Source: Bacteroidota bacterium
GTDB taxonomy: Bacteria; Bacteroidota; Bacteroidia; Bacteroidales; JAAYUG01
Length of the DNA stretch: 64,000 bases
Assembly (NCBI GenBank): GCA_029571215.1
Contig: JAKPTE010000016.1
Coordinates: forward strand, 1 to 64,000
Direction of reading: 5' to 3'
Both the position numbers and the translations under genes were made by a program. The notes under the pieces were generated by a model that saw only the letters and a list, made by a program, of their open reading frames with translations, was not told the DNA's origin and made no database searches. Of the stretch, positions 1 through 64,000 are shown one piece after another (positions within the stretch are counted from its first letter, which is position 1; each line of letters starts with the position of its first letter).

Positions 1-16
1 CGGGCAAAGAGCTATG

Positions 17-168
17 CGGGGTTTCACCCCGAACCCTGAGTTACTTTTTTGTCAGCCACACAAAAAAGTAACCAAAAAAAGTCTCCACGATGGAAGGCTG
101 AGGCCTTTCTGTGAGGTACCCATCCATCCGTCTATAACCAACCCGGCCTCAGCCCACACCAATCGTGG
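17..168. repeat. Foldback element with several nested inverted repeats (possible dispersed non-coding repeat)
   Basis: CGGGG-TTTCA-CCCCG (17-31); perfect 13-bp inverted repeat GTTACTTTTTTGT/ACAAAAAAGTAAC (40-52/60-72); CCACGAT (85-91) with ATCGTGG (162-168); GGCTGAGGCC (96-105) with GGCCTCAGCC (145-154). Confidence 0.6.
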
Positions 169-335
169 ACATCCTCGCACAGGCCTGCAAAGTGCAGGAG
201 TTTGAGCAAGAGCTTATTTCCGTTCTATAAGGAAAGCCGGATAAGGACGAAACCAGAAATTAGGAACCGGAATAAAGGTAAAGTCTTTATCTTTACCCGA
301 AAGAATTTTCCTTTTCATTATAACAAGGAGGTTAT

Positions 336-1226
336 ATGCTGTTCACTATTACCACCACCATTTTACTTGTAGCCTTTTTCATCTGGTACAAAGCCAGAAA
401 AAAAGTTCACGGAGAACATAATCCCCTGTTCAGAAACACGTCGCAGATAAGCGGGGCCCTGGCACTGGTACTGGTTATTCTGGCCATCAGTCAGTGCTTT
501 ACCGTAATCCCTGCAGGGCATGTAGGAGTAATCGATTTTTTTGGCAAGGTCTCCGATAAAACCCTGAAGGCAGGCATTAACATGGTTAATCCCATGGCCC
601 GCGTCATCAAATTCTCCATTAAAACACAGGAAATTAAAGAGATCATGGATGTCCCATCCAAGGAAGGACTAACAGTCCAACTGGAAGTGAGTGTTTTGTT
701 CCATCTTGATCCAGAAAAAGCCGGAGAAGTTTATAAAAGCGTTGGAGAAAACTATGTTGACATTATTCTGGAACCGCAGTTCCGTTCCGTTTCGAGGGGA
801 GTAACCGCAGGGTATGAAGCAAAGGCTCTGTACACATCGGAGCGCGAAATGCTGGCACAGATCATTATGAGTGACCTGCAAAAGATTGTCGGACCGCGCG
901 GTATTGTCATCGAGGCTTCCCCCCTCAGGCGCATCGCCCTCCCGGAAGGACTGAGAGCGGCTATTGAAGAGAAACTCCGGGCTGAACAGGAAAGCCAGCG
1001 TATGCAGTTCGTCCTGGCAAAAGAACGGCAGGAAGCTGACCGAAAGAGAATTGAAGCTCAGGGAATTTCCGACTTCCAGAACATTGTCTCCAAAGGAATC
1101 AGCGAACAGTTGCTGCGCTGGAAGGGCATTGAAGCCACGGAGAAGCTGGCTAATTCAACCAATACCAAAGTGATTGTAATAGGTGCAGGAAAGGACGGAC
1201 TGCCTCTTATTCTTGATACAAAATAA
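336..1226 (+). CDS. Prohibitin/SPFH-domain membrane protein
   Basis: N-terminal TM segment, then VIPAGHVGVIDFFGKVSDKTLKAGINMVNP and an SPFH/prohibitin-type coiled-coil tail. Confidence 0.9.
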   Translation: MLFTITTTILLVAFFIWYKARKKVHGEHNPLFRNTSQISGALALVLVILAISQCFTVIPAGHVGVIDFFGKVSDKTLKAGINMVNPMARVIKFSIKTQEIKEIMDVPSKEGLTVQLEVSVLFHLDPEKAGEVYKSVGENYVDIILEPQFRSVSRGVTAGYEAKALYTSEREMLAQIIMSDLQKIVGPRGIVIEASPLRRIALPEGLRAAIEEKLRAEQESQRMQFVLAKERQEADRKRIEAQGISDFQNIVSKGISEQLLRWKGIEATEKLANSTNTKVIVIGAGKDGLPLILDTK

Positions 1227-1250
1227 CACCATTTGAAAAATTATATTCTT

Positions 1251-2984
1251 ATGAGAAAAGCATACATACTTCTGCTGGGTCTAACCATATTCTTTCTCCG
1301 AAGTAATTCCCAGAATCTGCTGACACCGGAATGGAAATTCCATACAGGTGACAGTCTGCAATGGGCCTCCGATACTTACATGGATACACACTGGAAAGAA
1401 ATAACAGCCGGGATTCCCTGGGAACGGCAGGGATACAGAGGATATGACGGCTTTGCCTGGTACCGGAAGGCCGTTTTCATCCCATCTTCCCTTAAGAAAC
1501 AGGTTCTGAGCGGAGGAGGTTTTGTTCTAACCCTGGGACGAATTGATGATGCCGATTATACGTATTGGAACGGTGAACTGTTGATGAAAACAGGAGACCT
1601 ACCTCCAGCCTATGTTTCGGCATACGACAAGGAAAGAAAATGCCTCATTCCTCCGGAAAAAATCCGCTGGGATGCTCTCAACATCATAGCCGTACGCACT
1701 TATGACGGCGGTGGGGAGGGAGGAATGTACACAAAAAATATTGAACTGAAGCCTGCGGGTGTCGAAGATTTTCTTGCCATTTCTCCTACCTTCAGCCGGC
1801 AGGACAGAATCATTACTGGAAACGGACCATTTACTATCCCTCTTACCATTTCCAATACTTCCGGCCGGAAAATAGAAGGTACGCTCACTGTAAAGGTACA
1901 AACCGATTTTGGAGAACCGGCATTTTCGATCAGTGAGAAAGTGAACCTGCCGGGCAGGAAAAGCCAGAGAATCAGCATTCCGGCCGGTAATCTTTCTCCC
2001 GGTTTTTACAATGCAGAAGTAAGTTTGGTAAGTCCCGTTGCCAACAAGCAAACAAGCTTTCATTTTGGTGTAAATCCGGAAAAAATTGTTTCCCCTGCTG
2101 ACCGCATGCCAGATTTCGACGATTACTGGAGACGGGCAAAGAAAGAGCTGGCTGCTGTAGAACCACAGTTCCGTATGATACGCCTCGATTCTCTCTGCAC
2201 TCCCACCCGCGAATGGTTTCTGGTTGAAATGCGTTCGCTGGGAAATGTACTGATCAGAGGATGGTACGGACGTCCAGTAAAACCCGGTAAATATCCCGCC
2301 ATCCTCCATGTCCAGGGCTACAGCTCTTATATGATTCCCCAATGGGCATACCAGGGAGACAACATGGTTTCATTTGCCCTCAATATACGCGGGCACGGAA
2401 ACAGTAAAGACAATATAAATCCGGGATTTCCGGGATATCTCCTGTACCAGTTACACGATAAAGAAAACTATATTTACCGGGGCGCTTACATGGATTGCAT
2501 ACGGGCAGTAGATTTTCTCTGTTCAAGGCCAGAAGTGGATACCTCGCGGATTGCGGTTGAAGGAGGAAGCCAGGGAGGAGCCCTGACCTTCGCCACTGCA
2601 GCGCTTGATAATCAACGCATTAAAGTTGCCGTGCCTCAGGTTCCCTTCTTATCTGATTTCAGGGATTATTTCCGATGTGCTACATGGCCTGCCAACGAAT
2701 TTGAAGCGTACGTCAGGCAACACCCGGAAATTGGATGGGATAAAGTATTTGAAACTCTTAGCTATATCGATATCAAAAATCTGGCACCCTGGGTCAGATG
2801 TCCTGTTTTAATGGCCGTCGGCCTCATGGACAATGTCTGCCCTCCGCATATAAATTTTGCAGCATACAATATGCTGAGCGTACCGAAAGAATATATTGTC
2901 TATCCCGAAAGCGGTCATGGATTACCTTCTGATTTTCAAGCACGTAAGATTGCATTCATCAAAAAAGTTTTCGGAATGGAGTAA
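1251..2984 (+). CDS. Secreted acetyl xylan esterase-like (AXE1/cephalosporin-C deacetylase) alpha/beta hydrolase with N-terminal beta-sandwich
   Basis: Signal peptide from M7 of the supplied ORF; GGSQGGALTFATAALD nucleophile motif; ESGHGLPSDF C-terminal His region; GH2-like jelly-roll N-terminus. Confidence 0.8.
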   Translation: MRKAYILLLGLTIFFLRSNSQNLLTPEWKFHTGDSLQWASDTYMDTHWKEITAGIPWERQGYRGYDGFAWYRKAVFIPSSLKKQVLSGGGFVLTLGRIDDADYTYWNGELLMKTGDLPPAYVSAYDKERKCLIPPEKIRWDALNIIAVRTYDGGGEGGMYTKNIELKPAGVEDFLAISPTFSRQDRIITGNGPFTIPLTISNTSGRKIEGTLTVKVQTDFGEPAFSISEKVNLPGRKSQRISIPAGNLSPGFYNAEVSLVSPVANKQTSFHFGVNPEKIVSPADRMPDFDDYWRRAKKELAAVEPQFRMIRLDSLCTPTREWFLVEMRSLGNVLIRGWYGRPVKPGKYPAILHVQGYSSYMIPQWAYQGDNMVSFALNIRGHGNSKDNINPGFPGYLLYQLHDKENYIYRGAYMDCIRAVDFLCSRPEVDTSRIAVEGGSQGGALTFATAALDNQRIKVAVPQVPFLSDFRDYFRCATWPANEFEAYVRQHPEIGWDKVFETLSYIDIKNLAPWVRCPVLMAVGLMDNVCPPHINFAAYNMLSVPKEYIVYPESGHGLPSDFQARKIAFIKKVFGME

Positions 2985-2987
2985 GCA

Positions 2988-3977
2988 ATGGAAGAAGATA
3001 GAAACCGGCAAATGGTTTACCGGCATGGCATTTACACCGATCTTGCTGATTGCACTTTGTGCCCACGTAACTGTCATGCCAACCGTATTGAAAAGCCATC
3101 GGGATATTGCCACACAGGTGCTGGCATTCCCGTTGCGTCAATTTGCATTCACCGGGGAGAAGAGCCGGTAATAAGCGGGAAAAAGGGAATTATTAATTTG
3201 TTCTTCGCGGGTTGTAACCTGCGCTGTGTTTTCTGTCAGAATTATGAGATCAGTTTTTATGGTAAACCCGAATCCCTAAAGTACGGTCTTTACGGGAAGC
3301 AGCCAGAGATCAGGGATTGGTCAGTCAGGGAAGTAGCTGATACTATTGCAGAACAACTTGATGCCGGGTACCATGCAGTGGGCTTTGTTTCACCCTCACA
3401 TGTTGCTCCCCAGGCAGTTGCTGTCATCCGGGAATTACATAATCGGGGATACCATCCTGTTATTGTATGGAATACCAATGCGTATGAAAAAGCAGAAACT
3501 ATTCGCATGCTCGATTCCCTGGTGGATGTATATTTACCTGACTTCAAATACATCACTCCTTCAGTTGCCCGGGAACTATCGGATGCAGAAGATTATCCGC
3601 TGTATGCCGCTGCGACCATTTCCGAAATGTATCGTCAGCGCGGCAACCGGCTGCATTTATCGGAAGATGGAACCGTACAGCGTGGATTGATCATCCGCCA
3701 TCTCGTCATTCCCGGATTTATAGAAGAAAGCAAAAAAGTATTACGGTTTATTGCAGAAAATATTTCAACGGGGGTGTACATTTCCCTGATGTCACAGTAC
3801 TATCCGACGCCTTTTACCAGAGGACCAGTATCTTTGCAGAGAACATTGTACGAAGAGGAATATGAAACCATAAAAGAGGAAATGTACCGGCTTGGTTTCA
3901 GAAACGGATGGATTCAGGACATTGGGAGTCATTTCCATTATCGTCCTGACTTCAGCAGAGAACATCCGTTTGAGTAA
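2988..3977 (+). CDS. Radical SAM protein, PflA-like activating-enzyme family
   Basis: GCNLRCVFCQNYEIS (CxxxCxxC) plus upstream CTLCPRNCHANR. Confidence 0.85.
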   Translation: MEEDRNRQMVYRHGIYTDLADCTLCPRNCHANRIEKPSGYCHTGAGIPVASICIHRGEEPVISGKKGIINLFFAGCNLRCVFCQNYEISFYGKPESLKYGLYGKQPEIRDWSVREVADTIAEQLDAGYHAVGFVSPSHVAPQAVAVIRELHNRGYHPVIVWNTNAYEKAETIRMLDSLVDVYLPDFKYITPSVARELSDAEDYPLYAAATISEMYRQRGNRLHLSEDGTVQRGLIIRHLVIPGFIEESKKVLRFIAENISTGVYISLMSQYYPTPFTRGPVSLQRTLYEEEYETIKEEMYRLGFRNGWIQDIGSHFHYRPDFSREHPFE

Positions 3978-4081
3978 CTAAATGCTTTTCGCCACTCGAA
4001 AGCAAGATTCTACAAACGTAAAGAAAGGAATGTATGATGAAATCTTAAAAGTGGCCTTATAGCCCCCCACGGCACATGGGG

Positions 4082-5104
4082 TTATTTTTTTCGTATTCTT
4101 ACGGTATAGGCTTCCCGCGGGTTTTCCTGCAAAAGCAGGGAAATTTCCCTTTCTGTAAAACCATTACTTTTCAGAGCCGGAATAAGGTGTGTAAAAATAG
4201 CGGTATATGGGCGAAAAATAACTCCCGCAGGATTGATTACATCATACCACCCGGCATCATGTGAGAGGATTACCCTGTCGAGAAGGCCATGGGTTTTCAT
4301 TTCGGATAGCAGGTATATATATTTTTTCAATTCAATGCTATCTGTTGATACGTTGTCGAAGGAAACCCAAACTCCCTGCCGTGCCAAGTCGATCTGATCC
4401 TCAATGCCGGCAATCTGTGCATGGGTCCAGATAAAGGCATGGGGTGAGACACCTTCTCCCTCCAGGATCCTCAATTCGGCCCTTGCAGCCGCGGCCGATT
4501 CGGTATGGGCATTGATAACCAGGCCTGTCTTAAGGTGGGTCAAAGCAGCAGCCTTTACCAGTTTTGTATGGATTGAATCAAGTATGCTGTCGCTTTGTAC
4601 CGCTATTTTAATAAATCCCGGTTTAATACCGTAATTTTCTATGCCATGTTCCCATTCCGAAATCCACCGTTCGGAAAGCTGTTCCGCCGATTCTGTCCAC
4701 ACATGAGAAGGAAGGGCTTTCTTTCCAATGGCACCGTAATATCCAGTATTGGTAAGAATCTGAATGCCTGATTGTTCTGATAACATTTTGAGCAGAATTG
4801 GATCCCTTCCAAGATAAGCAGGAGTGCATTCCACCATGGTTTTCACTCCCAGTTTCCTTATTTCCATGAGGTAGGGCAACACTTTTTCTATAACATCCTG
4901 CCGGTTCCATCGATTGTAACCAGTGCTGTCAGCACCTATAAAATCAACCAGAACATGTTCATGTGCCAGGGTAATACCCATACTGTCGGAAGAAACAGGA
5001 CCGTTGACCGTCATGATAAAATCCCTGGAGTTTCTGCAGGAAGAAAGAAAGAAGAGCAAAACAACAGGAAGGCAAAACCAGAATGCTATTTTGTACGATT
5101 TCAT
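4082..5104 (-). CDS. Phosphotriesterase-family metal-dependent hydrolase, lipoprotein
   Basis: Lipobox FFLSSC; ITLAHEHVLVDF and KIAVQSD motifs; HDAGWYD near the C-terminus. Confidence 0.85.
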   Translation of the reverse strand: MKSYKIAFWFCLPVVLLFFLSSCRNSRDFIMTVNGPVSSDSMGITLAHEHVLVDFIGADSTGYNRWNRQDVIEKVLPYLMEIRKLGVKTMVECTPAYLGRDPILLKMLSEQSGIQILTNTGYYGAIGKKALPSHVWTESAEQLSERWISEWEHGIENYGIKPGFIKIAVQSDSILDSIHTKLVKAAALTHLKTGLVINAHTESAAAARAELRILEGEGVSPHAFIWTHAQIAGIEDQIDLARQGVWVSFDNVSTDSIELKKYIYLLSEMKTHGLLDRVILSHDAGWYDVINPAGVIFRPYTAIFTHLIPALKSNGFTEREISLLLQENPREAYTVRIRKK

Positions 5105-5580
5105 AACAGAGGATTTTATATTGGATCAATCTCCTGGATGTATCATGATAATAAGAATTAATATCGATTTCAAATTTCCACTTTGATTAGGAGCAATTCA
5201 TTTTAATCACTTCCAATGGCAGACCATTTAGCTAAAGAACATTGCACAGATTTACCTTTGTAATAATTTTCTTGCGGTGAAACATATCTGATTACACTGA
5301 AATTACACCCGTCCAAAAAAACTGCTAAAATATAAAGGCCATCTATTTAAAAAAAAACAGGCATCTCATGGTAAATGTAAAAGTTATTTCGTATTCAACA
5401 AGTTTAGTAATAAAAACAATGAACATATCCATTATATCAAATATAGATAAAAATCGAGATTTTTTGGTATTACAATTGCTGGAACAAAAAACTTGAATAC
5501 ATGAAACTTAAAAAAAGACTCATACGTTATTTCTTTTATTTTCGTCTCATGATTGAGAAGGTTTATTAACTCAAATTATT

Positions 5581-7974
5581 ATGAGACTTTTTAATTTTTT
5601 TCTTTCCATTTTGCTTTTCTTGTTTTCGCTTTCGTTAAAATGCCAGACATCAGGGAATCAGATGGTCTTGTGGTACAGGCAGCCCGCAGCAGACTGGAAT
5701 GAAGCCTTGCCTGTTGGCAACGGTCGGCTCGGGGCAATGGTTTTCGGAAATATACTGCATGAGAAGATTCAACTGAATGAAGAGAGTTTGTGGGCAGGCA
5801 TGAGAATCGAAGACGCCGATGCAGAGGTCAGGGAATACCTTCCCATTATTCAGAAAAAATTGCTTACCGGAGAAGTAAAGGAAGCTGCCGAGTTATCGGA
5901 AAAATACCTCAGGAGCAATCCTATGCGCATCCGTTCCTATCAGCCTCTCGGAGACATTTATATTGACATGCCCGATACGTTCCGAAGCATGCCTGAATCA
6001 CTAAGTTACCGGCGTGAATTAAATCTCGAAACTGGCATTGCCACAACCACCTGGTCGTATGAAGGCATAACATTTACACGTGAGGTATTTGCTTCCGCCC
6101 CCGATAACATTATTGTTCTGCGCATAGCGTCATCACAACCCGGAAAGCTGACCTTTAAACTTTCCTTATCGAGAACACAGGATGCTGTTGTAATGCCCAT
6201 TTCAGAAAACGAACTGATTATGACTGGACAGATAGTTGACCTTCCTGCCAGAGAAGCTGGCCCAAGCGGACTCCACATGAAATTCTCGGCTATCCTGCAT
6301 GGAAAAATCAAAGATGGTGCTTTTCATACAGTCAATAACAGTTTTTATGTCGAACAGGCAACCGAGTCAGTATTTTATTTCACAGCAGCAACGGATTACA
6401 ACCCTTCCCTTTTGAATTTTGATGGTACCATTGATCCAGTAAAAAAATGCTCTGAAATAATGTCTCTTGTTAAAAACAAGCCATTCGAAACCGTGAAATC
6501 TGCTCATATTGTTGAACATTCCTCCATGTTCAACAGAGTGCATTTTAGTCTGGGCGGTGACTTCAAAAAAGATTTACCGACCGACCAGCGTCTGAAGCTG
6601 GTCAGGGAAGGAGAACAGGATCCAGGTCTAACAGTGCTGCAATTTCAATACGGGCGATACCTTCTGATGGGGTCATCGCGCAGGCCTGCAATTCTTCCTG
6701 CGAACCTGCAAGGAATATGGAACAAGGATTATGAAGCTGCCTGGAATTCTGATTTCCATACCAACATAAATATCCAGATGAATTATTGGCCGGCCGAGGT
6801 CTGCAATCTTTCCGAAACTGCCCTGGTTCTGTCAGATTTTATTAACCGGCTCAGAGAACCGGGACGTTTAACTGCAGAAAAAACCTTTAATTCAAAAGGA
6901 TGGACTGTAAACCATCTGACCGATCCTTTCGGCCGCACATCGATTTCCGACGGTGTAGGATGGGGCACCTTTCCGATGGCGGGCCCGTGGCTTGTACTTC
7001 ATCAATGGGAACATTATCTTTTCACGCAGGACACAGCATACCTGAAAAGCGAAGCATGGCCATCGATGAAGGAAAGCGCTGAGTTTGTCATGGGGTTCCT
7101 TATCAGGGATAAAAACGGGTATCTTGTAACAGCCCCATCCAACTCGCCGGAGAATACATACCGACTGCCCAACGGTGAAAAATACAATCTTACCTACGGT
7201 GCAACAATGGATATCCAGATAATCAGGGAACTGCTGAATGCCTGCGTAAAAGCCGGAGAAATACTGGGAGTCGAAAAAAAACTGCTTTCACAGATGAAAT
7301 CTGTTCTGAAAGACCTCCCTCCCAACAGGATTAGCAAGAGGTACGGTATCGTGCAGGAATGGATAGATGATTATGAAGAAAACGAGCCTGGACACCGACA
7401 TATGTCACAATTGTTCGGTCTCTATCCGGGAACACAAATTACTCAGGCACAGCCAGCACTTTTTGAAGCAGCGAAAAAAACTATCGAACGCAGGCAGACA
7501 TATGCAGCAAAAGGACAGGGCTCATCAACGGGCTGGAGCAAAGCCTGGATGATCAACTTCCTGGCCAGACTGAAGGATGGAAATGCTGCCCTGAATAAAA
7601 TATTCGAGATGCAGAGGGAAAAGACATTAAACAATCTCTTCGATACCCACCCCCCCTTCCAGATCGATGGAAACTTTGGCCTTACGGCAGGAATTGCCGA
7701 AATGCTTCTTCAGTCGCATACCGGAGAAATTGAACTTCTGCCCGCATTGCCTGATGCGTGGACGGAGGGTGCCATATCCGGACTAAAAGCACGTGGGAAT
7801 ATTGAAGTTGAAATTAAATGGGAAAATAGCCTGCTGACAGAAGCCAGGCTGACAGCAAAAGATGACAGAATGGTTACTGTAAAATACGGAACCAGAAAAG
7901 TAAAACTAAAACTGTCCAAAGCAACACCGGCTATATTGGATAGGAATTTAAGGCCTTTGATTTTTCAGGATTAA
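5581..7974 (+). CDS. Glycoside hydrolase family 95 (alpha-L-fucosidase-like), secreted
   Basis: PVGNGRLGAMVFG, LNEESLWAG, LFGLYPGTQI, STGWSKAWMINFLARLKDG, FQIDGNFGLTAGIAEMLLQSH. Confidence 0.92.
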   Translation: MRLFNFFLSILLFLFSLSLKCQTSGNQMVLWYRQPAADWNEALPVGNGRLGAMVFGNILHEKIQLNEESLWAGMRIEDADAEVREYLPIIQKKLLTGEVKEAAELSEKYLRSNPMRIRSYQPLGDIYIDMPDTFRSMPESLSYRRELNLETGIATTTWSYEGITFTREVFASAPDNIIVLRIASSQPGKLTFKLSLSRTQDAVVMPISENELIMTGQIVDLPAREAGPSGLHMKFSAILHGKIKDGAFHTVNNSFYVEQATESVFYFTAATDYNPSLLNFDGTIDPVKKCSEIMSLVKNKPFETVKSAHIVEHSSMFNRVHFSLGGDFKKDLPTDQRLKLVREGEQDPGLTVLQFQYGRYLLMGSSRRPAILPANLQGIWNKDYEAAWNSDFHTNINIQMNYWPAEVCNLSETALVLSDFINRLREPGRLTAEKTFNSKGWTVNHLTDPFGRTSISDGVGWGTFPMAGPWLVLHQWEHYLFTQDTAYLKSEAWPSMKESAEFVMGFLIRDKNGYLVTAPSNSPENTYRLPNGEKYNLTYGATMDIQIIRELLNACVKAGEILGVEKKLLSQMKSVLKDLPPNRISKRYGIVQEWIDDYEENEPGHRHMSQLFGLYPGTQITQAQPALFEAAKKTIERRQTYAAKGQGSSTGWSKAWMINFLARLKDGNAALNKIFEMQREKTLNNLFDTHPPFQIDGNFGLTAGIAEMLLQSHTGEIELLPALPDAWTEGAISGLKARGNIEVEIKWENSLLTEARLTAKDDRMVTVKYGTRKVKLKLSKATPAILDRNLRPLIFQD

Positions 7975-8235
7975 ATTATGAATACAAATAGTAACCTGAA
8001 CAAGCAAATTGAAGCAATAATTGGCTCAGAACTGTATGACAAATGCCAGACAAGGAAACGAAGGATAACGGGATTCTAATTTACAACGGCGGAACGAACT
8101 AAAAAAAGTCGGCTATTCAAATCTGATAAATCCATAATGTTCAGGAGTATGGCATAAAGAACTGTTAGCGGAAGACATGCCGGTGATTTCAGAGTACTTC
8201 CCTGCAATTTAGATTTTTCATCATAATTAATTTTT

Positions 8236-8243
8236 TACATTTG
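8236..8243 (+). promoter_or_regulatory. Candidate Bacteroidota -7 box (TACATTTG) upstream of the Ehr-like operon
   Basis: TACATTTG matches TAnnTTTG about 27 bp before the ATG; only a weak T-rich -33 region. Confidence 0.4.
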
Positions 8244-8269
8244 CAGCCCTAAAATGATAAAAATACCTA

Positions 8270-10267
8270 ATGGCATTTTCTGCAATCATCAAGGCAGGTC
8301 TTCTCTGCATACCGGCATTGATTTTTCTGGTACCGAAGAGTTGGAAATACCTGCTTACCCTTATTCTGGTCCTGGCAGGAGCAGTTCTAACAATGATCTG
8401 GAGCATTCCCCTTTTAACAGATTTTACTAATACCGTTGGAACAAAAATAATCCCTCTCGTCAGCGAAGGGAAACTGGTCCTTACCATTGACAGGCTTAGT
8501 GCCTTTTTTATTTTCGTGATCAACCTTACCGTAATAACGGGTATTTTATATGCTTACGGATATTTGAAACCATACCGGAACTCCAAAAGTAATATTCAGC
8601 TTTCCATCCATTACTTTTCATATCTTCTATTGCATTATTCCATGCTGTTGGTGGTGATGCTGAGAGACGGGCTAGCCTTCCTCATCGCGTGGGAGATAAT
8701 GGCTGTTTCTTCCTTTGCTCTGGTGATTTTCGATGCTGAAGATAAGGCCACCTTAAAGACCGGGATACGGTATCTTGTGCAGATGCACATCGGTATGTTT
8801 TTTCTTCTCATGGCGTTTCTTATTGCAGGAAAGGAAACCGGAACAGTCGGATTTGATTCTGTAGGAACCTATTTTTCATCGCATCCGAATTTTGGCCTGT
8901 TCCTTCTGTTCTTCATTGGATTTGGAATAAAAGCAGGCTTTTTATTTCTGCACACATGGCTTCCTGATGCGCATCCGGCAGCACCATCGCATGTTTCAGG
9001 TGTTATGTCGGGCGTTATGATAAAAATGGGCATTTATGGGATACTGCGGGTAGTTTTTCAGGTACAGAATGATTTCCTGTCTATTGGACTCACCATACTC
9101 ATTGTTTCAATTCTCTCAGGCATTTTGGGAGTAATGATGGCCATAATGCAGCACGATATAAAAAGGCTCCTTGCCTATCACAGCATCGAAAACATTGGCA
9201 TTATTGGTATAGGAACAGGACTGGGGGTTATCGGATTGGCTATTCAGAATCCCTTTCTTATTATCACAGGATTCGGTGGCGGGTTATTGCATGTGCTGAA
9301 TCATTCCCTTTTCAAATCACTGCTTTTCTTCAGTGCCGGAACGGTCTATCAGGCAACCCACACCAGGAATATAGAGCATCTGGGCGGGTTAGCAAAAAAA
9401 ATGCCATGGACTGCCTTGTTTTTTCTAATAGGATCTTTAGCTATCTGCGGATTACCTCCTTTTAACGGTTTCATTTCGGAATATCTCATTTATATTGGAA
9501 TGTTCAGAAGCCTTGCCCACTCATCCATGTACCAGTCCATCATACTTATATCCACTATCGTCGCTCTGTCATTGATTGGAGGACTAGCTATCTTCTGTTT
9601 CACGAAGGCATTTGGCATAATTTTCCTTGGAGAAGCAAGAACAACCAAAGCGGATGAAGCAACCGAAGCCAGATTCACATCCATTCTGCCGCAGTTCATT
9701 CCGGTGTTGTTCATCATTTCGATAGGGCTTCTGTCGGCTTGGTTTGCACAGCCTGTTTTCTCAATTGTTCAGGAGGCAACGCCCCATCCGGAAACAATCA
9801 TCCTGACGACCCCGGTTTTGGAAGACCTGAGAAGTATCAATTTTGCCGGAGGAATTTTCATCGGGCTGGTCATACTCATTTTACTATACCGGCAACGACA
9901 CCTCAAAAGCCGCCACATTGCCTACGAACCGACCTGGGGATGCGGGTACACGGCAGTTACTCCTAAACAACAGTACACTGCCACTTCTTTTGTATACAAC
10001 TACAACCATTTGGCAAAGCCCCTTCTTCAGACCAGGAAGATTATGGAAGAAATAAGGGAAGATGAAATTTTTCCGGAAAAAAGAACCTTCGTATCGCATA
10101 GTGAAGACCTAATCAGGAAATACCTGGCAGATAAACCTGCCAACTGGCTACTTTCCCTGCTCAAACGTATAGCCGCCATGCAGACAGGAAAGATACAGCA
10201 TTATATTCTGTATGCTTTTCTTTTTATGCTGCTTGTTCTGATTTTAACTTACTTAAAAATACTATGA
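8270..10267 (+). CDS. Proton-translocating antiporter-like subunit, HyfB/NuoL-M family (Ehr-like complex)
   Basis: IAWEIMAVSSFALV, HTWLPDAHPAAPSHVSGVMSGVMIKMGIYGI, HDIKRLLAYHSIENIGI. Confidence 0.92.
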   Translation: MAFSAIIKAGLLCIPALIFLVPKSWKYLLTLILVLAGAVLTMIWSIPLLTDFTNTVGTKIIPLVSEGKLVLTIDRLSAFFIFVINLTVITGILYAYGYLKPYRNSKSNIQLSIHYFSYLLLHYSMLLVVMLRDGLAFLIAWEIMAVSSFALVIFDAEDKATLKTGIRYLVQMHIGMFFLLMAFLIAGKETGTVGFDSVGTYFSSHPNFGLFLLFFIGFGIKAGFLFLHTWLPDAHPAAPSHVSGVMSGVMIKMGIYGILRVVFQVQNDFLSIGLTILIVSILSGILGVMMAIMQHDIKRLLAYHSIENIGIIGIGTGLGVIGLAIQNPFLIITGFGGGLLHVLNHSLFKSLLFFSAGTVYQATHTRNIEHLGGLAKKMPWTALFFLIGSLAICGLPPFNGFISEYLIYIGMFRSLAHSSMYQSIILISTIVALSLIGGLAIFCFTKAFGIIFLGEARTTKADEATEARFTSILPQFIPVLFIISIGLLSAWFAQPVFSIVQEATPHPETIILTTPVLEDLRSINFAGGIFIGLVILILLYRQRHLKSRHIAYEPTWGCGYTAVTPKQQYTATSFVYNYNHLAKPLLQTRKIMEEIREDEIFPEKRTFVSHSEDLIRKYLADKPANWLLSLLKRIAAMQTGKIQHYILYAFLFMLLVLILTYLKIL

Positions 10268-11184
10268 ACAGTGCAGGTATTATAGCTGTATTTATGGCAG
10301 CCCTTATTTTCCCGGGCATTATACTTCGTACCAAAAGTATAGCTTCAGGCAGAAAAGGGCCTGGAATATTTCAGCCTTACAAAGACATCAGCGTACTTTT
10401 AAAAAAAGGAAGTATTTTCAGCACAACCACGGGCACCATATTTCAGATTGCTCCGGCCATAACCCTGGCTTCCCTTCTGTGTGCCGCCTTTTTCATCCCC
10501 TTTGGAAAATATGGAGCGCTGATCTCCTTCGACGGTGACTTTATTTTTTTCTCTTATATTATTGCCCTTGGAAGATTTTTTTCGATCATTGCTGCCCTTG
10601 ATACAGGAAGCAGTTTTGAAGGAATGGGGGCAAACCGTGAAGCCTTTTTCTCCATGCTGCTCGAACCAGCTTTCTTTATTCTGATGGCATCCTTTGCCAT
10701 GGCTACCGGATACACATCATTTACAGATATTTTTATTAATTTCTATCTCTCAGGGAATAATTTCATGCTGATTTTCGGTCTTCTGGGAATTTTTGTCTTT
10801 CTTCAGACAGCCATGGTCGAGAACTGCCGCCTGCCGGTTGATGATCCCAAGACCCATCTGGAACTGACTATGATTCATGAAGTGATGATTCTGGACAACA
10901 GCGGTTTTGACAAGGCTCTCATTCACCTTGGCACCTATCTTAAGTTTGCCCTGTACGGTCTTCTCATCTTCAACCTGGCCGTACCCCCTGCATGGACATT
11001 GCCTGTCCAGATAGCCTGTTTCCTCGTTATCCAGGTTGTACTTGCCGTGATAGTTGGTTTAATTGAATCATTCAGGGCAAGAAACAAAATGAATAAGAAT
11101 CCAAAGTACATTTTAACCATATCAGGAGTTGCATGGATTGCATTTATTGTTATCCTGCTGGTTGGTGAACGGTTTATAAATTAA
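10264..11184 (+). CDS. HyfC/HycD/NuoH-like membrane subunit (Ehr-like complex)
   Basis: VENCRLPVDDPKTHLELTMIHEVMILDNSG; multiple TM helices; 4-bp overlap with the upstream gene. Confidence 0.9.
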   Translation: MNSAGIIAVFMAALIFPGIILRTKSIASGRKGPGIFQPYKDISVLLKKGSIFSTTTGTIFQIAPAITLASLLCAAFFIPFGKYGALISFDGDFIFFSYIIALGRFFSIIAALDTGSSFEGMGANREAFFSMLLEPAFFILMASFAMATGYTSFTDIFINFYLSGNNFMLIFGLLGIFVFLQTAMVENCRLPVDDPKTHLELTMIHEVMILDNSGFDKALIHLGTYLKFALYGLLIFNLAVPPAWTLPVQIACFLVIQVVLAVIVGLIESFRARNKMNKNPKYILTISGVAWIAFIVILLVGERFIN

Positions 11185-11189
11185 CTGAC

Positions 11190-11804
11190 ATGATCAATTA
11201 CCTGATTGTAGCATTTGCTTTGACTCTGGTTTACTTTGCTTCAGCTGAAAGAATCATAACCTATATTCGGCTGATCAGGCTTCAGGGGTTGTTATTATGC
11301 GGCATTGCATTGTTTGAACTCAGTGAGATCAATCTTGGCAATCTCTTGTTTATCATTTCAGAAACGCTGCTTTTTAAAACCTTTATGATGCCGTTTCTGC
11401 TTTCGAAAATTGTTGATAATTCAGGCGTAACAAAAGTACATCGACTGGCAATGCCGGCTTTTTACACATTGCTGATTTCGATAATTTCCCTGCTAATAAG
11501 CGTTGTACTGGCAGCTTCGATAATGAATAATTACGTAAGCATTATTTATATGACAATTGCGTTGTTTGCGCTATTCACAGGGCTGATTCTCATTGTCACT
11601 CACCGTTTGATTGTTTCCCATCTTATTGGGTTCATGATCATCGAAAATGCTGTGTTCTTTTTCTCACTGGCTATGGGCAGCAAAATGCCTATGCTGATCA
11701 ATGTGGGGATTCTGCTCGATATTTTTGTCGGCGTTCTGATTCTTGGCTTTTTTGGGTTGAGACTGAAAGCACATACAAATGAACTTACCAGATTAAAAGA
11801 CTGA
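11190..11804 (+). CDS. HyfE/NuoK-like membrane subunit (Ehr-like complex)
   Basis: Small polytopic protein in hyf-type gene order between HyfC and HyfF homologues. Confidence 0.8.
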   Translation: MINYLIVAFALTLVYFASAERIITYIRLIRLQGLLLCGIALFELSEINLGNLLFIISETLLFKTFMMPFLLSKIVDNSGVTKVHRLAMPAFYTLLISIISLLISVVLAASIMNNYVSIIYMTIALFALFTGLILIVTHRLIVSHLIGFMIIENAVFFFSLAMGSKMPMLINVGILLDIFVGVLILGFFGLRLKAHTNELTRLKD

Positions 11805-11806
11805 TT

Positions 11807-13234
11807 ATGGGACTTTTCGCTTTCTTTGCTTTTTCGGTTCTTCTGGCTATCCTGTCCTTATTGGTCCGGAACAAATTCATGACCCGGATTTTCATGCTTC
11901 TTTTTTCAGCCACACAAATCATCCTAACTGTTTATGCATGGAAAAACATCGGAAAAACCGAGCTTATATATTTCACTTTTAACTATGCCGGAGTATTGCT
12001 GATGTCGGTACTGGCATTTCTGATTCTTCCGGTAGCATATCACAGTTTTATATATGTTACCGATGACGATACCCGTAAGTACAGCATTTATCATTCGTCG
12101 CTCATTGCATTGATAACCTTCATGACGGGAGCGTATCTGGCAAACAATATGACGGTTCTGTGGATTTTTGTGGAAGCCACCACGTTGGCCGTTGCTGCCC
12201 TGATCTACCATGACAGAACAGAAATAGCCCTGGAGGCAACGTGGAAATATGTTTTCATTTGCTCTACGGGAATTGCACTTGCCTATCTGGGAATTCTGTT
12301 TCTTGGGTTTATTTATGGTCGCGATGATGCAGCAAGTCTGTCGTTTGAAGACTTGTCCGGAATGATTAACAGGGTAAATCCTCTTTACCTCAAAATTGCC
12401 TTCCTCTTTGTCCTGGTAGGTTTCAGTACCAAAATGGGACTTTTCCCTATGCACACGGTTACGATTGATGCCCATTCTGTTGCTCCTCCCCCCATCAGCG
12501 CGCTTATTTCAACAACCCTCATGAATGTGGGATTTATTGCAATTTTTCGCGTATATACTCTTTTTGCCAGTTCTCCGATTCTGGGGTTCATGAACAATGC
12601 CCTGATCCTTTCGGGAGTATTGTCATTACTGATTGCTGCAGGCTACATGCTGAAAGCAAAACATATAAAGCGAATGCTGGCATACTCAAGTCTGGAAAAC
12701 ATGGGACTGGTAGCCATAGCACTCGGTATTGGTGGCCATGCCTATTACGGTGCACTATTATTGCTTGTTCTCCACTCCCTGGTAAAATCAGGCCTTTTCT
12801 TTCAGATGGGGCAATTGCATCGTGTTCTCCATACCTTTAAACTTGATGAATCAGGAAAATACATGAATGCCTACCCTGCCGGAGCCCTGGTGTTAATAAC
12901 AGGAATGATTCTGATTCTCGCTTTCCCTCCTTCCGGAATGTTTCTGGCTGAATTTTTCATTTTCAAGGGGATGATCTTTCAGGGCAGATGGATACTGGCT
13001 GTTATTGTCATGGTACTGATCAGCTTCATTATTTATGCAATGAGCACAAGAATTCTGCATATCGTCTATTCAGAACCAAAAGAATATACGATGCAGCTGC
13101 CGCCGGGAAAGGTGAACCCTGCGGAGACAATCACCCAATTCCTGTTCTTTGCAGTGGTTATTGTTCTTTGTTTTGTCCAGCCACCTTTTCTCGCCGAAAT
13201 AATCAATAAAAGTTTCTTTATGCTTCCAAACTGA
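11807..13234 (+). CDS. HyfF/NuoN-like antiporter subunit (Ehr-like complex)
   Basis: LWIFVEATTLAVAALIYH, FSTKMGLFPMHTVTIDAHSVAPPPISALIST, KHIKRMLAYSSLENMGL. Confidence 0.9.
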   Translation: MGLFAFFAFSVLLAILSLLVRNKFMTRIFMLLFSATQIILTVYAWKNIGKTELIYFTFNYAGVLLMSVLAFLILPVAYHSFIYVTDDDTRKYSIYHSSLIALITFMTGAYLANNMTVLWIFVEATTLAVAALIYHDRTEIALEATWKYVFICSTGIALAYLGILFLGFIYGRDDAASLSFEDLSGMINRVNPLYLKIAFLFVLVGFSTKMGLFPMHTVTIDAHSVAPPPISALISTTLMNVGFIAIFRVYTLFASSPILGFMNNALILSGVLSLLIAAGYMLKAKHIKRMLAYSSLENMGLVAIALGIGGHAYYGALLLLVLHSLVKSGLFFQMGQLHRVLHTFKLDESGKYMNAYPAGALVLITGMILILAFPPSGMFLAEFFIFKGMIFQGRWILAVIVMVLISFIIYAMSTRILHIVYSEPKEYTMQLPPGKVNPAETITQFLFFAVVIVLCFVQPPFLAEIINKSFFMLPN

Positions 13235-13239
13235 GAAAA

Positions 13240-14757
13240 ATGAACAGGAAGTATCTTGATATCAAAGCCAATCCGGCCATTTGTAATACCGAGGATATAC
13301 CGGTATTGCCTTACCATGAGTTTAATGACGTTGTCAGCGGAATTCTTGCGGAGGAGTCAAATCATTGTTTGGCGTACTTTGCAGTTCCTACAGGGGAGAA
13401 TCTGCAGTTTTATATTGCCATTGCTGATGATACGAATAACAGTATTATCCTTACGTCTTTTACTGCTGAAAGAAAAAGTGCGGTTTTCCCATCGCTGGCT
13501 GCAAAATTCTTTCAGCTTCACGGTTTTGAAAGGGAAATTCATGAAAATTACGGGATTCAGTTTGAAGGACATCCCTGGTTAAAGCCGGTACGGTTTCCGT
13601 TTAACCGCTATAATCAGGATTCGGTCATAGAAAATTACCCATTTTATTCTATTGAAAGCGAAGAACTTCATGAGGTTGGAGTAGGACCTGTTCATGCCGG
13701 TGTAATTGAACCAGGCCATTTTCGCTTTATCTGCAATGGGGAAAAAGTACGGCATCTGGAAATACAGCTTGGATATCAACACCGGGGCATAGAACATTTA
13801 ATGCTGACAAAGAATTCACCCCTTCAGCGCTGCATTCTTGCAGAGAATATTGCCGGTGATACAGCTGTAGGACATGCACTTGCCCATGCCCAACTGATTG
13901 AGATTCTGAGTGAACCGGTAGCAAATGAAACGCTGCACATTGAGCGCTGTATCGCTCTTGAAATGGAACGAATAGCCGTTCACATCGGAGATACGGCAGC
14001 TTTATGCGGGGATGTTGCTTACCAGCTCGGCCAGGTAGTATGTGAAGCCCTGAGAACAACTGTTATAAATACCACCCAGTTATGGTGTGGTAATAGGTTC
14101 GGAAAAAGCCTGATACGTCCGGGAGGATCAAATTTTCCCCTGACGGAAGAAGTAGCAAACAATATTCTGAAAATGCTGGAAGACACAGGAAGACGGTATG
14201 TTGAAATGACAGATCGGATATTGACTCTTCCCAGCGTACTGGCTCGTTTTGAAGATATAGGAACAGTCTCCAGGGAACAGGCGCTGAAGCTTGGCCTGGT
14301 TGGGATGGCTGCCCGATCCTCAGGTTTATTAAGAGACATCAGGATTTCACATCCGTTTCAGTTCTACCGAAATTTTGAAGTACATCCGGTATATCATTCT
14401 TCCGGAGATGTTCTGGCGCGTGCACTCCAGAGAAAAAAGGAAGTGGAAGAATCCATCAGAATTATACAAAGCCTGATTACCAGATGGAAAGAAAGTAAAA
14501 CTACCGTTTCGAGACCTGTTTATCATGACCGGCTTCGGCCTTCATCTCTTGCCGTTTCCCTTACCGAAGGATGGAGAGGGGAGATTTGCCATGTTGCCAT
14601 GACAAATGCACAAGGAGAAATACAACAGTACAAAATAAAGGATGCCTCTTTCCATAACTGGATGGCTCTTGCTTTAGCAGTTCGAAATCAGGAAATATCC
14701 GATTTCCCTTTGTGTAATAAAAGCTATAACCTTTCGTACTGCGGACATGATTTATAA
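13240..14757 (+). CDS. HyfG/NuoCD-like large subunit lacking the [NiFe] cysteine ligands (Ehr-type)
   Basis: HLEIQLGYQHRGIEHLM; CxxC equivalent reads ENIAGDTAVGHA; C-terminus KSYNLSYCGHDL instead of DPCxxC. Confidence 0.9.
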   Translation: MNRKYLDIKANPAICNTEDIPVLPYHEFNDVVSGILAEESNHCLAYFAVPTGENLQFYIAIADDTNNSIILTSFTAERKSAVFPSLAAKFFQLHGFEREIHENYGIQFEGHPWLKPVRFPFNRYNQDSVIENYPFYSIESEELHEVGVGPVHAGVIEPGHFRFICNGEKVRHLEIQLGYQHRGIEHLMLTKNSPLQRCILAENIAGDTAVGHALAHAQLIEILSEPVANETLHIERCIALEMERIAVHIGDTAALCGDVAYQLGQVVCEALRTTVINTTQLWCGNRFGKSLIRPGGSNFPLTEEVANNILKMLEDTGRRYVEMTDRILTLPSVLARFEDIGTVSREQALKLGLVGMAARSSGLLRDIRISHPFQFYRNFEVHPVYHSSGDVLARALQRKKEVEESIRIIQSLITRWKESKTTVSRPVYHDRLRPSSLAVSLTEGWRGEICHVAMTNAQGEIQQYKIKDASFHNWMALALAVRNQEISDFPLCNKSYNLSYCGHDL

Positions 14758-14778
14758 ACCGTCTGAAAAGAAAGCACT

Positions 14779-15531
14779 ATGCTGAAAGAAATAAAGATTC
14801 TGAAGAGTCATGGAGTACAATATGTAAAAGACCTGCGAACCCAGAAAGTGGCTGAAAGGTTCAGAGGCCGCCCGATCATTTCGAATGATATAACCGATGA
14901 AGAAAAGAAACAGGCAGCTGCACTGTGCCCTGTGGGAGCCATTGACCCGACAAAAGGATCTATTGATCTTGGGCGGTGTGTTTTTTGCAATGAGTGTGCC
15001 TTCGCCCTACCTGACAAAATTCACTTTACAAACGATTACAGGATTGCCACCAACCGCAGGGAAGATTTAATCATTCAGCCTAGAGGTGATCTGCCTCTCA
15101 GACTCAAGGAATCCGAAATAGTACCGCAAATAAGAACCTTCTTTAAGGGATCACTGAAATTGAGACAGGTTTCTGCAGGAGGCGACAATTCGTGTGAGAT
15201 GGAACTTAACGCGGCCGGCAACGTCAATTTTGACATGGGCAGGTATGGGATTGAATTTGTGGCTTCACCCCGTCATGCTGACGGTATTGTCATTACAGGA
15301 CCCGTAAGCAAAAATATGGTAACAGCCCTCCGGATAACGTATGATGCCGTACCTGACCCGAAAATTATTATTCTGGTAGGCACGGATGCCATCAGCGGAG
15401 GCCTTTTTGCTGACAGTCCTGCCATAGACAGAAGCTTCATTGAAAACCACCGGATTGATTTGTACGTACCAGGAAATCCTGCCCATCCGCTCACTTTTAT
15501 TAATGGACTGATGGATCTCCTTGGCATTTGA
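14779..15531 (+). CDS. Fused half-ferredoxin plus HyfI/NuoB-like small subunit with degenerate proximal cluster site (Ehr-type)
   Basis: ALCPVGAI and CVFCNECAFALPD; NuoB-like ASPRHADGIVITGPVSKNM, GTDAISGGLF, YVPGNPAHP. Confidence 0.88.
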   Translation: MLKEIKILKSHGVQYVKDLRTQKVAERFRGRPIISNDITDEEKKQAAALCPVGAIDPTKGSIDLGRCVFCNECAFALPDKIHFTNDYRIATNRREDLIIQPRGDLPLRLKESEIVPQIRTFFKGSLKLRQVSAGGDNSCEMELNAAGNVNFDMGRYGIEFVASPRHADGIVITGPVSKNMVTALRITYDAVPDPKIIILVGTDAISGGLFADSPAIDRSFIENHRIDLYVPGNPAHPLTFINGLMDLLGI

Positions 15532-15575
15532 AGATAATCGCCGGTAATTGTAATTTTAGTTTTTACTGCAGAAAA

Positions 15576-17630
15576 CTATCGTCTTATCCCTATACAGTAA
15601 TACCCATTCCTAAGAGGTGTGGTTTCCAGAAATCCTTCCTTCTCGTTTCCGCTCACCTGAGCCGGAAGCACCTGCCAGCTGTCCCTGCGGTCTTTTCTGT
15701 AAAGCAGAACGAGAGCATCCATGCTGGTTCCTTCAGGAATTTCGCTGATGCTCCTTGTAAAGAAAAACCTTCCGGTAAGGTTCTGAAAAGGAGTACAAAC
15801 CACACTGATCCGCCAGTATCGCTCTGGAGAAAGCCTGATATTTCCCTTTTTCAGGATACGGCCCGAAGGAGGTATAAAATGCTGTTCCGCACGCACCCAT
15901 GCAGAGTCGGGTGACATCTGGTTAAAGGCTGAAAAATAGGAAGCCCTGAAAAAATGATCTCCTCCCCCTTCGATGATTTTGCTTTCTTCAACCGAGGCAT
16001 CGGCCATCTTTTCGTCCGGGTCCATGACAATGGCAAGCGGACGGAATGAAAGTTCAAACGAAAGCATGCCGGGATTGCCAGTCCAATGTGCCGGAAAAAC
16101 ATGCATCCTCCAAAGGCTGTCCAGTACCCCAATTTCTGTTCTGACGGATTCCTGAGGAATATAGGTACCCCGCAGCCTTTGATTTACAAGAATGCTGACT
16201 TGCCAGCGACCATCCCGCCACGTGGTGCGCACGGAATCAATTTCAAGATCATTGAATCCTTTTCCGTACACCCAGAAATGAAAAAAGGATTTCAGGTCCG
16301 TTCGGGTTTCCCTGGAAATAAACTGTTCAAATTCATGCACCGAACAATTCCTGAATGCATACTGCACAAGGTATTTTTTTATGGCAGAAAAGAAAAGACT
16401 GTCGCCCAGATACCCCCTGAGGTTATGCACCACAAGGGAACCCTTGTCATAAATCGTACTTCCATATGTAAGTGAGTGAGGTAAACCGTATAGCGGAAAG
16501 TATCCTCCATCAGTAACATGGGTAGCAACAAGTACCTCCAACTGGTTTTTGCGGACGTAATCACGAAATGCCGTTTTTCCGTACAAGCCTTCCGTTACAA
16601 TTGCCTCACAATAGCTGGCCCAGCCTTCGTTAAGCCACATGTCCGCTTCGGAAGCGCAGGTTACCAGATTGCCAAACCAGTGATGGGATAATTCGTGGGC
16701 ATAGAGGGTTACGAACTGGTTACTGCCATCCACTGTATTACGGGCCAGAGCAATGTTGGTAGCATGTTCCATGGCACCGTGGTTAAAAGGAACAATTACA
16801 TATCCAATTCTATCCCATGCATAGGGAGTAAAACGGGTTTCAAAAATCTGCATCCACCGGGGAAGTTGCTGAAACGACGCAGCCGTTTTCATGCTGTCTT
16901 CAGGAAGACAATAGATTTGCCAGGGTATGCTGCGCTGCAAACCATGGTACAATCCTTCCAACCTGACATACCGGCCAACTGCCACCGAAGCAAGGTATGT
17001 CGGTATAGGCTGCTTCATTTCCCAAGCCCAGGTATAATAACCAGGTTCTGATTCCCTTTTTCCGCATAAGGTTCCGTTGCACACTGCCGTGTAACCTTCC
17101 GGAATTGTCACATGGAAGGTATAGGTTGCCCGGTCGGTAAAATTATCAATGCAGGGAAACCACACGCGACCGAAATTGGGAGGCACTGCATCCATACCAA
17201 TTCCATAATTGAATGCTTCGTCTCCGGCAAAGAAAAAACCGCCCCAGCGCTTATCCCGCAAAGGTGTTCCCCGGTAGTAAATTGCAAGCGTCACTGTATC
17301 AGCCGGAGTGAGCTTCCCGGAAAATGTACCGCGAATAATTTCTTTTTCCTGATAAAACCTCACATTTTTCAGTGCCGGCGATGTTACCGAATCAACTTGC
17401 AACCCGGCAAGGTCAAAAGCAAATGACCCCTGATTGCCTCTGGGATAAACACACTTAATTACGGTAAAACCTTCCAGTTTCTTATCCTGAAGATTCCGTA
17501 ATGTAAGATGAATGGAATAGTTTAATACATCAACCGAATCGCGATAATTCACTTGTATTCCGTGTGATTCCGGCCTGAGAAGCTGACATGGGGAAAACAG
17601 AATAAGGATGGCAAATAGTATCAGACGCAT
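15576..17630 (-). CDS. M1 family aminopeptidase, secreted
   Basis: HELSHHWFGNLVTCASEADMWLNEGWASYCE; NHGAMEHATN. Confidence 0.93.
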   Translation of the reverse strand: MRLILFAILILFSPCQLLRPESHGIQVNYRDSVDVLNYSIHLTLRNLQDKKLEGFTVIKCVYPRGNQGSFAFDLAGLQVDSVTSPALKNVRFYQEKEIIRGTFSGKLTPADTVTLAIYYRGTPLRDKRWGGFFFAGDEAFNYGIGMDAVPPNFGRVWFPCIDNFTDRATYTFHVTIPEGYTAVCNGTLCGKRESEPGYYTWAWEMKQPIPTYLASVAVGRYVRLEGLYHGLQRSIPWQIYCLPEDSMKTAASFQQLPRWMQIFETRFTPYAWDRIGYVIVPFNHGAMEHATNIALARNTVDGSNQFVTLYAHELSHHWFGNLVTCASEADMWLNEGWASYCEAIVTEGLYGKTAFRDYVRKNQLEVLVATHVTDGGYFPLYGLPHSLTYGSTIYDKGSLVVHNLRGYLGDSLFFSAIKKYLVQYAFRNCSVHEFEQFISRETRTDLKSFFHFWVYGKGFNDLEIDSVRTTWRDGRWQVSILVNQRLRGTYIPQESVRTEIGVLDSLWRMHVFPAHWTGNPGMLSFELSFRPLAIVMDPDEKMADASVEESKIIEGGGDHFFRASYFSAFNQMSPDSAWVRAEQHFIPPSGRILKKGNIRLSPERYWRISVVCTPFQNLTGRFFFTRSISEIPEGTSMDALVLLYRKDRRDSWQVLPAQVSGNEKEGFLETTPLRNGYYCIGIRR

Positions 17631-17729
17631 TTCGCAGGAGATTGACTATTTTTACAGGGGTAAAAATAAACTTTTGGCAGCAAAAACAATCAACCGATAT
17701 TGGTTAGTAATACGCAAGGTTCCTGCCGG

Positions 17730-18074
17730 ATGAACCTGTCCATTCAGCACGATGCAATGAGTATTTTTCAATACATAGCTGAACAGCGCATCAGGGAAGC
17801 TTATGAAAAAGGAGAATTTGACAACCTTCCCGGATATGGCATGCCCATTGACAACAGCGACTATTTTGCGGTACCCGCTGAAGAAAGAATTGCGGTTCAC
17901 ATTATGAAGAATGCCGGGATTGTTCCCGAAGAAATCCGCATAAGAAAAAGAATCTACGAACTTACATTACTCATTAAAGGCTCTGCTGATCAGAGAGAAA
18001 AAGATTCCCTCCTAAAAGAAATTGCCTTTCTGGAAGACAACTTGTTCATCAAAACCGGAAAAACGATTCCCTGA
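17730..18074 (+). CDS. DUF1992/DnaJ-homologue C28-type conserved domain protein
   Basis: IAEQRIREAYEKGEFDNLPGYGMPI; exact start uncertain. Confidence 0.75.
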   Translation: MNLSIQHDAMSIFQYIAEQRIREAYEKGEFDNLPGYGMPIDNSDYFAVPAEERIAVHIMKNAGIVPEEIRIRKRIYELTLLIKGSADQREKDSLLKEIAFLEDNLFIKTGKTIP

Positions 18075-18083
18075 TGAAGGAGA

Positions 18084-20276
18084 TCAGTTGAACCAGTATG
18101 AGAGTTTGGCCACCACTCCCCTGCTTTTGTTTCTGAAGTTTTCAGGCCAGGTGTTATCGGTATAGACAAGATAAAAATCGCTCACGGGAGCAAAACGATA
18201 CTGGAAACGCACGTTAAGATTCAGGTTATCAATCTGATTGTTGTACTGAACAAAGGTTGTAAGAAAGAGCTTATCAGTAAATGTAAGATCCACCTTAGGA
18301 CCGAGGAGCAGAAGGTTGGCACTGTTATAAGGCTCAGGAAGAACGATGCTGTTATAAGCTCCTGTCAAAGCCAGGCTGGCGTAAGGCTGAATACGGTAAT
18401 TCAGCTGGCCTTCAACAGAAAACCGGGAACCATTATAAAAGCCCCCGTAAAGAACTGACAGCACAATGTTGAGTGGTTTGCGTAAATCGGATGAATATCC
18501 GGCTGCTACCTCGTTCCAGTGATAGGAAGAGCCTGCAATGAGGCTATCGCCTCCGGTGTGCGTCGGATCAAAAGGAGCCTGAAGCCGGATGTACATATCA
18601 TTTACCTGAACATAAAACAGCCGCTTGTTCATCATCTCAGCAAAATACCTTGCCTGCAGATTTCTGTCAGAAACGGAAAAATCAGATGTGAAGTACAAGA
18701 CCGGTGTAAGAATGAAACCATGGTTAGCCACGCGTCCACCTGAAGGAAAGAATTTATATTGCAGAACAGGATTGAGAAGGTAGTATCCCGTACGTTGCAC
18801 ATAACCAACTTCGGCGAGATAATCTTTGCCTACCCAGGTCTGAGCCAGAGTTGCTTTGACAAACTGGTTTTCAAAGGTCAGGCTGGCTGAAGCCGCTCCG
18901 CTTTCAGAGGAGGCGCCTGAATAAAGGGAATGATGATAGTATGCTTTCCCTGTCCAACGATGGTCGGAGCTGGCAAGGTTGTACTCCAGTCCGCCAACCC
19001 TGTTATATAAATTGTCTGTAAACGTTGAATCATTGGGTCTTTCGGTTACTTCTCTATTAATTACAAACGCCGTAATATTGGATCGGCTGAACAATTTACG
19101 CTGAAGAACGGCTACACCAAAATTGGCTCCGGCAAATTCATCCCTGCCTGAGGTCTGAATATCCATAATACCAAGCCTCCAGTTTTCCGAGAGCTTCCCG
19201 CTCAGGCGAACTCCAGCGACAATCGGGTTTTCCAGGCCTATGCGCCGCGAAAAAAAGGGACGCACTTTTTCCTCACCCAGGCTGGCAAAAATATCACTGT
19301 TCTCAAGGAAGAACTGTCGTTTTTCCGGAAAAAACAATTCAAACCGGTCGAGGTTTGTTCGCTGCTGGTCCACTTCTACCTGCGAAAAATCGGGATTTAC
19401 CGTAATATCAAGGTTCAGTGAGGTAGAGAGCATCAACTTGGCATCCGCCCCAACCTGAGCATTATAAGAAGTTGGCTTTCCGGCTTCCCTGTCAGAGGAA
19501 GCTTTAACGAGGCCATAGGGGATCAGGGAGAATCTTATCCCCGGTGCAGGAAGCCGCATAGGCCACACCATGGTACCGGTATAGGCAAGATTGGCTGTCT
19601 GAAACTGCCGCGGTACAGGAGCCCATGTTGATTTTTCATTGGTTTTTAAATCCAGCCGGCTGAAATTAATGCCCCAAACAGTGTCACCCTGAATGTAACG
19701 TATGCTTCGGAAAGGTATGGCCATTTCAGCTGTCCACCTGTCGGGATAATTTTTTACAGCCGACCTCCACTTGGTGTCCCATTCAAGGGATACGAACCCG
19801 CCGTTTGCCTGAATACCATCCCATTGGGCACCCGCAGCCGAAACTCCAAAGGCAAACCCGTTGGTCTGATCATTGTATGGATCGATGAAAGCAATGAAAT
19901 TGTCGTTGTTTCCAAAGGCAAAATCGCGACGAAGGGATTCGACCGGCCTCGGCCCCGGTAATGAATCAAAGCAAGTAACCCCAATGTAAAGAAAATCATC
20001 ATCGGCCAGAAGCCTGACCTCCGTCTGGGCAGCCGCATAACCAGTATCAGTAGGTAAAACACGGTGGAAGCGGGTGGCGGGTTCAGCCTTGTTCCACCAT
20101 GGTTCGTCAAGAATTCCATCAATATGAATTTCTTCGTTAATTGGATACACGTGAATAAAATACTGCCCCCGATTCACAGGATGATCCTGCGCATATGAAA
20201 ACATTGCCAAACATAGAAAACCACAAACAAAGATTGTAATCCGATGAAAAAATGTATGGATCATTGGAAGGTTCAT
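18084..20276 (-). CDS. DUF5916-type outer-membrane protein with CBM9-like N-terminal domain
   Basis: IDGILDEPWWNKAEPATRFHRVLPTD; FELFFPEKRQFFLENSDIFAS; beta-barrel-like C-terminus ending SYWFN. Start moved to M79 of the supplied ORF (MNLPMIHTFFHR, signal peptide). Confidence 0.85.
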   Translation of the reverse strand: MNLPMIHTFFHRITIFVCGFLCLAMFSYAQDHPVNRGQYFIHVYPINEEIHIDGILDEPWWNKAEPATRFHRVLPTDTGYAAAQTEVRLLADDDFLYIGVTCFDSLPGPRPVESLRRDFAFGNNDNFIAFIDPYNDQTNGFAFGVSAAGAQWDGIQANGGFVSLEWDTKWRSAVKNYPDRWTAEMAIPFRSIRYIQGDTVWGINFSRLDLKTNEKSTWAPVPRQFQTANLAYTGTMVWPMRLPAPGIRFSLIPYGLVKASSDREAGKPTSYNAQVGADAKLMLSTSLNLDITVNPDFSQVEVDQQRTNLDRFELFFPEKRQFFLENSDIFASLGEEKVRPFFSRRIGLENPIVAGVRLSGKLSENWRLGIMDIQTSGRDEFAGANFGVAVLQRKLFSRSNITAFVINREVTERPNDSTFTDNLYNRVGGLEYNLASSDHRWTGKAYYHHSLYSGASSESGAASASLTFENQFVKATLAQTWVGKDYLAEVGYVQRTGYYLLNPVLQYKFFPSGGRVANHGFILTPVLYFTSDFSVSDRNLQARYFAEMMNKRLFYVQVNDMYIRLQAPFDPTHTGGDSLIAGSSYHWNEVAAGYSSDLRKPLNIVLSVLYGGFYNGSRFSVEGQLNYRIQPYASLALTGAYNSIVLPEPYNSANLLLLGPKVDLTFTDKLFLTTFVQYNNQIDNLNLNVRFQYRFAPVSDFYLVYTDNTWPENFRNKSRGVVAKLSYWFN

Positions 20277-20325
20277 AGACATAAGCTTCAAAAATACATA
20301 TCTTTGATTATGCCAAACTACTGTT

Positions 20326-22176
20326 ATGAAAAAAAACTTTCTCCGACTCACGATTTTACTACTTTTTATCCAATACCCTTTGAAAGCACAAGAGAGAAAT
20401 GTGCTGGTATTATTCCGGGGAACAACGCCTGATGCAAAGCAGGTGACTGCATACATCATTCCGTGGCTCGAACATCTGGGTGTACCATTCCAAAGCATTG
20501 ACCTTGACATAGAAAAAGCTACGGTAACCAGTAATACAGCCCTTGTTATTCTTGGTCATTCAGGAATTTTCAAACGTCAGAAGTACTGGAAAAAATTCGA
20601 AAAAGAACTGATAGTGAAGGGAACTGGATTAATAGCATTTCAGAGCCCGGATCTCAGGAATCACCAGAAGGATTCTGTTGTTGAAATCCGTTTTGTGAAG
20701 AAGCATTATATTACACAAAATCATGCTGTGCCTGGAACATTTGCCCTTGCAGGAAAGATGAAACTTCCCCGTAAAAATTCTCTGCAGGGCGAAGAATTGC
20801 TGGAAGCAGGAGGAGTTCCCGTTCTTGAAGTCGATAAAAAAGGTTCATCACGTCGCGTCTGGTGGAGCACAGCTGAATGGATGAGTACATACGTTTCCGG
20901 TCCCCTGGGAGGACTGGATGATTTATTCTGGCGTTCTATTGTATGGGCAGCCAAAAAGCCTTTCGTTATGCACTGCCTTCCTCCGCTCGTGACCATGCGT
21001 GTTGATGATGTGGCTGGCAGGGGCGAGATATGGCATCAGACTCCTCTTTACTGGGTTGGCGTTTCAGCAAAATATGGATTTAAACCATGGCTTGGACTTT
21101 TTATATACAACCTTACTCCCGCTGCTGTGGATGAGCTTCGTTCGTATCTTCTTTCCGGAGAGGCTACCGCCGCGCCCCATGCTTTCGGAAGGCCTAATCG
21201 TAACAACAAACGAATGGAAGGGTATCTGAAAACAGGGGATGCCAACGAATACCCTTTCTGGTATGATACCACAGCCTTCCGTTTAAGGGCTACATGGTAC
21301 GATGAATTCATCTACTTTGATCACCACAACGGCAAACCATGGAATAAGGAGGAAAACATAGACGGATTGGAAGCTGCTGACCGGTGGTGGAGAAAAAACC
21401 AGCCACTGCCCATGTCAAAATACCTGATTGCTCATTTTTATGAGTTGTCTGAAAACAATTTCCCTTTCATATGCAACCGCTGGAATATTGAATATGTTGC
21501 CCTGGGGCATCCGGTCAACCTGCCATATGCCGATTCAGTGCCATGGCTGGTATGCGGTCCGTTCCGGAAACATGAACCTCCCGGAACATGCACAAACAAC
21601 CCAGCCCTCAGAGGAAACCGCCCCGTTTATTATGCCGATTTTGTTACCATTAACGGCTGCAAACTGTTTAACTGCTTTACGGAAATACGCGACGATGCCG
21701 GATATGAATGGGCTCCTGACAACCATGTAGAGGCCACGGTTGAACGTGCTGTAAGACAGCTCAGGCGCGCACTGGATGCTAAGGTCCCGGCCGTACTATT
21801 CACCCATGAAACTGATTTTATATACCGTATCAGGCCCGAAAACTGGGAAATGATAATGGCAGGCATTCATAAGGCTATTAACCCATGGAATGCCATTTCT
21901 CTCACATGCGACAGCGCTTTAAAAATCACCAGAGCTTATGCAACCAGTTCACTTGACAGTTATTCTTTTTCAGACGAAAATATCACCCTCACTCTGAACG
22001 TTAAGGGTCATGCCGACGTTGCCACAACTGCCGAGGTATATACTGAAACAGAAAATGGTATTTCAAGTCAGCGGATTATGATACCACCGCATGATGGCTC
22101 CATGCAGGTTCCTTTTGTTTTGAAAGGATCAAGGGTCTTTCCTGAACAAAACGAACGATTACCACAAAAAAGATAG
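20326..22176 (+). CDS. Secreted protein of unknown function, possibly polysaccharide-deacetylase-like
   Basis: Signal peptide ending LKAQ; VTMRVDDVAGRGEIW resembles the acidic motif of deacetylase-like TIM barrels; no family recognised with confidence. Confidence 0.6.
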   Translation: MKKNFLRLTILLLFIQYPLKAQERNVLVLFRGTTPDAKQVTAYIIPWLEHLGVPFQSIDLDIEKATVTSNTALVILGHSGIFKRQKYWKKFEKELIVKGTGLIAFQSPDLRNHQKDSVVEIRFVKKHYITQNHAVPGTFALAGKMKLPRKNSLQGEELLEAGGVPVLEVDKKGSSRRVWWSTAEWMSTYVSGPLGGLDDLFWRSIVWAAKKPFVMHCLPPLVTMRVDDVAGRGEIWHQTPLYWVGVSAKYGFKPWLGLFIYNLTPAAVDELRSYLLSGEATAAPHAFGRPNRNNKRMEGYLKTGDANEYPFWYDTTAFRLRATWYDEFIYFDHHNGKPWNKEENIDGLEAADRWWRKNQPLPMSKYLIAHFYELSENNFPFICNRWNIEYVALGHPVNLPYADSVPWLVCGPFRKHEPPGTCTNNPALRGNRPVYYADFVTINGCKLFNCFTEIRDDAGYEWAPDNHVEATVERAVRQLRRALDAKVPAVLFTHETDFIYRIRPENWEMIMAGIHKAINPWNAISLTCDSALKITRAYATSSLDSYSFSDENITLTLNVKGHADVATTAEVYTETENGISSQRIMIPPHDGSMQVPFVLKGSRVFPEQNERLPQKR

Positions 22177-22692
22177 ATGCTTTTGATCATGCGAAAAACA
22201 AAGATGGCTTCAAATCTGGAAAGGCTCATCAGACTCGCCGATGAGACTTTTGCTGTGCGGAACGATCCCAACCAGCTGAATGTTAATGAAGAAATTATGT
22301 CACGTCTTCGGAGAATTCATCCCCGTACCCTATCGGAATTTAACGACGCCAACGGTCCGGTTGCATGGGTACTGGTAATTCCAACCACACTTGAGCTGAT
22401 GAATCAATTTCTGAAGGAAGAGATTTCAGAAAAGGAGTTGTTCGACCTGACCCCCGAAAAGGCCAAATTTGATGCGCTCTATCTTTGTTCCGCGCTGGTA
22501 TTGGAAGAATACAGAAGGAGAGGGATTGTCAAAAATTTGGTTCTGGAGGCTATTTCAGAAATCAGAAAAGATCACCCGTTGCAGGCACTTTTTGTATGGC
22601 CGTTTACGAGAGAAGGGGAACTGGTAGCCGAAGCAATTGCTCAATCCGTATCTTTACCCCTGTTTAAGAGAAAGGACAGGAAAAATCATTAA
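22177..22692 (+). CDS. GNAT-like hypothetical protein
   Basis: ALYLCSALVLEEYRRRGIVKNLVLEAI resembles a GNAT motif A; start uncertain. Confidence 0.5.
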   Translation: MLLIMRKTKMASNLERLIRLADETFAVRNDPNQLNVNEEIMSRLRRIHPRTLSEFNDANGPVAWVLVIPTTLELMNQFLKEEISEKELFDLTPEKAKFDALYLCSALVLEEYRRRGIVKNLVLEAISEIRKDHPLQALFVWPFTREGELVAEAIAQSVSLPLFKRKDRKNH

Positions 22693-22797
22693 ACCTTTTC
22701 ATAGCCCTGCTCAAAAAAGGATATCACACAATGAGAAAGCCAAGGGAAATTTCTGGACAAAAAATATTGAAATTCAAACCTTTTTATGAGTGAGTAT

Positions 22798-22819
22798 TTT
22801 TTGTACTTTAGTACAAAAA
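22798..22819. promoter_or_regulatory. Perfect dyad TTTTTGTACT-TT-AGTACAAAAA upstream of mscL
   Basis: 10-bp arms, 2-bp centre, ending 18 bp before the mscL ATG. Confidence 0.5.
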
Positions 22820-22837
22820 CCCTAAATTCATTATCCC

Positions 22838-23239
22838 ATGAAACTTGTTGATGAATTCAAAGCCTTTGCCCTGAAAGGGAATGTAGTTGACATGGCCGTA
22901 GGTATCATAATCGGAGCGGCTTTTGGTAAAATCGTCAGTTCGTTGGTAAACGATGTGATCATGCCCCCTCTCGGTCTGCTGATTGGAGGAGTCAATTTCA
23001 CCGATCTGAAAATCACACTTAAAGCTGCCGAAGGTGTAAATCCGCCGGTAACCTTGAATTACGGAAATTTCATTCAGGTGACCTTTGATTTTCTGATTGT
23101 GGCTGCCGCCATCTTTTTTGTGATTAAAGCCATGAATTCCCTTCAGAGGAAACAGGAAACACAGGCGCCTGTCGTTCCGCCGGCTCCGTCAAGGGAAGAA
23201 ACCCTGCTGACGGAGATAAGGGACCTTCTGAAGAAATAA
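22838..23239 (+). CDS. mscL: Large-conductance mechanosensitive channel MscL
   Basis: [41 protein letters not shown]. Confidence 0.97.
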
Positions 23240-23506
23240 TCTTAAAAGCTGGGACGATTTTTCTGATTTTGCTTTTTTGAGTCGAATACCCTCTCTCCCT
23301 TCTTATGCTGTTTGCAACGCAGAGACAAGAGGGTGAGGATTTTTGTGAAATTCATTCAAGGATGACCATGGATTTTTCACCGGTTGTTTTGTGATCTTTT
23401 GTCTTTCATCCATGGCCATCCAGGCAACCTTTGGTAATGAAAATCTAAAGCACCGTCGTTTATTTGCGAACCTTATCTCAAAAAGGCGGAGCTGCAGAAA
23501 AGTATC

Positions 23507-24145
23507 CTAATTCTGCTTAGCTGAAAGGAATTCCCTGATACCATCCTGGGTAGCCTTCAGTGCCTTCTGCCCTTTGTGCCAGTCGGCAGGACAAACTTCA
23601 CCATGCTCCTCAAAATACTGCAAAGCATCTACCATGCGCAAGGTTTCCTCAACACTACGACCCAATGGCATATCGTTTACTACCTGGTGCCGCACAATAC
23701 CTTGTTTGTCGATAAGGAACAGCCCCCGGTATGCCTGAGGAGTACCCTGAAACACAGCCTCTCCTTCTTCATTATAATCATAAGTCCCGGCCAGAACATC
23801 GTAATTCTCAGAAATAGTCTTTGATAAATCTGCAACCAGTGGGAATTTCACTCCCTTAATTCCACCATCTTTTACATCAGTCTGAAGCCATTTCCAGTGC
23901 GAAAATTCCGAATCAGTTGAACATCCCACCACAGCTGTGTTACGCGCCTCAAATTCCTTTATTTTCTCCTGAAAAGCAAGGATTTCAGTGGGGCATACAA
24001 AGGTGAAATCAGCAGGGTAAAAGAAAAAAACTACATATTTCTTCCCTACATACTGATCGAGTGAAAAATCCTGTACAATTTCATTACCGTTGATAACAGC
24101 CGGCGCCTTGAATTTAGGAGCTTTTTTTCCTACTAAAACTGCCAT
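23507..24145 (-). CDS. ahpC: Peroxiredoxin (AhpC-type 2-Cys)
   Basis: FFFYPADFTFVCPTEI; second Cys at EVCPADW. Confidence 0.92.
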   Translation of the reverse strand: MAVLVGKKAPKFKAPAVINGNEIVQDFSLDQYVGKKYVVFFFYPADFTFVCPTEILAFQEKIKEFEARNTAVVGCSTDSEFSHWKWLQTDVKDGGIKGVKFPLVADLSKTISENYDVLAGTYDYNEEGEAVFQGTPQAYRGLFLIDKQGIVRHQVVNDMPLGRSVEETLRMVDALQYFEEHGEVCPADWHKGQKALKATQDGIREFLSAKQN

Positions 24146-24217
24146 ATTTAATTGGTTTTAAGAGTTAAACATATCCATTAAAAACACATTACAAAGATAC
24201 ACAAAAAGAGTAATTTC

Positions 24218-26122
24218 TTACCGAAATGAAATAATGTCTGGTTTACGAACAAAAAAGTCTGGGAATTTAATGCGGCTCATGGTTCCAAAAACAAACATGG
24301 CAGAATTCATTCCGGGAAGTTTTTCTGGATAAAAAATCATCCCTGCCTGGAATGTATCGAAGACCAACCGTTCATTTCTGATACGGATACCAAAACCGGT
24401 TCCTGTATAAAAGGAATCATTCATAATAAACTGTGTTTCGCTCCCGATCCAGCCAGCATCGAGAAAGCCATAGAACGCAGGGCGAAAACCCAGTACGTAC
24501 CAGGGGGTAAACAAAACCGATTCTCCCTTGAGCATCAACCGCTTTTTACCGTGAACAAGGCGGCCGTCATATCCGGTAAGGCCGTCGGGCTCCCTGATGT
24601 AAAGAAATTCATCTTCAAACCTGTTTATACCAAGAGTATAGTCTAATTTGATAAAATGCCTGAAATAAAACCTATTGAAAACTACCAGGTTGGTGAAGGC
24701 GTTCATGTTATACCGAAATACGCCCTGCTCGAGCTGGCCGTGATGAAGGAATCCTCCCAGTTCCAATTTTGTGTAAAGATATGCCAGCCGTCCAACATAA
24801 TAACCTTTTGAAAAGGAGAAACCCGAATAGAATCGGGTGTAATATTCATTCCATTCCACTCCACCCAAAATGGTAAGCATAGAACCAAAAGGAATATCTT
24901 CTGTCCGGCCAAAACTGTAAACAAGATTGGTCCTGTAAAAATCCTGAGCTGTAAAGGAAAGGGATCCCACCAGGAGTGTTTTGTTCTGATAAGGATAGAG
25001 CCAATAAGGTTCGACCTCACTGGGACGCTCATAGAAAGCATCCCTGCTGAGGCTTCCTGCAAAGACGATATTGTTTCTGTTTCGTGTGAACCAGTTTTCG
25101 GTTTGCACTGGAAAAGCTTTGCCAACCCAGATGGAGTATGTATTCCCGCCAATGGCGACTGGCCAGACAAGAGAATCATGAATCCACGCTGTTTGCAGAA
25201 CCCGACCCTTTGTCCATTCTATACCTCCGGCATACCGGACGCCTGATGTATAGAAATCACGACTTAAATTCAGATTCCAAAGGTTTTCCCGATAACCAGT
25301 TACATAATTCAGCCGGGCATCAACAAAGGAACCCATGATATTTTTCACTTTCAGAAGTCCTTCATATCCAACCACAGGTGCATGATCCGGATCCCATCGA
25401 AGGATATGGTCCACCTCATATCCGGTACCCAGAAAATTCTGATCCCACACACGCAATTTCCCTTTCTGTGCATCACTCAATTCAAGGGAAAAAGCTTTAG
25501 CGAGCACATCTTTGGTTACTACCAAAACATCCACACTGTCGGTTCCAATCGGACTAAGATAAATACGGGCATCTTCCACCGATGGAATTTCACGCAGCAA
25601 TCGCTCATTATCGGCAATTAGATCCGCTTTTACCACAGTTCCGGGATGTACGAGCATATGATTCATCAGAACCCGATCGGAAGTATAAAAATGCATGCGG
25701 TTTATTCCGCGTTCAATCCAGTTTTGAGGTGCTGCAGTTGTATCCGTAACCGTCGGGCCAAAGATTTCGAGTTTTCTTAACTGAATTTTCCTGATGATTC
25801 TTCCTTCAAATTCCTGGTATGCCAGAATACCCTGTTCGGTTTGCAACGTGTCGCGCAATGGTTTCCTGTTGGAGGGAACCACCACAATATTGTGGATTAC
25901 TTTAGCCCAGTATTGCCGGGCTGCTTTCTCCTCAAGCTTATGAAAAAATAATTCGGTTTTTTGCTTTTTCAATGAATCCGGAGCCAGGAGGAGCGTATCG
26001 GGAGACGGAATAATTCTTCTTCGTGCAGCAGAAAGGGAATCTGGCCTTACAGTTCCTGCCAGAACGGATACGGTCCAGAGTACCGGAAATACAAAGCGAA
26101 TCATCAAAAGCCCCATGCTCAT
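24218..26122 (-). CDS. Outer-membrane protein with POTRA-like domain and beta barrel (BamA/TamA-like)
   Basis: IRKIQLRKLEIFGPTV, VVKADLIADNERLLREIPSVEDARIYLSP (POTRA-like); C-terminal barrel; start inferred at an internal Met before the signal peptide. Confidence 0.65.
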   Translation of the reverse strand: MSMGLLMIRFVFPVLWTVSVLAGTVRPDSLSAARRRIIPSPDTLLLAPDSLKKQKTELFFHKLEEKAARQYWAKVIHNIVVVPSNRKPLRDTLQTEQGILAYQEFEGRIIRKIQLRKLEIFGPTVTDTTAAPQNWIERGINRMHFYTSDRVLMNHMLVHPGTVVKADLIADNERLLREIPSVEDARIYLSPIGTDSVDVLVVTKDVLAKAFSLELSDAQKGKLRVWDQNFLGTGYEVDHILRWDPDHAPVVGYEGLLKVKNIMGSFVDARLNYVTGYRENLWNLNLSRDFYTSGVRYAGGIEWTKGRVLQTAWIHDSLVWPVAIGGNTYSIWVGKAFPVQTENWFTRNRNNIVFAGSLSRDAFYERPSEVEPYWLYPYQNKTLLVGSLSFTAQDFYRTNLVYSFGRTEDIPFGSMLTILGGVEWNEYYTRFYSGFSFSKGYYVGRLAYLYTKLELGGFLHHGQLEQGVFRYNMNAFTNLVVFNRFYFRHFIKLDYTLGINRFEDEFLYIREPDGLTGYDGRLVHGKKRLMLKGESVLFTPWYVLGFRPAFYGFLDAGWIGSETQFIMNDSFYTGTGFGIRIRNERLVFDTFQAGMIFYPEKLPGMNSAMFVFGTMSRIKFPDFFVRKPDIISFR

Positions 26123-26266
26123 CGCACCGCATATTGTTTTGCTACCAGAACTCAATTTGAAATTGACTGCAGGCCACTGGGTAAAAATACACAAAGATTG
26201 TGGAAAAAAGGTAAGAGCATGTTGCAGGGAATTCGTTTAATTTTATCCATTCATCCACCAAACATC

Positions 26267-29200
26267 ATGTCAGAAGTTATCATTTACAAAGCATCAGCCG
26301 GTTCAGGCAAAACATGGCAACTCACTTACGAATACCTTCGGATTCTCTTTTCAAAACCCGAAGATTACAAACATATTCTGGCCGTAACCTTTACCAATAA
26401 GGCCACAGAAGAAATGCGGAACAGAATCCTCGAAGAGCTTCGACAGATGGCTGCCGGAGAAAAAACACATCTGGCCCGACGGCTGGTTGAAGAAGGCATA
26501 GCGTATTCAGGCGATCTGGAAAAAAAAGCATCGCATATTCTCCGCATCCTGCTCCATAATTTCAGCAAGTTTACTGTAACCACCATCGACAGCTTCTTTC
26601 AACACATTCTTAAAAGCTTTGCCCGTGAGGCAGGAATTCCTTTTTACAGGGAGCTTATCCTCGATGACAAAATGGTCCTTGAAGAAACTATTGATCAACT
26701 GTTTTTTCATCTGAACGAACATCCCTTTCTTCAGGAATGGTTGGTGGACTTTACTCTGGAAAGAATCAGACAGGGAAGTTCCTGGAACGTACACAAGGAA
26801 GTCAGCCGCCTTGGTAATGAAATTCTCAGGGAATCATATCCTGGCACCCTGGCTACGGAGCAACCAACTTTCACCGATGATCAGCGCAAGGAATGGCAGG
26901 GCCAATTGTTCGGAAAAGAAAAGAAACTGAAGGAAAATCTGATTGAAATCGGCCAACAGGCCTGTCAGATTGCCAAACGATTTGGTCTTTCCCAGGATGA
27001 TTTTGCCGGGAAATCACGGTCGGTATTTGCCTACTTTGAACAGCTGGCCAATGGAACGATGAAGGATTTGACCGATACGATTCTTAGCGCTCTTACCGAT
27101 GAAACAAAATGGTTTTCCAAGACATCAGCAAAAAAGGAGCTGATCCGGCAGGCTATGGATGAAGGTATGCAAACACTGCTTGCAAGGAGCGTTGATATAC
27201 TAAGAGAACTTAATAAAATCCAGGCACTTGCAAGAAATTTTTATGTATGGGCTATCCTTTCCGATCTTGCCGGACTTTTGCAAAAATACCTTGCTGAGCA
27301 AAACCTTCATCTTCTTTCGGATACACATAAAATTCTCTACCATCTGATAGGAAGAAATGACGCTCCATTTATTTATGAGCGGGCAGGGAATACCTGGCTG
27401 TATTACATGATCGATGAATTCCAGGACACATCTTCCCTGCAATGGAATAATTTCAGGCCGCTGATAGCCAATAGCCTGTCACAAGGAAAAACCAGCCTGG
27501 TAGTAGGTGACGTAAAACAATCCATCTACCGGTGGAGAAACAGCGACTGGCGTATACTGGCAAGGGAAATAATGCATGACTTCCCTGGTCGCAATAAAAC
27601 AGAAGTCCTTCCGCTAAACAGGAGAAGTTTCCGCAACATTATTGAATTCAACAACGCTTTCTTTTTTGAGGCCATTGATTGCCTGAAAGATAAGTACTGC
27701 GAGCAAACCAGTTTGAACACTGAGCATGATCTGGTAGGATTAATGAAAGAAGCTTATGAGGATTGTCGTCAGGGTGTACCAGAGGATAAAATGCAAACAA
27801 CCGGATTTGTGCGGGTCGAGCTATACGATGCGAAGACAGAAGAATCGCGAACTCCCCTGAGGCTTGTTGAGACAGTATGTGAATTATTTTCTTCCGGATA
27901 TCGGCCGGAAGATGTGGCTATTCTTGTGCGAACCAAAAACGAAGCAAAAGCAGTTGCTTCCTGGCTTCTGAACACTGATTACTATCCGCCAGGTATTGCT
28001 CCTCCCGGCATTATTACAGAAGAAGCCATTCTGCTTAGCCAGTCACCGGTAGTGCGCATTCTTTGCAGCCTACTCCGCTACCTGAAGAATCTGGATGACC
28101 AGCTAAACAATCTGAGTTTGCTCAACGAGTTGTTCATGTACCTGGAAATGCAACTTCCAGATGGAAGAGAATATCCGCCCGTTACCTTCACCCGGGAAAC
28201 AACAGAAAATTTTCTGCCACCGGAGTTTGTCAGCCAGGCTGCCGAACTGAAGAAGCTTCCTTTGCAGATTCTTTGCGGCCGGCTTGCTTCCCTTTTCGGG
28301 CTTGACCGGAAAGAGCAACAGAAACCTTATTTGTTTTCCTTCATGGATCAGGTAAATGAAGCCGTGAGAAAAGGAATCTCGGATGTGTATGGTTTTCTTG
28401 ATTTCTGGGATAAAAATGCCGGTAATCTCTCGCTCACCATCCCTGAAAAAGCAAATGCTGTGCGAATCATGACCATCCACAAAGCAAAAGGTCTTGAATT
28501 TCCTGTGGTCATTCTACCTGATCCAGTCTGGTGTATAGACCATAATCCCACGCAGCCTCCTTACCTCTGGATAAAACAAAATCTTTTCGGAAATGAGGAA
28601 TGTACTTGGTTTCCTGTACGATATGGAAAGCAACTTGCCCAAACAGATTTCCGGGAAACATGGCTTAAGGAAAAAATGCAAACCTTTGTGGACAACCTTA
28701 ATCTACTCTACGTTGCATTTACCCGGGCCCGCGAAGGCCTTATCGTCATTTCCGACAAGGACGACAAATTGTATAATGCCCGAAATCTTATCATGGATGT
28801 CTGCAGCCGGTTGAATGACACCATAGTACAAAAGCAAGAAGAAGACGGAAAAATCATTTGCTGTAGAGGCTCTTTTCCGGAACCAAAAGCAGGTACCCTT
28901 TCAAAAGGAGAACCTTTCCATGCGCAAGACAATGATGGCCTCTTTGCCACCCGTTTCGCCCTGCTGGTAAAGAAACATGCCTCCGGATATTTCTCTGAAA
29001 AAGGAGAACTGGTTCAAACGGCCCGGGATGAAGGTAAACTGATGCATACCCTCCTTTCGAAAATACGCCATGCTGAGGATGTGCCCGCGGTGGTGCAACA
29101 GGCTGTGCTGGAAGGAAAAATCAGTAAGAACGAAGCAGAAACCATACAGCAGCGCATTGCTCTGGTGCTGGCTGATCCCGAAATGAAAGAATATTTTACT

Positions 29201-29449
29201 GACGCTTGGAAAATACTCACGGAAAATGATATCGTGCTACCCGGAGGAGAAACAAAGCGACCCGACAGGATCATGGTGAATCAGGAAAAAACTGTCGTGA
29301 TTGATTACAAATTCGGTGGACAAGCCAGACCTTATCATATCCGGCAGGTAAAAGAATATATGGAACTACTTGCGGAGGCCGGTTTTCCTTTTCCCTGCGG
29401 GATTGTATGGTACCCTCATCTGAACCGGAAAGAACGAATCGACTTATGA
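26267..29449 (+). CDS. UvrD/AddA-like helicase-nuclease
   Basis: Walker A ASAGSGKTWQLTYEY; IDEFQDTSSLQW; MTIHKAKGLEFPVVILP; C-terminal nuclease motif PDRIM...VVIDYKFGG. Confidence 0.92.
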   Translation: MSEVIIYKASAGSGKTWQLTYEYLRILFSKPEDYKHILAVTFTNKATEEMRNRILEELRQMAAGEKTHLARRLVEEGIAYSGDLEKKASHILRILLHNFSKFTVTTIDSFFQHILKSFAREAGIPFYRELILDDKMVLEETIDQLFFHLNEHPFLQEWLVDFTLERIRQGSSWNVHKEVSRLGNEILRESYPGTLATEQPTFTDDQRKEWQGQLFGKEKKLKENLIEIGQQACQIAKRFGLSQDDFAGKSRSVFAYFEQLANGTMKDLTDTILSALTDETKWFSKTSAKKELIRQAMDEGMQTLLARSVDILRELNKIQALARNFYVWAILSDLAGLLQKYLAEQNLHLLSDTHKILYHLIGRNDAPFIYERAGNTWLYYMIDEFQDTSSLQWNNFRPLIANSLSQGKTSLVVGDVKQSIYRWRNSDWRILAREIMHDFPGRNKTEVLPLNRRSFRNIIEFNNAFFFEAIDCLKDKYCEQTSLNTEHDLVGLMKEAYEDCRQGVPEDKMQTTGFVRVELYDAKTEESRTPLRLVETVCELFSSGYRPEDVAILVRTKNEAKAVASWLLNTDYYPPGIAPPGIITEEAILLSQSPVVRILCSLLRYLKNLDDQLNNLSLLNELFMYLEMQLPDGREYPPVTFTRETTENFLPPEFVSQAAELKKLPLQILCGRLASLFGLDRKEQQKPYLFSFMDQVNEAVRKGISDVYGFLDFWDKNAGNLSLTIPEKANAVRIMTIHKAKGLEFPVVILPDPVWCIDHNPTQPPYLWIKQNLFGNEECTWFPVRYGKQLAQTDFRETWLKEKMQTFVDNLNLLYVAFTRAREGLIVISDKDDKLYNARNLIMDVCSRLNDTIVQKQEEDGKIICCRGSFPEPKAGTLSKGEPFHAQDNDGLFATRFALLVKKHASGYFSEKGELVQTARDEGKLMHTLLSKIRHAEDVPAVVQQAVLEGKISKNEAETIQQRIALVLADPEMKEYFTDAWKILTENDIVLPGGETKRPDRIMVNQEKTVVIDYKFGGQARPYHIRQVKEYMELLAEAGFPFPCGIVWYPHLNRKERIDL

Positions 29450-30408
29450 AAGGAAAAACGACATATCCTTGGGGAACGGAAAGACGCTTCCAGGCATACC
29501 CCGATTATTTCCGCAGGCTATTTGGCGGCAGGGTTCAGAAAGTTTCGGTTGATGCCGGACTGACCTGCCCCAACCGTGACGGCAAAAAAGGTACCGGAGG
29601 ATGCATTTTCTGCAATAACGACGCTTTCAACCCATCCTACTGCCAGCCCTCACTCCCAATTAAACAGCAAATCACCGAAGGAATCCGTTTTCACCGCTTC
29701 CGTTACCGAAGAGCGGGTAAATATCTTGCTTATTTTCAGACCTATTCCAATACCTATGCTCCTCTTCCGCGGCTAAAAAAACTATACGAAGAAGCTCTGT
29801 CCTGTGAAGGCGTAATCGGTCTTATCATCAGCACACGGCCCGATTGTGTTGATGCCTCCGTGCTCGATTACCTTGCTTCCCTGTCGGAAAAATACTATGT
29901 AGCAATTGAATACGGAATCGAATCGGTTCGCGATGAAACATTGCAGCGGATTAACCGTATGCATACGTTCAGTGAAGCAGAAAAGGCTCTTGAACTCACC
30001 AGACAAAGGAATCTCCCTGCCGGAGCTCATTTTATCGTTGGTTTACCGGGTGAAAATAATGAGACTATATTGGAAGATATCCGTATTATTGCGGACCTAC
30101 CCCTCGATACGGTTAAATTCCACCAGCTTCAGATTTTTGAAAACACGAAACTGGCTGAAGATTACAGAAAGAATGCATACCCCATTTACCTTCCCTCGCT
30201 TGAGGAGTACCTGAATCTGATGGTTCAGCTTGCCGAAAGGCTCAATCCGTATATAGTAATAGAACGGATTGCCTCGGAAGTGCCTCCCCGGTTTCTTGTG
30301 AACCCAGGCTGGGGTGCCATACGGTATGACGAAATTCAGCGCAGGTTTGAACAATTGCTTGAAGAGAAGCAGACCTGGCAGGGACGTTTGTACAAAAAAT
30401 GTAAATAA
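29446..30408 (+). CDS. Radical SAM protein, YhcC family (TIGR01212-like)
   Basis: VDAGLTCPNRDGKKGTGGCIFCNNDAF; ATGA overlap with the helicase gene. Confidence 0.88.
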   Translation: MKGKTTYPWGTERRFQAYPDYFRRLFGGRVQKVSVDAGLTCPNRDGKKGTGGCIFCNNDAFNPSYCQPSLPIKQQITEGIRFHRFRYRRAGKYLAYFQTYSNTYAPLPRLKKLYEEALSCEGVIGLIISTRPDCVDASVLDYLASLSEKYYVAIEYGIESVRDETLQRINRMHTFSEAEKALELTRQRNLPAGAHFIVGLPGENNETILEDIRIIADLPLDTVKFHQLQIFENTKLAEDYRKNAYPIYLPSLEEYLNLMVQLAERLNPYIVIERIASEVPPRFLVNPGWGAIRYDEIQRRFEQLLEEKQTWQGRLYKKCK

Positions 30409-30428
30409 TTAAAATCATTGACCCTACT

Positions 30429-33293
30429 ATGCCCAATCACTTTCTGAAAGAAGTAGCCGAGCACATATACAGCCATCATAAAACCGGCGATGTGGTTCTG
30501 GTATTTCCCAACCGGCGTTCGGTATTCTTTTTCCGCAAATACCTCGGCGAATTAATTGAAAAGCCTGTGCTTATGCCGGAAAGTTTTACCATTAACGAAC
30601 TGTTCAGCCGCATTACAGGTTATGTCGTTCCTGAATCGCTTCCTCTCCTTTTCAGACTATATGATGCATACAAGGAGATTTTCAACAAAGATGCTGAAAG
30701 CATTGATGAATTTGTTACCTGGGGAGAAATCCTCCTGCATGACTTTGACGATACCGACAAATACCTGGTGGATGCTGGTCAGTTATTCCGCAACCTTACT
30801 GACCTCAAAGAAATTGATCAGCTCTTTCCACCAGAAGAAGATCAATATGCAGGCCTGAATACATTTTGGAAAAACCTGGTTTCGGCCCGAAATTCTGAGG
30901 AGAAAGAAAAATTCCTTGCCTTCTGGAACAACCTGTATCCCTTGTATCACCGTTTCAGAGAAAAGTTATCGGCTGAAGGAATTGCCTATGAAGGAATGAA
31001 TTCCCGCGAAGCGATAACAAAACTGGAATCGCTGGATGTGGAGCCCTTTTTGCCGGGTCATCATTGCTGTATTGGTTTTAATGCCCTAAATGCCTGTGAA
31101 AGGAAGCTGTTCAGTATTCTAAGAAAGGCAGGAAAAGCATCTTTCTACTGGGATACGGATCCATGGTATATTGACAACACCTGGCATGAAGCCGGCTTTT
31201 TCCTTAGAAAAAACAGAGAAGAATTTCCTTCTCCCGATGATTTCACTCCGCATTCGGAATTTACAAAATCCAGGCCGGATGTGCAGATAACAGGTCTGCC
31301 CTCATACACAGGGCTTGCTGCATCGGCAGGACGATCGGCTTTCAGTATGTTGTCGGGTTCTGATACTCCCCTCTCCACCGCCATCGTACTTGCTGACGAG
31401 AACCTTCTGATTCCCCTCCTTCAAACTCTTCCTGAGCAATGCAATGCCTACAATGTAAGCATCGGCTTTCCGGTAAGGGAGTCACCGATTTACACCTTCC
31501 TCTTTCAATGGCTTGAACTTCAGAGAAGTTGTAAAGAACATAAGGGTAAACCCTGTTACTATTACCGCCATGTATTTTCTCTGCTCCATCACCCGCTTCT
31601 TGACAGTCTGAAAGTGGAGAAAGAAGAAAATCTGCAACAAATCATCACCTTAAAGATGATCCGTGTACCGGCAGAATTGCTGTGCAGTTCCGACTCCATG
31701 AAGGTTATCTTTGCCCCCTTAACTGATACACGAACCATACCAGCCAGGTTGAAAGACATTCTGGTTCAGTTTTATCAGAAAAACGTGGATAACGATGCCA
31801 TCAATCCTCTTGCGACAATCGAAGGTGAAACTATTCTAACCATCTATCTTGCACTGCAGCATCTGGAAGATCTACTCCCGGAGTCAGCCGGACAACTGCT
31901 GCCTGAGACCTACATACGTATGCTGAGAAATATTCTGCAAAATCTGCACGTACCGCTTTCTGGCGAACCTCTTCAGGGATTGCAGATTCTCGGACTTCTG
32001 GAAACAAGAAACCTCGACTTCGAAAACATCGTCATTCTGCCCGCCAATGAAGGAGTCCTTCCCCGAACCACACAGCCATCATCCTTTATTCCGCAGAATC
32101 TGCGGTATGGATTTGGCATGCCCACAGCTGAGCACCAGGATGCCGTATATGCATATTATTTTTACCGTCTCCTGCAACGGGCCCGCAGGGTGGAAATTCT
32201 ATGGAACACTTCAGCTTCCGGGTTCGATTCGGGAAAAATGAGCCGCTTTGCTTACCAGCTCCTCTATGAACAGCCCTGTAATGTTTCCCTCAACACGTCC
32301 CGAATGAATGTGAGCTTTCAGTCTCCCAAACCAATTGTCATTACAAAAGGCCCCGAGGTGCTGGAACGTCTTTCCCTTTTCACATCCCGTAATGGAAGCC
32401 GCTTTTCCCCTTCTGCACTGGCCGATTATATCCAGTGTCCTCTTCTCTTTTTCTTCCGACATATTGCCCGGGTCAAACCCGGAGAAGAACTTACCGAAGA
32501 GCCTGATGCAGGCATTTTTGGGACACTCTTTCATGAAACCATGCGCTCCCTGTACAGAGGATTTATGAACAAAAACATTACGGAAGAAGTAATTTCCGGA
32601 ATAAGCAATGAACATATCAGCAATGCCGTTGATTCCGCCTTGCGAAAACATATTTACAAACATCTGGCTGCTGATCAACCCGTTGAACCGGAAGGACAGT
32701 TTATTATCATCAGCAACGTACTGAAAGAATATGCTGTAAAAGTTCTTGAAACCGACCGGCGTTTCTGTCCCTATATCCTTACCGGATTGGAACAGCCGCT
32801 TTCCGGCTTTATTGATTTACCCGGGAACCAGCAAATGAAAGGGTTCATGCTCGGAGGAAATGCCGACCGCATCATCAGCCATAACGGAACAACCATCATC
32901 ATTGACTATAAAACCGGCGGGGAAATGAAATCCTTTTCCGGTTTGAACATGCTTTTTACTTCAGAACATGGTAAGGACCTGCGGTTTGCTTTCCAAATTT
33001 GCTTTTATTGCTATCTTTATACGTCAGCCAAGCAGGAAAAGGTTAAACCCGCTGTCTATTTCCTGAGAGAGATGTTTGCTGAAAAGTACGAACCGGCCAT
33101 CGTTTTGAAAGAACCCGGAACCAAAAATGCCGGACAAACAATTGATGATTTTTCACCGTTCATGAAGGAATTCGGGGAAAGACTTCAACAGCTTCTACTT
33201 GAAATATCCAATCCCTCCGTGCCCTTTACCCAAACCAACCAGAAGAACTTCTGCCTGTTCTGCGATTTCAGGGAAGTTTGCCGGCGCAGCTGA
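30429..33293 (+). CDS. PD-(D/E)XK nuclease family, AddB-like, predicted [4Fe-4S]
   Basis: YIQCPLLFFFRHI; GGNADRI...TIIIDYKTGG; C-terminal CLFCDFREVC. Confidence 0.88.
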   Translation: MPNHFLKEVAEHIYSHHKTGDVVLVFPNRRSVFFFRKYLGELIEKPVLMPESFTINELFSRITGYVVPESLPLLFRLYDAYKEIFNKDAESIDEFVTWGEILLHDFDDTDKYLVDAGQLFRNLTDLKEIDQLFPPEEDQYAGLNTFWKNLVSARNSEEKEKFLAFWNNLYPLYHRFREKLSAEGIAYEGMNSREAITKLESLDVEPFLPGHHCCIGFNALNACERKLFSILRKAGKASFYWDTDPWYIDNTWHEAGFFLRKNREEFPSPDDFTPHSEFTKSRPDVQITGLPSYTGLAASAGRSAFSMLSGSDTPLSTAIVLADENLLIPLLQTLPEQCNAYNVSIGFPVRESPIYTFLFQWLELQRSCKEHKGKPCYYYRHVFSLLHHPLLDSLKVEKEENLQQIITLKMIRVPAELLCSSDSMKVIFAPLTDTRTIPARLKDILVQFYQKNVDNDAINPLATIEGETILTIYLALQHLEDLLPESAGQLLPETYIRMLRNILQNLHVPLSGEPLQGLQILGLLETRNLDFENIVILPANEGVLPRTTQPSSFIPQNLRYGFGMPTAEHQDAVYAYYFYRLLQRARRVEILWNTSASGFDSGKMSRFAYQLLYEQPCNVSLNTSRMNVSFQSPKPIVITKGPEVLERLSLFTSRNGSRFSPSALADYIQCPLLFFFRHIARVKPGEELTEEPDAGIFGTLFHETMRSLYRGFMNKNITEEVISGISNEHISNAVDSALRKHIYKHLAADQPVEPEGQFIIISNVLKEYAVKVLETDRRFCPYILTGLEQPLSGFIDLPGNQQMKGFMLGGNADRIISHNGTTIIIDYKTGGEMKSFSGLNMLFTSEHGKDLRFAFQICFYCYLYTSAKQEKVKPAVYFLREMFAEKYEPAIVLKEPGTKNAGQTIDDFSPFMKEFGERLQQLLLEISNPSVPFTQTNQKNFCLFCDFREVCRRS

Positions 33294-33414
33294 TATCGCC
33301 AACCTTTGGGAGGAAGGAAAGAGAAAAAAACAGAAAAAGGAGAAATGACAATACTGAAGCAAAAAAGGAAAATTATACCTTGGTTTATTGCATGCATGTT
33401 AATAAGCTTTCCAT

Positions 33415-35163
33415 ATGTTTACTGAATTCACTGACTTTGAAGTCAGAATAACTGATGCACCCTACAGGACTTCCGGAGGACTGATCTGGCCGGGAACTGT
33501 CCGGATCGTCTATACGGATCCTGAAAAGGAAAAGACACTGGAAGAATATTACGGATATGCTCCGGCAGAAATGATTTACCAAATGATCAGGGAAGGCAGG
33601 GATATTAATCTCAGCGAATGCTTCATTGAGAAGTTTTCCCTGACGGAATACCGCAGCCTGCAAAAGTTGGAAGCTAAATCCTATGTAAAACTGGGGGCAT
33701 TTTCAGCGCGAAGGTCCTTTTTCAACTGCAGTTCGCGCATTGATTTCAGTTTTGCCGAATTCAGCGGGGATACTGTGGATTTTGAAGCGACAGTATTTGC
33801 CCGAGGGATGGTATCTTTCAACTCAGCCAGTTTTGCTGACTGCAGTCTGAACATGAGCTACGTACTTTTCCGCAACGGTAACATTGATTTTGCCAACTGC
33901 CGTTTCGGAAAAGGCCAGATTTCGTTCAAAAACAGCAAATTCCATACGGGATCCAAGGATTTTCAATACACCAGTTTCGGGGACGGAGAGGTATTGTTTG
34001 TCAATACCGATTTTGGCGACGGGGATGTGTCGTTTATCAATTCCTCGTTCGGACAGGGAACGGTTTCCTTTAAGGTTGCGCGTTTTGGCCAGGGAAAAGT
34101 TGACTTTCATTACGCCAAATTTGGCGGGGGTGAAATCAGCTTTGAGCGGACGGAATTCGGCAACGGAAAGGTGGATTTCCGGATGGCCGAATTCAACGAA
34201 AGCCGGATAAATTTTAACCGGAGCAGTTTCGGTAATGGAGAGGTAACCTTTGAGGGAAGTGAACTTAAAGGCGGAAAATTGCTTTTCAGAAAAGCATCGG
34301 TAGGGGAAGGATTGTTTTCCTTTGAGCAGGCACTATATCCTGAGGCAGAAGTATTTTTTGACGGGACCGATTTCGGGAAAGGAACCATTACTTTCCAGAA
34401 AGCGCGCATACGGCATCTTTCACTCCGTTCCTGCCAGATGAACGACTATGTTGACCTTCGCATGCAGGAAGCTGCACTCGTAGATCTATCTGATACTGTA
34501 ATCCGGGATATAATTGACCTCACGCCCTATGATTCTCCTGTTGCCATCCGCACGCTGAAGATCAGCGGTATGCGTTTGCCGGGAAGAATCTATATCGACT
34601 GGTTTGCGAATAACCTCCCTTCCATGATTCTGTCGCAGGAACAGGCTACCGAAAGGGAGATCTCGGAACAGTTCAGGATATTGAAACTAAATTTTAATGC
34701 CACGGGACGCTTTTCATACGAAGACCGCGCTTATGTTTTGTTCAGAAGGTACGAAGCCCTGGCTGACCGAAAAGAACGCATTGCGAAAAATCCATGGTCA
34801 GCCCTCTGGGAATATCCAGTGTACGTTTTCAAGTGGCTGGTGTTTGATAAAATTGGTTTGTATGCCACCGCTCCGGGACGGGTGCTGGTAAGTGTCATTG
34901 CTTTCTGGTTTGGCTTTGGAATCCTTTTCTACCTGGCCGAACTGCTCCATCTGGGACATACGCAGTCGGCAGTCAACAACCCTGATCATCTGTCTATGCT
35001 CTCCCAGTCATTTTATCACAGCGCCATCACTTTCTTTACCATCGGGTACGGTGATGTTTATCCCCAGGGCCTTACCCGCCTGTTGTCTGCTCTCGAAGGA
35101 TTCACGGGAGTATTCATGATGAGTTACTTTACTGTGGCCTTTGTGAGGAAGATTTTGAGATGA
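33415..35163 (+). CDS. K+ channel (Ion_trans_2-like) with N-terminal 12-residue tandem repeat domain
   Basis: FGxGxVxFxxAx repeats; pore AITFFTIGYGDVYPQG followed by a TM helix. Confidence 0.88.
   Translation: MFTEFTDFEVRITDAPYRTSGGLIWPGTVRIVYTDPEKEKTLEEYYGYAPAEMIYQMIREGRDINLSECFIEKFSLTEYRSLQKLEAKSYVKLGAFSARRSFFNCSSRIDFSFAEFSGDTVDFEATVFARGMVSFNSASFADCSLNMSYVLFRNGNIDFANCRFGKGQISFKNSKFHTGSKDFQYTSFGDGEVLFVNTDFGDGDVSFINSSFGQGTVSFKVARFGQGKVDFHYAKFGGGEISFERTEFGNGKVDFRMAEFNESRINFNRSSFGNGEVTFEGSELKGGKLLFRKASVGEGLFSFEQALYPEAEVFFDGTDFGKGTITFQKARIRHLSLRSCQMNDYVDLRMQEAALVDLSDTVIRDIIDLTPYDSPVAIRTLKISGMRLPGRIYIDWFANNLPSMILSQEQATEREISEQFRILKLNFNATGRFSYEDRAYVLFRRYEALADRKERIAKNPWSALWEYPVYVFKWLVFDKIGLYATAPGRVLVSVIAFWFGFGILFYLAELLHLGHTQSAVNNPDHLSMLSQSFYHSAITFFTIGYGDVYPQGLTRLLSALEGFTGVFMMSYFTVAFVRKILR
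33724..34407 (+). repeat. Intragenic tandem repeat encoding about 19 dodecapeptides (36-nt codon periodicity)
   Basis: Residues 104-331 align in a 12-residue register, e.g. FGDGEVLFVNTD/FGDGDVSFINSS/FGQGTVSFKVAR/FGQGKVDFHYAK. Confidence 0.9.
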
Positions 35164-35258
35164 TAAGAAATCCATGTAAAAACTGAACCAGCTTTTGCTT
35201 CCAGCTTTTTCTATTCCTCCGTATCACTGAAGTTTGACCTTTCCGTGTTTGTCCGGAT

Positions 35259-35969
35259 TTAGTCCTTTTTTGTTCTGTCTTCCTCTTTTTCCAGTGCTCT
35301 GAGCAAATGCGGCCTCAATCTTTTGGTTCGCTCCAATGCCTGCTCCATTTTCCATTGTTCAATCTGCTTGTCGTTTCCGCTCAGCAAAATTTCCGGTACC
35401 TTCCATCCCATGTAATCGGCTGGACGGGTGTAAACCGGTGGAGCAAGAAGGTTATCCTGAAAAGAATCTGTCAGAGCAGAAGTCTCATCGGAAATAGCAC
35501 CGGGAATCAAACGCACCAGGGCATCAGTAATTACAGCTGCTGGCAACTCTCCTCCGCTGAGTACATAGTCTCCTATCGAAATTTCCATGGTTACAAGATG
35601 GTCACGAATCCGTTGGTCCACCCCCTTGTAGTGCCCACAGAGTATAATCAGATTTTGACACATGGAAAGACGGTTGGCCAGAGGTTGACTAAAGGGAATC
35701 CCGTCGGGGGTGGTATAAATGACTTCATCATAATTACGTTCCGATTTCAGAAACTCAATCGCTCTGTGAATGGGCTCCACCATCATAACCATCCCCCCTC
35801 CTCCGCTGAACGGATAGTCATCAACCCGTTTATGCCTGTCGGTTGCAAAATCACGGATATTGTGCAGGTGGATCTCAACCAGTCCTTTTTCCCGGGCCCG
35901 CTTAATAATGGATTCATCAAACGGTCCACGGAACATGGATGGAAATATGGTCAGAATGTCGATGCGCAT
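35259..35969 (-). CDS. trmD: tRNA (guanine-N1)-methyltransferase
   Basis: [49 protein letters not shown]. Confidence 0.97.
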
Positions 35970-36111
35970 ATTCCTTTTTTCTTTTTCGCAAAGTTACCCA
36001 AAACAAAAGGAAATACGGTAGCGCGCTCTGCTGTTTCGCGTTTCAATTTTCGCCTTGTCCGATAGCTTTCCGTTATTGAACTTGGGTTGTTTTAACCAGA
36101 TTAGCTTAAAG

Positions 36112-36156
36112 TGTCATTTTGACATTGTTTTTAATAATGATTATGTCATTTTGTCC
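36112..36156. promoter_or_regulatory. Two related dyad-type sites overlapping a candidate promoter of hsp20
   Basis: TGTCATTTTGACA (36112-36124) and TGTCATTTTGTCC (36144-36156), 32 bp start to start; TTG (36125-36127) N18 TCATTTTG (36146-36153). Confidence 0.55.
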
Positions 36157-36262
36157 TTATAAATTCACATCTGACTGCCCTGATGGCAAGAAAAATATCC
36201 GGAACAGTATTTGAGAATGCATAGGCAGAAAAATAAATGTTAAACCATTAAAATTTACAGCT

Positions 36263-36709
36263 ATGACAATTGTTCGTTTCCGTCCCGATAGCAACCATGC
36301 TTTCAGGAATGAATTCCGTACCCTGTCGGATATGTTTGATTCGTTCTTTACCAGCCCTTTTCTGCCTGAATTCACTCCGGTTTTTAGGCCGATGGTCAAT
36401 GTGCGTGAAACCGAATCGGAATACCAGATGGAATTAAGTGTACCGGGGTTCGATAAGAAAGATATTTCTTTGTCCGTGGAAGATCATGTGCTGGCCATAA
36501 AAGGACAACACAAGGAGGAAAATCAAGAAAACTCGGTTTATCACCGCAGAGAATTTGCCGGAGGTGAATTTTCGCGCTTTTTTGAACTGAGCGACGACAT
36601 TGACACCGAAAAAATTGAGGCTGCGCATGAAAATGGAATATTAAAAATTCGACTTCCCAAAAAACCGGAAGCAGTTAAAAAGGCTCCGAGGGAAATCCAC
36701 ATTAACTAA
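36263..36709 (+). CDS. Hsp20/alpha-crystallin small heat shock protein
   Basis: PMVNVRETESEYQMELSVPGFDKKDISLSVEDHVLAIKG; ENGILKIRLPKK. Confidence 0.96.
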   Translation: MTIVRFRPDSNHAFRNEFRTLSDMFDSFFTSPFLPEFTPVFRPMVNVRETESEYQMELSVPGFDKKDISLSVEDHVLAIKGQHKEENQENSVYHRREFAGGEFSRFFELSDDIDTEKIEAAHENGILKIRLPKKPEAVKKAPREIHIN

Positions 36710-36762
36710 TAATACTAAGGGATATTATATCGACGGGAGATTCTTCCGGAAAACCGTCAGGT

Positions 36763-36808
36763 GGCAGGGAAAAAAATGATACCTCTTTCCCTGCCTCTTT
36801 TTTTTTGC
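36763..36808 (+). terminator. Rho-independent terminator after hsp20
   Basis: GGCAGGGAAA...TTTCCCTGCC followed by TCTTTTTTTTT. Confidence 0.85.
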
Positions 36809-36838
36809 TTAAATTTGCGGCTTAATTGACGAAAATTC

Positions 36839-36868
36839 TTTGAGTTTTAAAGCTCAAATGTATATTTT
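36839..36868 (+). promoter_or_regulatory. Candidate promoter of the DUF349 gene
   Basis: TTTG (36839-36842) N18 TATATTTT (36861-36868), 28 bp before the ATG. Confidence 0.5.
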
Positions 36869-36895
36869 CGCAACGGAATTTGTGGAAGCACACTT

Positions 36896-38917
36896 ATGGA
36901 TGAAGCAAAACTGAATGAGGATCCTCGTCAGGAACATGGGGGTATACCTGAAGGGCCGGTAATGAATCCTGATGATATAGCAGATCCGGTTTCTTCCGAA
37001 TCCGGGACTGATACTGATTCTTCGGCTGCAGAGAACGAAGAATTAACAACTGTTGTTACGGAAGTCCGTTCTGATCCGGCAGGTGAAATTTTGCCCGATG
37101 AGGACCTTTTAACGGAGCACGAAGGTTTATTGCCCGAACATGCTGATGATTTTGAAGGGGTGCACGAAGATCTGGCAAAGGCTGCTGAAGCGGCCGACTA
37201 TTCGCGGCTTGACAGGGCAGAACTCCTTCAGGCACTTAAAAATTTGATTACCAACACACCCATTCATCAGATTGGAGATGAAGCTGACCTGATTAAAATA
37301 AACTTCTACAAGAAACATAAGATCGAAAATGAACGTCGCCGGAAGAAATTCATCGAAGAAGGCGGCAATATGGAAGATTTCCGTCCCGAAGAAGACCCAC
37401 TGGAAGTTGAATTCAAGGAAGTTTTTCATCAGTACCGCGAATTGCGGGCTGAATACAACCGTAAGCTGGAAGAAGAAAAGCAGGAAAACCTGAAAGCCAA
37501 ATACCAGATAATTGAAGAGATTAAAGAACTGGTTAACCGGAGTGAATCAATCAATGCAACTTTTCAGGAATTCAGGGAACTGCAGAAGCGGTGGCGTAGC
37601 ATTGGTCCTGTACCACAGCAGAATGTCAAGGATCTGTGGGAAACCTACAACCACCATGTGGAAGTTTTCTATGACTATATCAAGCTGAATAAGGAACTGC
37701 GCGATCTCGACTTCAAGAAGAATCTGGAAACAAAGATCAGCTTATGTGAACGCGCCGAAGAACTGCTTCTGGAACCGGATGTGCCAAAGGCTTTCAGAAT
37801 CCTTCAGGAACTACACGAGGAGTGGCGCGACACAGGTCCCGTTCCTCATGAAATGCGCGAAGAAATCTGGAACCGTTTTAAGGAAATAACTTCCAAGATT
37901 AACAAGCGGCATCACGAATATTACGAAAGTCTGAAATCACAGCAGGTCAAGAATCTGGAACAGAAGACGGCCCTCTGTGAAAAAGCTGAAGAAATAGCCG
38001 CATCGGGTATCAGCAGTATGAAAGAATGGGAAAAGCGCTACCGCGAGATACTCGATCTGCAACAGGTATGGAAAACGATAGGCTTTGCCCCGAGAAAGGA
38101 AAACCAGAAAATATATCAGCGTTTCCGTGCCGCCTGCGATGATTTCTTCCGCCGGAGGCGTGAGTTCCTCCAGAAAATGAAGGAAGAACAACACAACAAC
38201 CTGCAGCTGAAAACTGAGCTATGCCTGCAGGCAGAAGCTCTTAAAGACAGTAATGAGTGGAAAAAAACCACCGAAGATCTGATCAACATCCAGAAACGGT
38301 GGAAGGAAATAGGACCAGTTCCGCGGAGATATGCCGATGCCATCTGGAAACGTTTCCGTGCTGCCTGTGATGAGTTTTTCAACCGGAAAGCAGCATATTA
38401 CGCGGGAATTGACAGCCAGTACGAAGAAAATCTGAAGAAAAAACTGGAACTGATTGAAGAAATTGAAAAGTACCAGCCTGTGGAAAGCGTGGAAGAAAAT
38501 TTCCGCAATCTGAAAGACTTCCAGAGGCGCTGGGCTGAAATTGGTTTTGTTCCTTTGAAAGATAAGGAACAGGTACAGCAACGTTATAAGGAAGCCATCA
38601 CCCGGCATTTTGAAGGGCTGAAAATGGACGATGAAAGAAAGAATCTGCTTCGCTTCAGAAACCGCCTCGATGCCTTGCAGCAAAAGCCAAGAGGAAACCA
38701 GAAAATAAAAGCCGAACGTGAACGCCTGATCGGAAAGCTAAAACAATTGGAAAACGAAATTTCGCTTTGGGAAAACAATATAGGATTCTTCATCAAGTCA
38801 AAAAATGCCGAGTCAATGATCAGTGAAGTGCAGAAAAAGATTGATGATGCCAAGGCAAGAATTACCGAACTCGAGGAAAAAATCCGCATCATCGATATGC
38901 ATATTTCTGAATCGTGA
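36896..38917 (+). CDS. DUF349-repeat coiled-coil protein
   Basis: Repeated FRELQKRWRSIGPVPQ / LHEEWRDTGPVPHE / LQQVWKTIGFAPRK / IQKRWKEIGPVPRR / FQRRWAEIGFVPLK. Confidence 0.9.
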   Translation: MDEAKLNEDPRQEHGGIPEGPVMNPDDIADPVSSESGTDTDSSAAENEELTTVVTEVRSDPAGEILPDEDLLTEHEGLLPEHADDFEGVHEDLAKAAEAADYSRLDRAELLQALKNLITNTPIHQIGDEADLIKINFYKKHKIENERRRKKFIEEGGNMEDFRPEEDPLEVEFKEVFHQYRELRAEYNRKLEEEKQENLKAKYQIIEEIKELVNRSESINATFQEFRELQKRWRSIGPVPQQNVKDLWETYNHHVEVFYDYIKLNKELRDLDFKKNLETKISLCERAEELLLEPDVPKAFRILQELHEEWRDTGPVPHEMREEIWNRFKEITSKINKRHHEYYESLKSQQVKNLEQKTALCEKAEEIAASGISSMKEWEKRYREILDLQQVWKTIGFAPRKENQKIYQRFRAACDDFFRRRREFLQKMKEEQHNNLQLKTELCLQAEALKDSNEWKKTTEDLINIQKRWKEIGPVPRRYADAIWKRFRAACDEFFNRKAAYYAGIDSQYEENLKKKLELIEEIEKYQPVESVEENFRNLKDFQRRWAEIGFVPLKDKEQVQQRYKEAITRHFEGLKMDDERKNLLRFRNRLDALQQKPRGNQKIKAERERLIGKLKQLENEISLWENNIGFFIKSKNAESMISEVQKKIDDAKARITELEEKIRIIDMHISES

Positions 38918-38946
38918 CAAATGGTTTCTGCTGAGAATGTGCATAA

Positions 38947-40617
<1,671 letters not shown>

Positions 40618-40660
40618 AGAATATAAACGGATGTAAAAAAAATCATGGGGAATTTGCAGC

Positions 40661-42556
40661 ATGGATAGAAACACAGTTATAGGACTTATTTTAATTGGTC
40701 TAATTTTTATTGTTTTTAGCATAATTAACAAACCTTCGAAGGAAGAAATGGAAGCAGCCAGGCACAGGGCTGATTCCATTGCCGCCTTGCAGCAGGCTCA
40801 GCAGGAAGAAAAAGCAAAAACCTTTCAGACCGATTCCCTTCTAAAGGCGTCATCACCGGAGGTATTAAAAGAACAGGCCATTGAGAAGCAGGAAAAATTC
40901 GGTCCTTTTGCCTCCGCTACAGAAGGAACACCGGAATTCATTACATTGGAAAACGATCTGATCCGGCTGGTTATTTCAACCCGTGGAGCGCGCCCTTATT
41001 CCGTCACGATAAAAAAATACCGCCGGTACGATTCCCTGCCTCTTGTACTTTTTGATGGGGATTCCACTGTGTTTTCCTTTGGTTTTTTTGCCCAGAACCG
41101 TAAAGTTTCAACCCAGGACCTGATTTTTACACCTCTGGTGAACCAAAGGACATTCATTGCTACAAAAGATTCCGTTGTGCTTCCCCTCCGCGTGAGCATT
41201 GGCGAAAACAAGTATCTTGAATACGTTTACTCATTGAAACCCGGATCCTACCGCGTTAATCTTGATGTTAAGACCGTCGGCCTTCAGGATATTATCGCCC
41301 AGAATATCAATTCGCTGGATCTCGAGTGGCAGGCCTATATACCCCAACTTGAAAAAGGCCGGCAGAATGAAGATAATTATACAACCATCTTTTATAAATA
41401 TACCGGAGGTGATGTGGAAAGTCTGAATCCACGATCAAAAAAGGGAGAAAGTACTGCCGAGCTCAATGTAAAAGTGAAGTGGGTGGCATTTAAACAGCAG
41501 TTCTTTGCCTCTGTTCTCATTGCCGACGAAAGCTTTTCCAACGGACAGGTCACTTCTGTGCATATTCCCGAGCCAAGCCCTTATCTGAGAAAGTTTTCCA
41601 CTGTGCTGGGTGTCCCTTATAACCCCAACGCCGACAATACCATTGGGTTGTCATTCTATTTCGGTCCCAACCATTTTAATACACTGAAAAAAGAAGGGGA
41701 TGACCTTCAGGAATTAGTCATTCTGGGTAAATGGATCGTCAAATGGATCAACCAGTTTGTCATTATTCCTATTTTCAATTTCCTGAACCGGTTTATTCAT
41801 AATTACGGAATCATTATCCTGATTCTTACCATTATCATTAAATCGGCATTGTTACCCCTTACCTACCGCAGTTATCTCTCCATGGCCAAAATGCGCGTAT
41901 TGAAGCCGATGATTGATGAAATCAATGCAAAAATACCCAAGGAAAAAGCCATGGAACGCCAGCAGGCTACCATGAACCTATACAAGAAGGCAGGGGTCAA
42001 TCCCATGGGAGGATGCCTGCCAATGTTACTTCAATTCCCGATACTCTTTGCCATGTTCCGGTTCTTCCCCACCTCTTTCGAATTACGCCAGCAGGGCTTC
42101 CTATGGGCTACCGACCTTTCGACCTATGACTCTATCTACAGCTGGTCAACCCACATTCCTATTCTTAGCAATATTTATGGCAACCACATCAGTCTGTTTA
42201 CCATCCTGATGACTGTCACCACCCTAATGTCTATCAAAATGAACAATCAGGCATCAGCATCTTCCACACAGATGCCGGGTATGCAGACCATGATGTATAT
42301 CATGCCGGTAATGTTCATGTTTTTCCTGAATAATTTCTCGGCTGCCCTCACCTATTATTACTTCCTAACCAATGTTATCACATTCGGACAGAACTACCTG
42401 TTCAAAAAGATGATCAATGAAGAAGAACTTTTGGCAAAACTCAACGAAAACAGGAAAAAACCGGTGAAAAAATCGCGGTTCCAGATGGCTCTGGAAGAAG
42501 CTGCCAAGCGTCAGCAGGCAGGCAAACAACTTCCGACCGGCAGGAAAAAGAAATGA
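40661..42556 (+). CDS. yidC: Membrane protein insertase YidC
   Basis: MDRNTVIGLILIGLIF; periplasmic domain; KAGVNPMGGCLPMLLQFPILFAMFRFFP. Confidence 0.97.
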   Translation: MDRNTVIGLILIGLIFIVFSIINKPSKEEMEAARHRADSIAALQQAQQEEKAKTFQTDSLLKASSPEVLKEQAIEKQEKFGPFASATEGTPEFITLENDLIRLVISTRGARPYSVTIKKYRRYDSLPLVLFDGDSTVFSFGFFAQNRKVSTQDLIFTPLVNQRTFIATKDSVVLPLRVSIGENKYLEYVYSLKPGSYRVNLDVKTVGLQDIIAQNINSLDLEWQAYIPQLEKGRQNEDNYTTIFYKYTGGDVESLNPRSKKGESTAELNVKVKWVAFKQQFFASVLIADESFSNGQVTSVHIPEPSPYLRKFSTVLGVPYNPNADNTIGLSFYFGPNHFNTLKKEGDDLQELVILGKWIVKWINQFVIIPIFNFLNRFIHNYGIIILILTIIIKSALLPLTYRSYLSMAKMRVLKPMIDEINAKIPKEKAMERQQATMNLYKKAGVNPMGGCLPMLLQFPILFAMFRFFPTSFELRQQGFLWATDLSTYDSIYSWSTHIPILSNIYGNHISLFTILMTVTTLMSIKMNNQASASSTQMPGMQTMMYIMPVMFMFFLNNFSAALTYYYFLTNVITFGQNYLFKKMINEEELLAKLNENRKKPVKKSRFQMALEEAAKRQQAGKQLPTGRKKK

Positions 42557-42578
42557 TTCTTTTAAGTCGGAGATAATT

Positions 42579-43073
42579 CTAATGCTTTAGATTTTTCCTG
42601 ACCTCCAGCATCTTCAGTGCCGTTAAGGCAGCTTCATCGCCCTTGTTCCCATACTTTCCCCCGGCACGGTCAATCGCCTGCTGAAGGTTAAGTGTGGTCA
42701 GCACTCCGAAAACAAAAGGGATTTTGTACCGGAGATTCAGTTCTGTAATACCCTGGGTTACACCCTGACAGATATAGGTAAAGTGAGGAGTTTCTCCCTG
42801 GATAACGCAACCGAGGCATATCACCGCATCGGACTTCCCTTCTTCAGCGAGCCAGGTGGCTCCAAGCGGAAGCTCAAAAGTGCCGGGCACACGTATGATC
42901 TGAATATCTTTTTCTGAGGCTCCACATTGGAGCAATGTATTCACGGCACCTTCAAGAAGTTTTCCGGTCACTTCCCGGTTCCATTCAGCCACAACAATTC
43001 CAAACCGAAATCCCTTTGCATCCGGTAAAGGTTCATTCCCAAAATCGGAGAGATTTTTTCCTGCAGTGGCCAT
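42579..43073 (-). CDS. ribH: 6,7-dimethyl-8-ribityllumazine synthase
   Basis: GIVVAEWNREVTGKLLEGA, VPGTFELPLGA, CLGCVIQGETPHFTYI. Confidence 0.96.
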   Translation of the reverse strand: MATAGKNLSDFGNEPLPDAKGFRFGIVVAEWNREVTGKLLEGAVNTLLQCGASEKDIQIIRVPGTFELPLGATWLAEEGKSDAVICLGCVIQGETPHFTYICQGVTQGITELNLRYKIPFVFGVLTTLNLQQAIDRAGGKYGNKGDEAALTALKMLEVRKNLKH

Positions 43074-43106
43074 TATCGGTTGTGTAAAAGATTCTGAAAA
43101 AACGGA

Positions 43107-43802
43107 TTACTGTTCCATTTTTGCCTTTACACGGGCAATATATTTATCAATTGTGTTGCTTTCGCTCGATTGGGGAAAATCCTTTTTGATCCTTTCGTAA
43201 ATGGCCAGTGCTTCTTTGTTGTTGCCCTGTGTTTCATAAATCAGGGCTGCCTTCATCAGATAGATGGGGGTAGTAAGCTGGTTGGCCGATACGTTGGCTG
43301 CCTTCGTATAATATTGAAGGGCATTTTCATATTCTTCTTTCTCGCTGTAAGCATCTCCCAGTGCACCGTATGCCATACTCTGGATCATCTTACTGCTGGT
43401 ACTGAATTTTTTCAGATAACGGATCGCTTCGTCAAAATCGCCCATATGCAGATAGGATAATCCGGCATAATATTTTGACAGGCGGGCTGATTTCGTAAAA
43501 CTATAGTTATCAATTATATCAAGAAATCCAAGATGGTTCCCGTCGCCTTCCAGAGCCAAACGGAAAGAATCCTGGGCAAAATAATCCTGTGCCACATACA
43601 TTTCTCTTTGGGCATCCGATTCCCTCGGCTGAAGAACAAACCGGCGGAGTGCCATATAAGCTGCTGCCAATCCCAGTATGACCAGAGCAATCGTTGTCAG
43701 CAATTTCTGGTTTTGTTCAATGAATTTTTCCGTCTTTGTAAGCGCAGTATCGACCGTTTCAACACCTTTTGGTGCGTTGTCTTCTTTTTTTACTTTGACC
43801 AT
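43107..43802 (-). CDS. Membrane-anchored tetratricopeptide repeat protein
   Basis: N-terminal TM LLTTIALVILGLAAAYMAL then TPR-like helices; start inferred at the internal Met (MVKVKKED). Confidence 0.75.
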   Translation of the reverse strand: MVKVKKEDNAPKGVETVDTALTKTEKFIEQNQKLLTTIALVILGLAAAYMALRRFVLQPRESDAQREMYVAQDYFAQDSFRLALEGDGNHLGFLDIIDNYSFTKSARLSKYYAGLSYLHMGDFDEAIRYLKKFSTSSKMIQSMAYGALGDAYSEKEEYENALQYYTKAANVSANQLTTPIYLMKAALIYETQGNNKEALAIYERIKKDFPQSSESNTIDKYIARVKAKMEQ

Positions 43803-43936
43803 AGAACTATTTTTTTCAGTTTTTTGAGGCAACCGCAAAAGTATATTTTTTAACCCGTTTAGCGAAATTTTTTAATAACAATGATACAAATTTTCGGAAG
43901 TCAGATTCCCTGATGTTTTCTACCTTTGCATCAGAC

Positions 43937-45070
43937 ATGGTTCGTATGCATCTGCAACAGTTATCACTGGTCAATTTCAAGAATTTCGGGGAAGCAACTG
44001 TCGAATTCAGTCCCAAAATCAATATTATTACCGGTCAGAATGGGATTGGCAAAACCAATCTTCTGGACGCCATTCATTACCTCTGCATGACCAAAAGCTA
44101 CTTTAACCCCGTTGATACACAAAACATACGTCATGGGGAAGAGTTTATGCTGATAGAAGGATGGTTTGAAAGGGAAGGAGCCGAAGAATATATAACCTGC
44201 GGAGTAAAGCGGCATCAGAAAAAACAATTCCGCCGCAACCGGAAAGAATACCAAAAACTTTCGGAGCATATTGGTTTTCTGCCGGTGGTTGTTGTTACAC
44301 CAGAGGATTCAGCACTGATCCGTGAAGGAAGTGATGAAAGACGCCGTTTTATGAATGCAGTTATCGCCCAATTTGACCATGAATACCTCAACGATCTGAT
44401 AACATACAACCACATCCTCACCCAGAGGAATGCCCTTCTGAAGCACTTGGCATCAAAAGGACCTGCTCATTACGGGGATGCGGAAGTATGGGATATGAGA
44501 CTCATTCCCGCCGGAAAGCGGATATTTGAGAAAAGAAAACAATTTATCAGCGAACTTGTACCGGTATTTCAGAAGTATTACAGCACGATTTCCTACGACA
44601 GAGAGCAGGTTCGAATGAGTTATCAATCCCATCTGGCAGAAGGAGATTTTGGTGAACTTCTTCGCCGGAACTTTGAAAAAGACCTCATTTTACAATACAC
44701 AACCATAGGAATTCATAAGGACGATTTGCTGCTTGACCTCGAAGATCATATGCTGAGAAGGTTCGGTTCCCAGGGTCAGCAAAAAACCTTTCTGGTTGCC
44801 CTTAAACTGGCCGAATCAGACTTTATACGACAGTGGAACGGCCAACAGCCTCTTTTGCTGCTTGACGACATTTTTGATAAGTTTGATGACGACAGGGTGC
44901 AGAAAATCATCCATCTGGTAGCGGATGATCACTTTGGTCAGATATTCATCGCCGACACAAACCGGAACCGGATACGAACCTTTATTAACGAAACCCGAAG
45001 CAATTACCGTATCTTTGAGGTCAGCAACCAGGGCATCCATCTAATTGAATCGTCGGATGAGACGAAGTGA
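43937..45070 (+). CDS. recF: DNA replication/repair protein RecF
   Basis: LVNFKNFGEATVEFSPKINIITGQNGIGKTNLLDAIHYL; QGQQKTFLVALKLAE; LLLDDIFDKFD. TACCTTTG (43921-43928) favours a start downstream of the supplied ORF start. Confidence 0.95.
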   Translation: MVRMHLQQLSLVNFKNFGEATVEFSPKINIITGQNGIGKTNLLDAIHYLCMTKSYFNPVDTQNIRHGEEFMLIEGWFEREGAEEYITCGVKRHQKKQFRRNRKEYQKLSEHIGFLPVVVVTPEDSALIREGSDERRRFMNAVIAQFDHEYLNDLITYNHILTQRNALLKHLASKGPAHYGDAEVWDMRLIPAGKRIFEKRKQFISELVPVFQKYYSTISYDREQVRMSYQSHLAEGDFGELLRRNFEKDLILQYTTIGIHKDDLLLDLEDHMLRRFGSQGQQKTFLVALKLAESDFIRQWNGQQPLLLLDDIFDKFDDDRVQKIIHLVADDHFGQIFIADTNRNRIRTFINETRSNYRIFEVSNQGIHLIESSDETK

Positions 45071-45347
45071 AACGCAACATATTGGTCAGATACTGGAAGA
45101 TCTGCTGTCGGAATTTCAGATCGGGAGGAAGATCAAAGAGGCCCGGATTCTGAATGCATGGGATGAAGTTGTGGGTTCATATATATGCTCTCATACGGTT
45201 AAAACCTATATCCGCAACGGAATTCTTTTTGTGGAATTTGATTCGGCCGTTATCCGCAATGAAGTATTTATGATGCGGGAACAACTGACCTCCCGGCTGA
45301 ATGCTGCTGCTGGCGGGCATGTTATCGATAAAATTGTCTTCAGGTGA
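45057..45347 (+). CDS. DUF721/DciA-like protein
   Basis: IGQILEDLLSEFQIGRKIKEARILNAWDEVVG...ILFVEFDSAVIRNEVFMMREQL. Confidence 0.85.
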   Translation: MRRSETQHIGQILEDLLSEFQIGRKIKEARILNAWDEVVGSYICSHTVKTYIRNGILFVEFDSAVIRNEVFMMREQLTSRLNAAAGGHVIDKIVFR

Positions 45348-46717
45348 AACCGAAGCATCCCTCTCCTCAGGAAGACCCATTTATTAGTGGTCTGTTGTCT
45401 TTTGCTGACGAAAACCGATTCTTCACAGCCAGTTCTAAAATACTTCTGGCTGTAAGCGGAGGAATTGATTCCATGGTAATGGCTCATGCCATGCATCGTC
45501 TCGGACGGGTTCAGGGAATTGCCCACTGCAATTTCCAGCTGCGGGGCAAAGAATCAGACGATGATGAGGCATTTGTGAAAAAATGGACTGAAAACCACGG
45601 AATTCCTTTCCACCTTAAACGTTTTGATACAGAACGCCACGCTCTCCTGAAGGGAATTTCCATCCAGATGGCAGCCCGTGAACTGCGTTACGGTTGGTTC
45701 AATGAACTCTGCAAGCAGCATGGTTATACACAGGTTGCCATGGCCCACCACCTTGATGACCAGGCTGAGACATTTTTCATCAACCTGGCCAGAGGCTCTG
45801 GAATCAAAGGTCTTGCGGGAATGCCCGCTATGCAGGGTGTCTTTATCCGCCCTCTCCTCTTTGCCACCAGGGTTGAAATTGAAGAGTATGCCACACGGAA
45901 CGCTGTCGCCTGGAGAGAAGACTCCTCCAACCCCACTGAAAAGTATTTGCGCAATAAAATCCGCCACCGTCTGATCCCCCTTTTCGAATCCATTTATCCC
46001 GGGGCTACGGAAAATTTGCTCCAGGCCATGAAAAAACTTGATAACAGTTACCAGATCTGTTCCCAAAGAATCCGGGAGTTTACGAACGATGTCATTGCTT
46101 TTGAAAATGGGATAGTACGGATCAGCATTTCCCGCCTGAACCAATGGCCCGACGCCAGAAATCTCCTGACGGAATACCTCGCTTCCTTCCATTTTCACCC
46201 CGATACGATCAATGCAGTCTTTTCGAACCTGAACGCCCAGTCAGGAAAAATCTTTTGCTCATCTTCCCACAAGATAACCAAAGACCGGGACAGCCTTTAC
46301 ATTGAAGAACTAAAGGAACCCGCCGATGAAGAATATGTGATTGAGAAAGATACGCACGCTCTGACATTCCCCGTGAACATGAAATTCGTTTACTTCCCCA
46401 GACCGCGCGGATATCTGCTGCCTGATTCCCCCCTGGTGGCTTCACTCGATTACGATAAACTTCAGTTTCCGCTGATTTTGCGTAAATGGAGGCCGGGGGA
46501 TTCTTTTTATCCCCTGGGAATGAAAGGAAGTAAAAAAATCAGCGACTTTTTTACCGATAAAAAGATACCAGTGCCCCTGAAAAAGAAAATCTGGCTCCTG
46601 ACATCGGAAGGAGAAATCGTCTGGGTCATCGGCCACCGTATCGACCATCGGTACCGGATTACCGAAAAAACAAAAAACATTTTATACATTGAATATTTTC
46701 CTTCCGAATACAATTGA
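45344..46717 (+). CDS. tilS: tRNA(Ile)-lysidine synthase
   Basis: LLAVSGGIDSMVMAHAMHRL; MAHHLDDQAETFFINLARGSGIKGLAGM; GTG start. Confidence 0.96.
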   Translation: MKPKHPSPQEDPFISGLLSFADENRFFTASSKILLAVSGGIDSMVMAHAMHRLGRVQGIAHCNFQLRGKESDDDEAFVKKWTENHGIPFHLKRFDTERHALLKGISIQMAARELRYGWFNELCKQHGYTQVAMAHHLDDQAETFFINLARGSGIKGLAGMPAMQGVFIRPLLFATRVEIEEYATRNAVAWREDSSNPTEKYLRNKIRHRLIPLFESIYPGATENLLQAMKKLDNSYQICSQRIREFTNDVIAFENGIVRISISRLNQWPDARNLLTEYLASFHFHPDTINAVFSNLNAQSGKIFCSSSHKITKDRDSLYIEELKEPADEEYVIEKDTHALTFPVNMKFVYFPRPRGYLLPDSPLVASLDYDKLQFPLILRKWRPGDSFYPLGMKGSKKISDFFTDKKIPVPLKKKIWLLTSEGEIVWVIGHRIDHRYRITEKTKNILYIEYFPSEYN

Positions 46718-46804
46718 TTCAGATCACCTTGTACAAAAACAAAGATCATTTTTTTCATTAGCAAAGCTCAACATCAAACGAGTAACCGATATCTGAATTA
46801 CCCG

Positions 46805-46908
46805 TATATTTGTACAGACAAATTACCGGTCATTGAGGTTCTTGCAGGAAGCGCTGAGGGGTATCATGGTGTGATGCTTCTGTGCAGAGACAGAAACAGG
46901 TTTTTTTC
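46805..46908 (+). ncRNA. Candidate small structured RNA (unassigned)
   Basis: TATATTTG box (46805-46812), tandem hairpins GTATCA-TGGTG-TGATGC (46861-46877) and TTCTGT-GCAGAG-ACAGAA (46878-46895), then ACAGGTTTTTTTC; no ORF. Confidence 0.35.
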
Positions 46909-46975
46909 ATAGGCTTTAGTATTAGTTGTTTAGGGTAAAGGTTAATGCTGGTAGTTTGATTTAGGGTTGATGAAA

Positions 46976-47009
46976 GGTGTCGGATTCGTTCCGGCACCTT
47001 TTTCTTTTT
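46976..47009 (+). terminator. Rho-independent terminator-like hairpin
   Basis: GGTGTCGGA...TCCGGCACC then TTTTTCTTTTT. Confidence 0.75.
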
Positions 47010-47130
47010 GATCTTTTGGCAAAAAGATGATATAAATCATCATATTATAAAATTAACATCACTCTTCAACTGGGAACATTGGTGAAAAGGCAACGTATCT
47101 TTATATAAAGAAATTCAAAAACCATTTACC

Positions 47131-47736
47131 ATGAAAACCTGCCTGATCCTTTCTATTCTTCTTATTCCGCTCGCACTTATTGCACAGCCTTCCGCATCAA
47201 CCCAGCAGAAGTCTCCTGTATTCGAAACTACACAAGCTGAATCTGACCGGATGAGTGCTGATTATTACAATACGGTATTGATGCAGGCAGAACAGGCAGC
47301 TCAGAACAAACAATACAATAAAGCCATTAAGCTGCTCAAGGAATACATCGGGCAAAATGACACCACTGCCGGCTTGTGTACAAAACTTTCCATACTTTAT
47401 TTTGAAAACGGGCAATATGTAAAATCACTCAAGGCTGCAACCCACGCAGCAGAAATCAATCCTTCCGATCCCAAAAACTTCAATATTATGGGCATAACCC
47501 TTTTTTACCTTGGTAATTATGAGCAAGCGCTGAATGCCTATACCAGGGCCATTGCTTTGAATCCTTCCTATGCAGTTGCCTACTATAATCGTGGACTTCT
47601 GCGATATGAAATCAATGATAAAAACGGAGCCTATTCCGATCTTATGAAAGCCCGGGAACTCAATTTTGAAGGGATTGACAGCATTATAGGGGAGCTATTT
47701 GCTTTGCGCGCCCGCAAGGAAAAGACTAATCCATAA
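47131..47736 (+). CDS. Secreted TPR protein
   Basis: Signal peptide; NIMGITLFYLGNYEQALNAYTRAIALNPSYAVAYYNRGLLRYEI. Confidence 0.85.
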   Translation: MKTCLILSILLIPLALIAQPSASTQQKSPVFETTQAESDRMSADYYNTVLMQAEQAAQNKQYNKAIKLLKEYIGQNDTTAGLCTKLSILYFENGQYVKSLKAATHAAEINPSDPKNFNIMGITLFYLGNYEQALNAYTRAIALNPSYAVAYYNRGLLRYEINDKNGAYSDLMKARELNFEGIDSIIGELFALRARKEKTNP

Positions 47737-47805
47737 CTTTTCGCTTTTTCAGACGGCACAGGTTTAACAAAACGTGTATATTAGCAGGAAATAAAATCTG
47801 CTGAT

Positions 47806-50460
47806 ATGCATAAAAAATTTTTCCTGTTCACTTTCCTTATCCTGTTTGCTATTGTGGCCGGCCAGGGCCAAATTTCGGATAATCTTGAACCGGCAAGGTA
47901 TTTTGGTTTTCAACCGGGAACTGACCGGGAACTCATCGACTACAACCAGCTGATTACCTATCTGATGAAGCTGGATGAACAATCTCCGCGCATGCAAATG
48001 GAAGAAATCGGTGTTAGCCCGCTGGGAAAGAAAATGTATGTAGTTTTTATTTCTTCCGAAAAAAATATTGAAAATCTTGAAAGACTTGGGGAGATCAACC
48101 GGAAACTCGCCCTGGAGGCAAATCTTAGCGATCAGGAGTGCAGTCAGTTGATCAAAGAAGGGAAAGTATTTGTTCTGGCAACCCTTTCCATGCATTCGGA
48201 AGAGGTTGGACCATCCCAGTCAGCACCACTTATTGTCTGGAATCTGATTAACCTGCAGAAGCCCGAAATGAAGGACTGGCTGGATCAGGTGGTATATATG
48301 ATGGTCCCAAGCCATAATCCCGACGGAATGCAGATGGTTGTTGAAAACTACAGGAAATACAAAGGCACCAAATATGAAGGATGCTCGCTGCCGGGAGTTT
48401 ATCACAAATATGTAGGCCATGATAACAACCGGGATTTCATATCTCTCTCACAGGAAGATACCAGGGCCATTGACCGGTTGTTCAGTAAAAAGTGGTTTCC
48501 CCAGGTTATGATTGAAAAGCACCAGATGGGGGCTACCGATGTTCGTTATTTTGCACCTCCTCCACATGACCCGATTGCTGAAAATGTGGACGAAGCCATA
48601 TGGAACTGGATGCGGGTTTTTGGTTCGGCCATGGCCAAAGATATGACTGCAGCAGGACTGGCAGGTGTAACCCAGGAATACCTGTTCGACGACTACTGGC
48701 CGGGCTCAACCGAAACTGCTATCTGGAAAAACATGATCGGGATGCTGACCGAATGTGCCAGTGCCAATGTAGCATCTCCCGTTTGGATTGAGAAGAACGA
48801 GATACAGGTTGATGGCAAAGGCCTGGGAGAATACAAAAAGAGCATCAATATGCCAATGCCATGGTCGGGCGGATGGTGGCGACTGGGTGATATCGTTCAG
48901 TACGAAATTGAGTCAACCTGGTCACTCCTCAGAACGGCATCTGTTTACCGGGCCGACATTCTTAAATTACGTAATGACCTGTGCAGAAAAGAAGTGGCCA
49001 ATGGCCGCAGCCAGTCGCCAGCATACTATATTCTGCCTGTCTGCCAGCCTGATCAGAGCGAACTGGTGAACCTGGTAAATCTTCTTAATGAACACGGTAT
49101 CACCATTTACCAGCTTGCTTCCGACATAAAAATCAACGGCCAGTGTTTTCACGAGGGAGATATTGTTATACCGCTCGCCCAGCCGTTCCGTCCCTTCATT
49201 AAGGAAGTGATGGAAAAACAGGTATTTCCCGAAAGGCATTATACTCCTGGAGGTGAAATGATCCGGCCGTATGATATTACAACCTGGTCATTGCCCTTGC
49301 ACAGGTCATTGAAATGTTCCGAAATACCAAAAACAGACTCCCTGCTCGATGCATCTCTCATGAAGGTGGTAATTCCATATTCCCTGAGAAAATCTCCATC
49401 CATCCCTTCCGGTAAAAACACCGTATGGCTCAGTGCAACCAACAACGGCAGTTATGCTGCAGTGTTTACTGCATTGTCCGGCGGACTGAAAGTGGAAAGA
49501 ACCAGCACTGCAGTTACTTTTGGGGAAAATACCTTTCCGGCCGGCAGTTTCGTCATTTCAGCCGGAAAAGACTCCTATGATGCCCTGAACAGACTTATTC
49601 AATCGCTTACATACGAACCGTTTTTTTCGGATAATTCAGAGCATTTCCTCCTGCAACCGGTTAAACTTCCTTCCGTGGTTTTGGTCGAAAGCTGGTTCCA
49701 TGAAATGGATGCCGGATGGACACGATATGTTCTGGATCAGTACCATATACCATATGACATCATACGGCTGTCTGAGCTTGCGAATCCCAAAAAGGAAATT
49801 ACAGCCGATATTCTAATTATTCCTGACCAGGATAAATCGGTACTCATGGAAGGAAAATACAAAAGAGGTAGTGACAGCTACATGACAGCTGATTATCCTC
49901 CTGAATATGCGAAAGGAATGGGCAAAGAAGGATTGGAAAAAGTGCTCAGATTTATGAACAAGGGAGGAAGAATTGTAGCCTGGGGAAGGTCTGTCAGTTT
50001 GTTTGAAGGCCTGCTCGAAATCAAGGAAAAAACCACCGGAAAAGACAAAACAGTACAGGAAGAAAAAGAAGAATTTGTTCTTCCGTTCCGCGATATTTCA
50101 GAGAATCTGTCCAAAGCCGGATTGGTGTGTCCGGGGTCACTGATGAAAGTGAACTTTCTGCCTGATCATCCTTTGACCTATGGAATGCCCTCATCAGCCG
50201 GAGTTTTTTACCGTGGCCGGCCGGCAATACGGACTTTTGTGCCCGGCTTTGATATGGACCGTCGTGTAGTTGGCAGTTTCCCCGAGAAAGATATTCTCAT
50301 GAGCGGATATTGCAGCAAGGAAGAGCTTTTATCAGAACTTCCCACAGCTATTCTGATCACTAAAGGGAAAGGACAGTTGGTTTTGTTCTCCTTTTCCCCT
50401 GTATTCAGGGCTTCCATGCAAGGAACCTACAAATTACTTTTCAATGCCCTCCTGATGTAG
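47806..50460 (+). CDS. M14-family zinc carboxypeptidase-like protein, secreted
   Basis: ATLSMHSEEVGPSQSAPLIVWNL; MMVPSHNPDGMQMVV; GVYHKYVGHDNNRDF. Confidence 0.85.
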   Translation: MHKKFFLFTFLILFAIVAGQGQISDNLEPARYFGFQPGTDRELIDYNQLITYLMKLDEQSPRMQMEEIGVSPLGKKMYVVFISSEKNIENLERLGEINRKLALEANLSDQECSQLIKEGKVFVLATLSMHSEEVGPSQSAPLIVWNLINLQKPEMKDWLDQVVYMMVPSHNPDGMQMVVENYRKYKGTKYEGCSLPGVYHKYVGHDNNRDFISLSQEDTRAIDRLFSKKWFPQVMIEKHQMGATDVRYFAPPPHDPIAENVDEAIWNWMRVFGSAMAKDMTAAGLAGVTQEYLFDDYWPGSTETAIWKNMIGMLTECASANVASPVWIEKNEIQVDGKGLGEYKKSINMPMPWSGGWWRLGDIVQYEIESTWSLLRTASVYRADILKLRNDLCRKEVANGRSQSPAYYILPVCQPDQSELVNLVNLLNEHGITIYQLASDIKINGQCFHEGDIVIPLAQPFRPFIKEVMEKQVFPERHYTPGGEMIRPYDITTWSLPLHRSLKCSEIPKTDSLLDASLMKVVIPYSLRKSPSIPSGKNTVWLSATNNGSYAAVFTALSGGLKVERTSTAVTFGENTFPAGSFVISAGKDSYDALNRLIQSLTYEPFFSDNSEHFLLQPVKLPSVVLVESWFHEMDAGWTRYVLDQYHIPYDIIRLSELANPKKEITADILIIPDQDKSVLMEGKYKRGSDSYMTADYPPEYAKGMGKEGLEKVLRFMNKGGRIVAWGRSVSLFEGLLEIKEKTTGKDKTVQEEKEEFVLPFRDISENLSKAGLVCPGSLMKVNFLPDHPLTYGMPSSAGVFYRGRPAIRTFVPGFDMDRRVVGSFPEKDILMSGYCSKEELLSELPTAILITKGKGQLVLFSFSPVFRASMQGTYKLLFNALLM

Positions 50461-51231
50461 AAAATCTTCCGTGACAAGTAATTCCCGGAGAAATTTCTGC
50501 ATGCGGCCTACATGCGACCCTTCCCAGTAGATTTTCCCGCAGGAAGTACAAACATAAAAACGGCGATAATACATAAAAGTACGTTTGCTCACTTTGGATT
50601 CGGCTTCTTTCCGGGTGATCTGCCTAACTTTACCATTGCAACGGGTGCAACGTGAAAATGGTTTAGCCAGTTTATGCAATGAAAAATAGTTTATCACCTC
50701 CCGAATCTGCATGCGTGGATCATCTGACCGGACAAAGTATCCGTGAGTAACATGGTCGTTTTTCAATATGCCAAGGTCACGGGTCAGAATGATCCGTTTT
50801 TGTGAATTGGCAATCGCTATAATTTCATTGTCATCAAAAGAATTTTCATAAACCGTGTCAAATCCAGCCAGACGGAGGTATCTGGCCAACCTGCCCAGAT
50901 GAACATCCAGTACAAATTTTGGTGTACGGAGCGGCCGGGGCCTTAGATGCGTTACATCAGAAATATCCAGTGTTTCAAAAACAGGATACACGGATATCTG
51001 ATCACCTGGCTGCAAATGCTGGTCAAAGGTGACCGAAATTCCGTTCACAAGAATCAGATCTACTTCGGTATGCGGCACTCCAATCGCCTGAATGGCGTCC
51101 TTCACCGATGGTTTACCATTGAAATGGTAGGGAAAATTCGTTTGCCGGTATTTTGGTTTCAGAAAATCATTCAGCTCTGCATAGAAACGAAACATGCAAC
51201 ATTTGTTCATTGCAGTCATTTTGTGGCACAA
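50434..51231 (-). CDS. Mut7-C RNase domain protein with N-terminal ubiquitin-like (Mut7-C ubiquitin) domain
   Basis: KFVLDVHLGRLARYLRLAGFDTVYENSFDDNEI; RIILTRDLGIL; zinc-finger CTRCNGK...CTSCGKIYWEGSH. Confidence 0.9.
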   Translation of the reverse strand: MCHKMTAMNKCCMFRFYAELNDFLKPKYRQTNFPYHFNGKPSVKDAIQAIGVPHTEVDLILVNGISVTFDQHLQPGDQISVYPVFETLDISDVTHLRPRPLRTPKFVLDVHLGRLARYLRLAGFDTVYENSFDDNEIIAIANSQKRIILTRDLGILKNDHVTHGYFVRSDDPRMQIREVINYFSLHKLAKPFSRCTRCNGKVRQITRKEAESKVSKRTFMYYRRFYVCTSCGKIYWEGSHVGRMQKFLRELLVTEDFLHQEGIEK

Positions 51232-51281
51232 AACCAGACTAACTGTAATCCCTTGATGAAAACAAAATTAAGCAAATTGCA

Positions 51282-52739
51282 TCATCCCGCAGAAACTTTT
51301 TCTGCTGATCTTTTCCAGAGAAAATACACCGGGATACCGACAAGAACAATGATCAATCCAGGCCAGGTAAATTTCGGCTTATAAAAGAGAAGCATCAGCA
51401 TAACAAAAAGAGAAAAAACAACATATACAGCAGGCAGCACAGGATAGCCAAAAGCTTTGTAGGGCCGTTCGGCTTCGGGACGTTTTTTACGGAGAATATA
51501 GATGGCCGAAATAATGAGGACGTTGAAAATCATCACGGCAAAGATGACATAGTCGAGCAGATCGCTGTAAGTTCCTGAAAGGCATAGTAGAATACTCCAC
51601 ACACCCTGAACAGCCAGTCCAATGGCGGGAACATTCCGCCGGCTCAACATACCGGTTCTGCGGAAGAAAAGTCCGTCCTGTGCCATGGCATAGTATACTC
51701 TGGCCCCTGTAAGGATTATACCGTTGTTGCAGCCGAAGGTTGAAATAACTACAGCCAGTGCCATAATGATTTCAGCAGGCTTCCCCAGAATCTGGTACAT
51801 GGAAGCAGTACCTACCCTTTCTTCGGCAGCATACTGAATGCCCCTTGCTGCTGCCGTAAGGCCTTCCGGATCACCCCGTAAAGGGAGCGATTTCAGATAC
51901 ACCACGTTCACGAGAAAATAAATAAGTGTCACTATAACAGTACCGAGAAAAAGGCTGACTGGAATTGTCTTTCTGGGATTGATCACCTCGGCCGAAGCAA
52001 AGGTTACATTATACCAGGCATCGGCTGAAAAGAGGCTTCCGACCATGGCAGTAGCCAGAGTTGCCATCAATGCAAATCCTGTGAGGGATGAGAGTGGCTG
52101 AGCAGGGTTATTACCCTGTGTATTCCATATTCCCTGAGGATTCTGGTCTGCAATACCTGTTCCACGCAGCACCCATAATCCAATGACTACAAAAAGAATC
52201 AGTATGGCCGCTTTGGTAAAGGTGAAAATATTCTGCACCCACTTTCCTTCCTCAACACCTCTCATATTTACCCAGGTAAGAAAGACAATGGATGCTATAG
52301 CAACCAAATGGACAGATGTAACCTTCACTACACCAAGATCCAGAAAGATATTGGCTTCAGTAATGGAGGGAATCAACACACCAAGGTACTTGGCAAAAGC
52401 CATTCCCACCGCCGCAATGGTGCCGGTCTGTATCACAAGAAACAAGGTCCATCCGTAGAGAAATCCGAACAAGGGAGAATAGGCTTCTCTCAGGTAAACA
52501 TAAATACCTCCAGCCTGGGGCATCATGGCTGCAAGTTCTCCGTAACTTACTGCAGCAATTACCGTCACAACTCCGGTCAGAGCCCAGGCAACCAGCAGCC
52601 ATCCGGGCGAGGCAAGTTCACGGGCCATATTGGCACTCACAATAAAGATACCTGACCCGATCATCGACCCCATTACCAGCATGGTCGAATCGAAAACATT
52701 CAGACGTCTCCGGAATTCATATTGAACAGTATCTGCCAT
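51282..52739 (-). CDS. APC-family amino acid permease
   Basis: GSMIGSGIFIVSANMARELASPGWLLVAW; 12-14 TM helices. Confidence 0.93.
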   Translation of the reverse strand: MADTVQYEFRRRLNVFDSTMLVMGSMIGSGIFIVSANMARELASPGWLLVAWALTGVVTVIAAVSYGELAAMMPQAGGIYVYLREAYSPLFGFLYGWTLFLVIQTGTIAAVGMAFAKYLGVLIPSITEANIFLDLGVVKVTSVHLVAIASIVFLTWVNMRGVEEGKWVQNIFTFTKAAILILFVVIGLWVLRGTGIADQNPQGIWNTQGNNPAQPLSSLTGFALMATLATAMVGSLFSADAWYNVTFASAEVINPRKTIPVSLFLGTVIVTLIYFLVNVVYLKSLPLRGDPEGLTAAARGIQYAAEERVGTASMYQILGKPAEIIMALAVVISTFGCNNGIILTGARVYYAMAQDGLFFRRTGMLSRRNVPAIGLAVQGVWSILLCLSGTYSDLLDYVIFAVMIFNVLIISAIYILRKKRPEAERPYKAFGYPVLPAVYVVFSLFVMLMLLFYKPKFTWPGLIIVLVGIPVYFLWKRSAEKVSAG

Positions 52740-52885
52740 TGAACCATTATTTTCTTCCGTAAATATGCAGAAATTTCCATTTCGTCATAATCTTTTCCTA
52801 AAAGGAAACCTAAAAAAAAGATTTTCGTTAAAAGAAAAAAATGAAATAATTTAATTTAATCATTATTAACCTAAACCCTTACAAA

Positions 52886-53293
52886 ATGAAACAATTACGC
52901 AGTATTTTTCTTCTCGGAACTTTTGCCTTGCTGCTTTTTGGCTGCAGTAAAGACGACGAATTTTCCATTCTGGGCAAATGGAACATTGACAAAATCACAA
53001 TAAGCTATTATCAGGGATCAACGCTGGTTCAAACCATGTCCCAGGTAGATTCTCCTGATAATGATCTGGGATGGGTGGAATTTAAAGACGGGGGTACAGG
53101 TTCTGACAACGAAGGAGGAACATTTACCTGGACCTTAAGCGGTAGCAACCTGACCGTGGTTACGGAAAGTGAAACTCTTGACCTGAAACTAACAACAAAA
53201 GAAAATAAGAAACTTGTCGGGGAAGCTACCCAGACGATTACTGAAGGAGAAGCAACCTATACCCTTAAAACAGTGATTGAGTTGTCAAGGTAG
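52886..53293 (+). CDS. Lipocalin-like small lipoprotein
   Basis: Lipobox LLLFGC; ILGKWNIDKITISYY. Confidence 0.65.
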   Translation: MKQLRSIFLLGTFALLLFGCSKDDEFSILGKWNIDKITISYYQGSTLVQTMSQVDSPDNDLGWVEFKDGGTGSDNEGGTFTWTLSGSNLTVVTESETLDLKLTTKENKKLVGEATQTITEGEATYTLKTVIELSR

Positions 53294-53323
53294 TAACCTG
53301 CAGTAGTTCAGGGAGTTTTTAAC

Positions 53324-53362
53324 AAAATCAGGCAAATTGTACATCGCAATTTGCCTGATTTT
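53324..53362. terminator. Bidirectional terminator between convergent lipoprotein and ndk genes
   Basis: Perfect 16-bp inverted repeat AAAATCAGGCAAATTG/CAATTTGCCTGATTTT with flanking T/A tracts. Confidence 0.9.
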
Positions 53363-53792
53363 ATTTTTCGCCCGGGAAACGTTCATACAGGGGAAAGAAG
53401 AAATTGCACTCGAACTGGGCATGTTCATCGCTGTCAGAACCATGCACTGCGTTGTCACGGACATCACTACCGTATAGTTGTCGGATGGTACCGGCAGCGG
53501 CTTTGGAAGGATCGGTGGAACCGATGAAATTGCGGTATGCTTCCACTGCATCTTCTTTTTCGAGAATAGCAACTACCACCGGGCCGGAAATCATGTACTG
53601 CACCAGACCTTCGTAAAACGGTTTGCCTTCATGCACAGCATAAAAGGACCGGGCCTGTGCTTCCGTCATCTGCAGCATTTTCAGTGCAACAAATCGAAAT
53701 CCGGCTTCAGAAATTTTTCCGAGAATCGCTCCGGTGAAATTTCTCCGCACTGCGCCAGGCTTAATAATCGTAAGGGTATAACGTCCGTTCAT
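53361..53792 (-). CDS. ndk: Nucleoside diphosphate kinase
   Basis: YTLTIIKPGAVRRNFTGAIL; AVHGSDSDEHAQFECNFFF; start moved to MNGRYTL. Confidence 0.96.
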   Translation of the reverse strand: MNGRYTLTIIKPGAVRRNFTGAILGKISEAGFRFVALKMLQMTEAQARSFYAVHEGKPFYEGLVQYMISGPVVVAILEKEDAVEAYRNFIGSTDPSKAAAGTIRQLYGSDVRDNAVHGSDSDEHAQFECNFFFPLYERFPGEK

Positions 53793-53929
53793 AATTCGTA
53801 GCGTTTTCCTCAAAAATAAACATTTTTGCCTATGTCGTTCATGGTGCCGGAAGATTTAGTATCCTGTCAGGTTGTTCAATTCATAAAAAACCTGTACGTT
53901 TGGTAATTTTGTAACAAACCTCATTTTAG

Positions 53930-54958
53930 ATGATCAAGGAGGAGTTCATTCAGAAATTCAGGGAATTAACCGGCTCAGCCCGTCATCCGGTTGTTATTAC
54001 CCATTACGATCCTGACGGGGATGCCGTCGGTTCTGCTCTGGGAATGGCCCTTTATCTGGAGAAAAAAGTGCAGGACAAAGTACCTGTCCTCATTCCCAAT
54101 ACAGATCCTGCCTTCCTGCAATGGCTGCCAGGACATGATCAGATTATTTTCTATGACCATGACCCCGAAGCATGTACCAGGATTATCCGGTCTTCTGATT
54201 TGATCCTTCTGGTGGATTTCAATGTAAGAAACCGGCTGAAGAAGATGGAGCCATGTGTTTTCACCTCGCGTATTCCTTCTGTTCTGATTGATCATCATCC
54301 CGATCCGGACATACCTTCAATACTGGTTATATCTGATACCGAACGAAGTTCGACTGCCGAGCTGATTTATGATCTGATCATTGGTTGCGGAGATGCAGGG
54401 TTGATTGATACCAGGATTGCTGTCAATCTGTTTACCGGGATTATGACAGATACCGGATGTTTCAGCTACAATGCATCCCGTCCGCGTACATTTGAAATAA
54501 CAGCACAACTTCTGCAGTATCCTTTCAGCAAGGACACCGTTTATCGGAACGTATACGATTTTTACTCCGAGCAACGGATGCGTCTTATGGGATATTGCCT
54601 CCATCAGAAAATGAAGGTAATTCCCGAATGCCGTACCGCCTATATTGCACTTACACGAAAGGAACTGGAAGATTTCCGTCATGAACCCGGTGATACGGAG
54701 GGATTTGTCAACCTTCCCTTTTCCATACGTGGCACGCTGGTAACAGCGCTATTTACCGAGAAGGATGACCATGTAAAAATTTCGTTTCGTTCACGAGGTA
54801 CTTTTGCCGTTAACACTTTTGCCGGTCGCTATTTTTCAGGTGGCGGGCATTACCATGCTGCCGGCGGCGAATATCCTCTGCCACTGGAAGCTGCCATACA
54901 GAAATTTACCGAGCTGATTCAAAAGCACAAGGATGAAATCAGGGATTCAAACCTTTAG
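53930..54958 (+). CDS. DHH/DHHA1 phosphoesterase (NrnA-like)
   Basis: VITHYDPDGDAVGSALG; LIDHHPDPD; GGGHYHAAGGEYP. Confidence 0.93.
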   Translation: MIKEEFIQKFRELTGSARHPVVITHYDPDGDAVGSALGMALYLEKKVQDKVPVLIPNTDPAFLQWLPGHDQIIFYDHDPEACTRIIRSSDLILLVDFNVRNRLKKMEPCVFTSRIPSVLIDHHPDPDIPSILVISDTERSSTAELIYDLIIGCGDAGLIDTRIAVNLFTGIMTDTGCFSYNASRPRTFEITAQLLQYPFSKDTVYRNVYDFYSEQRMRLMGYCLHQKMKVIPECRTAYIALTRKELEDFRHEPGDTEGFVNLPFSIRGTLVTALFTEKDDHVKISFRSRGTFAVNTFAGRYFSGGGHYHAAGGEYPLPLEAAIQKFTELIQKHKDEIRDSNL

Positions 54959-55472
54959 CACTCTTCTCACCATTGTTCTTCTGGTCCTTGCCGGCTGTAA
55001 GCATCCCGCCCCGAAGGAAAACACCGGTAAACCTTTCTCCGAGGAAGATCTGGTGAGGGTTAACAAGTACCTGGTGGAAAAAGATCACAAAGCAATCCGC
55101 AGGTTTATTGAACGCCAGGGATGGAAAATGCAGCAAACTGCTACAGGGCTCTGGTACGAAATAATTGAACAAGGACACGGCCCATCGGGATGCAAAGGAT
55201 GTCTGGCTGTTCTTTCGTACCGTCTGAGCCTGTTAGACGGTACTCCTTGTTACAATTCAGACAGGGACGGACCAAAAGAATTTATCATCGGACAGGGGGG
55301 AGTTGAATCCGGCCTGGAGGAGGCCATTTTATTGCTCCACCAGGGAGACAGTGCCCGGCTCATTTTACCGCCCTACCTGGCGCATGGTCTTACCGGCGAT
55401 CAGAACAAAATTCCCGGAAGAGCATCACTGGTCTATGAAATCAGGGTGCTTCGAATCATTCCTGCAAAATGA
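54933..55472 (+). CDS. FKBP-type peptidyl-prolyl isomerase lipoprotein (GldI-like)
   Basis: Lipobox LVLAGC; GVESGLEEAILLLHQGDSARLILPPYLAHG; overlaps the upstream gene by 26 nt. Confidence 0.82.
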   Translation: MKSGIQTFSTLLTIVLLVLAGCKHPAPKENTGKPFSEEDLVRVNKYLVEKDHKAIRRFIERQGWKMQQTATGLWYEIIEQGHGPSGCKGCLAVLSYRLSLLDGTPCYNSDRDGPKEFIIGQGGVESGLEEAILLLHQGDSARLILPPYLAHGLTGDQNKIPGRASLVYEIRVLRIIPAK

Positions 55473-55584
55473 CACCGTTTCCCAAAATCTTGAAACAGAC
55501 GCAACCCAGATGAAAGATTTTGCGTCTCATTAGTGTATATTTGCATGCATTGATTCAAAAATTTGAACATCAAACCAAAGGAAT

Positions 55585-56502
55585 ATGAAAAAGAATCTTG
55601 TTTTATTAATGGCTTTGTTGACAGCAAGTTTTGTATTTTTTACGGCCTGCAATAAAAGTGATAATACGGATGAACTCAAAGCCAACGAGCAGCGCCTCCT
55701 GGTAAAATATCTTACGGATCATAACATCACGGTTGAACCAACGGCCAGTGGATTGTACTATATTGAAACCGATACCGGTACAGGAATTCAGCCCCTTATG
55801 GGAGATATGATTTTGATGAACTATACCCTGAAAATTGTATCCGATAAGATTGTTGCTACCAGCGACAAGCAGACAGCCATTAATAACAATATAGTTCAGG
55901 AATATTATCTGTATGGTCCCCAGAAATATATTCTTCAGGAAAATCAGTATGAAAAAGGTCTTCAGGAGGGTTTGCTGATGATGAAGGAAGGAAGCAAGGC
56001 CACCATGATCATTCCGAGCAGTCTTTCATACGGCGGACTAGGCATGCCCTGGCTGGGAGTTGGACCATACTCAACCCTGATATACGAAATAGAACTTCTG
56101 CGTGTCATTAAAAATCCCGATGCCTTTGAGAGAGAGCAGATAGCCGCGTACCTTGATACCACATCCGTAACAGTGGCTGATTCAACAGCAGACGGTTTGT
56201 ATCATATTATTGACAAAGCCGGTTCAGGCGATCCTCCAACGACAGGAACCATTGTAAAAGTGAATTATAAATTGTATCTGATTGATGGCCGTCAACTTGC
56301 CGAAAACAATGCCGATACACCTTTTTCCTATTCGGTTGGTTCAGCCGGCTATATCGAAGGATGGGATAAAGGAATACGCCTCACCAGGAAAGGCGAAAAA
56401 TGCCGGATTATCATACCGTGGTACAAAGCATATGGGAAATCAGGTTTTCAGATTATACCTCCTTACAGCACCTTATTGTACATTCTGGAGCGGGTTGACT
56501 GA
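55585..56502 (+). CDS. Lipoprotein with two tandem FKBP-type domains
   Basis: Lipobox FFTAC; QEGLLMMKEGSKATMIIPSSLSYGG and IEGWDKGIRLTRKGEKCRIIIPWYKAYG. Confidence 0.85.
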   Translation: MKKNLVLLMALLTASFVFFTACNKSDNTDELKANEQRLLVKYLTDHNITVEPTASGLYYIETDTGTGIQPLMGDMILMNYTLKIVSDKIVATSDKQTAINNNIVQEYYLYGPQKYILQENQYEKGLQEGLLMMKEGSKATMIIPSSLSYGGLGMPWLGVGPYSTLIYEIELLRVIKNPDAFEREQIAAYLDTTSVTVADSTADGLYHIIDKAGSGDPPTTGTIVKVNYKLYLIDGRQLAENNADTPFSYSVGSAGYIEGWDKGIRLTRKGEKCRIIIPWYKAYGKSGFQIIPPYSTLLYILERVD

Positions 56503-57228
56503 TTATTTCCCTATCAAAAATACACAAAGCCTCCTGTTGACTTCAGGGGGCTTTTTTTTCCATTCAGCTACCGCCATGGTGCGTATTTCCTCGGAAGGAG
56601 ACGTAATATCAGCAGCAATACAAAGCAGGGTATCGGGCTGAAGCGCCTTCATAAGACCTTCCACCATCTGCTGATTCCGGTAAGGTGTTTCCATGAATAT
56701 TTGCGTGTACCCGGTACTCCTGGCTGTCTGTTCCAGCTGCTTCAGTCGCCGTGTCCTTTCATTTTCCTTCACCGGCAGGTAACCGTGAAAGACAAATTGT
56801 TCAGCGTTAAGTCCGGATGCAATGAGGGCGAGAAAAATAGATGAAGGTCCAGGCAAAGGAATTACGCGGATACCGGCTTTATGGGCAGCCAGAACAAGTT
56901 CCTCCCCCGGGTCGGCCATGGCAGGCAACCCTGCATCAGACATCAACGCTGCTATGTGGTGGTTTGTAACCGCCTTTATCAGTTCGGGAACCACGGTCAT
57001 GGAAGAATGTTCGTTAAGTACCATCATGCGAATGGTATCGAAGGACCCTTTGAATCCCATATTCCTCAGGTTTCGCCTTGCGGTGCGTTCATCTTCAACG
57101 AGAAATAATCTAATTTTCGGGAGTATTTCAGAAATTACCTCCCCGAAAAAATGCGACGGCTGGTCGGAAACCAAAGGCGTTGGCATCAGGTATAAAACAG
57201 GCCCGTTTGTTATGAATTCTTCCGACAT
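56503..57228 (-). CDS. RsmI-family tetrapyrrole-methylase-fold methyltransferase
   Basis: ALMSDAGLPAMADPGEELVLAAHKAGIRVIPLPGPSSIFLALIASGL. Confidence 0.85.
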   Translation of the reverse strand: MSEEFITNGPVLYLMPTPLVSDQPSHFFGEVISEILPKIRLFLVEDERTARRNLRNMGFKGSFDTIRMMVLNEHSSMTVVPELIKAVTNHHIAALMSDAGLPAMADPGEELVLAAHKAGIRVIPLPGPSSIFLALIASGLNAEQFVFHGYLPVKENERTRRLKQLEQTARSTGYTQIFMETPYRNQQMVEGLMKALQPDTLLCIAADITSPSEEIRTMAVAEWKKKPPEVNRRLCVFLIGK

Positions 57229-57459
57229 GGCAAAATAAAAACTGCACTAAATTACGTAAATCCCTTATCCTGATCATGGATAAAAGAAAATTTATGTTGC
57301 CCGGGTTATAGGTAAGGTTCCAGTCTGTAAGCACAACATCATACAACCGGTACGCATTAAAACGTTTAGTTCATCCCAGGTTCAGTTTTACCCTTACTCC
57401 TTCAAAGGGAGAGCATATATAGCAAAAAGACGAGCTACAAAATAAACCCGGAGAAATTG

Positions 57460-57490
57460 TTTGATAAATTTGTTGCTCCGATTATTTTTG
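57460..57490 (+). promoter_or_regulatory. Bacteroidota-type promoter for the MBL-fold gene
   Basis: TTTG (57460-57463) N19 TATTTTTG (57483-57490). Confidence 0.7.
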
Positions 57491-57555
57491 CAACTTTACA
57501 CTGTGAGAAATTCGGAAATAGCAGCATCGTCAAGTTCAATCTAAGGGAATTTCAG

Positions 57556-58317
57556 GTGAGGGTTACCTTTTTGGGAACAGGAACATCGCAGGGAGTACCT
57601 GTCATCGCGTGTCCCTGCCAGGTATGCAGGTCATTTGACCCGCGGGACAAACGCCTTCGGTCGTCAGTAATGATTGAAGAAAACGGACTGAGTATTGTTA
57701 TCGATACGGGTCCGGACTTTAGAACCCAGATGCTCAGGGAACATGTAACCAATGTCGATGCCATTTTGTTTACTCATGAGCACAAGGATCATACAGCAGG
57801 CCTGGACGATATCAGGTCCTTCAATTACCTGAAGCAAAGACCCATGGATGTATATGCCGAAGAAGCTGTGATTCGTTCTCTCAAAATGGAATTTGCTTAT
57901 GTATTTGCTGAGAAAAAATATCCCGGGGTTCCACAGATTGAGGTTCATTCCATTGGCACAGAACCCTTTATGATCCGAGATCTGACGATAATTCCCATTC
58001 GGGCTATCCATTATCAGCTGCCGGTTCTGGGTTTCCGGATAGGCGACTTTACTTACATTACCGATGCTAATTACATCCCGGGCGATGAGAAGGAAAAAAT
58101 AGCCGGTACACGCCATCTGGTTATTTCAGGGCTTCGCAAACAAAAGCATATTTCCCATTTCAGCCTAAGCGAAGCCATAGAACTTATCAACGAGTTCAGC
58201 CCCAAACGTGGATATATTACTCACATCAGCCACCAGATGGGTCTGCATGAGGAAGTCAGCAGGGAATTGCCTCCCAACGTCATGCTGGCTTACGACGGAC
58301 TGAAAATTGAATTCTGA
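57556..58317 (+). CDS. MBL-fold metallo-hydrolase (PhnP-like)
   Basis: VTFLGTGTSQGVPVIACPC; ILFTHEHKDHTAGLDDIR; ITHISHQMGLHEEV; GTG start proposed downstream of the promoter. Confidence 0.85.
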   Translation: MRVTFLGTGTSQGVPVIACPCQVCRSFDPRDKRLRSSVMIEENGLSIVIDTGPDFRTQMLREHVTNVDAILFTHEHKDHTAGLDDIRSFNYLKQRPMDVYAEEAVIRSLKMEFAYVFAEKKYPGVPQIEVHSIGTEPFMIRDLTIIPIRAIHYQLPVLGFRIGDFTYITDANYIPGDEKEKIAGTRHLVISGLRKQKHISHFSLSEAIELINEFSPKRGYITHISHQMGLHEEVSRELPPNVMLAYDGLKIEF

Positions 58318-58438
58318 TAAGTTTCCATTTCCTTTTTGCAGCAGTATTTTCATTTATAGTCCTGTTTCCTGTGTACGCTGTACAACATATTGGAAGCACC
58401 GCCGGAATGTAGTAGATTTGAAAGTAAACTTTCAGCCT

Positions 58439-60262
58439 ATGGGACTTACTATAGTGGAAAAAATTCTTGCATCGCATGCAGGAAAAGAAAAGGTACAGCC
58501 GGACGATATAATTGAAATAACCATTGATACAAGGGTGGCACGTGATTTCGGAGGAGCCAATGTGGTGCAGCATCTTCGCGAAAACAGCCTTTCGGTTGCC
58601 GAACCTGCACGAACCTACTTTACCTTTGACTGCAATCCGACCGGTTCAGACCAAAAATACGCTGCCAATCAGCATTTATGCAGACAATTTGCCAGGGAAA
58701 ACGGTATTCAGTTATATGACATCAATGCCGGTATAGGCACCCACATCCTCATTGATGAGGGGCTGGTAGTGCCGGGTTATACCGCCGTCTCAACCGATTC
58801 CCATGCCAACATTCTTGGTGCCATTGGAGCATTCGGTCAGGGAATGGGCGATATGGACATTGCTGCCATCTGGGCGCATGGCAAAACATGGTTCAGGGTT
58901 CCCCGTTCGGTAAAAATTGAGATCAGCGGAGAATGGAAAAAGGAAATTACCGCCAAAGACATTGTATTGAACCTGCTCGACAGGTTTGGAGCCAATACCC
59001 TTTTGGGTGCATCAGTAGAGCTTACCGGAGAAGCCATAGAAAGACTTTCCCTTGATGCCCGGATAACAATTGCTTCCATGGCGACAGAGATGAGTGCTCT
59101 TATCTTCCTCATCCCTCCCGGTGAACAGGTTCTTTCTTACTGTTCTGCCCGTTCAGGCAAAAAATGCATTCCGGTGCTCGCCGACAAGAATGCACATTAT
59201 GATGCAGTTTATCTGATGGATGCTTCCTCATTCACAGAAAGGATCTCATTGCCCGGTAATCCGGAAAATACGGTACCTGTGACCGAAATTACAGGCAAGA
59301 AAATCGATTCAGGTTTTATTGGGAGTTGTACCAACGGACGGATGGAAGATATGCGTGCAGCAGCAGCTATTCTGAAAAACAGAAAAGTGGCCCCCGGCGT
59401 TGTGCTGAAGGTGGTACCGGCCACCTCAGCCATATGGAAGCAATGCCTTGACGAGGGAATTCTGCATATTTTTCAGGAAGCAGGTGCTCTGGTTTCCAAC
59501 CCCGGTTGTGCAGGATGCGCCGCCGGACAGGTGGGCCAGAACGGTCCGGGTGAAGTTACCGTCAGCACTGGCAATAGAAACTTCCCGGGAAAACAAGGAA
59601 AAGGAGAAGTATATCTCGCTTCTCCCGCCGTTGTGGCGGCATCAGCAGTGGCAGGATACATAACACTTCCGCATCAAATCCCTGACAAACCAGCCGTTTT
59701 TCAAATTACTCCCCCTAATAAAAAGAATAAAAAATCAGATGCGGAAAAGACACAGAAAAAAGACAAGTCCATGGTTGCCGAAGGGAAAATATGGCTTATC
59801 GACAGAGACAACATTGATACCGACATGATTTTCCACAACCGGCATCTCACCATTACCGACCGGAAAGAAATGGGGAAATATGCTTTTGGGAACCTTCCAG
59901 GGTTTGAAGACTTTGCCATGAACGCCCGTCCAGGAGACATCATTGTGACCGGAAAGAACTTCGGAGCAGGAAGTTCACGGCAACAGGCAGTGGACTGTTT
60001 TATTGCCCTTGGCATTCAGTGTATCGTTGCCGAATCGTTCGCTCCCATTTATGAACGGAATGCCATCAATGCAGGCTTCCCCGTTATAAGTTGTCCGGAA
60101 TTAAAAAAACTCGGACTTTCGACAGGAACAAGTATCCGTGTAAACTTTGAAACAGGAGAAATAACCAACATTGAAAATAATTCCAAAATTTACGGTGTAA
60201 AATTTTCAGAAGTGCAAAGGGATATCTATTTTAGAGGCGGAATATTAGCTGATGCATTATGA
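58439..60262 (+). CDS. Fused LeuC-LeuD-type hydratase (3-isopropylmalate dehydratase/aconitase family)
   Basis: IGSCTNGRMEDMRAAA, NPGCAGCAAG; C-terminal swivel domain IDRDNIDTDMIF...KNFGAGSSRQQA. Confidence 0.9.
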   Translation: MGLTIVEKILASHAGKEKVQPDDIIEITIDTRVARDFGGANVVQHLRENSLSVAEPARTYFTFDCNPTGSDQKYAANQHLCRQFARENGIQLYDINAGIGTHILIDEGLVVPGYTAVSTDSHANILGAIGAFGQGMGDMDIAAIWAHGKTWFRVPRSVKIEISGEWKKEITAKDIVLNLLDRFGANTLLGASVELTGEAIERLSLDARITIASMATEMSALIFLIPPGEQVLSYCSARSGKKCIPVLADKNAHYDAVYLMDASSFTERISLPGNPENTVPVTEITGKKIDSGFIGSCTNGRMEDMRAAAAILKNRKVAPGVVLKVVPATSAIWKQCLDEGILHIFQEAGALVSNPGCAGCAAGQVGQNGPGEVTVSTGNRNFPGKQGKGEVYLASPAVVAASAVAGYITLPHQIPDKPAVFQITPPNKKNKKSDAEKTQKKDKSMVAEGKIWLIDRDNIDTDMIFHNRHLTITDRKEMGKYAFGNLPGFEDFAMNARPGDIIVTGKNFGAGSSRQQAVDCFIALGIQCIVAESFAPIYERNAINAGFPVISCPELKKLGLSTGTSIRVNFETGEITNIENNSKIYGVKFSEVQRDIYFRGGILADAL

Positions 60263-61293
60263 AACTGACAATCCCGGAAGGATACCAGCCACTTCTGAAC
60301 CTTAAACAGACCGAAAAAGCCATCAAGCTGGTAAAGGATTTTTTCGAAACGGCTCTTTCGTCAGAACTTCAGTTGCGCCGGGTGACTGCGCCGATTATCG
60401 TGATGAAAGGTACTGGGATCAATGATGATCTTAACGGAGTGGAACGGCCGGTGAGTTTTCCTATCCGTTCGATGAACGATAGGGTAGCCGAAGTGGTTCA
60501 TTCACTGGCAAAATGGAAGCGTTTGGCTCTGGCAGACTATCAGATTGAGGAAAACTTCGGAATTTATACCGACATGAATGCACTCAGACCCGATGAGGAA
60601 TTGGATAACCTGCATTCTATTTATGTTGATCAGTGGGACTGGGAACGTGTCATGAATCATGACCAGCGTAACCTTGATTTTCTCAAATATATTGTGAGAA
60701 AAATCTATTCGGTACTTAAGCGTACAGAATTTGTGGTGTTTGAGAATTACCCCCATATACGGCCACTCCTGCCCGAAGAAATAACCTTTATTCATTCCGA
60801 AGAGTTGCTCGACCGATATCCTTCTCTCACTCCAAAGGAAAGAGAATACAGAGCGGCTAAGGAATACGGCGCCGTGTTCATTATTGGTATTGGACATCCA
60901 CTGAAAAACGGTGAACGGCATGACGGGCGTGCACCTGATTATGATGACTGGAGTACCGAAACAATCAACGGATTCCGTGGTCTGAACGGCGACATAATCG
61001 TTTGGAATCCTGTATTGAATGATGCTTTTGAAATTTCGTCCATGGGTATCCGAGTGAACCCCGAAGCTATGTTGTATCAACTTAAAATGAATAAATGCGA
61101 GGATAGGAAGGAATTGTACTGGCATAAACGTCTCCTGAACGGAGAATTGCCTCAGTCTGTCGGGGGTGGTATCGGTCAGTCGCGCCTCTGCATGTATTTC
61201 CTCAGAAAAGCACATATAGGCGAAGTACAGGCAAGTATATGGCCCGAAGAAATGGTTGCTATGTGCAGGAAGAACAATATCTTTCTGATGTAG
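60259..61293 (+). CDS. asnA: Aspartate--ammonia ligase
   Basis: RVTAPIIVMKGTGINDDLNGVERPV; VGGGIGQSRLCMYFLRKAHIGEVQASIWP. Confidence 0.96.
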   Translation: MKLTIPEGYQPLLNLKQTEKAIKLVKDFFETALSSELQLRRVTAPIIVMKGTGINDDLNGVERPVSFPIRSMNDRVAEVVHSLAKWKRLALADYQIEENFGIYTDMNALRPDEELDNLHSIYVDQWDWERVMNHDQRNLDFLKYIVRKIYSVLKRTEFVVFENYPHIRPLLPEEITFIHSEELLDRYPSLTPKEREYRAAKEYGAVFIIGIGHPLKNGERHDGRAPDYDDWSTETINGFRGLNGDIIVWNPVLNDAFEISSMGIRVNPEAMLYQLKMNKCEDRKELYWHKRLLNGELPQSVGGGIGQSRLCMYFLRKAHIGEVQASIWPEEMVAMCRKNNIFLM

Positions 61294-61597
61294 AAATCAA
61301 AACGGAATGAAAATCATCCAACCCGCGGAACGAAACGACAAGCAGTCCTGACCTCTTTGCCCGTCAACCAGCACGAAACCCGGAATACGAAGTGATAAAC
61401 CGGAAAAGGAAATCATCATTCCGAAACGGAATGCGACTTACTCATATCGCAAAACGAACCCCATAGGTAGAGCAGCTTTACAGGACAATAGAATAAACTC
61501 AACAGATAAAATACCAGAATCTGACCATCACCTGTTGTAAAATATCCTCTTTTATTTCCCACCTCAGCAGAATACGGCTTATTTTTATGAAAAAAAT

Positions 61598-63376
61598 ATG
61601 TCAGGAAAAACCTTTGCCGAAAAAATACTGGGCGCTCCTGCAGGCAGCATCGTATTCCGCCAGCCCGACCTGGTGCTTACCCATGATAACACTGCCAGTA
61701 TAAGCAAGACATTTGAAAAAATGGGAGGAACGAAAGTAGCCTTCCCTGAACGCCTGCTGGTGGTTCTTGACCATAATGCACCTCCTACCACCAGCAAACT
61801 AGCCAATGACTACCAGTCCATACGCAATCTGGTCAGGGAACAAAATATTATGCGGTTTCATGATGCCGGAGAAGGAATTTGCCATGAACTTTCTGCTCTG
61901 CATACCCGCCCTGGTATGATTGTTACGGGAAGCGACAGCCATACCTGCACGGCCGGCGCCTTCAATGCTCTCGCCGCCGGCATTGACAGGACGGAAGCCG
62001 CAGGGCTCTGGAAAAAAGGAGAAACATGGTTTCGCGTGCCCGAAAGCCTGAAGATTGTCCTGAAGGGAAAACTCAGGGAAGGAGTTGCTGCCAAGGACCT
62101 TGCCCTCTGGATAATCGGTATGCTGGGTGCTGACGGAGCCAATTACCTGTCGGTCGAATTTCATGGAGATGGGGTGAAGAGCCTGTGCATTGCCGATCGG
62201 ATGACACTGGCCAACATGGCATCCGAGATGGGGGCAAAAAATGCTGTATTTCCTCCTGACAAGGTGCTTGCTGATTATTATGGAAAGGAATCCCTGGCCG
62301 GGGTCTGGGCCGATGAAAATGCAACCTATACACGAACCATCGAAATTGACCTTAGCGAAATATTTCCCGTAGTAGCTGCTCCGCACCAGGTTGACAATGT
62401 GCATCCCGTATCGGAATATGAAGGGACGGAAATACAGCAAGCACTGATTGGGACATGCACCAACGGGAGAATGGAAGACCTCCGTGCGGCTGCCGGCATT
62501 CTGAATGGAAAACAAATCAAACCGGGAGTACAACTATTGATTATTCCTGCCTCACGAAAAGTATACCTGCAAGCAGTCGAAGAAGGTCTTGTGAGTATAT
62601 TTCTGAAAGCAGGAGCCAATATACTTTCTTCTTCCTGCGGACCCTGCCTGGGTACAGGACAGGGTATTCCGGCTGACGGAACCACTGTTGTATCCACTGC
62701 AAACCGGAATTTCAAAGGAAGAATGGGAAATCCGAATGCCTCCATCTTCCTTGCTTCACCGGCAGTTACAGCCGCATCGGCCCTTGCAGGTTACATTACT
62801 GATCCCTCCTCCCTCAGTAAAGGGAAGAAATTTCCTTTCCCTGCCATCCGGCAGAATACCTATACAATTCCGCCCGGTGAAAACCGAAAAACAGGAAATG
62901 TTTGGAATTATGCCGATATTGACCATCTGAATACCGACCAGATGTTTGCCGGCAACCTCACCTATACCATACTCAGCTCGGATGCTGATGCCATCAGGCC
63001 CCATCTATTCAAAGGGTTTGATGAAAATTTTGCAAACAAGGTCGAACCCGGTGATATCATTCTGGCAGGAGAAAATTTTGGTTGTGGCAGTTCACGCGAA
63101 CATCCTGCGGTCGGTCTGGCACATGCCGGAATAAAAGCTGTTATCGTTAAATCAGTCAACCGCATTTTTTACCGCTCGTGTATCAACCAGGGCCTGCTCC
63201 TTCTTGTTCACCCCGGATTGGTCAATGCCTATAAACCGGGTGATGTGGTCACCATCCACCCGGAGAAGGGAGAAATTCTTCTGAATGATACCGTTTTCAC
63301 CTTTCCCCCTCTCCCTGAAACGCTGATGGATATTGTAAGACATAAAGGTCTGGTACCCTACTACAAAAGCCATTGA
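61598..63376 (+). CDS. Second fused LeuC-LeuD-type hydratase (3-isopropylmalate dehydratase/aconitase family)
   Basis: VTGSDSHTCTAGAFNALAAGIDRTEAAG, IGTCTNGRMEDLRAAA, SSSCGPCLGTGQG, GENFGCGSSREHPAVGL. Confidence 0.92.
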   Translation: MSGKTFAEKILGAPAGSIVFRQPDLVLTHDNTASISKTFEKMGGTKVAFPERLLVVLDHNAPPTTSKLANDYQSIRNLVREQNIMRFHDAGEGICHELSALHTRPGMIVTGSDSHTCTAGAFNALAAGIDRTEAAGLWKKGETWFRVPESLKIVLKGKLREGVAAKDLALWIIGMLGADGANYLSVEFHGDGVKSLCIADRMTLANMASEMGAKNAVFPPDKVLADYYGKESLAGVWADENATYTRTIEIDLSEIFPVVAAPHQVDNVHPVSEYEGTEIQQALIGTCTNGRMEDLRAAAGILNGKQIKPGVQLLIIPASRKVYLQAVEEGLVSIFLKAGANILSSSCGPCLGTGQGIPADGTTVVSTANRNFKGRMGNPNASIFLASPAVTAASALAGYITDPSSLSKGKKFPFPAIRQNTYTIPPGENRKTGNVWNYADIDHLNTDQMFAGNLTYTILSSDADAIRPHLFKGFDENFANKVEPGDIILAGENFGCGSSREHPAVGLAHAGIKAVIVKSVNRIFYRSCINQGLLLLVHPGLVNAYKPGDVVTIHPEKGEILLNDTVFTFPPLPETLMDIVRHKGLVPYYKSH

Positions 63377-63398
63377 GATAATTCAGGAGCACCTCCCT

Positions 63399-63429
63399 TT
63401 TGCAGATAAAAAGAGAAATTGTACTTTTG
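63399..63429 (+). promoter_or_regulatory. Bacteroidota-type promoter of tRNA-Arg
   Basis: TTTG (63399-63402) N19 TACTTTTG (63422-63429), 34 bp upstream of the tRNA. Confidence 0.8.
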
Positions 63430-63463
63430 CACGCCTGATATCCTTATCAGTTGAAACAAAAGG

Positions 63464-63537
63464 GGTCCGGTAGCTCAGCTGGATAGAGCAGCAGCCTTCT
63501 AAGCTGCGGGTCGTGGGTTCGAATCCCGCCCGGATCA
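63464..63537 (+). tRNA. tRNA-Arg (anticodon TCT)
   Basis: 74-nt cloverleaf: acceptor GGTCCGG/CCGGATC, anticodon arm GCAGC-CTTCTAA-GCTGC, T-arm GTGGG-TTCGAAT-CCCGC; no encoded CCA. Confidence 0.96.
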
Positions 63538-63553
63538 CGATAGTAAATTTTAT

Positions 63554-63590
63554 AAGCCTGTAATTGAAACGATTACAGGCTTCCTTTTTG
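63554..63590 (+). terminator. Rho-independent terminator downstream of tRNA-Arg
   Basis: AAGCCTGTAAT-tgaaacg-ATTACAGGCTT followed by CCTTTTTG. Confidence 0.85.
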
Positions 63591-63846
63591 CCAGTTCACG
63601 CAGTTTTACAGCTTGTTTTTCACACCTATCATGCAAAAAGTGCAGTTTTATGTACCTTGTATCTAAACATGATCTGGGGTAAAATGTATTCCGAGGTGCG
63701 GAACCATTGAACAATGAAAACTTCATCAGAAAGTTTGACCGTATATCCGGTTTTATTTTATTTCGTACCTTTCACATCGAATCTCAGCAAGATAATTGCT
63801 TTAATAAATAACCAGACCCTTATTTATACACCAAAAGATTAAGATC

Positions 63847-64000
63847 ATGAGCAAAAATTTCAATCCAAACCCGTCATCAGGAGCCGTATACGGTCTCGGC
63901 TTGATTGGCGCAGCCGTTTATTTTATTTCTCATGCGACCGGTTTCTGGATGGGAGTGCTGGGCTTTCTGAAAGCCATTGTATGGCCTGCATTTCTTATTT
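63847..64000 (+). CDS. Small membrane protein, truncated by the window end
   Basis: MSKNFNPNPSSGAVYGLGLIGAAVYFISHATGFWMGVLGFLKAIVWPAFLI, open to the window edge. Confidence 0.6.
   Translation, partial: MSKNFNPNPSSGAVYGLGLIGAAVYFISHATGFWMGVLGFLKAIVWPAFLI

Follow-up and report, generated by a model that had tools for sequence, protein, structure and literature searches.

An open reading frame in the window (the whole stretch of 64,000 nucleotides that was analysed) joins a solenoid of 12-residue pentapeptide-type repeats to a two-transmembrane (2TM) channel of the K+-selective type, and its product is probably a crown-gated K+ channel. We consider it fairly likely that the solenoid, read in a 5+7 register, sits on the channel as a cytoplasmic crown and that the pore is gated via a ligand or partner at this crown. 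The repeat, its family match, the pore with its filter, the domain order and the conservation are established from sequence or prediction, whereas gating, ligand and oligomeric state are inferred. This explanation is preferred because Pentapeptide_3 (PF13576, E 1e-12) and Ion_trans_2 (PF07885, E 2e-11) were both detected in one ORF. It further draws on the confident AlphaFold model with its strand period of 24 residues, on the match to HalA (PDB 9nyi) and the pentapeptides that link HalA to a second channel protein (L023), and on the near-invariant filter and tail, the peak of surface conservation and a dN/dS of about 0.05. The features of the gene and of its upstream neighbors are listed in Table 1.

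Table 1. Coordinates of the channel gene, its parts and the upstream cluster, in window positions.
Feature	Position	Strand	Basis or context
AddA-like UvrD helicase, 1083 aa	26198..29449	+	AddAB-like cluster
Radical SAM protein	29407..30408	+	AddAB-like cluster
AddB-like PD-(D/E)XK nuclease, 954 aa, directly upstream of channel gene	30429..33293	+	Pfam PF12705
12-mer pentapeptide-type solenoid and 2TM K+-type channel, one ORF, 582 aa	33415..35163	+	60 full-length homologues
N-terminal beta/alpha cap, residues 1-91	33415..33687	+	AlphaFold secondary structure
19 in-phase 12-residue repeats, residues 104-331, F-G-x-G-x-[VI]-x-F-x-x-[AST]-x	33724..34407	+	Periodicity, Pfam PF13576
Repeats with most conserved surface, residues 209-283, candidate ligand/partner site	34039..34263	+	Surface-column identity
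Less regular C-terminal beta coils, residues 346-400	34450..34614	+	AlphaFold
Conserved helical linker, residues 401-480, KAEQFRILKxNF...DEDxAYxxFKR	34615..34854	+	AlphaFold, alignment
TM1, residues 487-510	34873..34944	+	AlphaFold; Ion_trans_2 spans 495-580
Pore helix and loop, residues 528-550; filter T-I-G-Y-G-D at 35038-35055	34996..35064	+	Pfam, AlphaFold, alignment
TM2, residues 554-581, and near-invariant C-terminal tail MMSYFTVAFVRKILR	35074..35157	+	AlphaFold, homologue alignment

A 12-residue repeat and its predicted coil

About 19 in-phase copies of a 12-residue unit had been proposed for this protein, in a register other than that of five residues and with copies that are both old and selected, and all of this was borne out. 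Over residues 93-346, identity was 0.256 at lag 12, 0.287 at lag 24 and 0.307 at lag 36; the best-lag identity of shuffled sequences (n=5000) was <=0.155, so that no shuffle reached the lag-12 value. The repeat stretch comprises exactly 19 x 12 residues, and its lag-5 identity is only 0.116. When 21 units were tiled across residues 92-343, Phe was found at position 1 in 15 and Gly at position 4 in 14 of them, V/I/L at position 6 and Phe at position 8 in 18 units each, and A/S/T at position 11 in 17. The 12-mer can be read as a 5+7 register, that is a V-x-F-x-x step followed by an A-x-F-G-x-G-x step with two extra residues, and this reading together with the low lag-5 identity points to a variant rather than a canonical pentapeptide array.

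Pairwise DNA identity between repeat units averages just 43%, and the copies are therefore old. In comparison with a congeneric copy of the gene, a dN of 0.067 and a dS of 1.28 were obtained. Taken together, the lag-12 signal, the diverged DNA and the low dN/dS show that this is a real repeat, that it is old and that purifying selection acts on it. Long antisense ORFs over the repeat at 33823-34110 (-) and 34110-34409 (-) are probably by-products of the codon pattern and not genes.

An AlphaFold model of the whole protein, built on 38 aligned homologues, reached a pLDDT of 91.4, and the solenoid modelled alone reached 94.8. It contains, in this order, the N-terminal cap, the solenoid up to about residue 400, the linker helices, TM1, a pore helix (residues 528-542) and TM2. 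The original prediction was of a beta-solenoid or a beta-hairpin stack of unusual rise, to be checked by such a model; a regular beta-solenoid with 24-residue coils was indeed obtained, and hairpin stacking and an unusual rise found no support. Autocorrelation of the predicted strand pattern was 0.88 at 24 residues versus 0.46 at 12, so that each coil of the model comprises two repeats and about four short strands. In the sequence itself, no alternation between odd and even units was found.

Short strands around a coil are likewise seen in the quadrilateral beta-helices of MfpA, Qnr and AlbG, which have 20 residues per coil, corresponding to four pentapeptides (PMC8145042), compared with 24 in the modelled solenoid. 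These proteins were recovered as weak fold matches of the solenoid model alone in the PDB (E 0.02-0.03, TM-scores <=0.3), as were polysaccharide lyase beta-helices; this search gave nothing at E<=0.001 (best E 0.013). A fold search of BFVD likewise yielded no hit at E<=0.001. The solenoid also had no match in a sequence search of the PDB. With no fold match at this threshold and no sequence match there, its exact geometry is a predicted one, which counts against the preferred explanation, and it appears to be a 12-mer variant without a solved structure. The Knotted Solenoid fold, which is described as triangular and with fewer Phe (PMC13123833), was set aside.

The channel pore and proposed gating at the crown

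The pore was absent from the original prediction. All elements of a 2TM K+ pore were identified in the C-terminal part of the protein, namely TM1, a pore helix, a T-x-G-[YF]-G filter (here TIGYGD) and TM2. An alignment of 60 distinct full-length homologues from across Bacteroidota shows a near-invariant filter and C-terminal tail, and the protein stops just after TM2. In 2TM K+ channels the N- and C-termini are both cytoplasmic, and the solenoid should therefore form a cytosolic crown. Homology further predicts a tetrameric channel.

A sample of 99 genomes, in which most families of the window's order are represented by one genome, contained 25 with matches at E<=0.001; about 21 of these matches cover the solenoid and the remainder only the pore. 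A scan of species genomes yielded 53 loci, in Bacteroidales and as far as Flavobacteriales and Cytophagales. Most homologues have the same number of repeats, as no length change between anchor columns was observed in 37 of the 60. The number is lower by two in a group rich in Flavobacteriales and Cytophagales and higher by about seven in another group. In a subfamily of 666-701 aa (L014, L015, L017, L018, L019 and L021), the additional 12-mers, about seven and thus odd in number, would rotate the C-terminal half against the N-terminal one by half a coil. Channels of ~550 aa are encoded at three further loci (L102, L105 and L024); their Ion_trans_2 scores are weak, Pfam finds nothing in their long N-terminal regions, and they may likewise carry a solenoid crown. 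Mean surface-column identity is 0.54-0.62 in the repeats of residues 209-283, with its peak at repeats 212-283, versus 0.32-0.39 in the first four repeats. If the crown has a binding site, these central repeats are thus its most likely location.

In a search with the whole model, the best match in the PDB was 9nyi, which is HalA, the channel of the Hailong anti-phage system, bound to oligodeoxyadenylate (356 aligned columns, E 7e-4, probability 1.00), with a loose superposition (rmsd 10.3, TM 0.44 by target). HalA was absent among the best 50 PDB matches of the solenoid alone; the match therefore stems from the linker and channel or from all parts combined. A profile of the linker found nothing in the PDB, and HalA was not recovered by sequence from it; like the loose superposition, this weighs against the preferred explanation. 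The pentapeptide-bearing crown of HalA is believed to gate its channel with oligo-dA (title of the PDB entry; PMC13275509, a paper citing the Hailong work).

By analogy with the HalA crown and oligo-dA, a cytosolic ligand or partner would bind the crown of the window protein at the conserved central repeats, and the helical linker would relay this binding to TM1, whereby the pore may open or close. The main rival to a ligand-gated crown is a solenoid that serves as a docking rod for a partner protein or as a passive scaffold, on a channel that responds to voltage, tension or ions. Protein binding is how pentapeptide-repeat proteins such as MfpA and Qnr act, and the variation in repeat number between subfamilies would suit a rod. 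However, the constancy of this number in most homologues and a surface conservation that is concentrated rather than uniform speak against it, and we regard a rod or scaffold as unlikely, though worth serious consideration.

Gene neighborhood and a possible link to AddAB

The channel gene follows addB with a gap of 121 bp, within which no terminator-like site was found. In 30 of the 46 loci with enough sequence, it lies directly 3' of the helicase - radical SAM - nuclease cluster. The right-hand neighbor is ribH in 21 of these 30 loci, and at least four further contexts were found in the other nine. The window also contains a second channel gene, encoding the mechanosensitive channel MscL (22838-23239 (+), PF01741, E 4e-46), and a gene for a 673-aa protein with five DUF349 stretches (36896-38917 (+)).

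A functional tie of the channel to DNA-end processing is possible. It can be imagined that the crown senses ssDNA or oligonucleotides made or removed by AddAB and thereby alters the flow of K+ when DNA is broken or phages attack. The frequent position just downstream of the cluster, which is kept with right-hand neighbors of at least five contexts, is consistent with this, as is a decayed channel in another sampled genome (G016, L022 1500-1650), of which only filter and TM2 are left and which abuts the addB stop codon. Moreover, oligo-dA is the ligand of HalA, which among solved structures is the closest relative by fold. On the other hand, adjacency to the AddAB-like cluster was seen in just six of 22 channel-bearing sampled genomes, the remnant included, and was absent from all Flavobacteriales and Cytophagales loci that were checked; AddB is present in 95 of the 99 sampled genomes, mostly without the channel. 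Since 21 of the 30 cluster-linked loci share ribH, inherited gene order explains much of the adjacency. With a median net charge of -7, the solenoid of the family is slightly acidic and not basic; a DNA-binding basic face was considered and set aside, as the solenoid is near neutral to acidic. We therefore hold a DNA-responsive channel to be improbable, and give equally little credence to the broader proposal of a housekeeping relative of HalA with a crown gated by DNA fragments or another AddAB-tied signal. If true, a HalA-like crown would link DNA-end processing to membrane potential.

Relationship to pentapeptide-repeat proteins and HalA

Returning to the crown itself, the repeat is a 12-residue variant of the known pentapeptide-repeat solenoid, with an unusual register but a known family, and the 12-mer is common elsewhere. 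The match of the repeat region to PF13576 has 48.5 bits versus a cut-off of 27, and the isolated repeat stretch scores identically to the whole protein; the strict tandem five-residue register A(D/N)Lxx was not found in the 12-mer region. A search for the unit in other proteins had been suggested together with the original prediction, and the 12-mer recurs in plasmid proteins of Streptomyces: tblastn with the 12-mer protein against plasmids returned 78 records, with Streptomyces accounting for 68, and the annotation is mostly 'pentapeptide repeat-containing protein'. Two Streptomyces proteins (WP_329583145.1 and WP_266430634.1) each contain >20 copies of this 12-residue unit, of the type F-S-G-G-T-V-S-F-D-G-A-T, and match PF13576 at 5e-29 and 3e-32; one of the Streptomyces 12-mer proteins is 38% identical to the window protein across 223 residues. 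Unlike in the window protein, Pfam detected no channel domain in the two examined. The period is 11 residues, compared with 12 here, in several PF13576 proteins of related Bacteroidota, and the 12-mer therefore looks like one in a series of spacing variants.

The repeat had been placed outside the pentapeptide repeats, a claim to be given up if a described family with an identical 12-residue unit were found, and Pfam and the Streptomyces matches largely provide such a family. A new family unrelated to pentapeptide repeats would accord with the strict 12-residue period, with the solenoid having no sequence match and no strong fold match in the PDB, and with the 11-residue period of the nearby PF13576 proteins. 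It is nevertheless very unlikely, given that the PF13576 match exceeds the gathering score, that the Streptomyces 12-mers are annotated as pentapeptide proteins and score as strongly as given above, and that the A-x-F and V-x-F pairs retain the i-2/i pattern of pentapeptides.

The 12-mer was also aligned to phrog_25690 (PHROGs, 465 positions, function not assigned), with 150 positions matched to 150 at residues 122-271 (33778-34227; 6e-45), which suggests phage-borne 12-mer solenoids. A tblastn search of the phage collection with the 12-mer protein gave no match and no carrier phage of phrog_25690, and no viral contig was confirmed.

With HalA, the window protein shares a pentapeptide-bearing crown and a channel within one protein, in the same order, although the pentapeptide stretch of HalA is much shorter than the solenoid described here. 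A further Bacteroidota protein, L023 (448 aa), has the domain order of the window protein (PF13599/PF13576/PF00805, then PF07885), but with ordinary pentapeptides instead of the strict 12-mer. It matches HalA 81-161 (E 0.007) via F-x-x-C-x-F pentapeptides, and this stretch of HalA plainly consists of pentapeptides; HalA and the window protein therefore share an architecture in which a channel comes after a pentapeptide-type crown. NTP_transf_2 (PF01909), the nucleotidyltransferase domain expected of the Hailong partner HalB, was found on none of the channel-bearing contigs of 21 genomes, where a too-diverged HalB could be missed, and nowhere in the incomplete genome of the window; a conserved HalB-like neighbor was likewise not found across the channel loci. 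PADLOC, with a library that predates Hailong, gave no match. Despite the shared domain order and HalA being the best solved-structure match, it is thus exceedingly improbable that the protein is HalA of a Hailong system proper, as no nucleotidyltransferase is nearby, the gene is surrounded by housekeeping genes and PADLOC did not recognize it.

The fusion to a channel and the architectural kinship with HalA make the protein more interesting than a plain repeat protein. As the 12-mer solenoid recurs from Bacteroidota to Streptomyces, a single structure would account for an entire variant of the pentapeptide repeats that is as yet unsolved. The fusion further sets a broad channel family of Bacteroidota beside HalA, whose control by DNA was described only recently, and raises the question of whether ligand gating is a general role of pentapeptide crowns in the K+ channels of bacteria.
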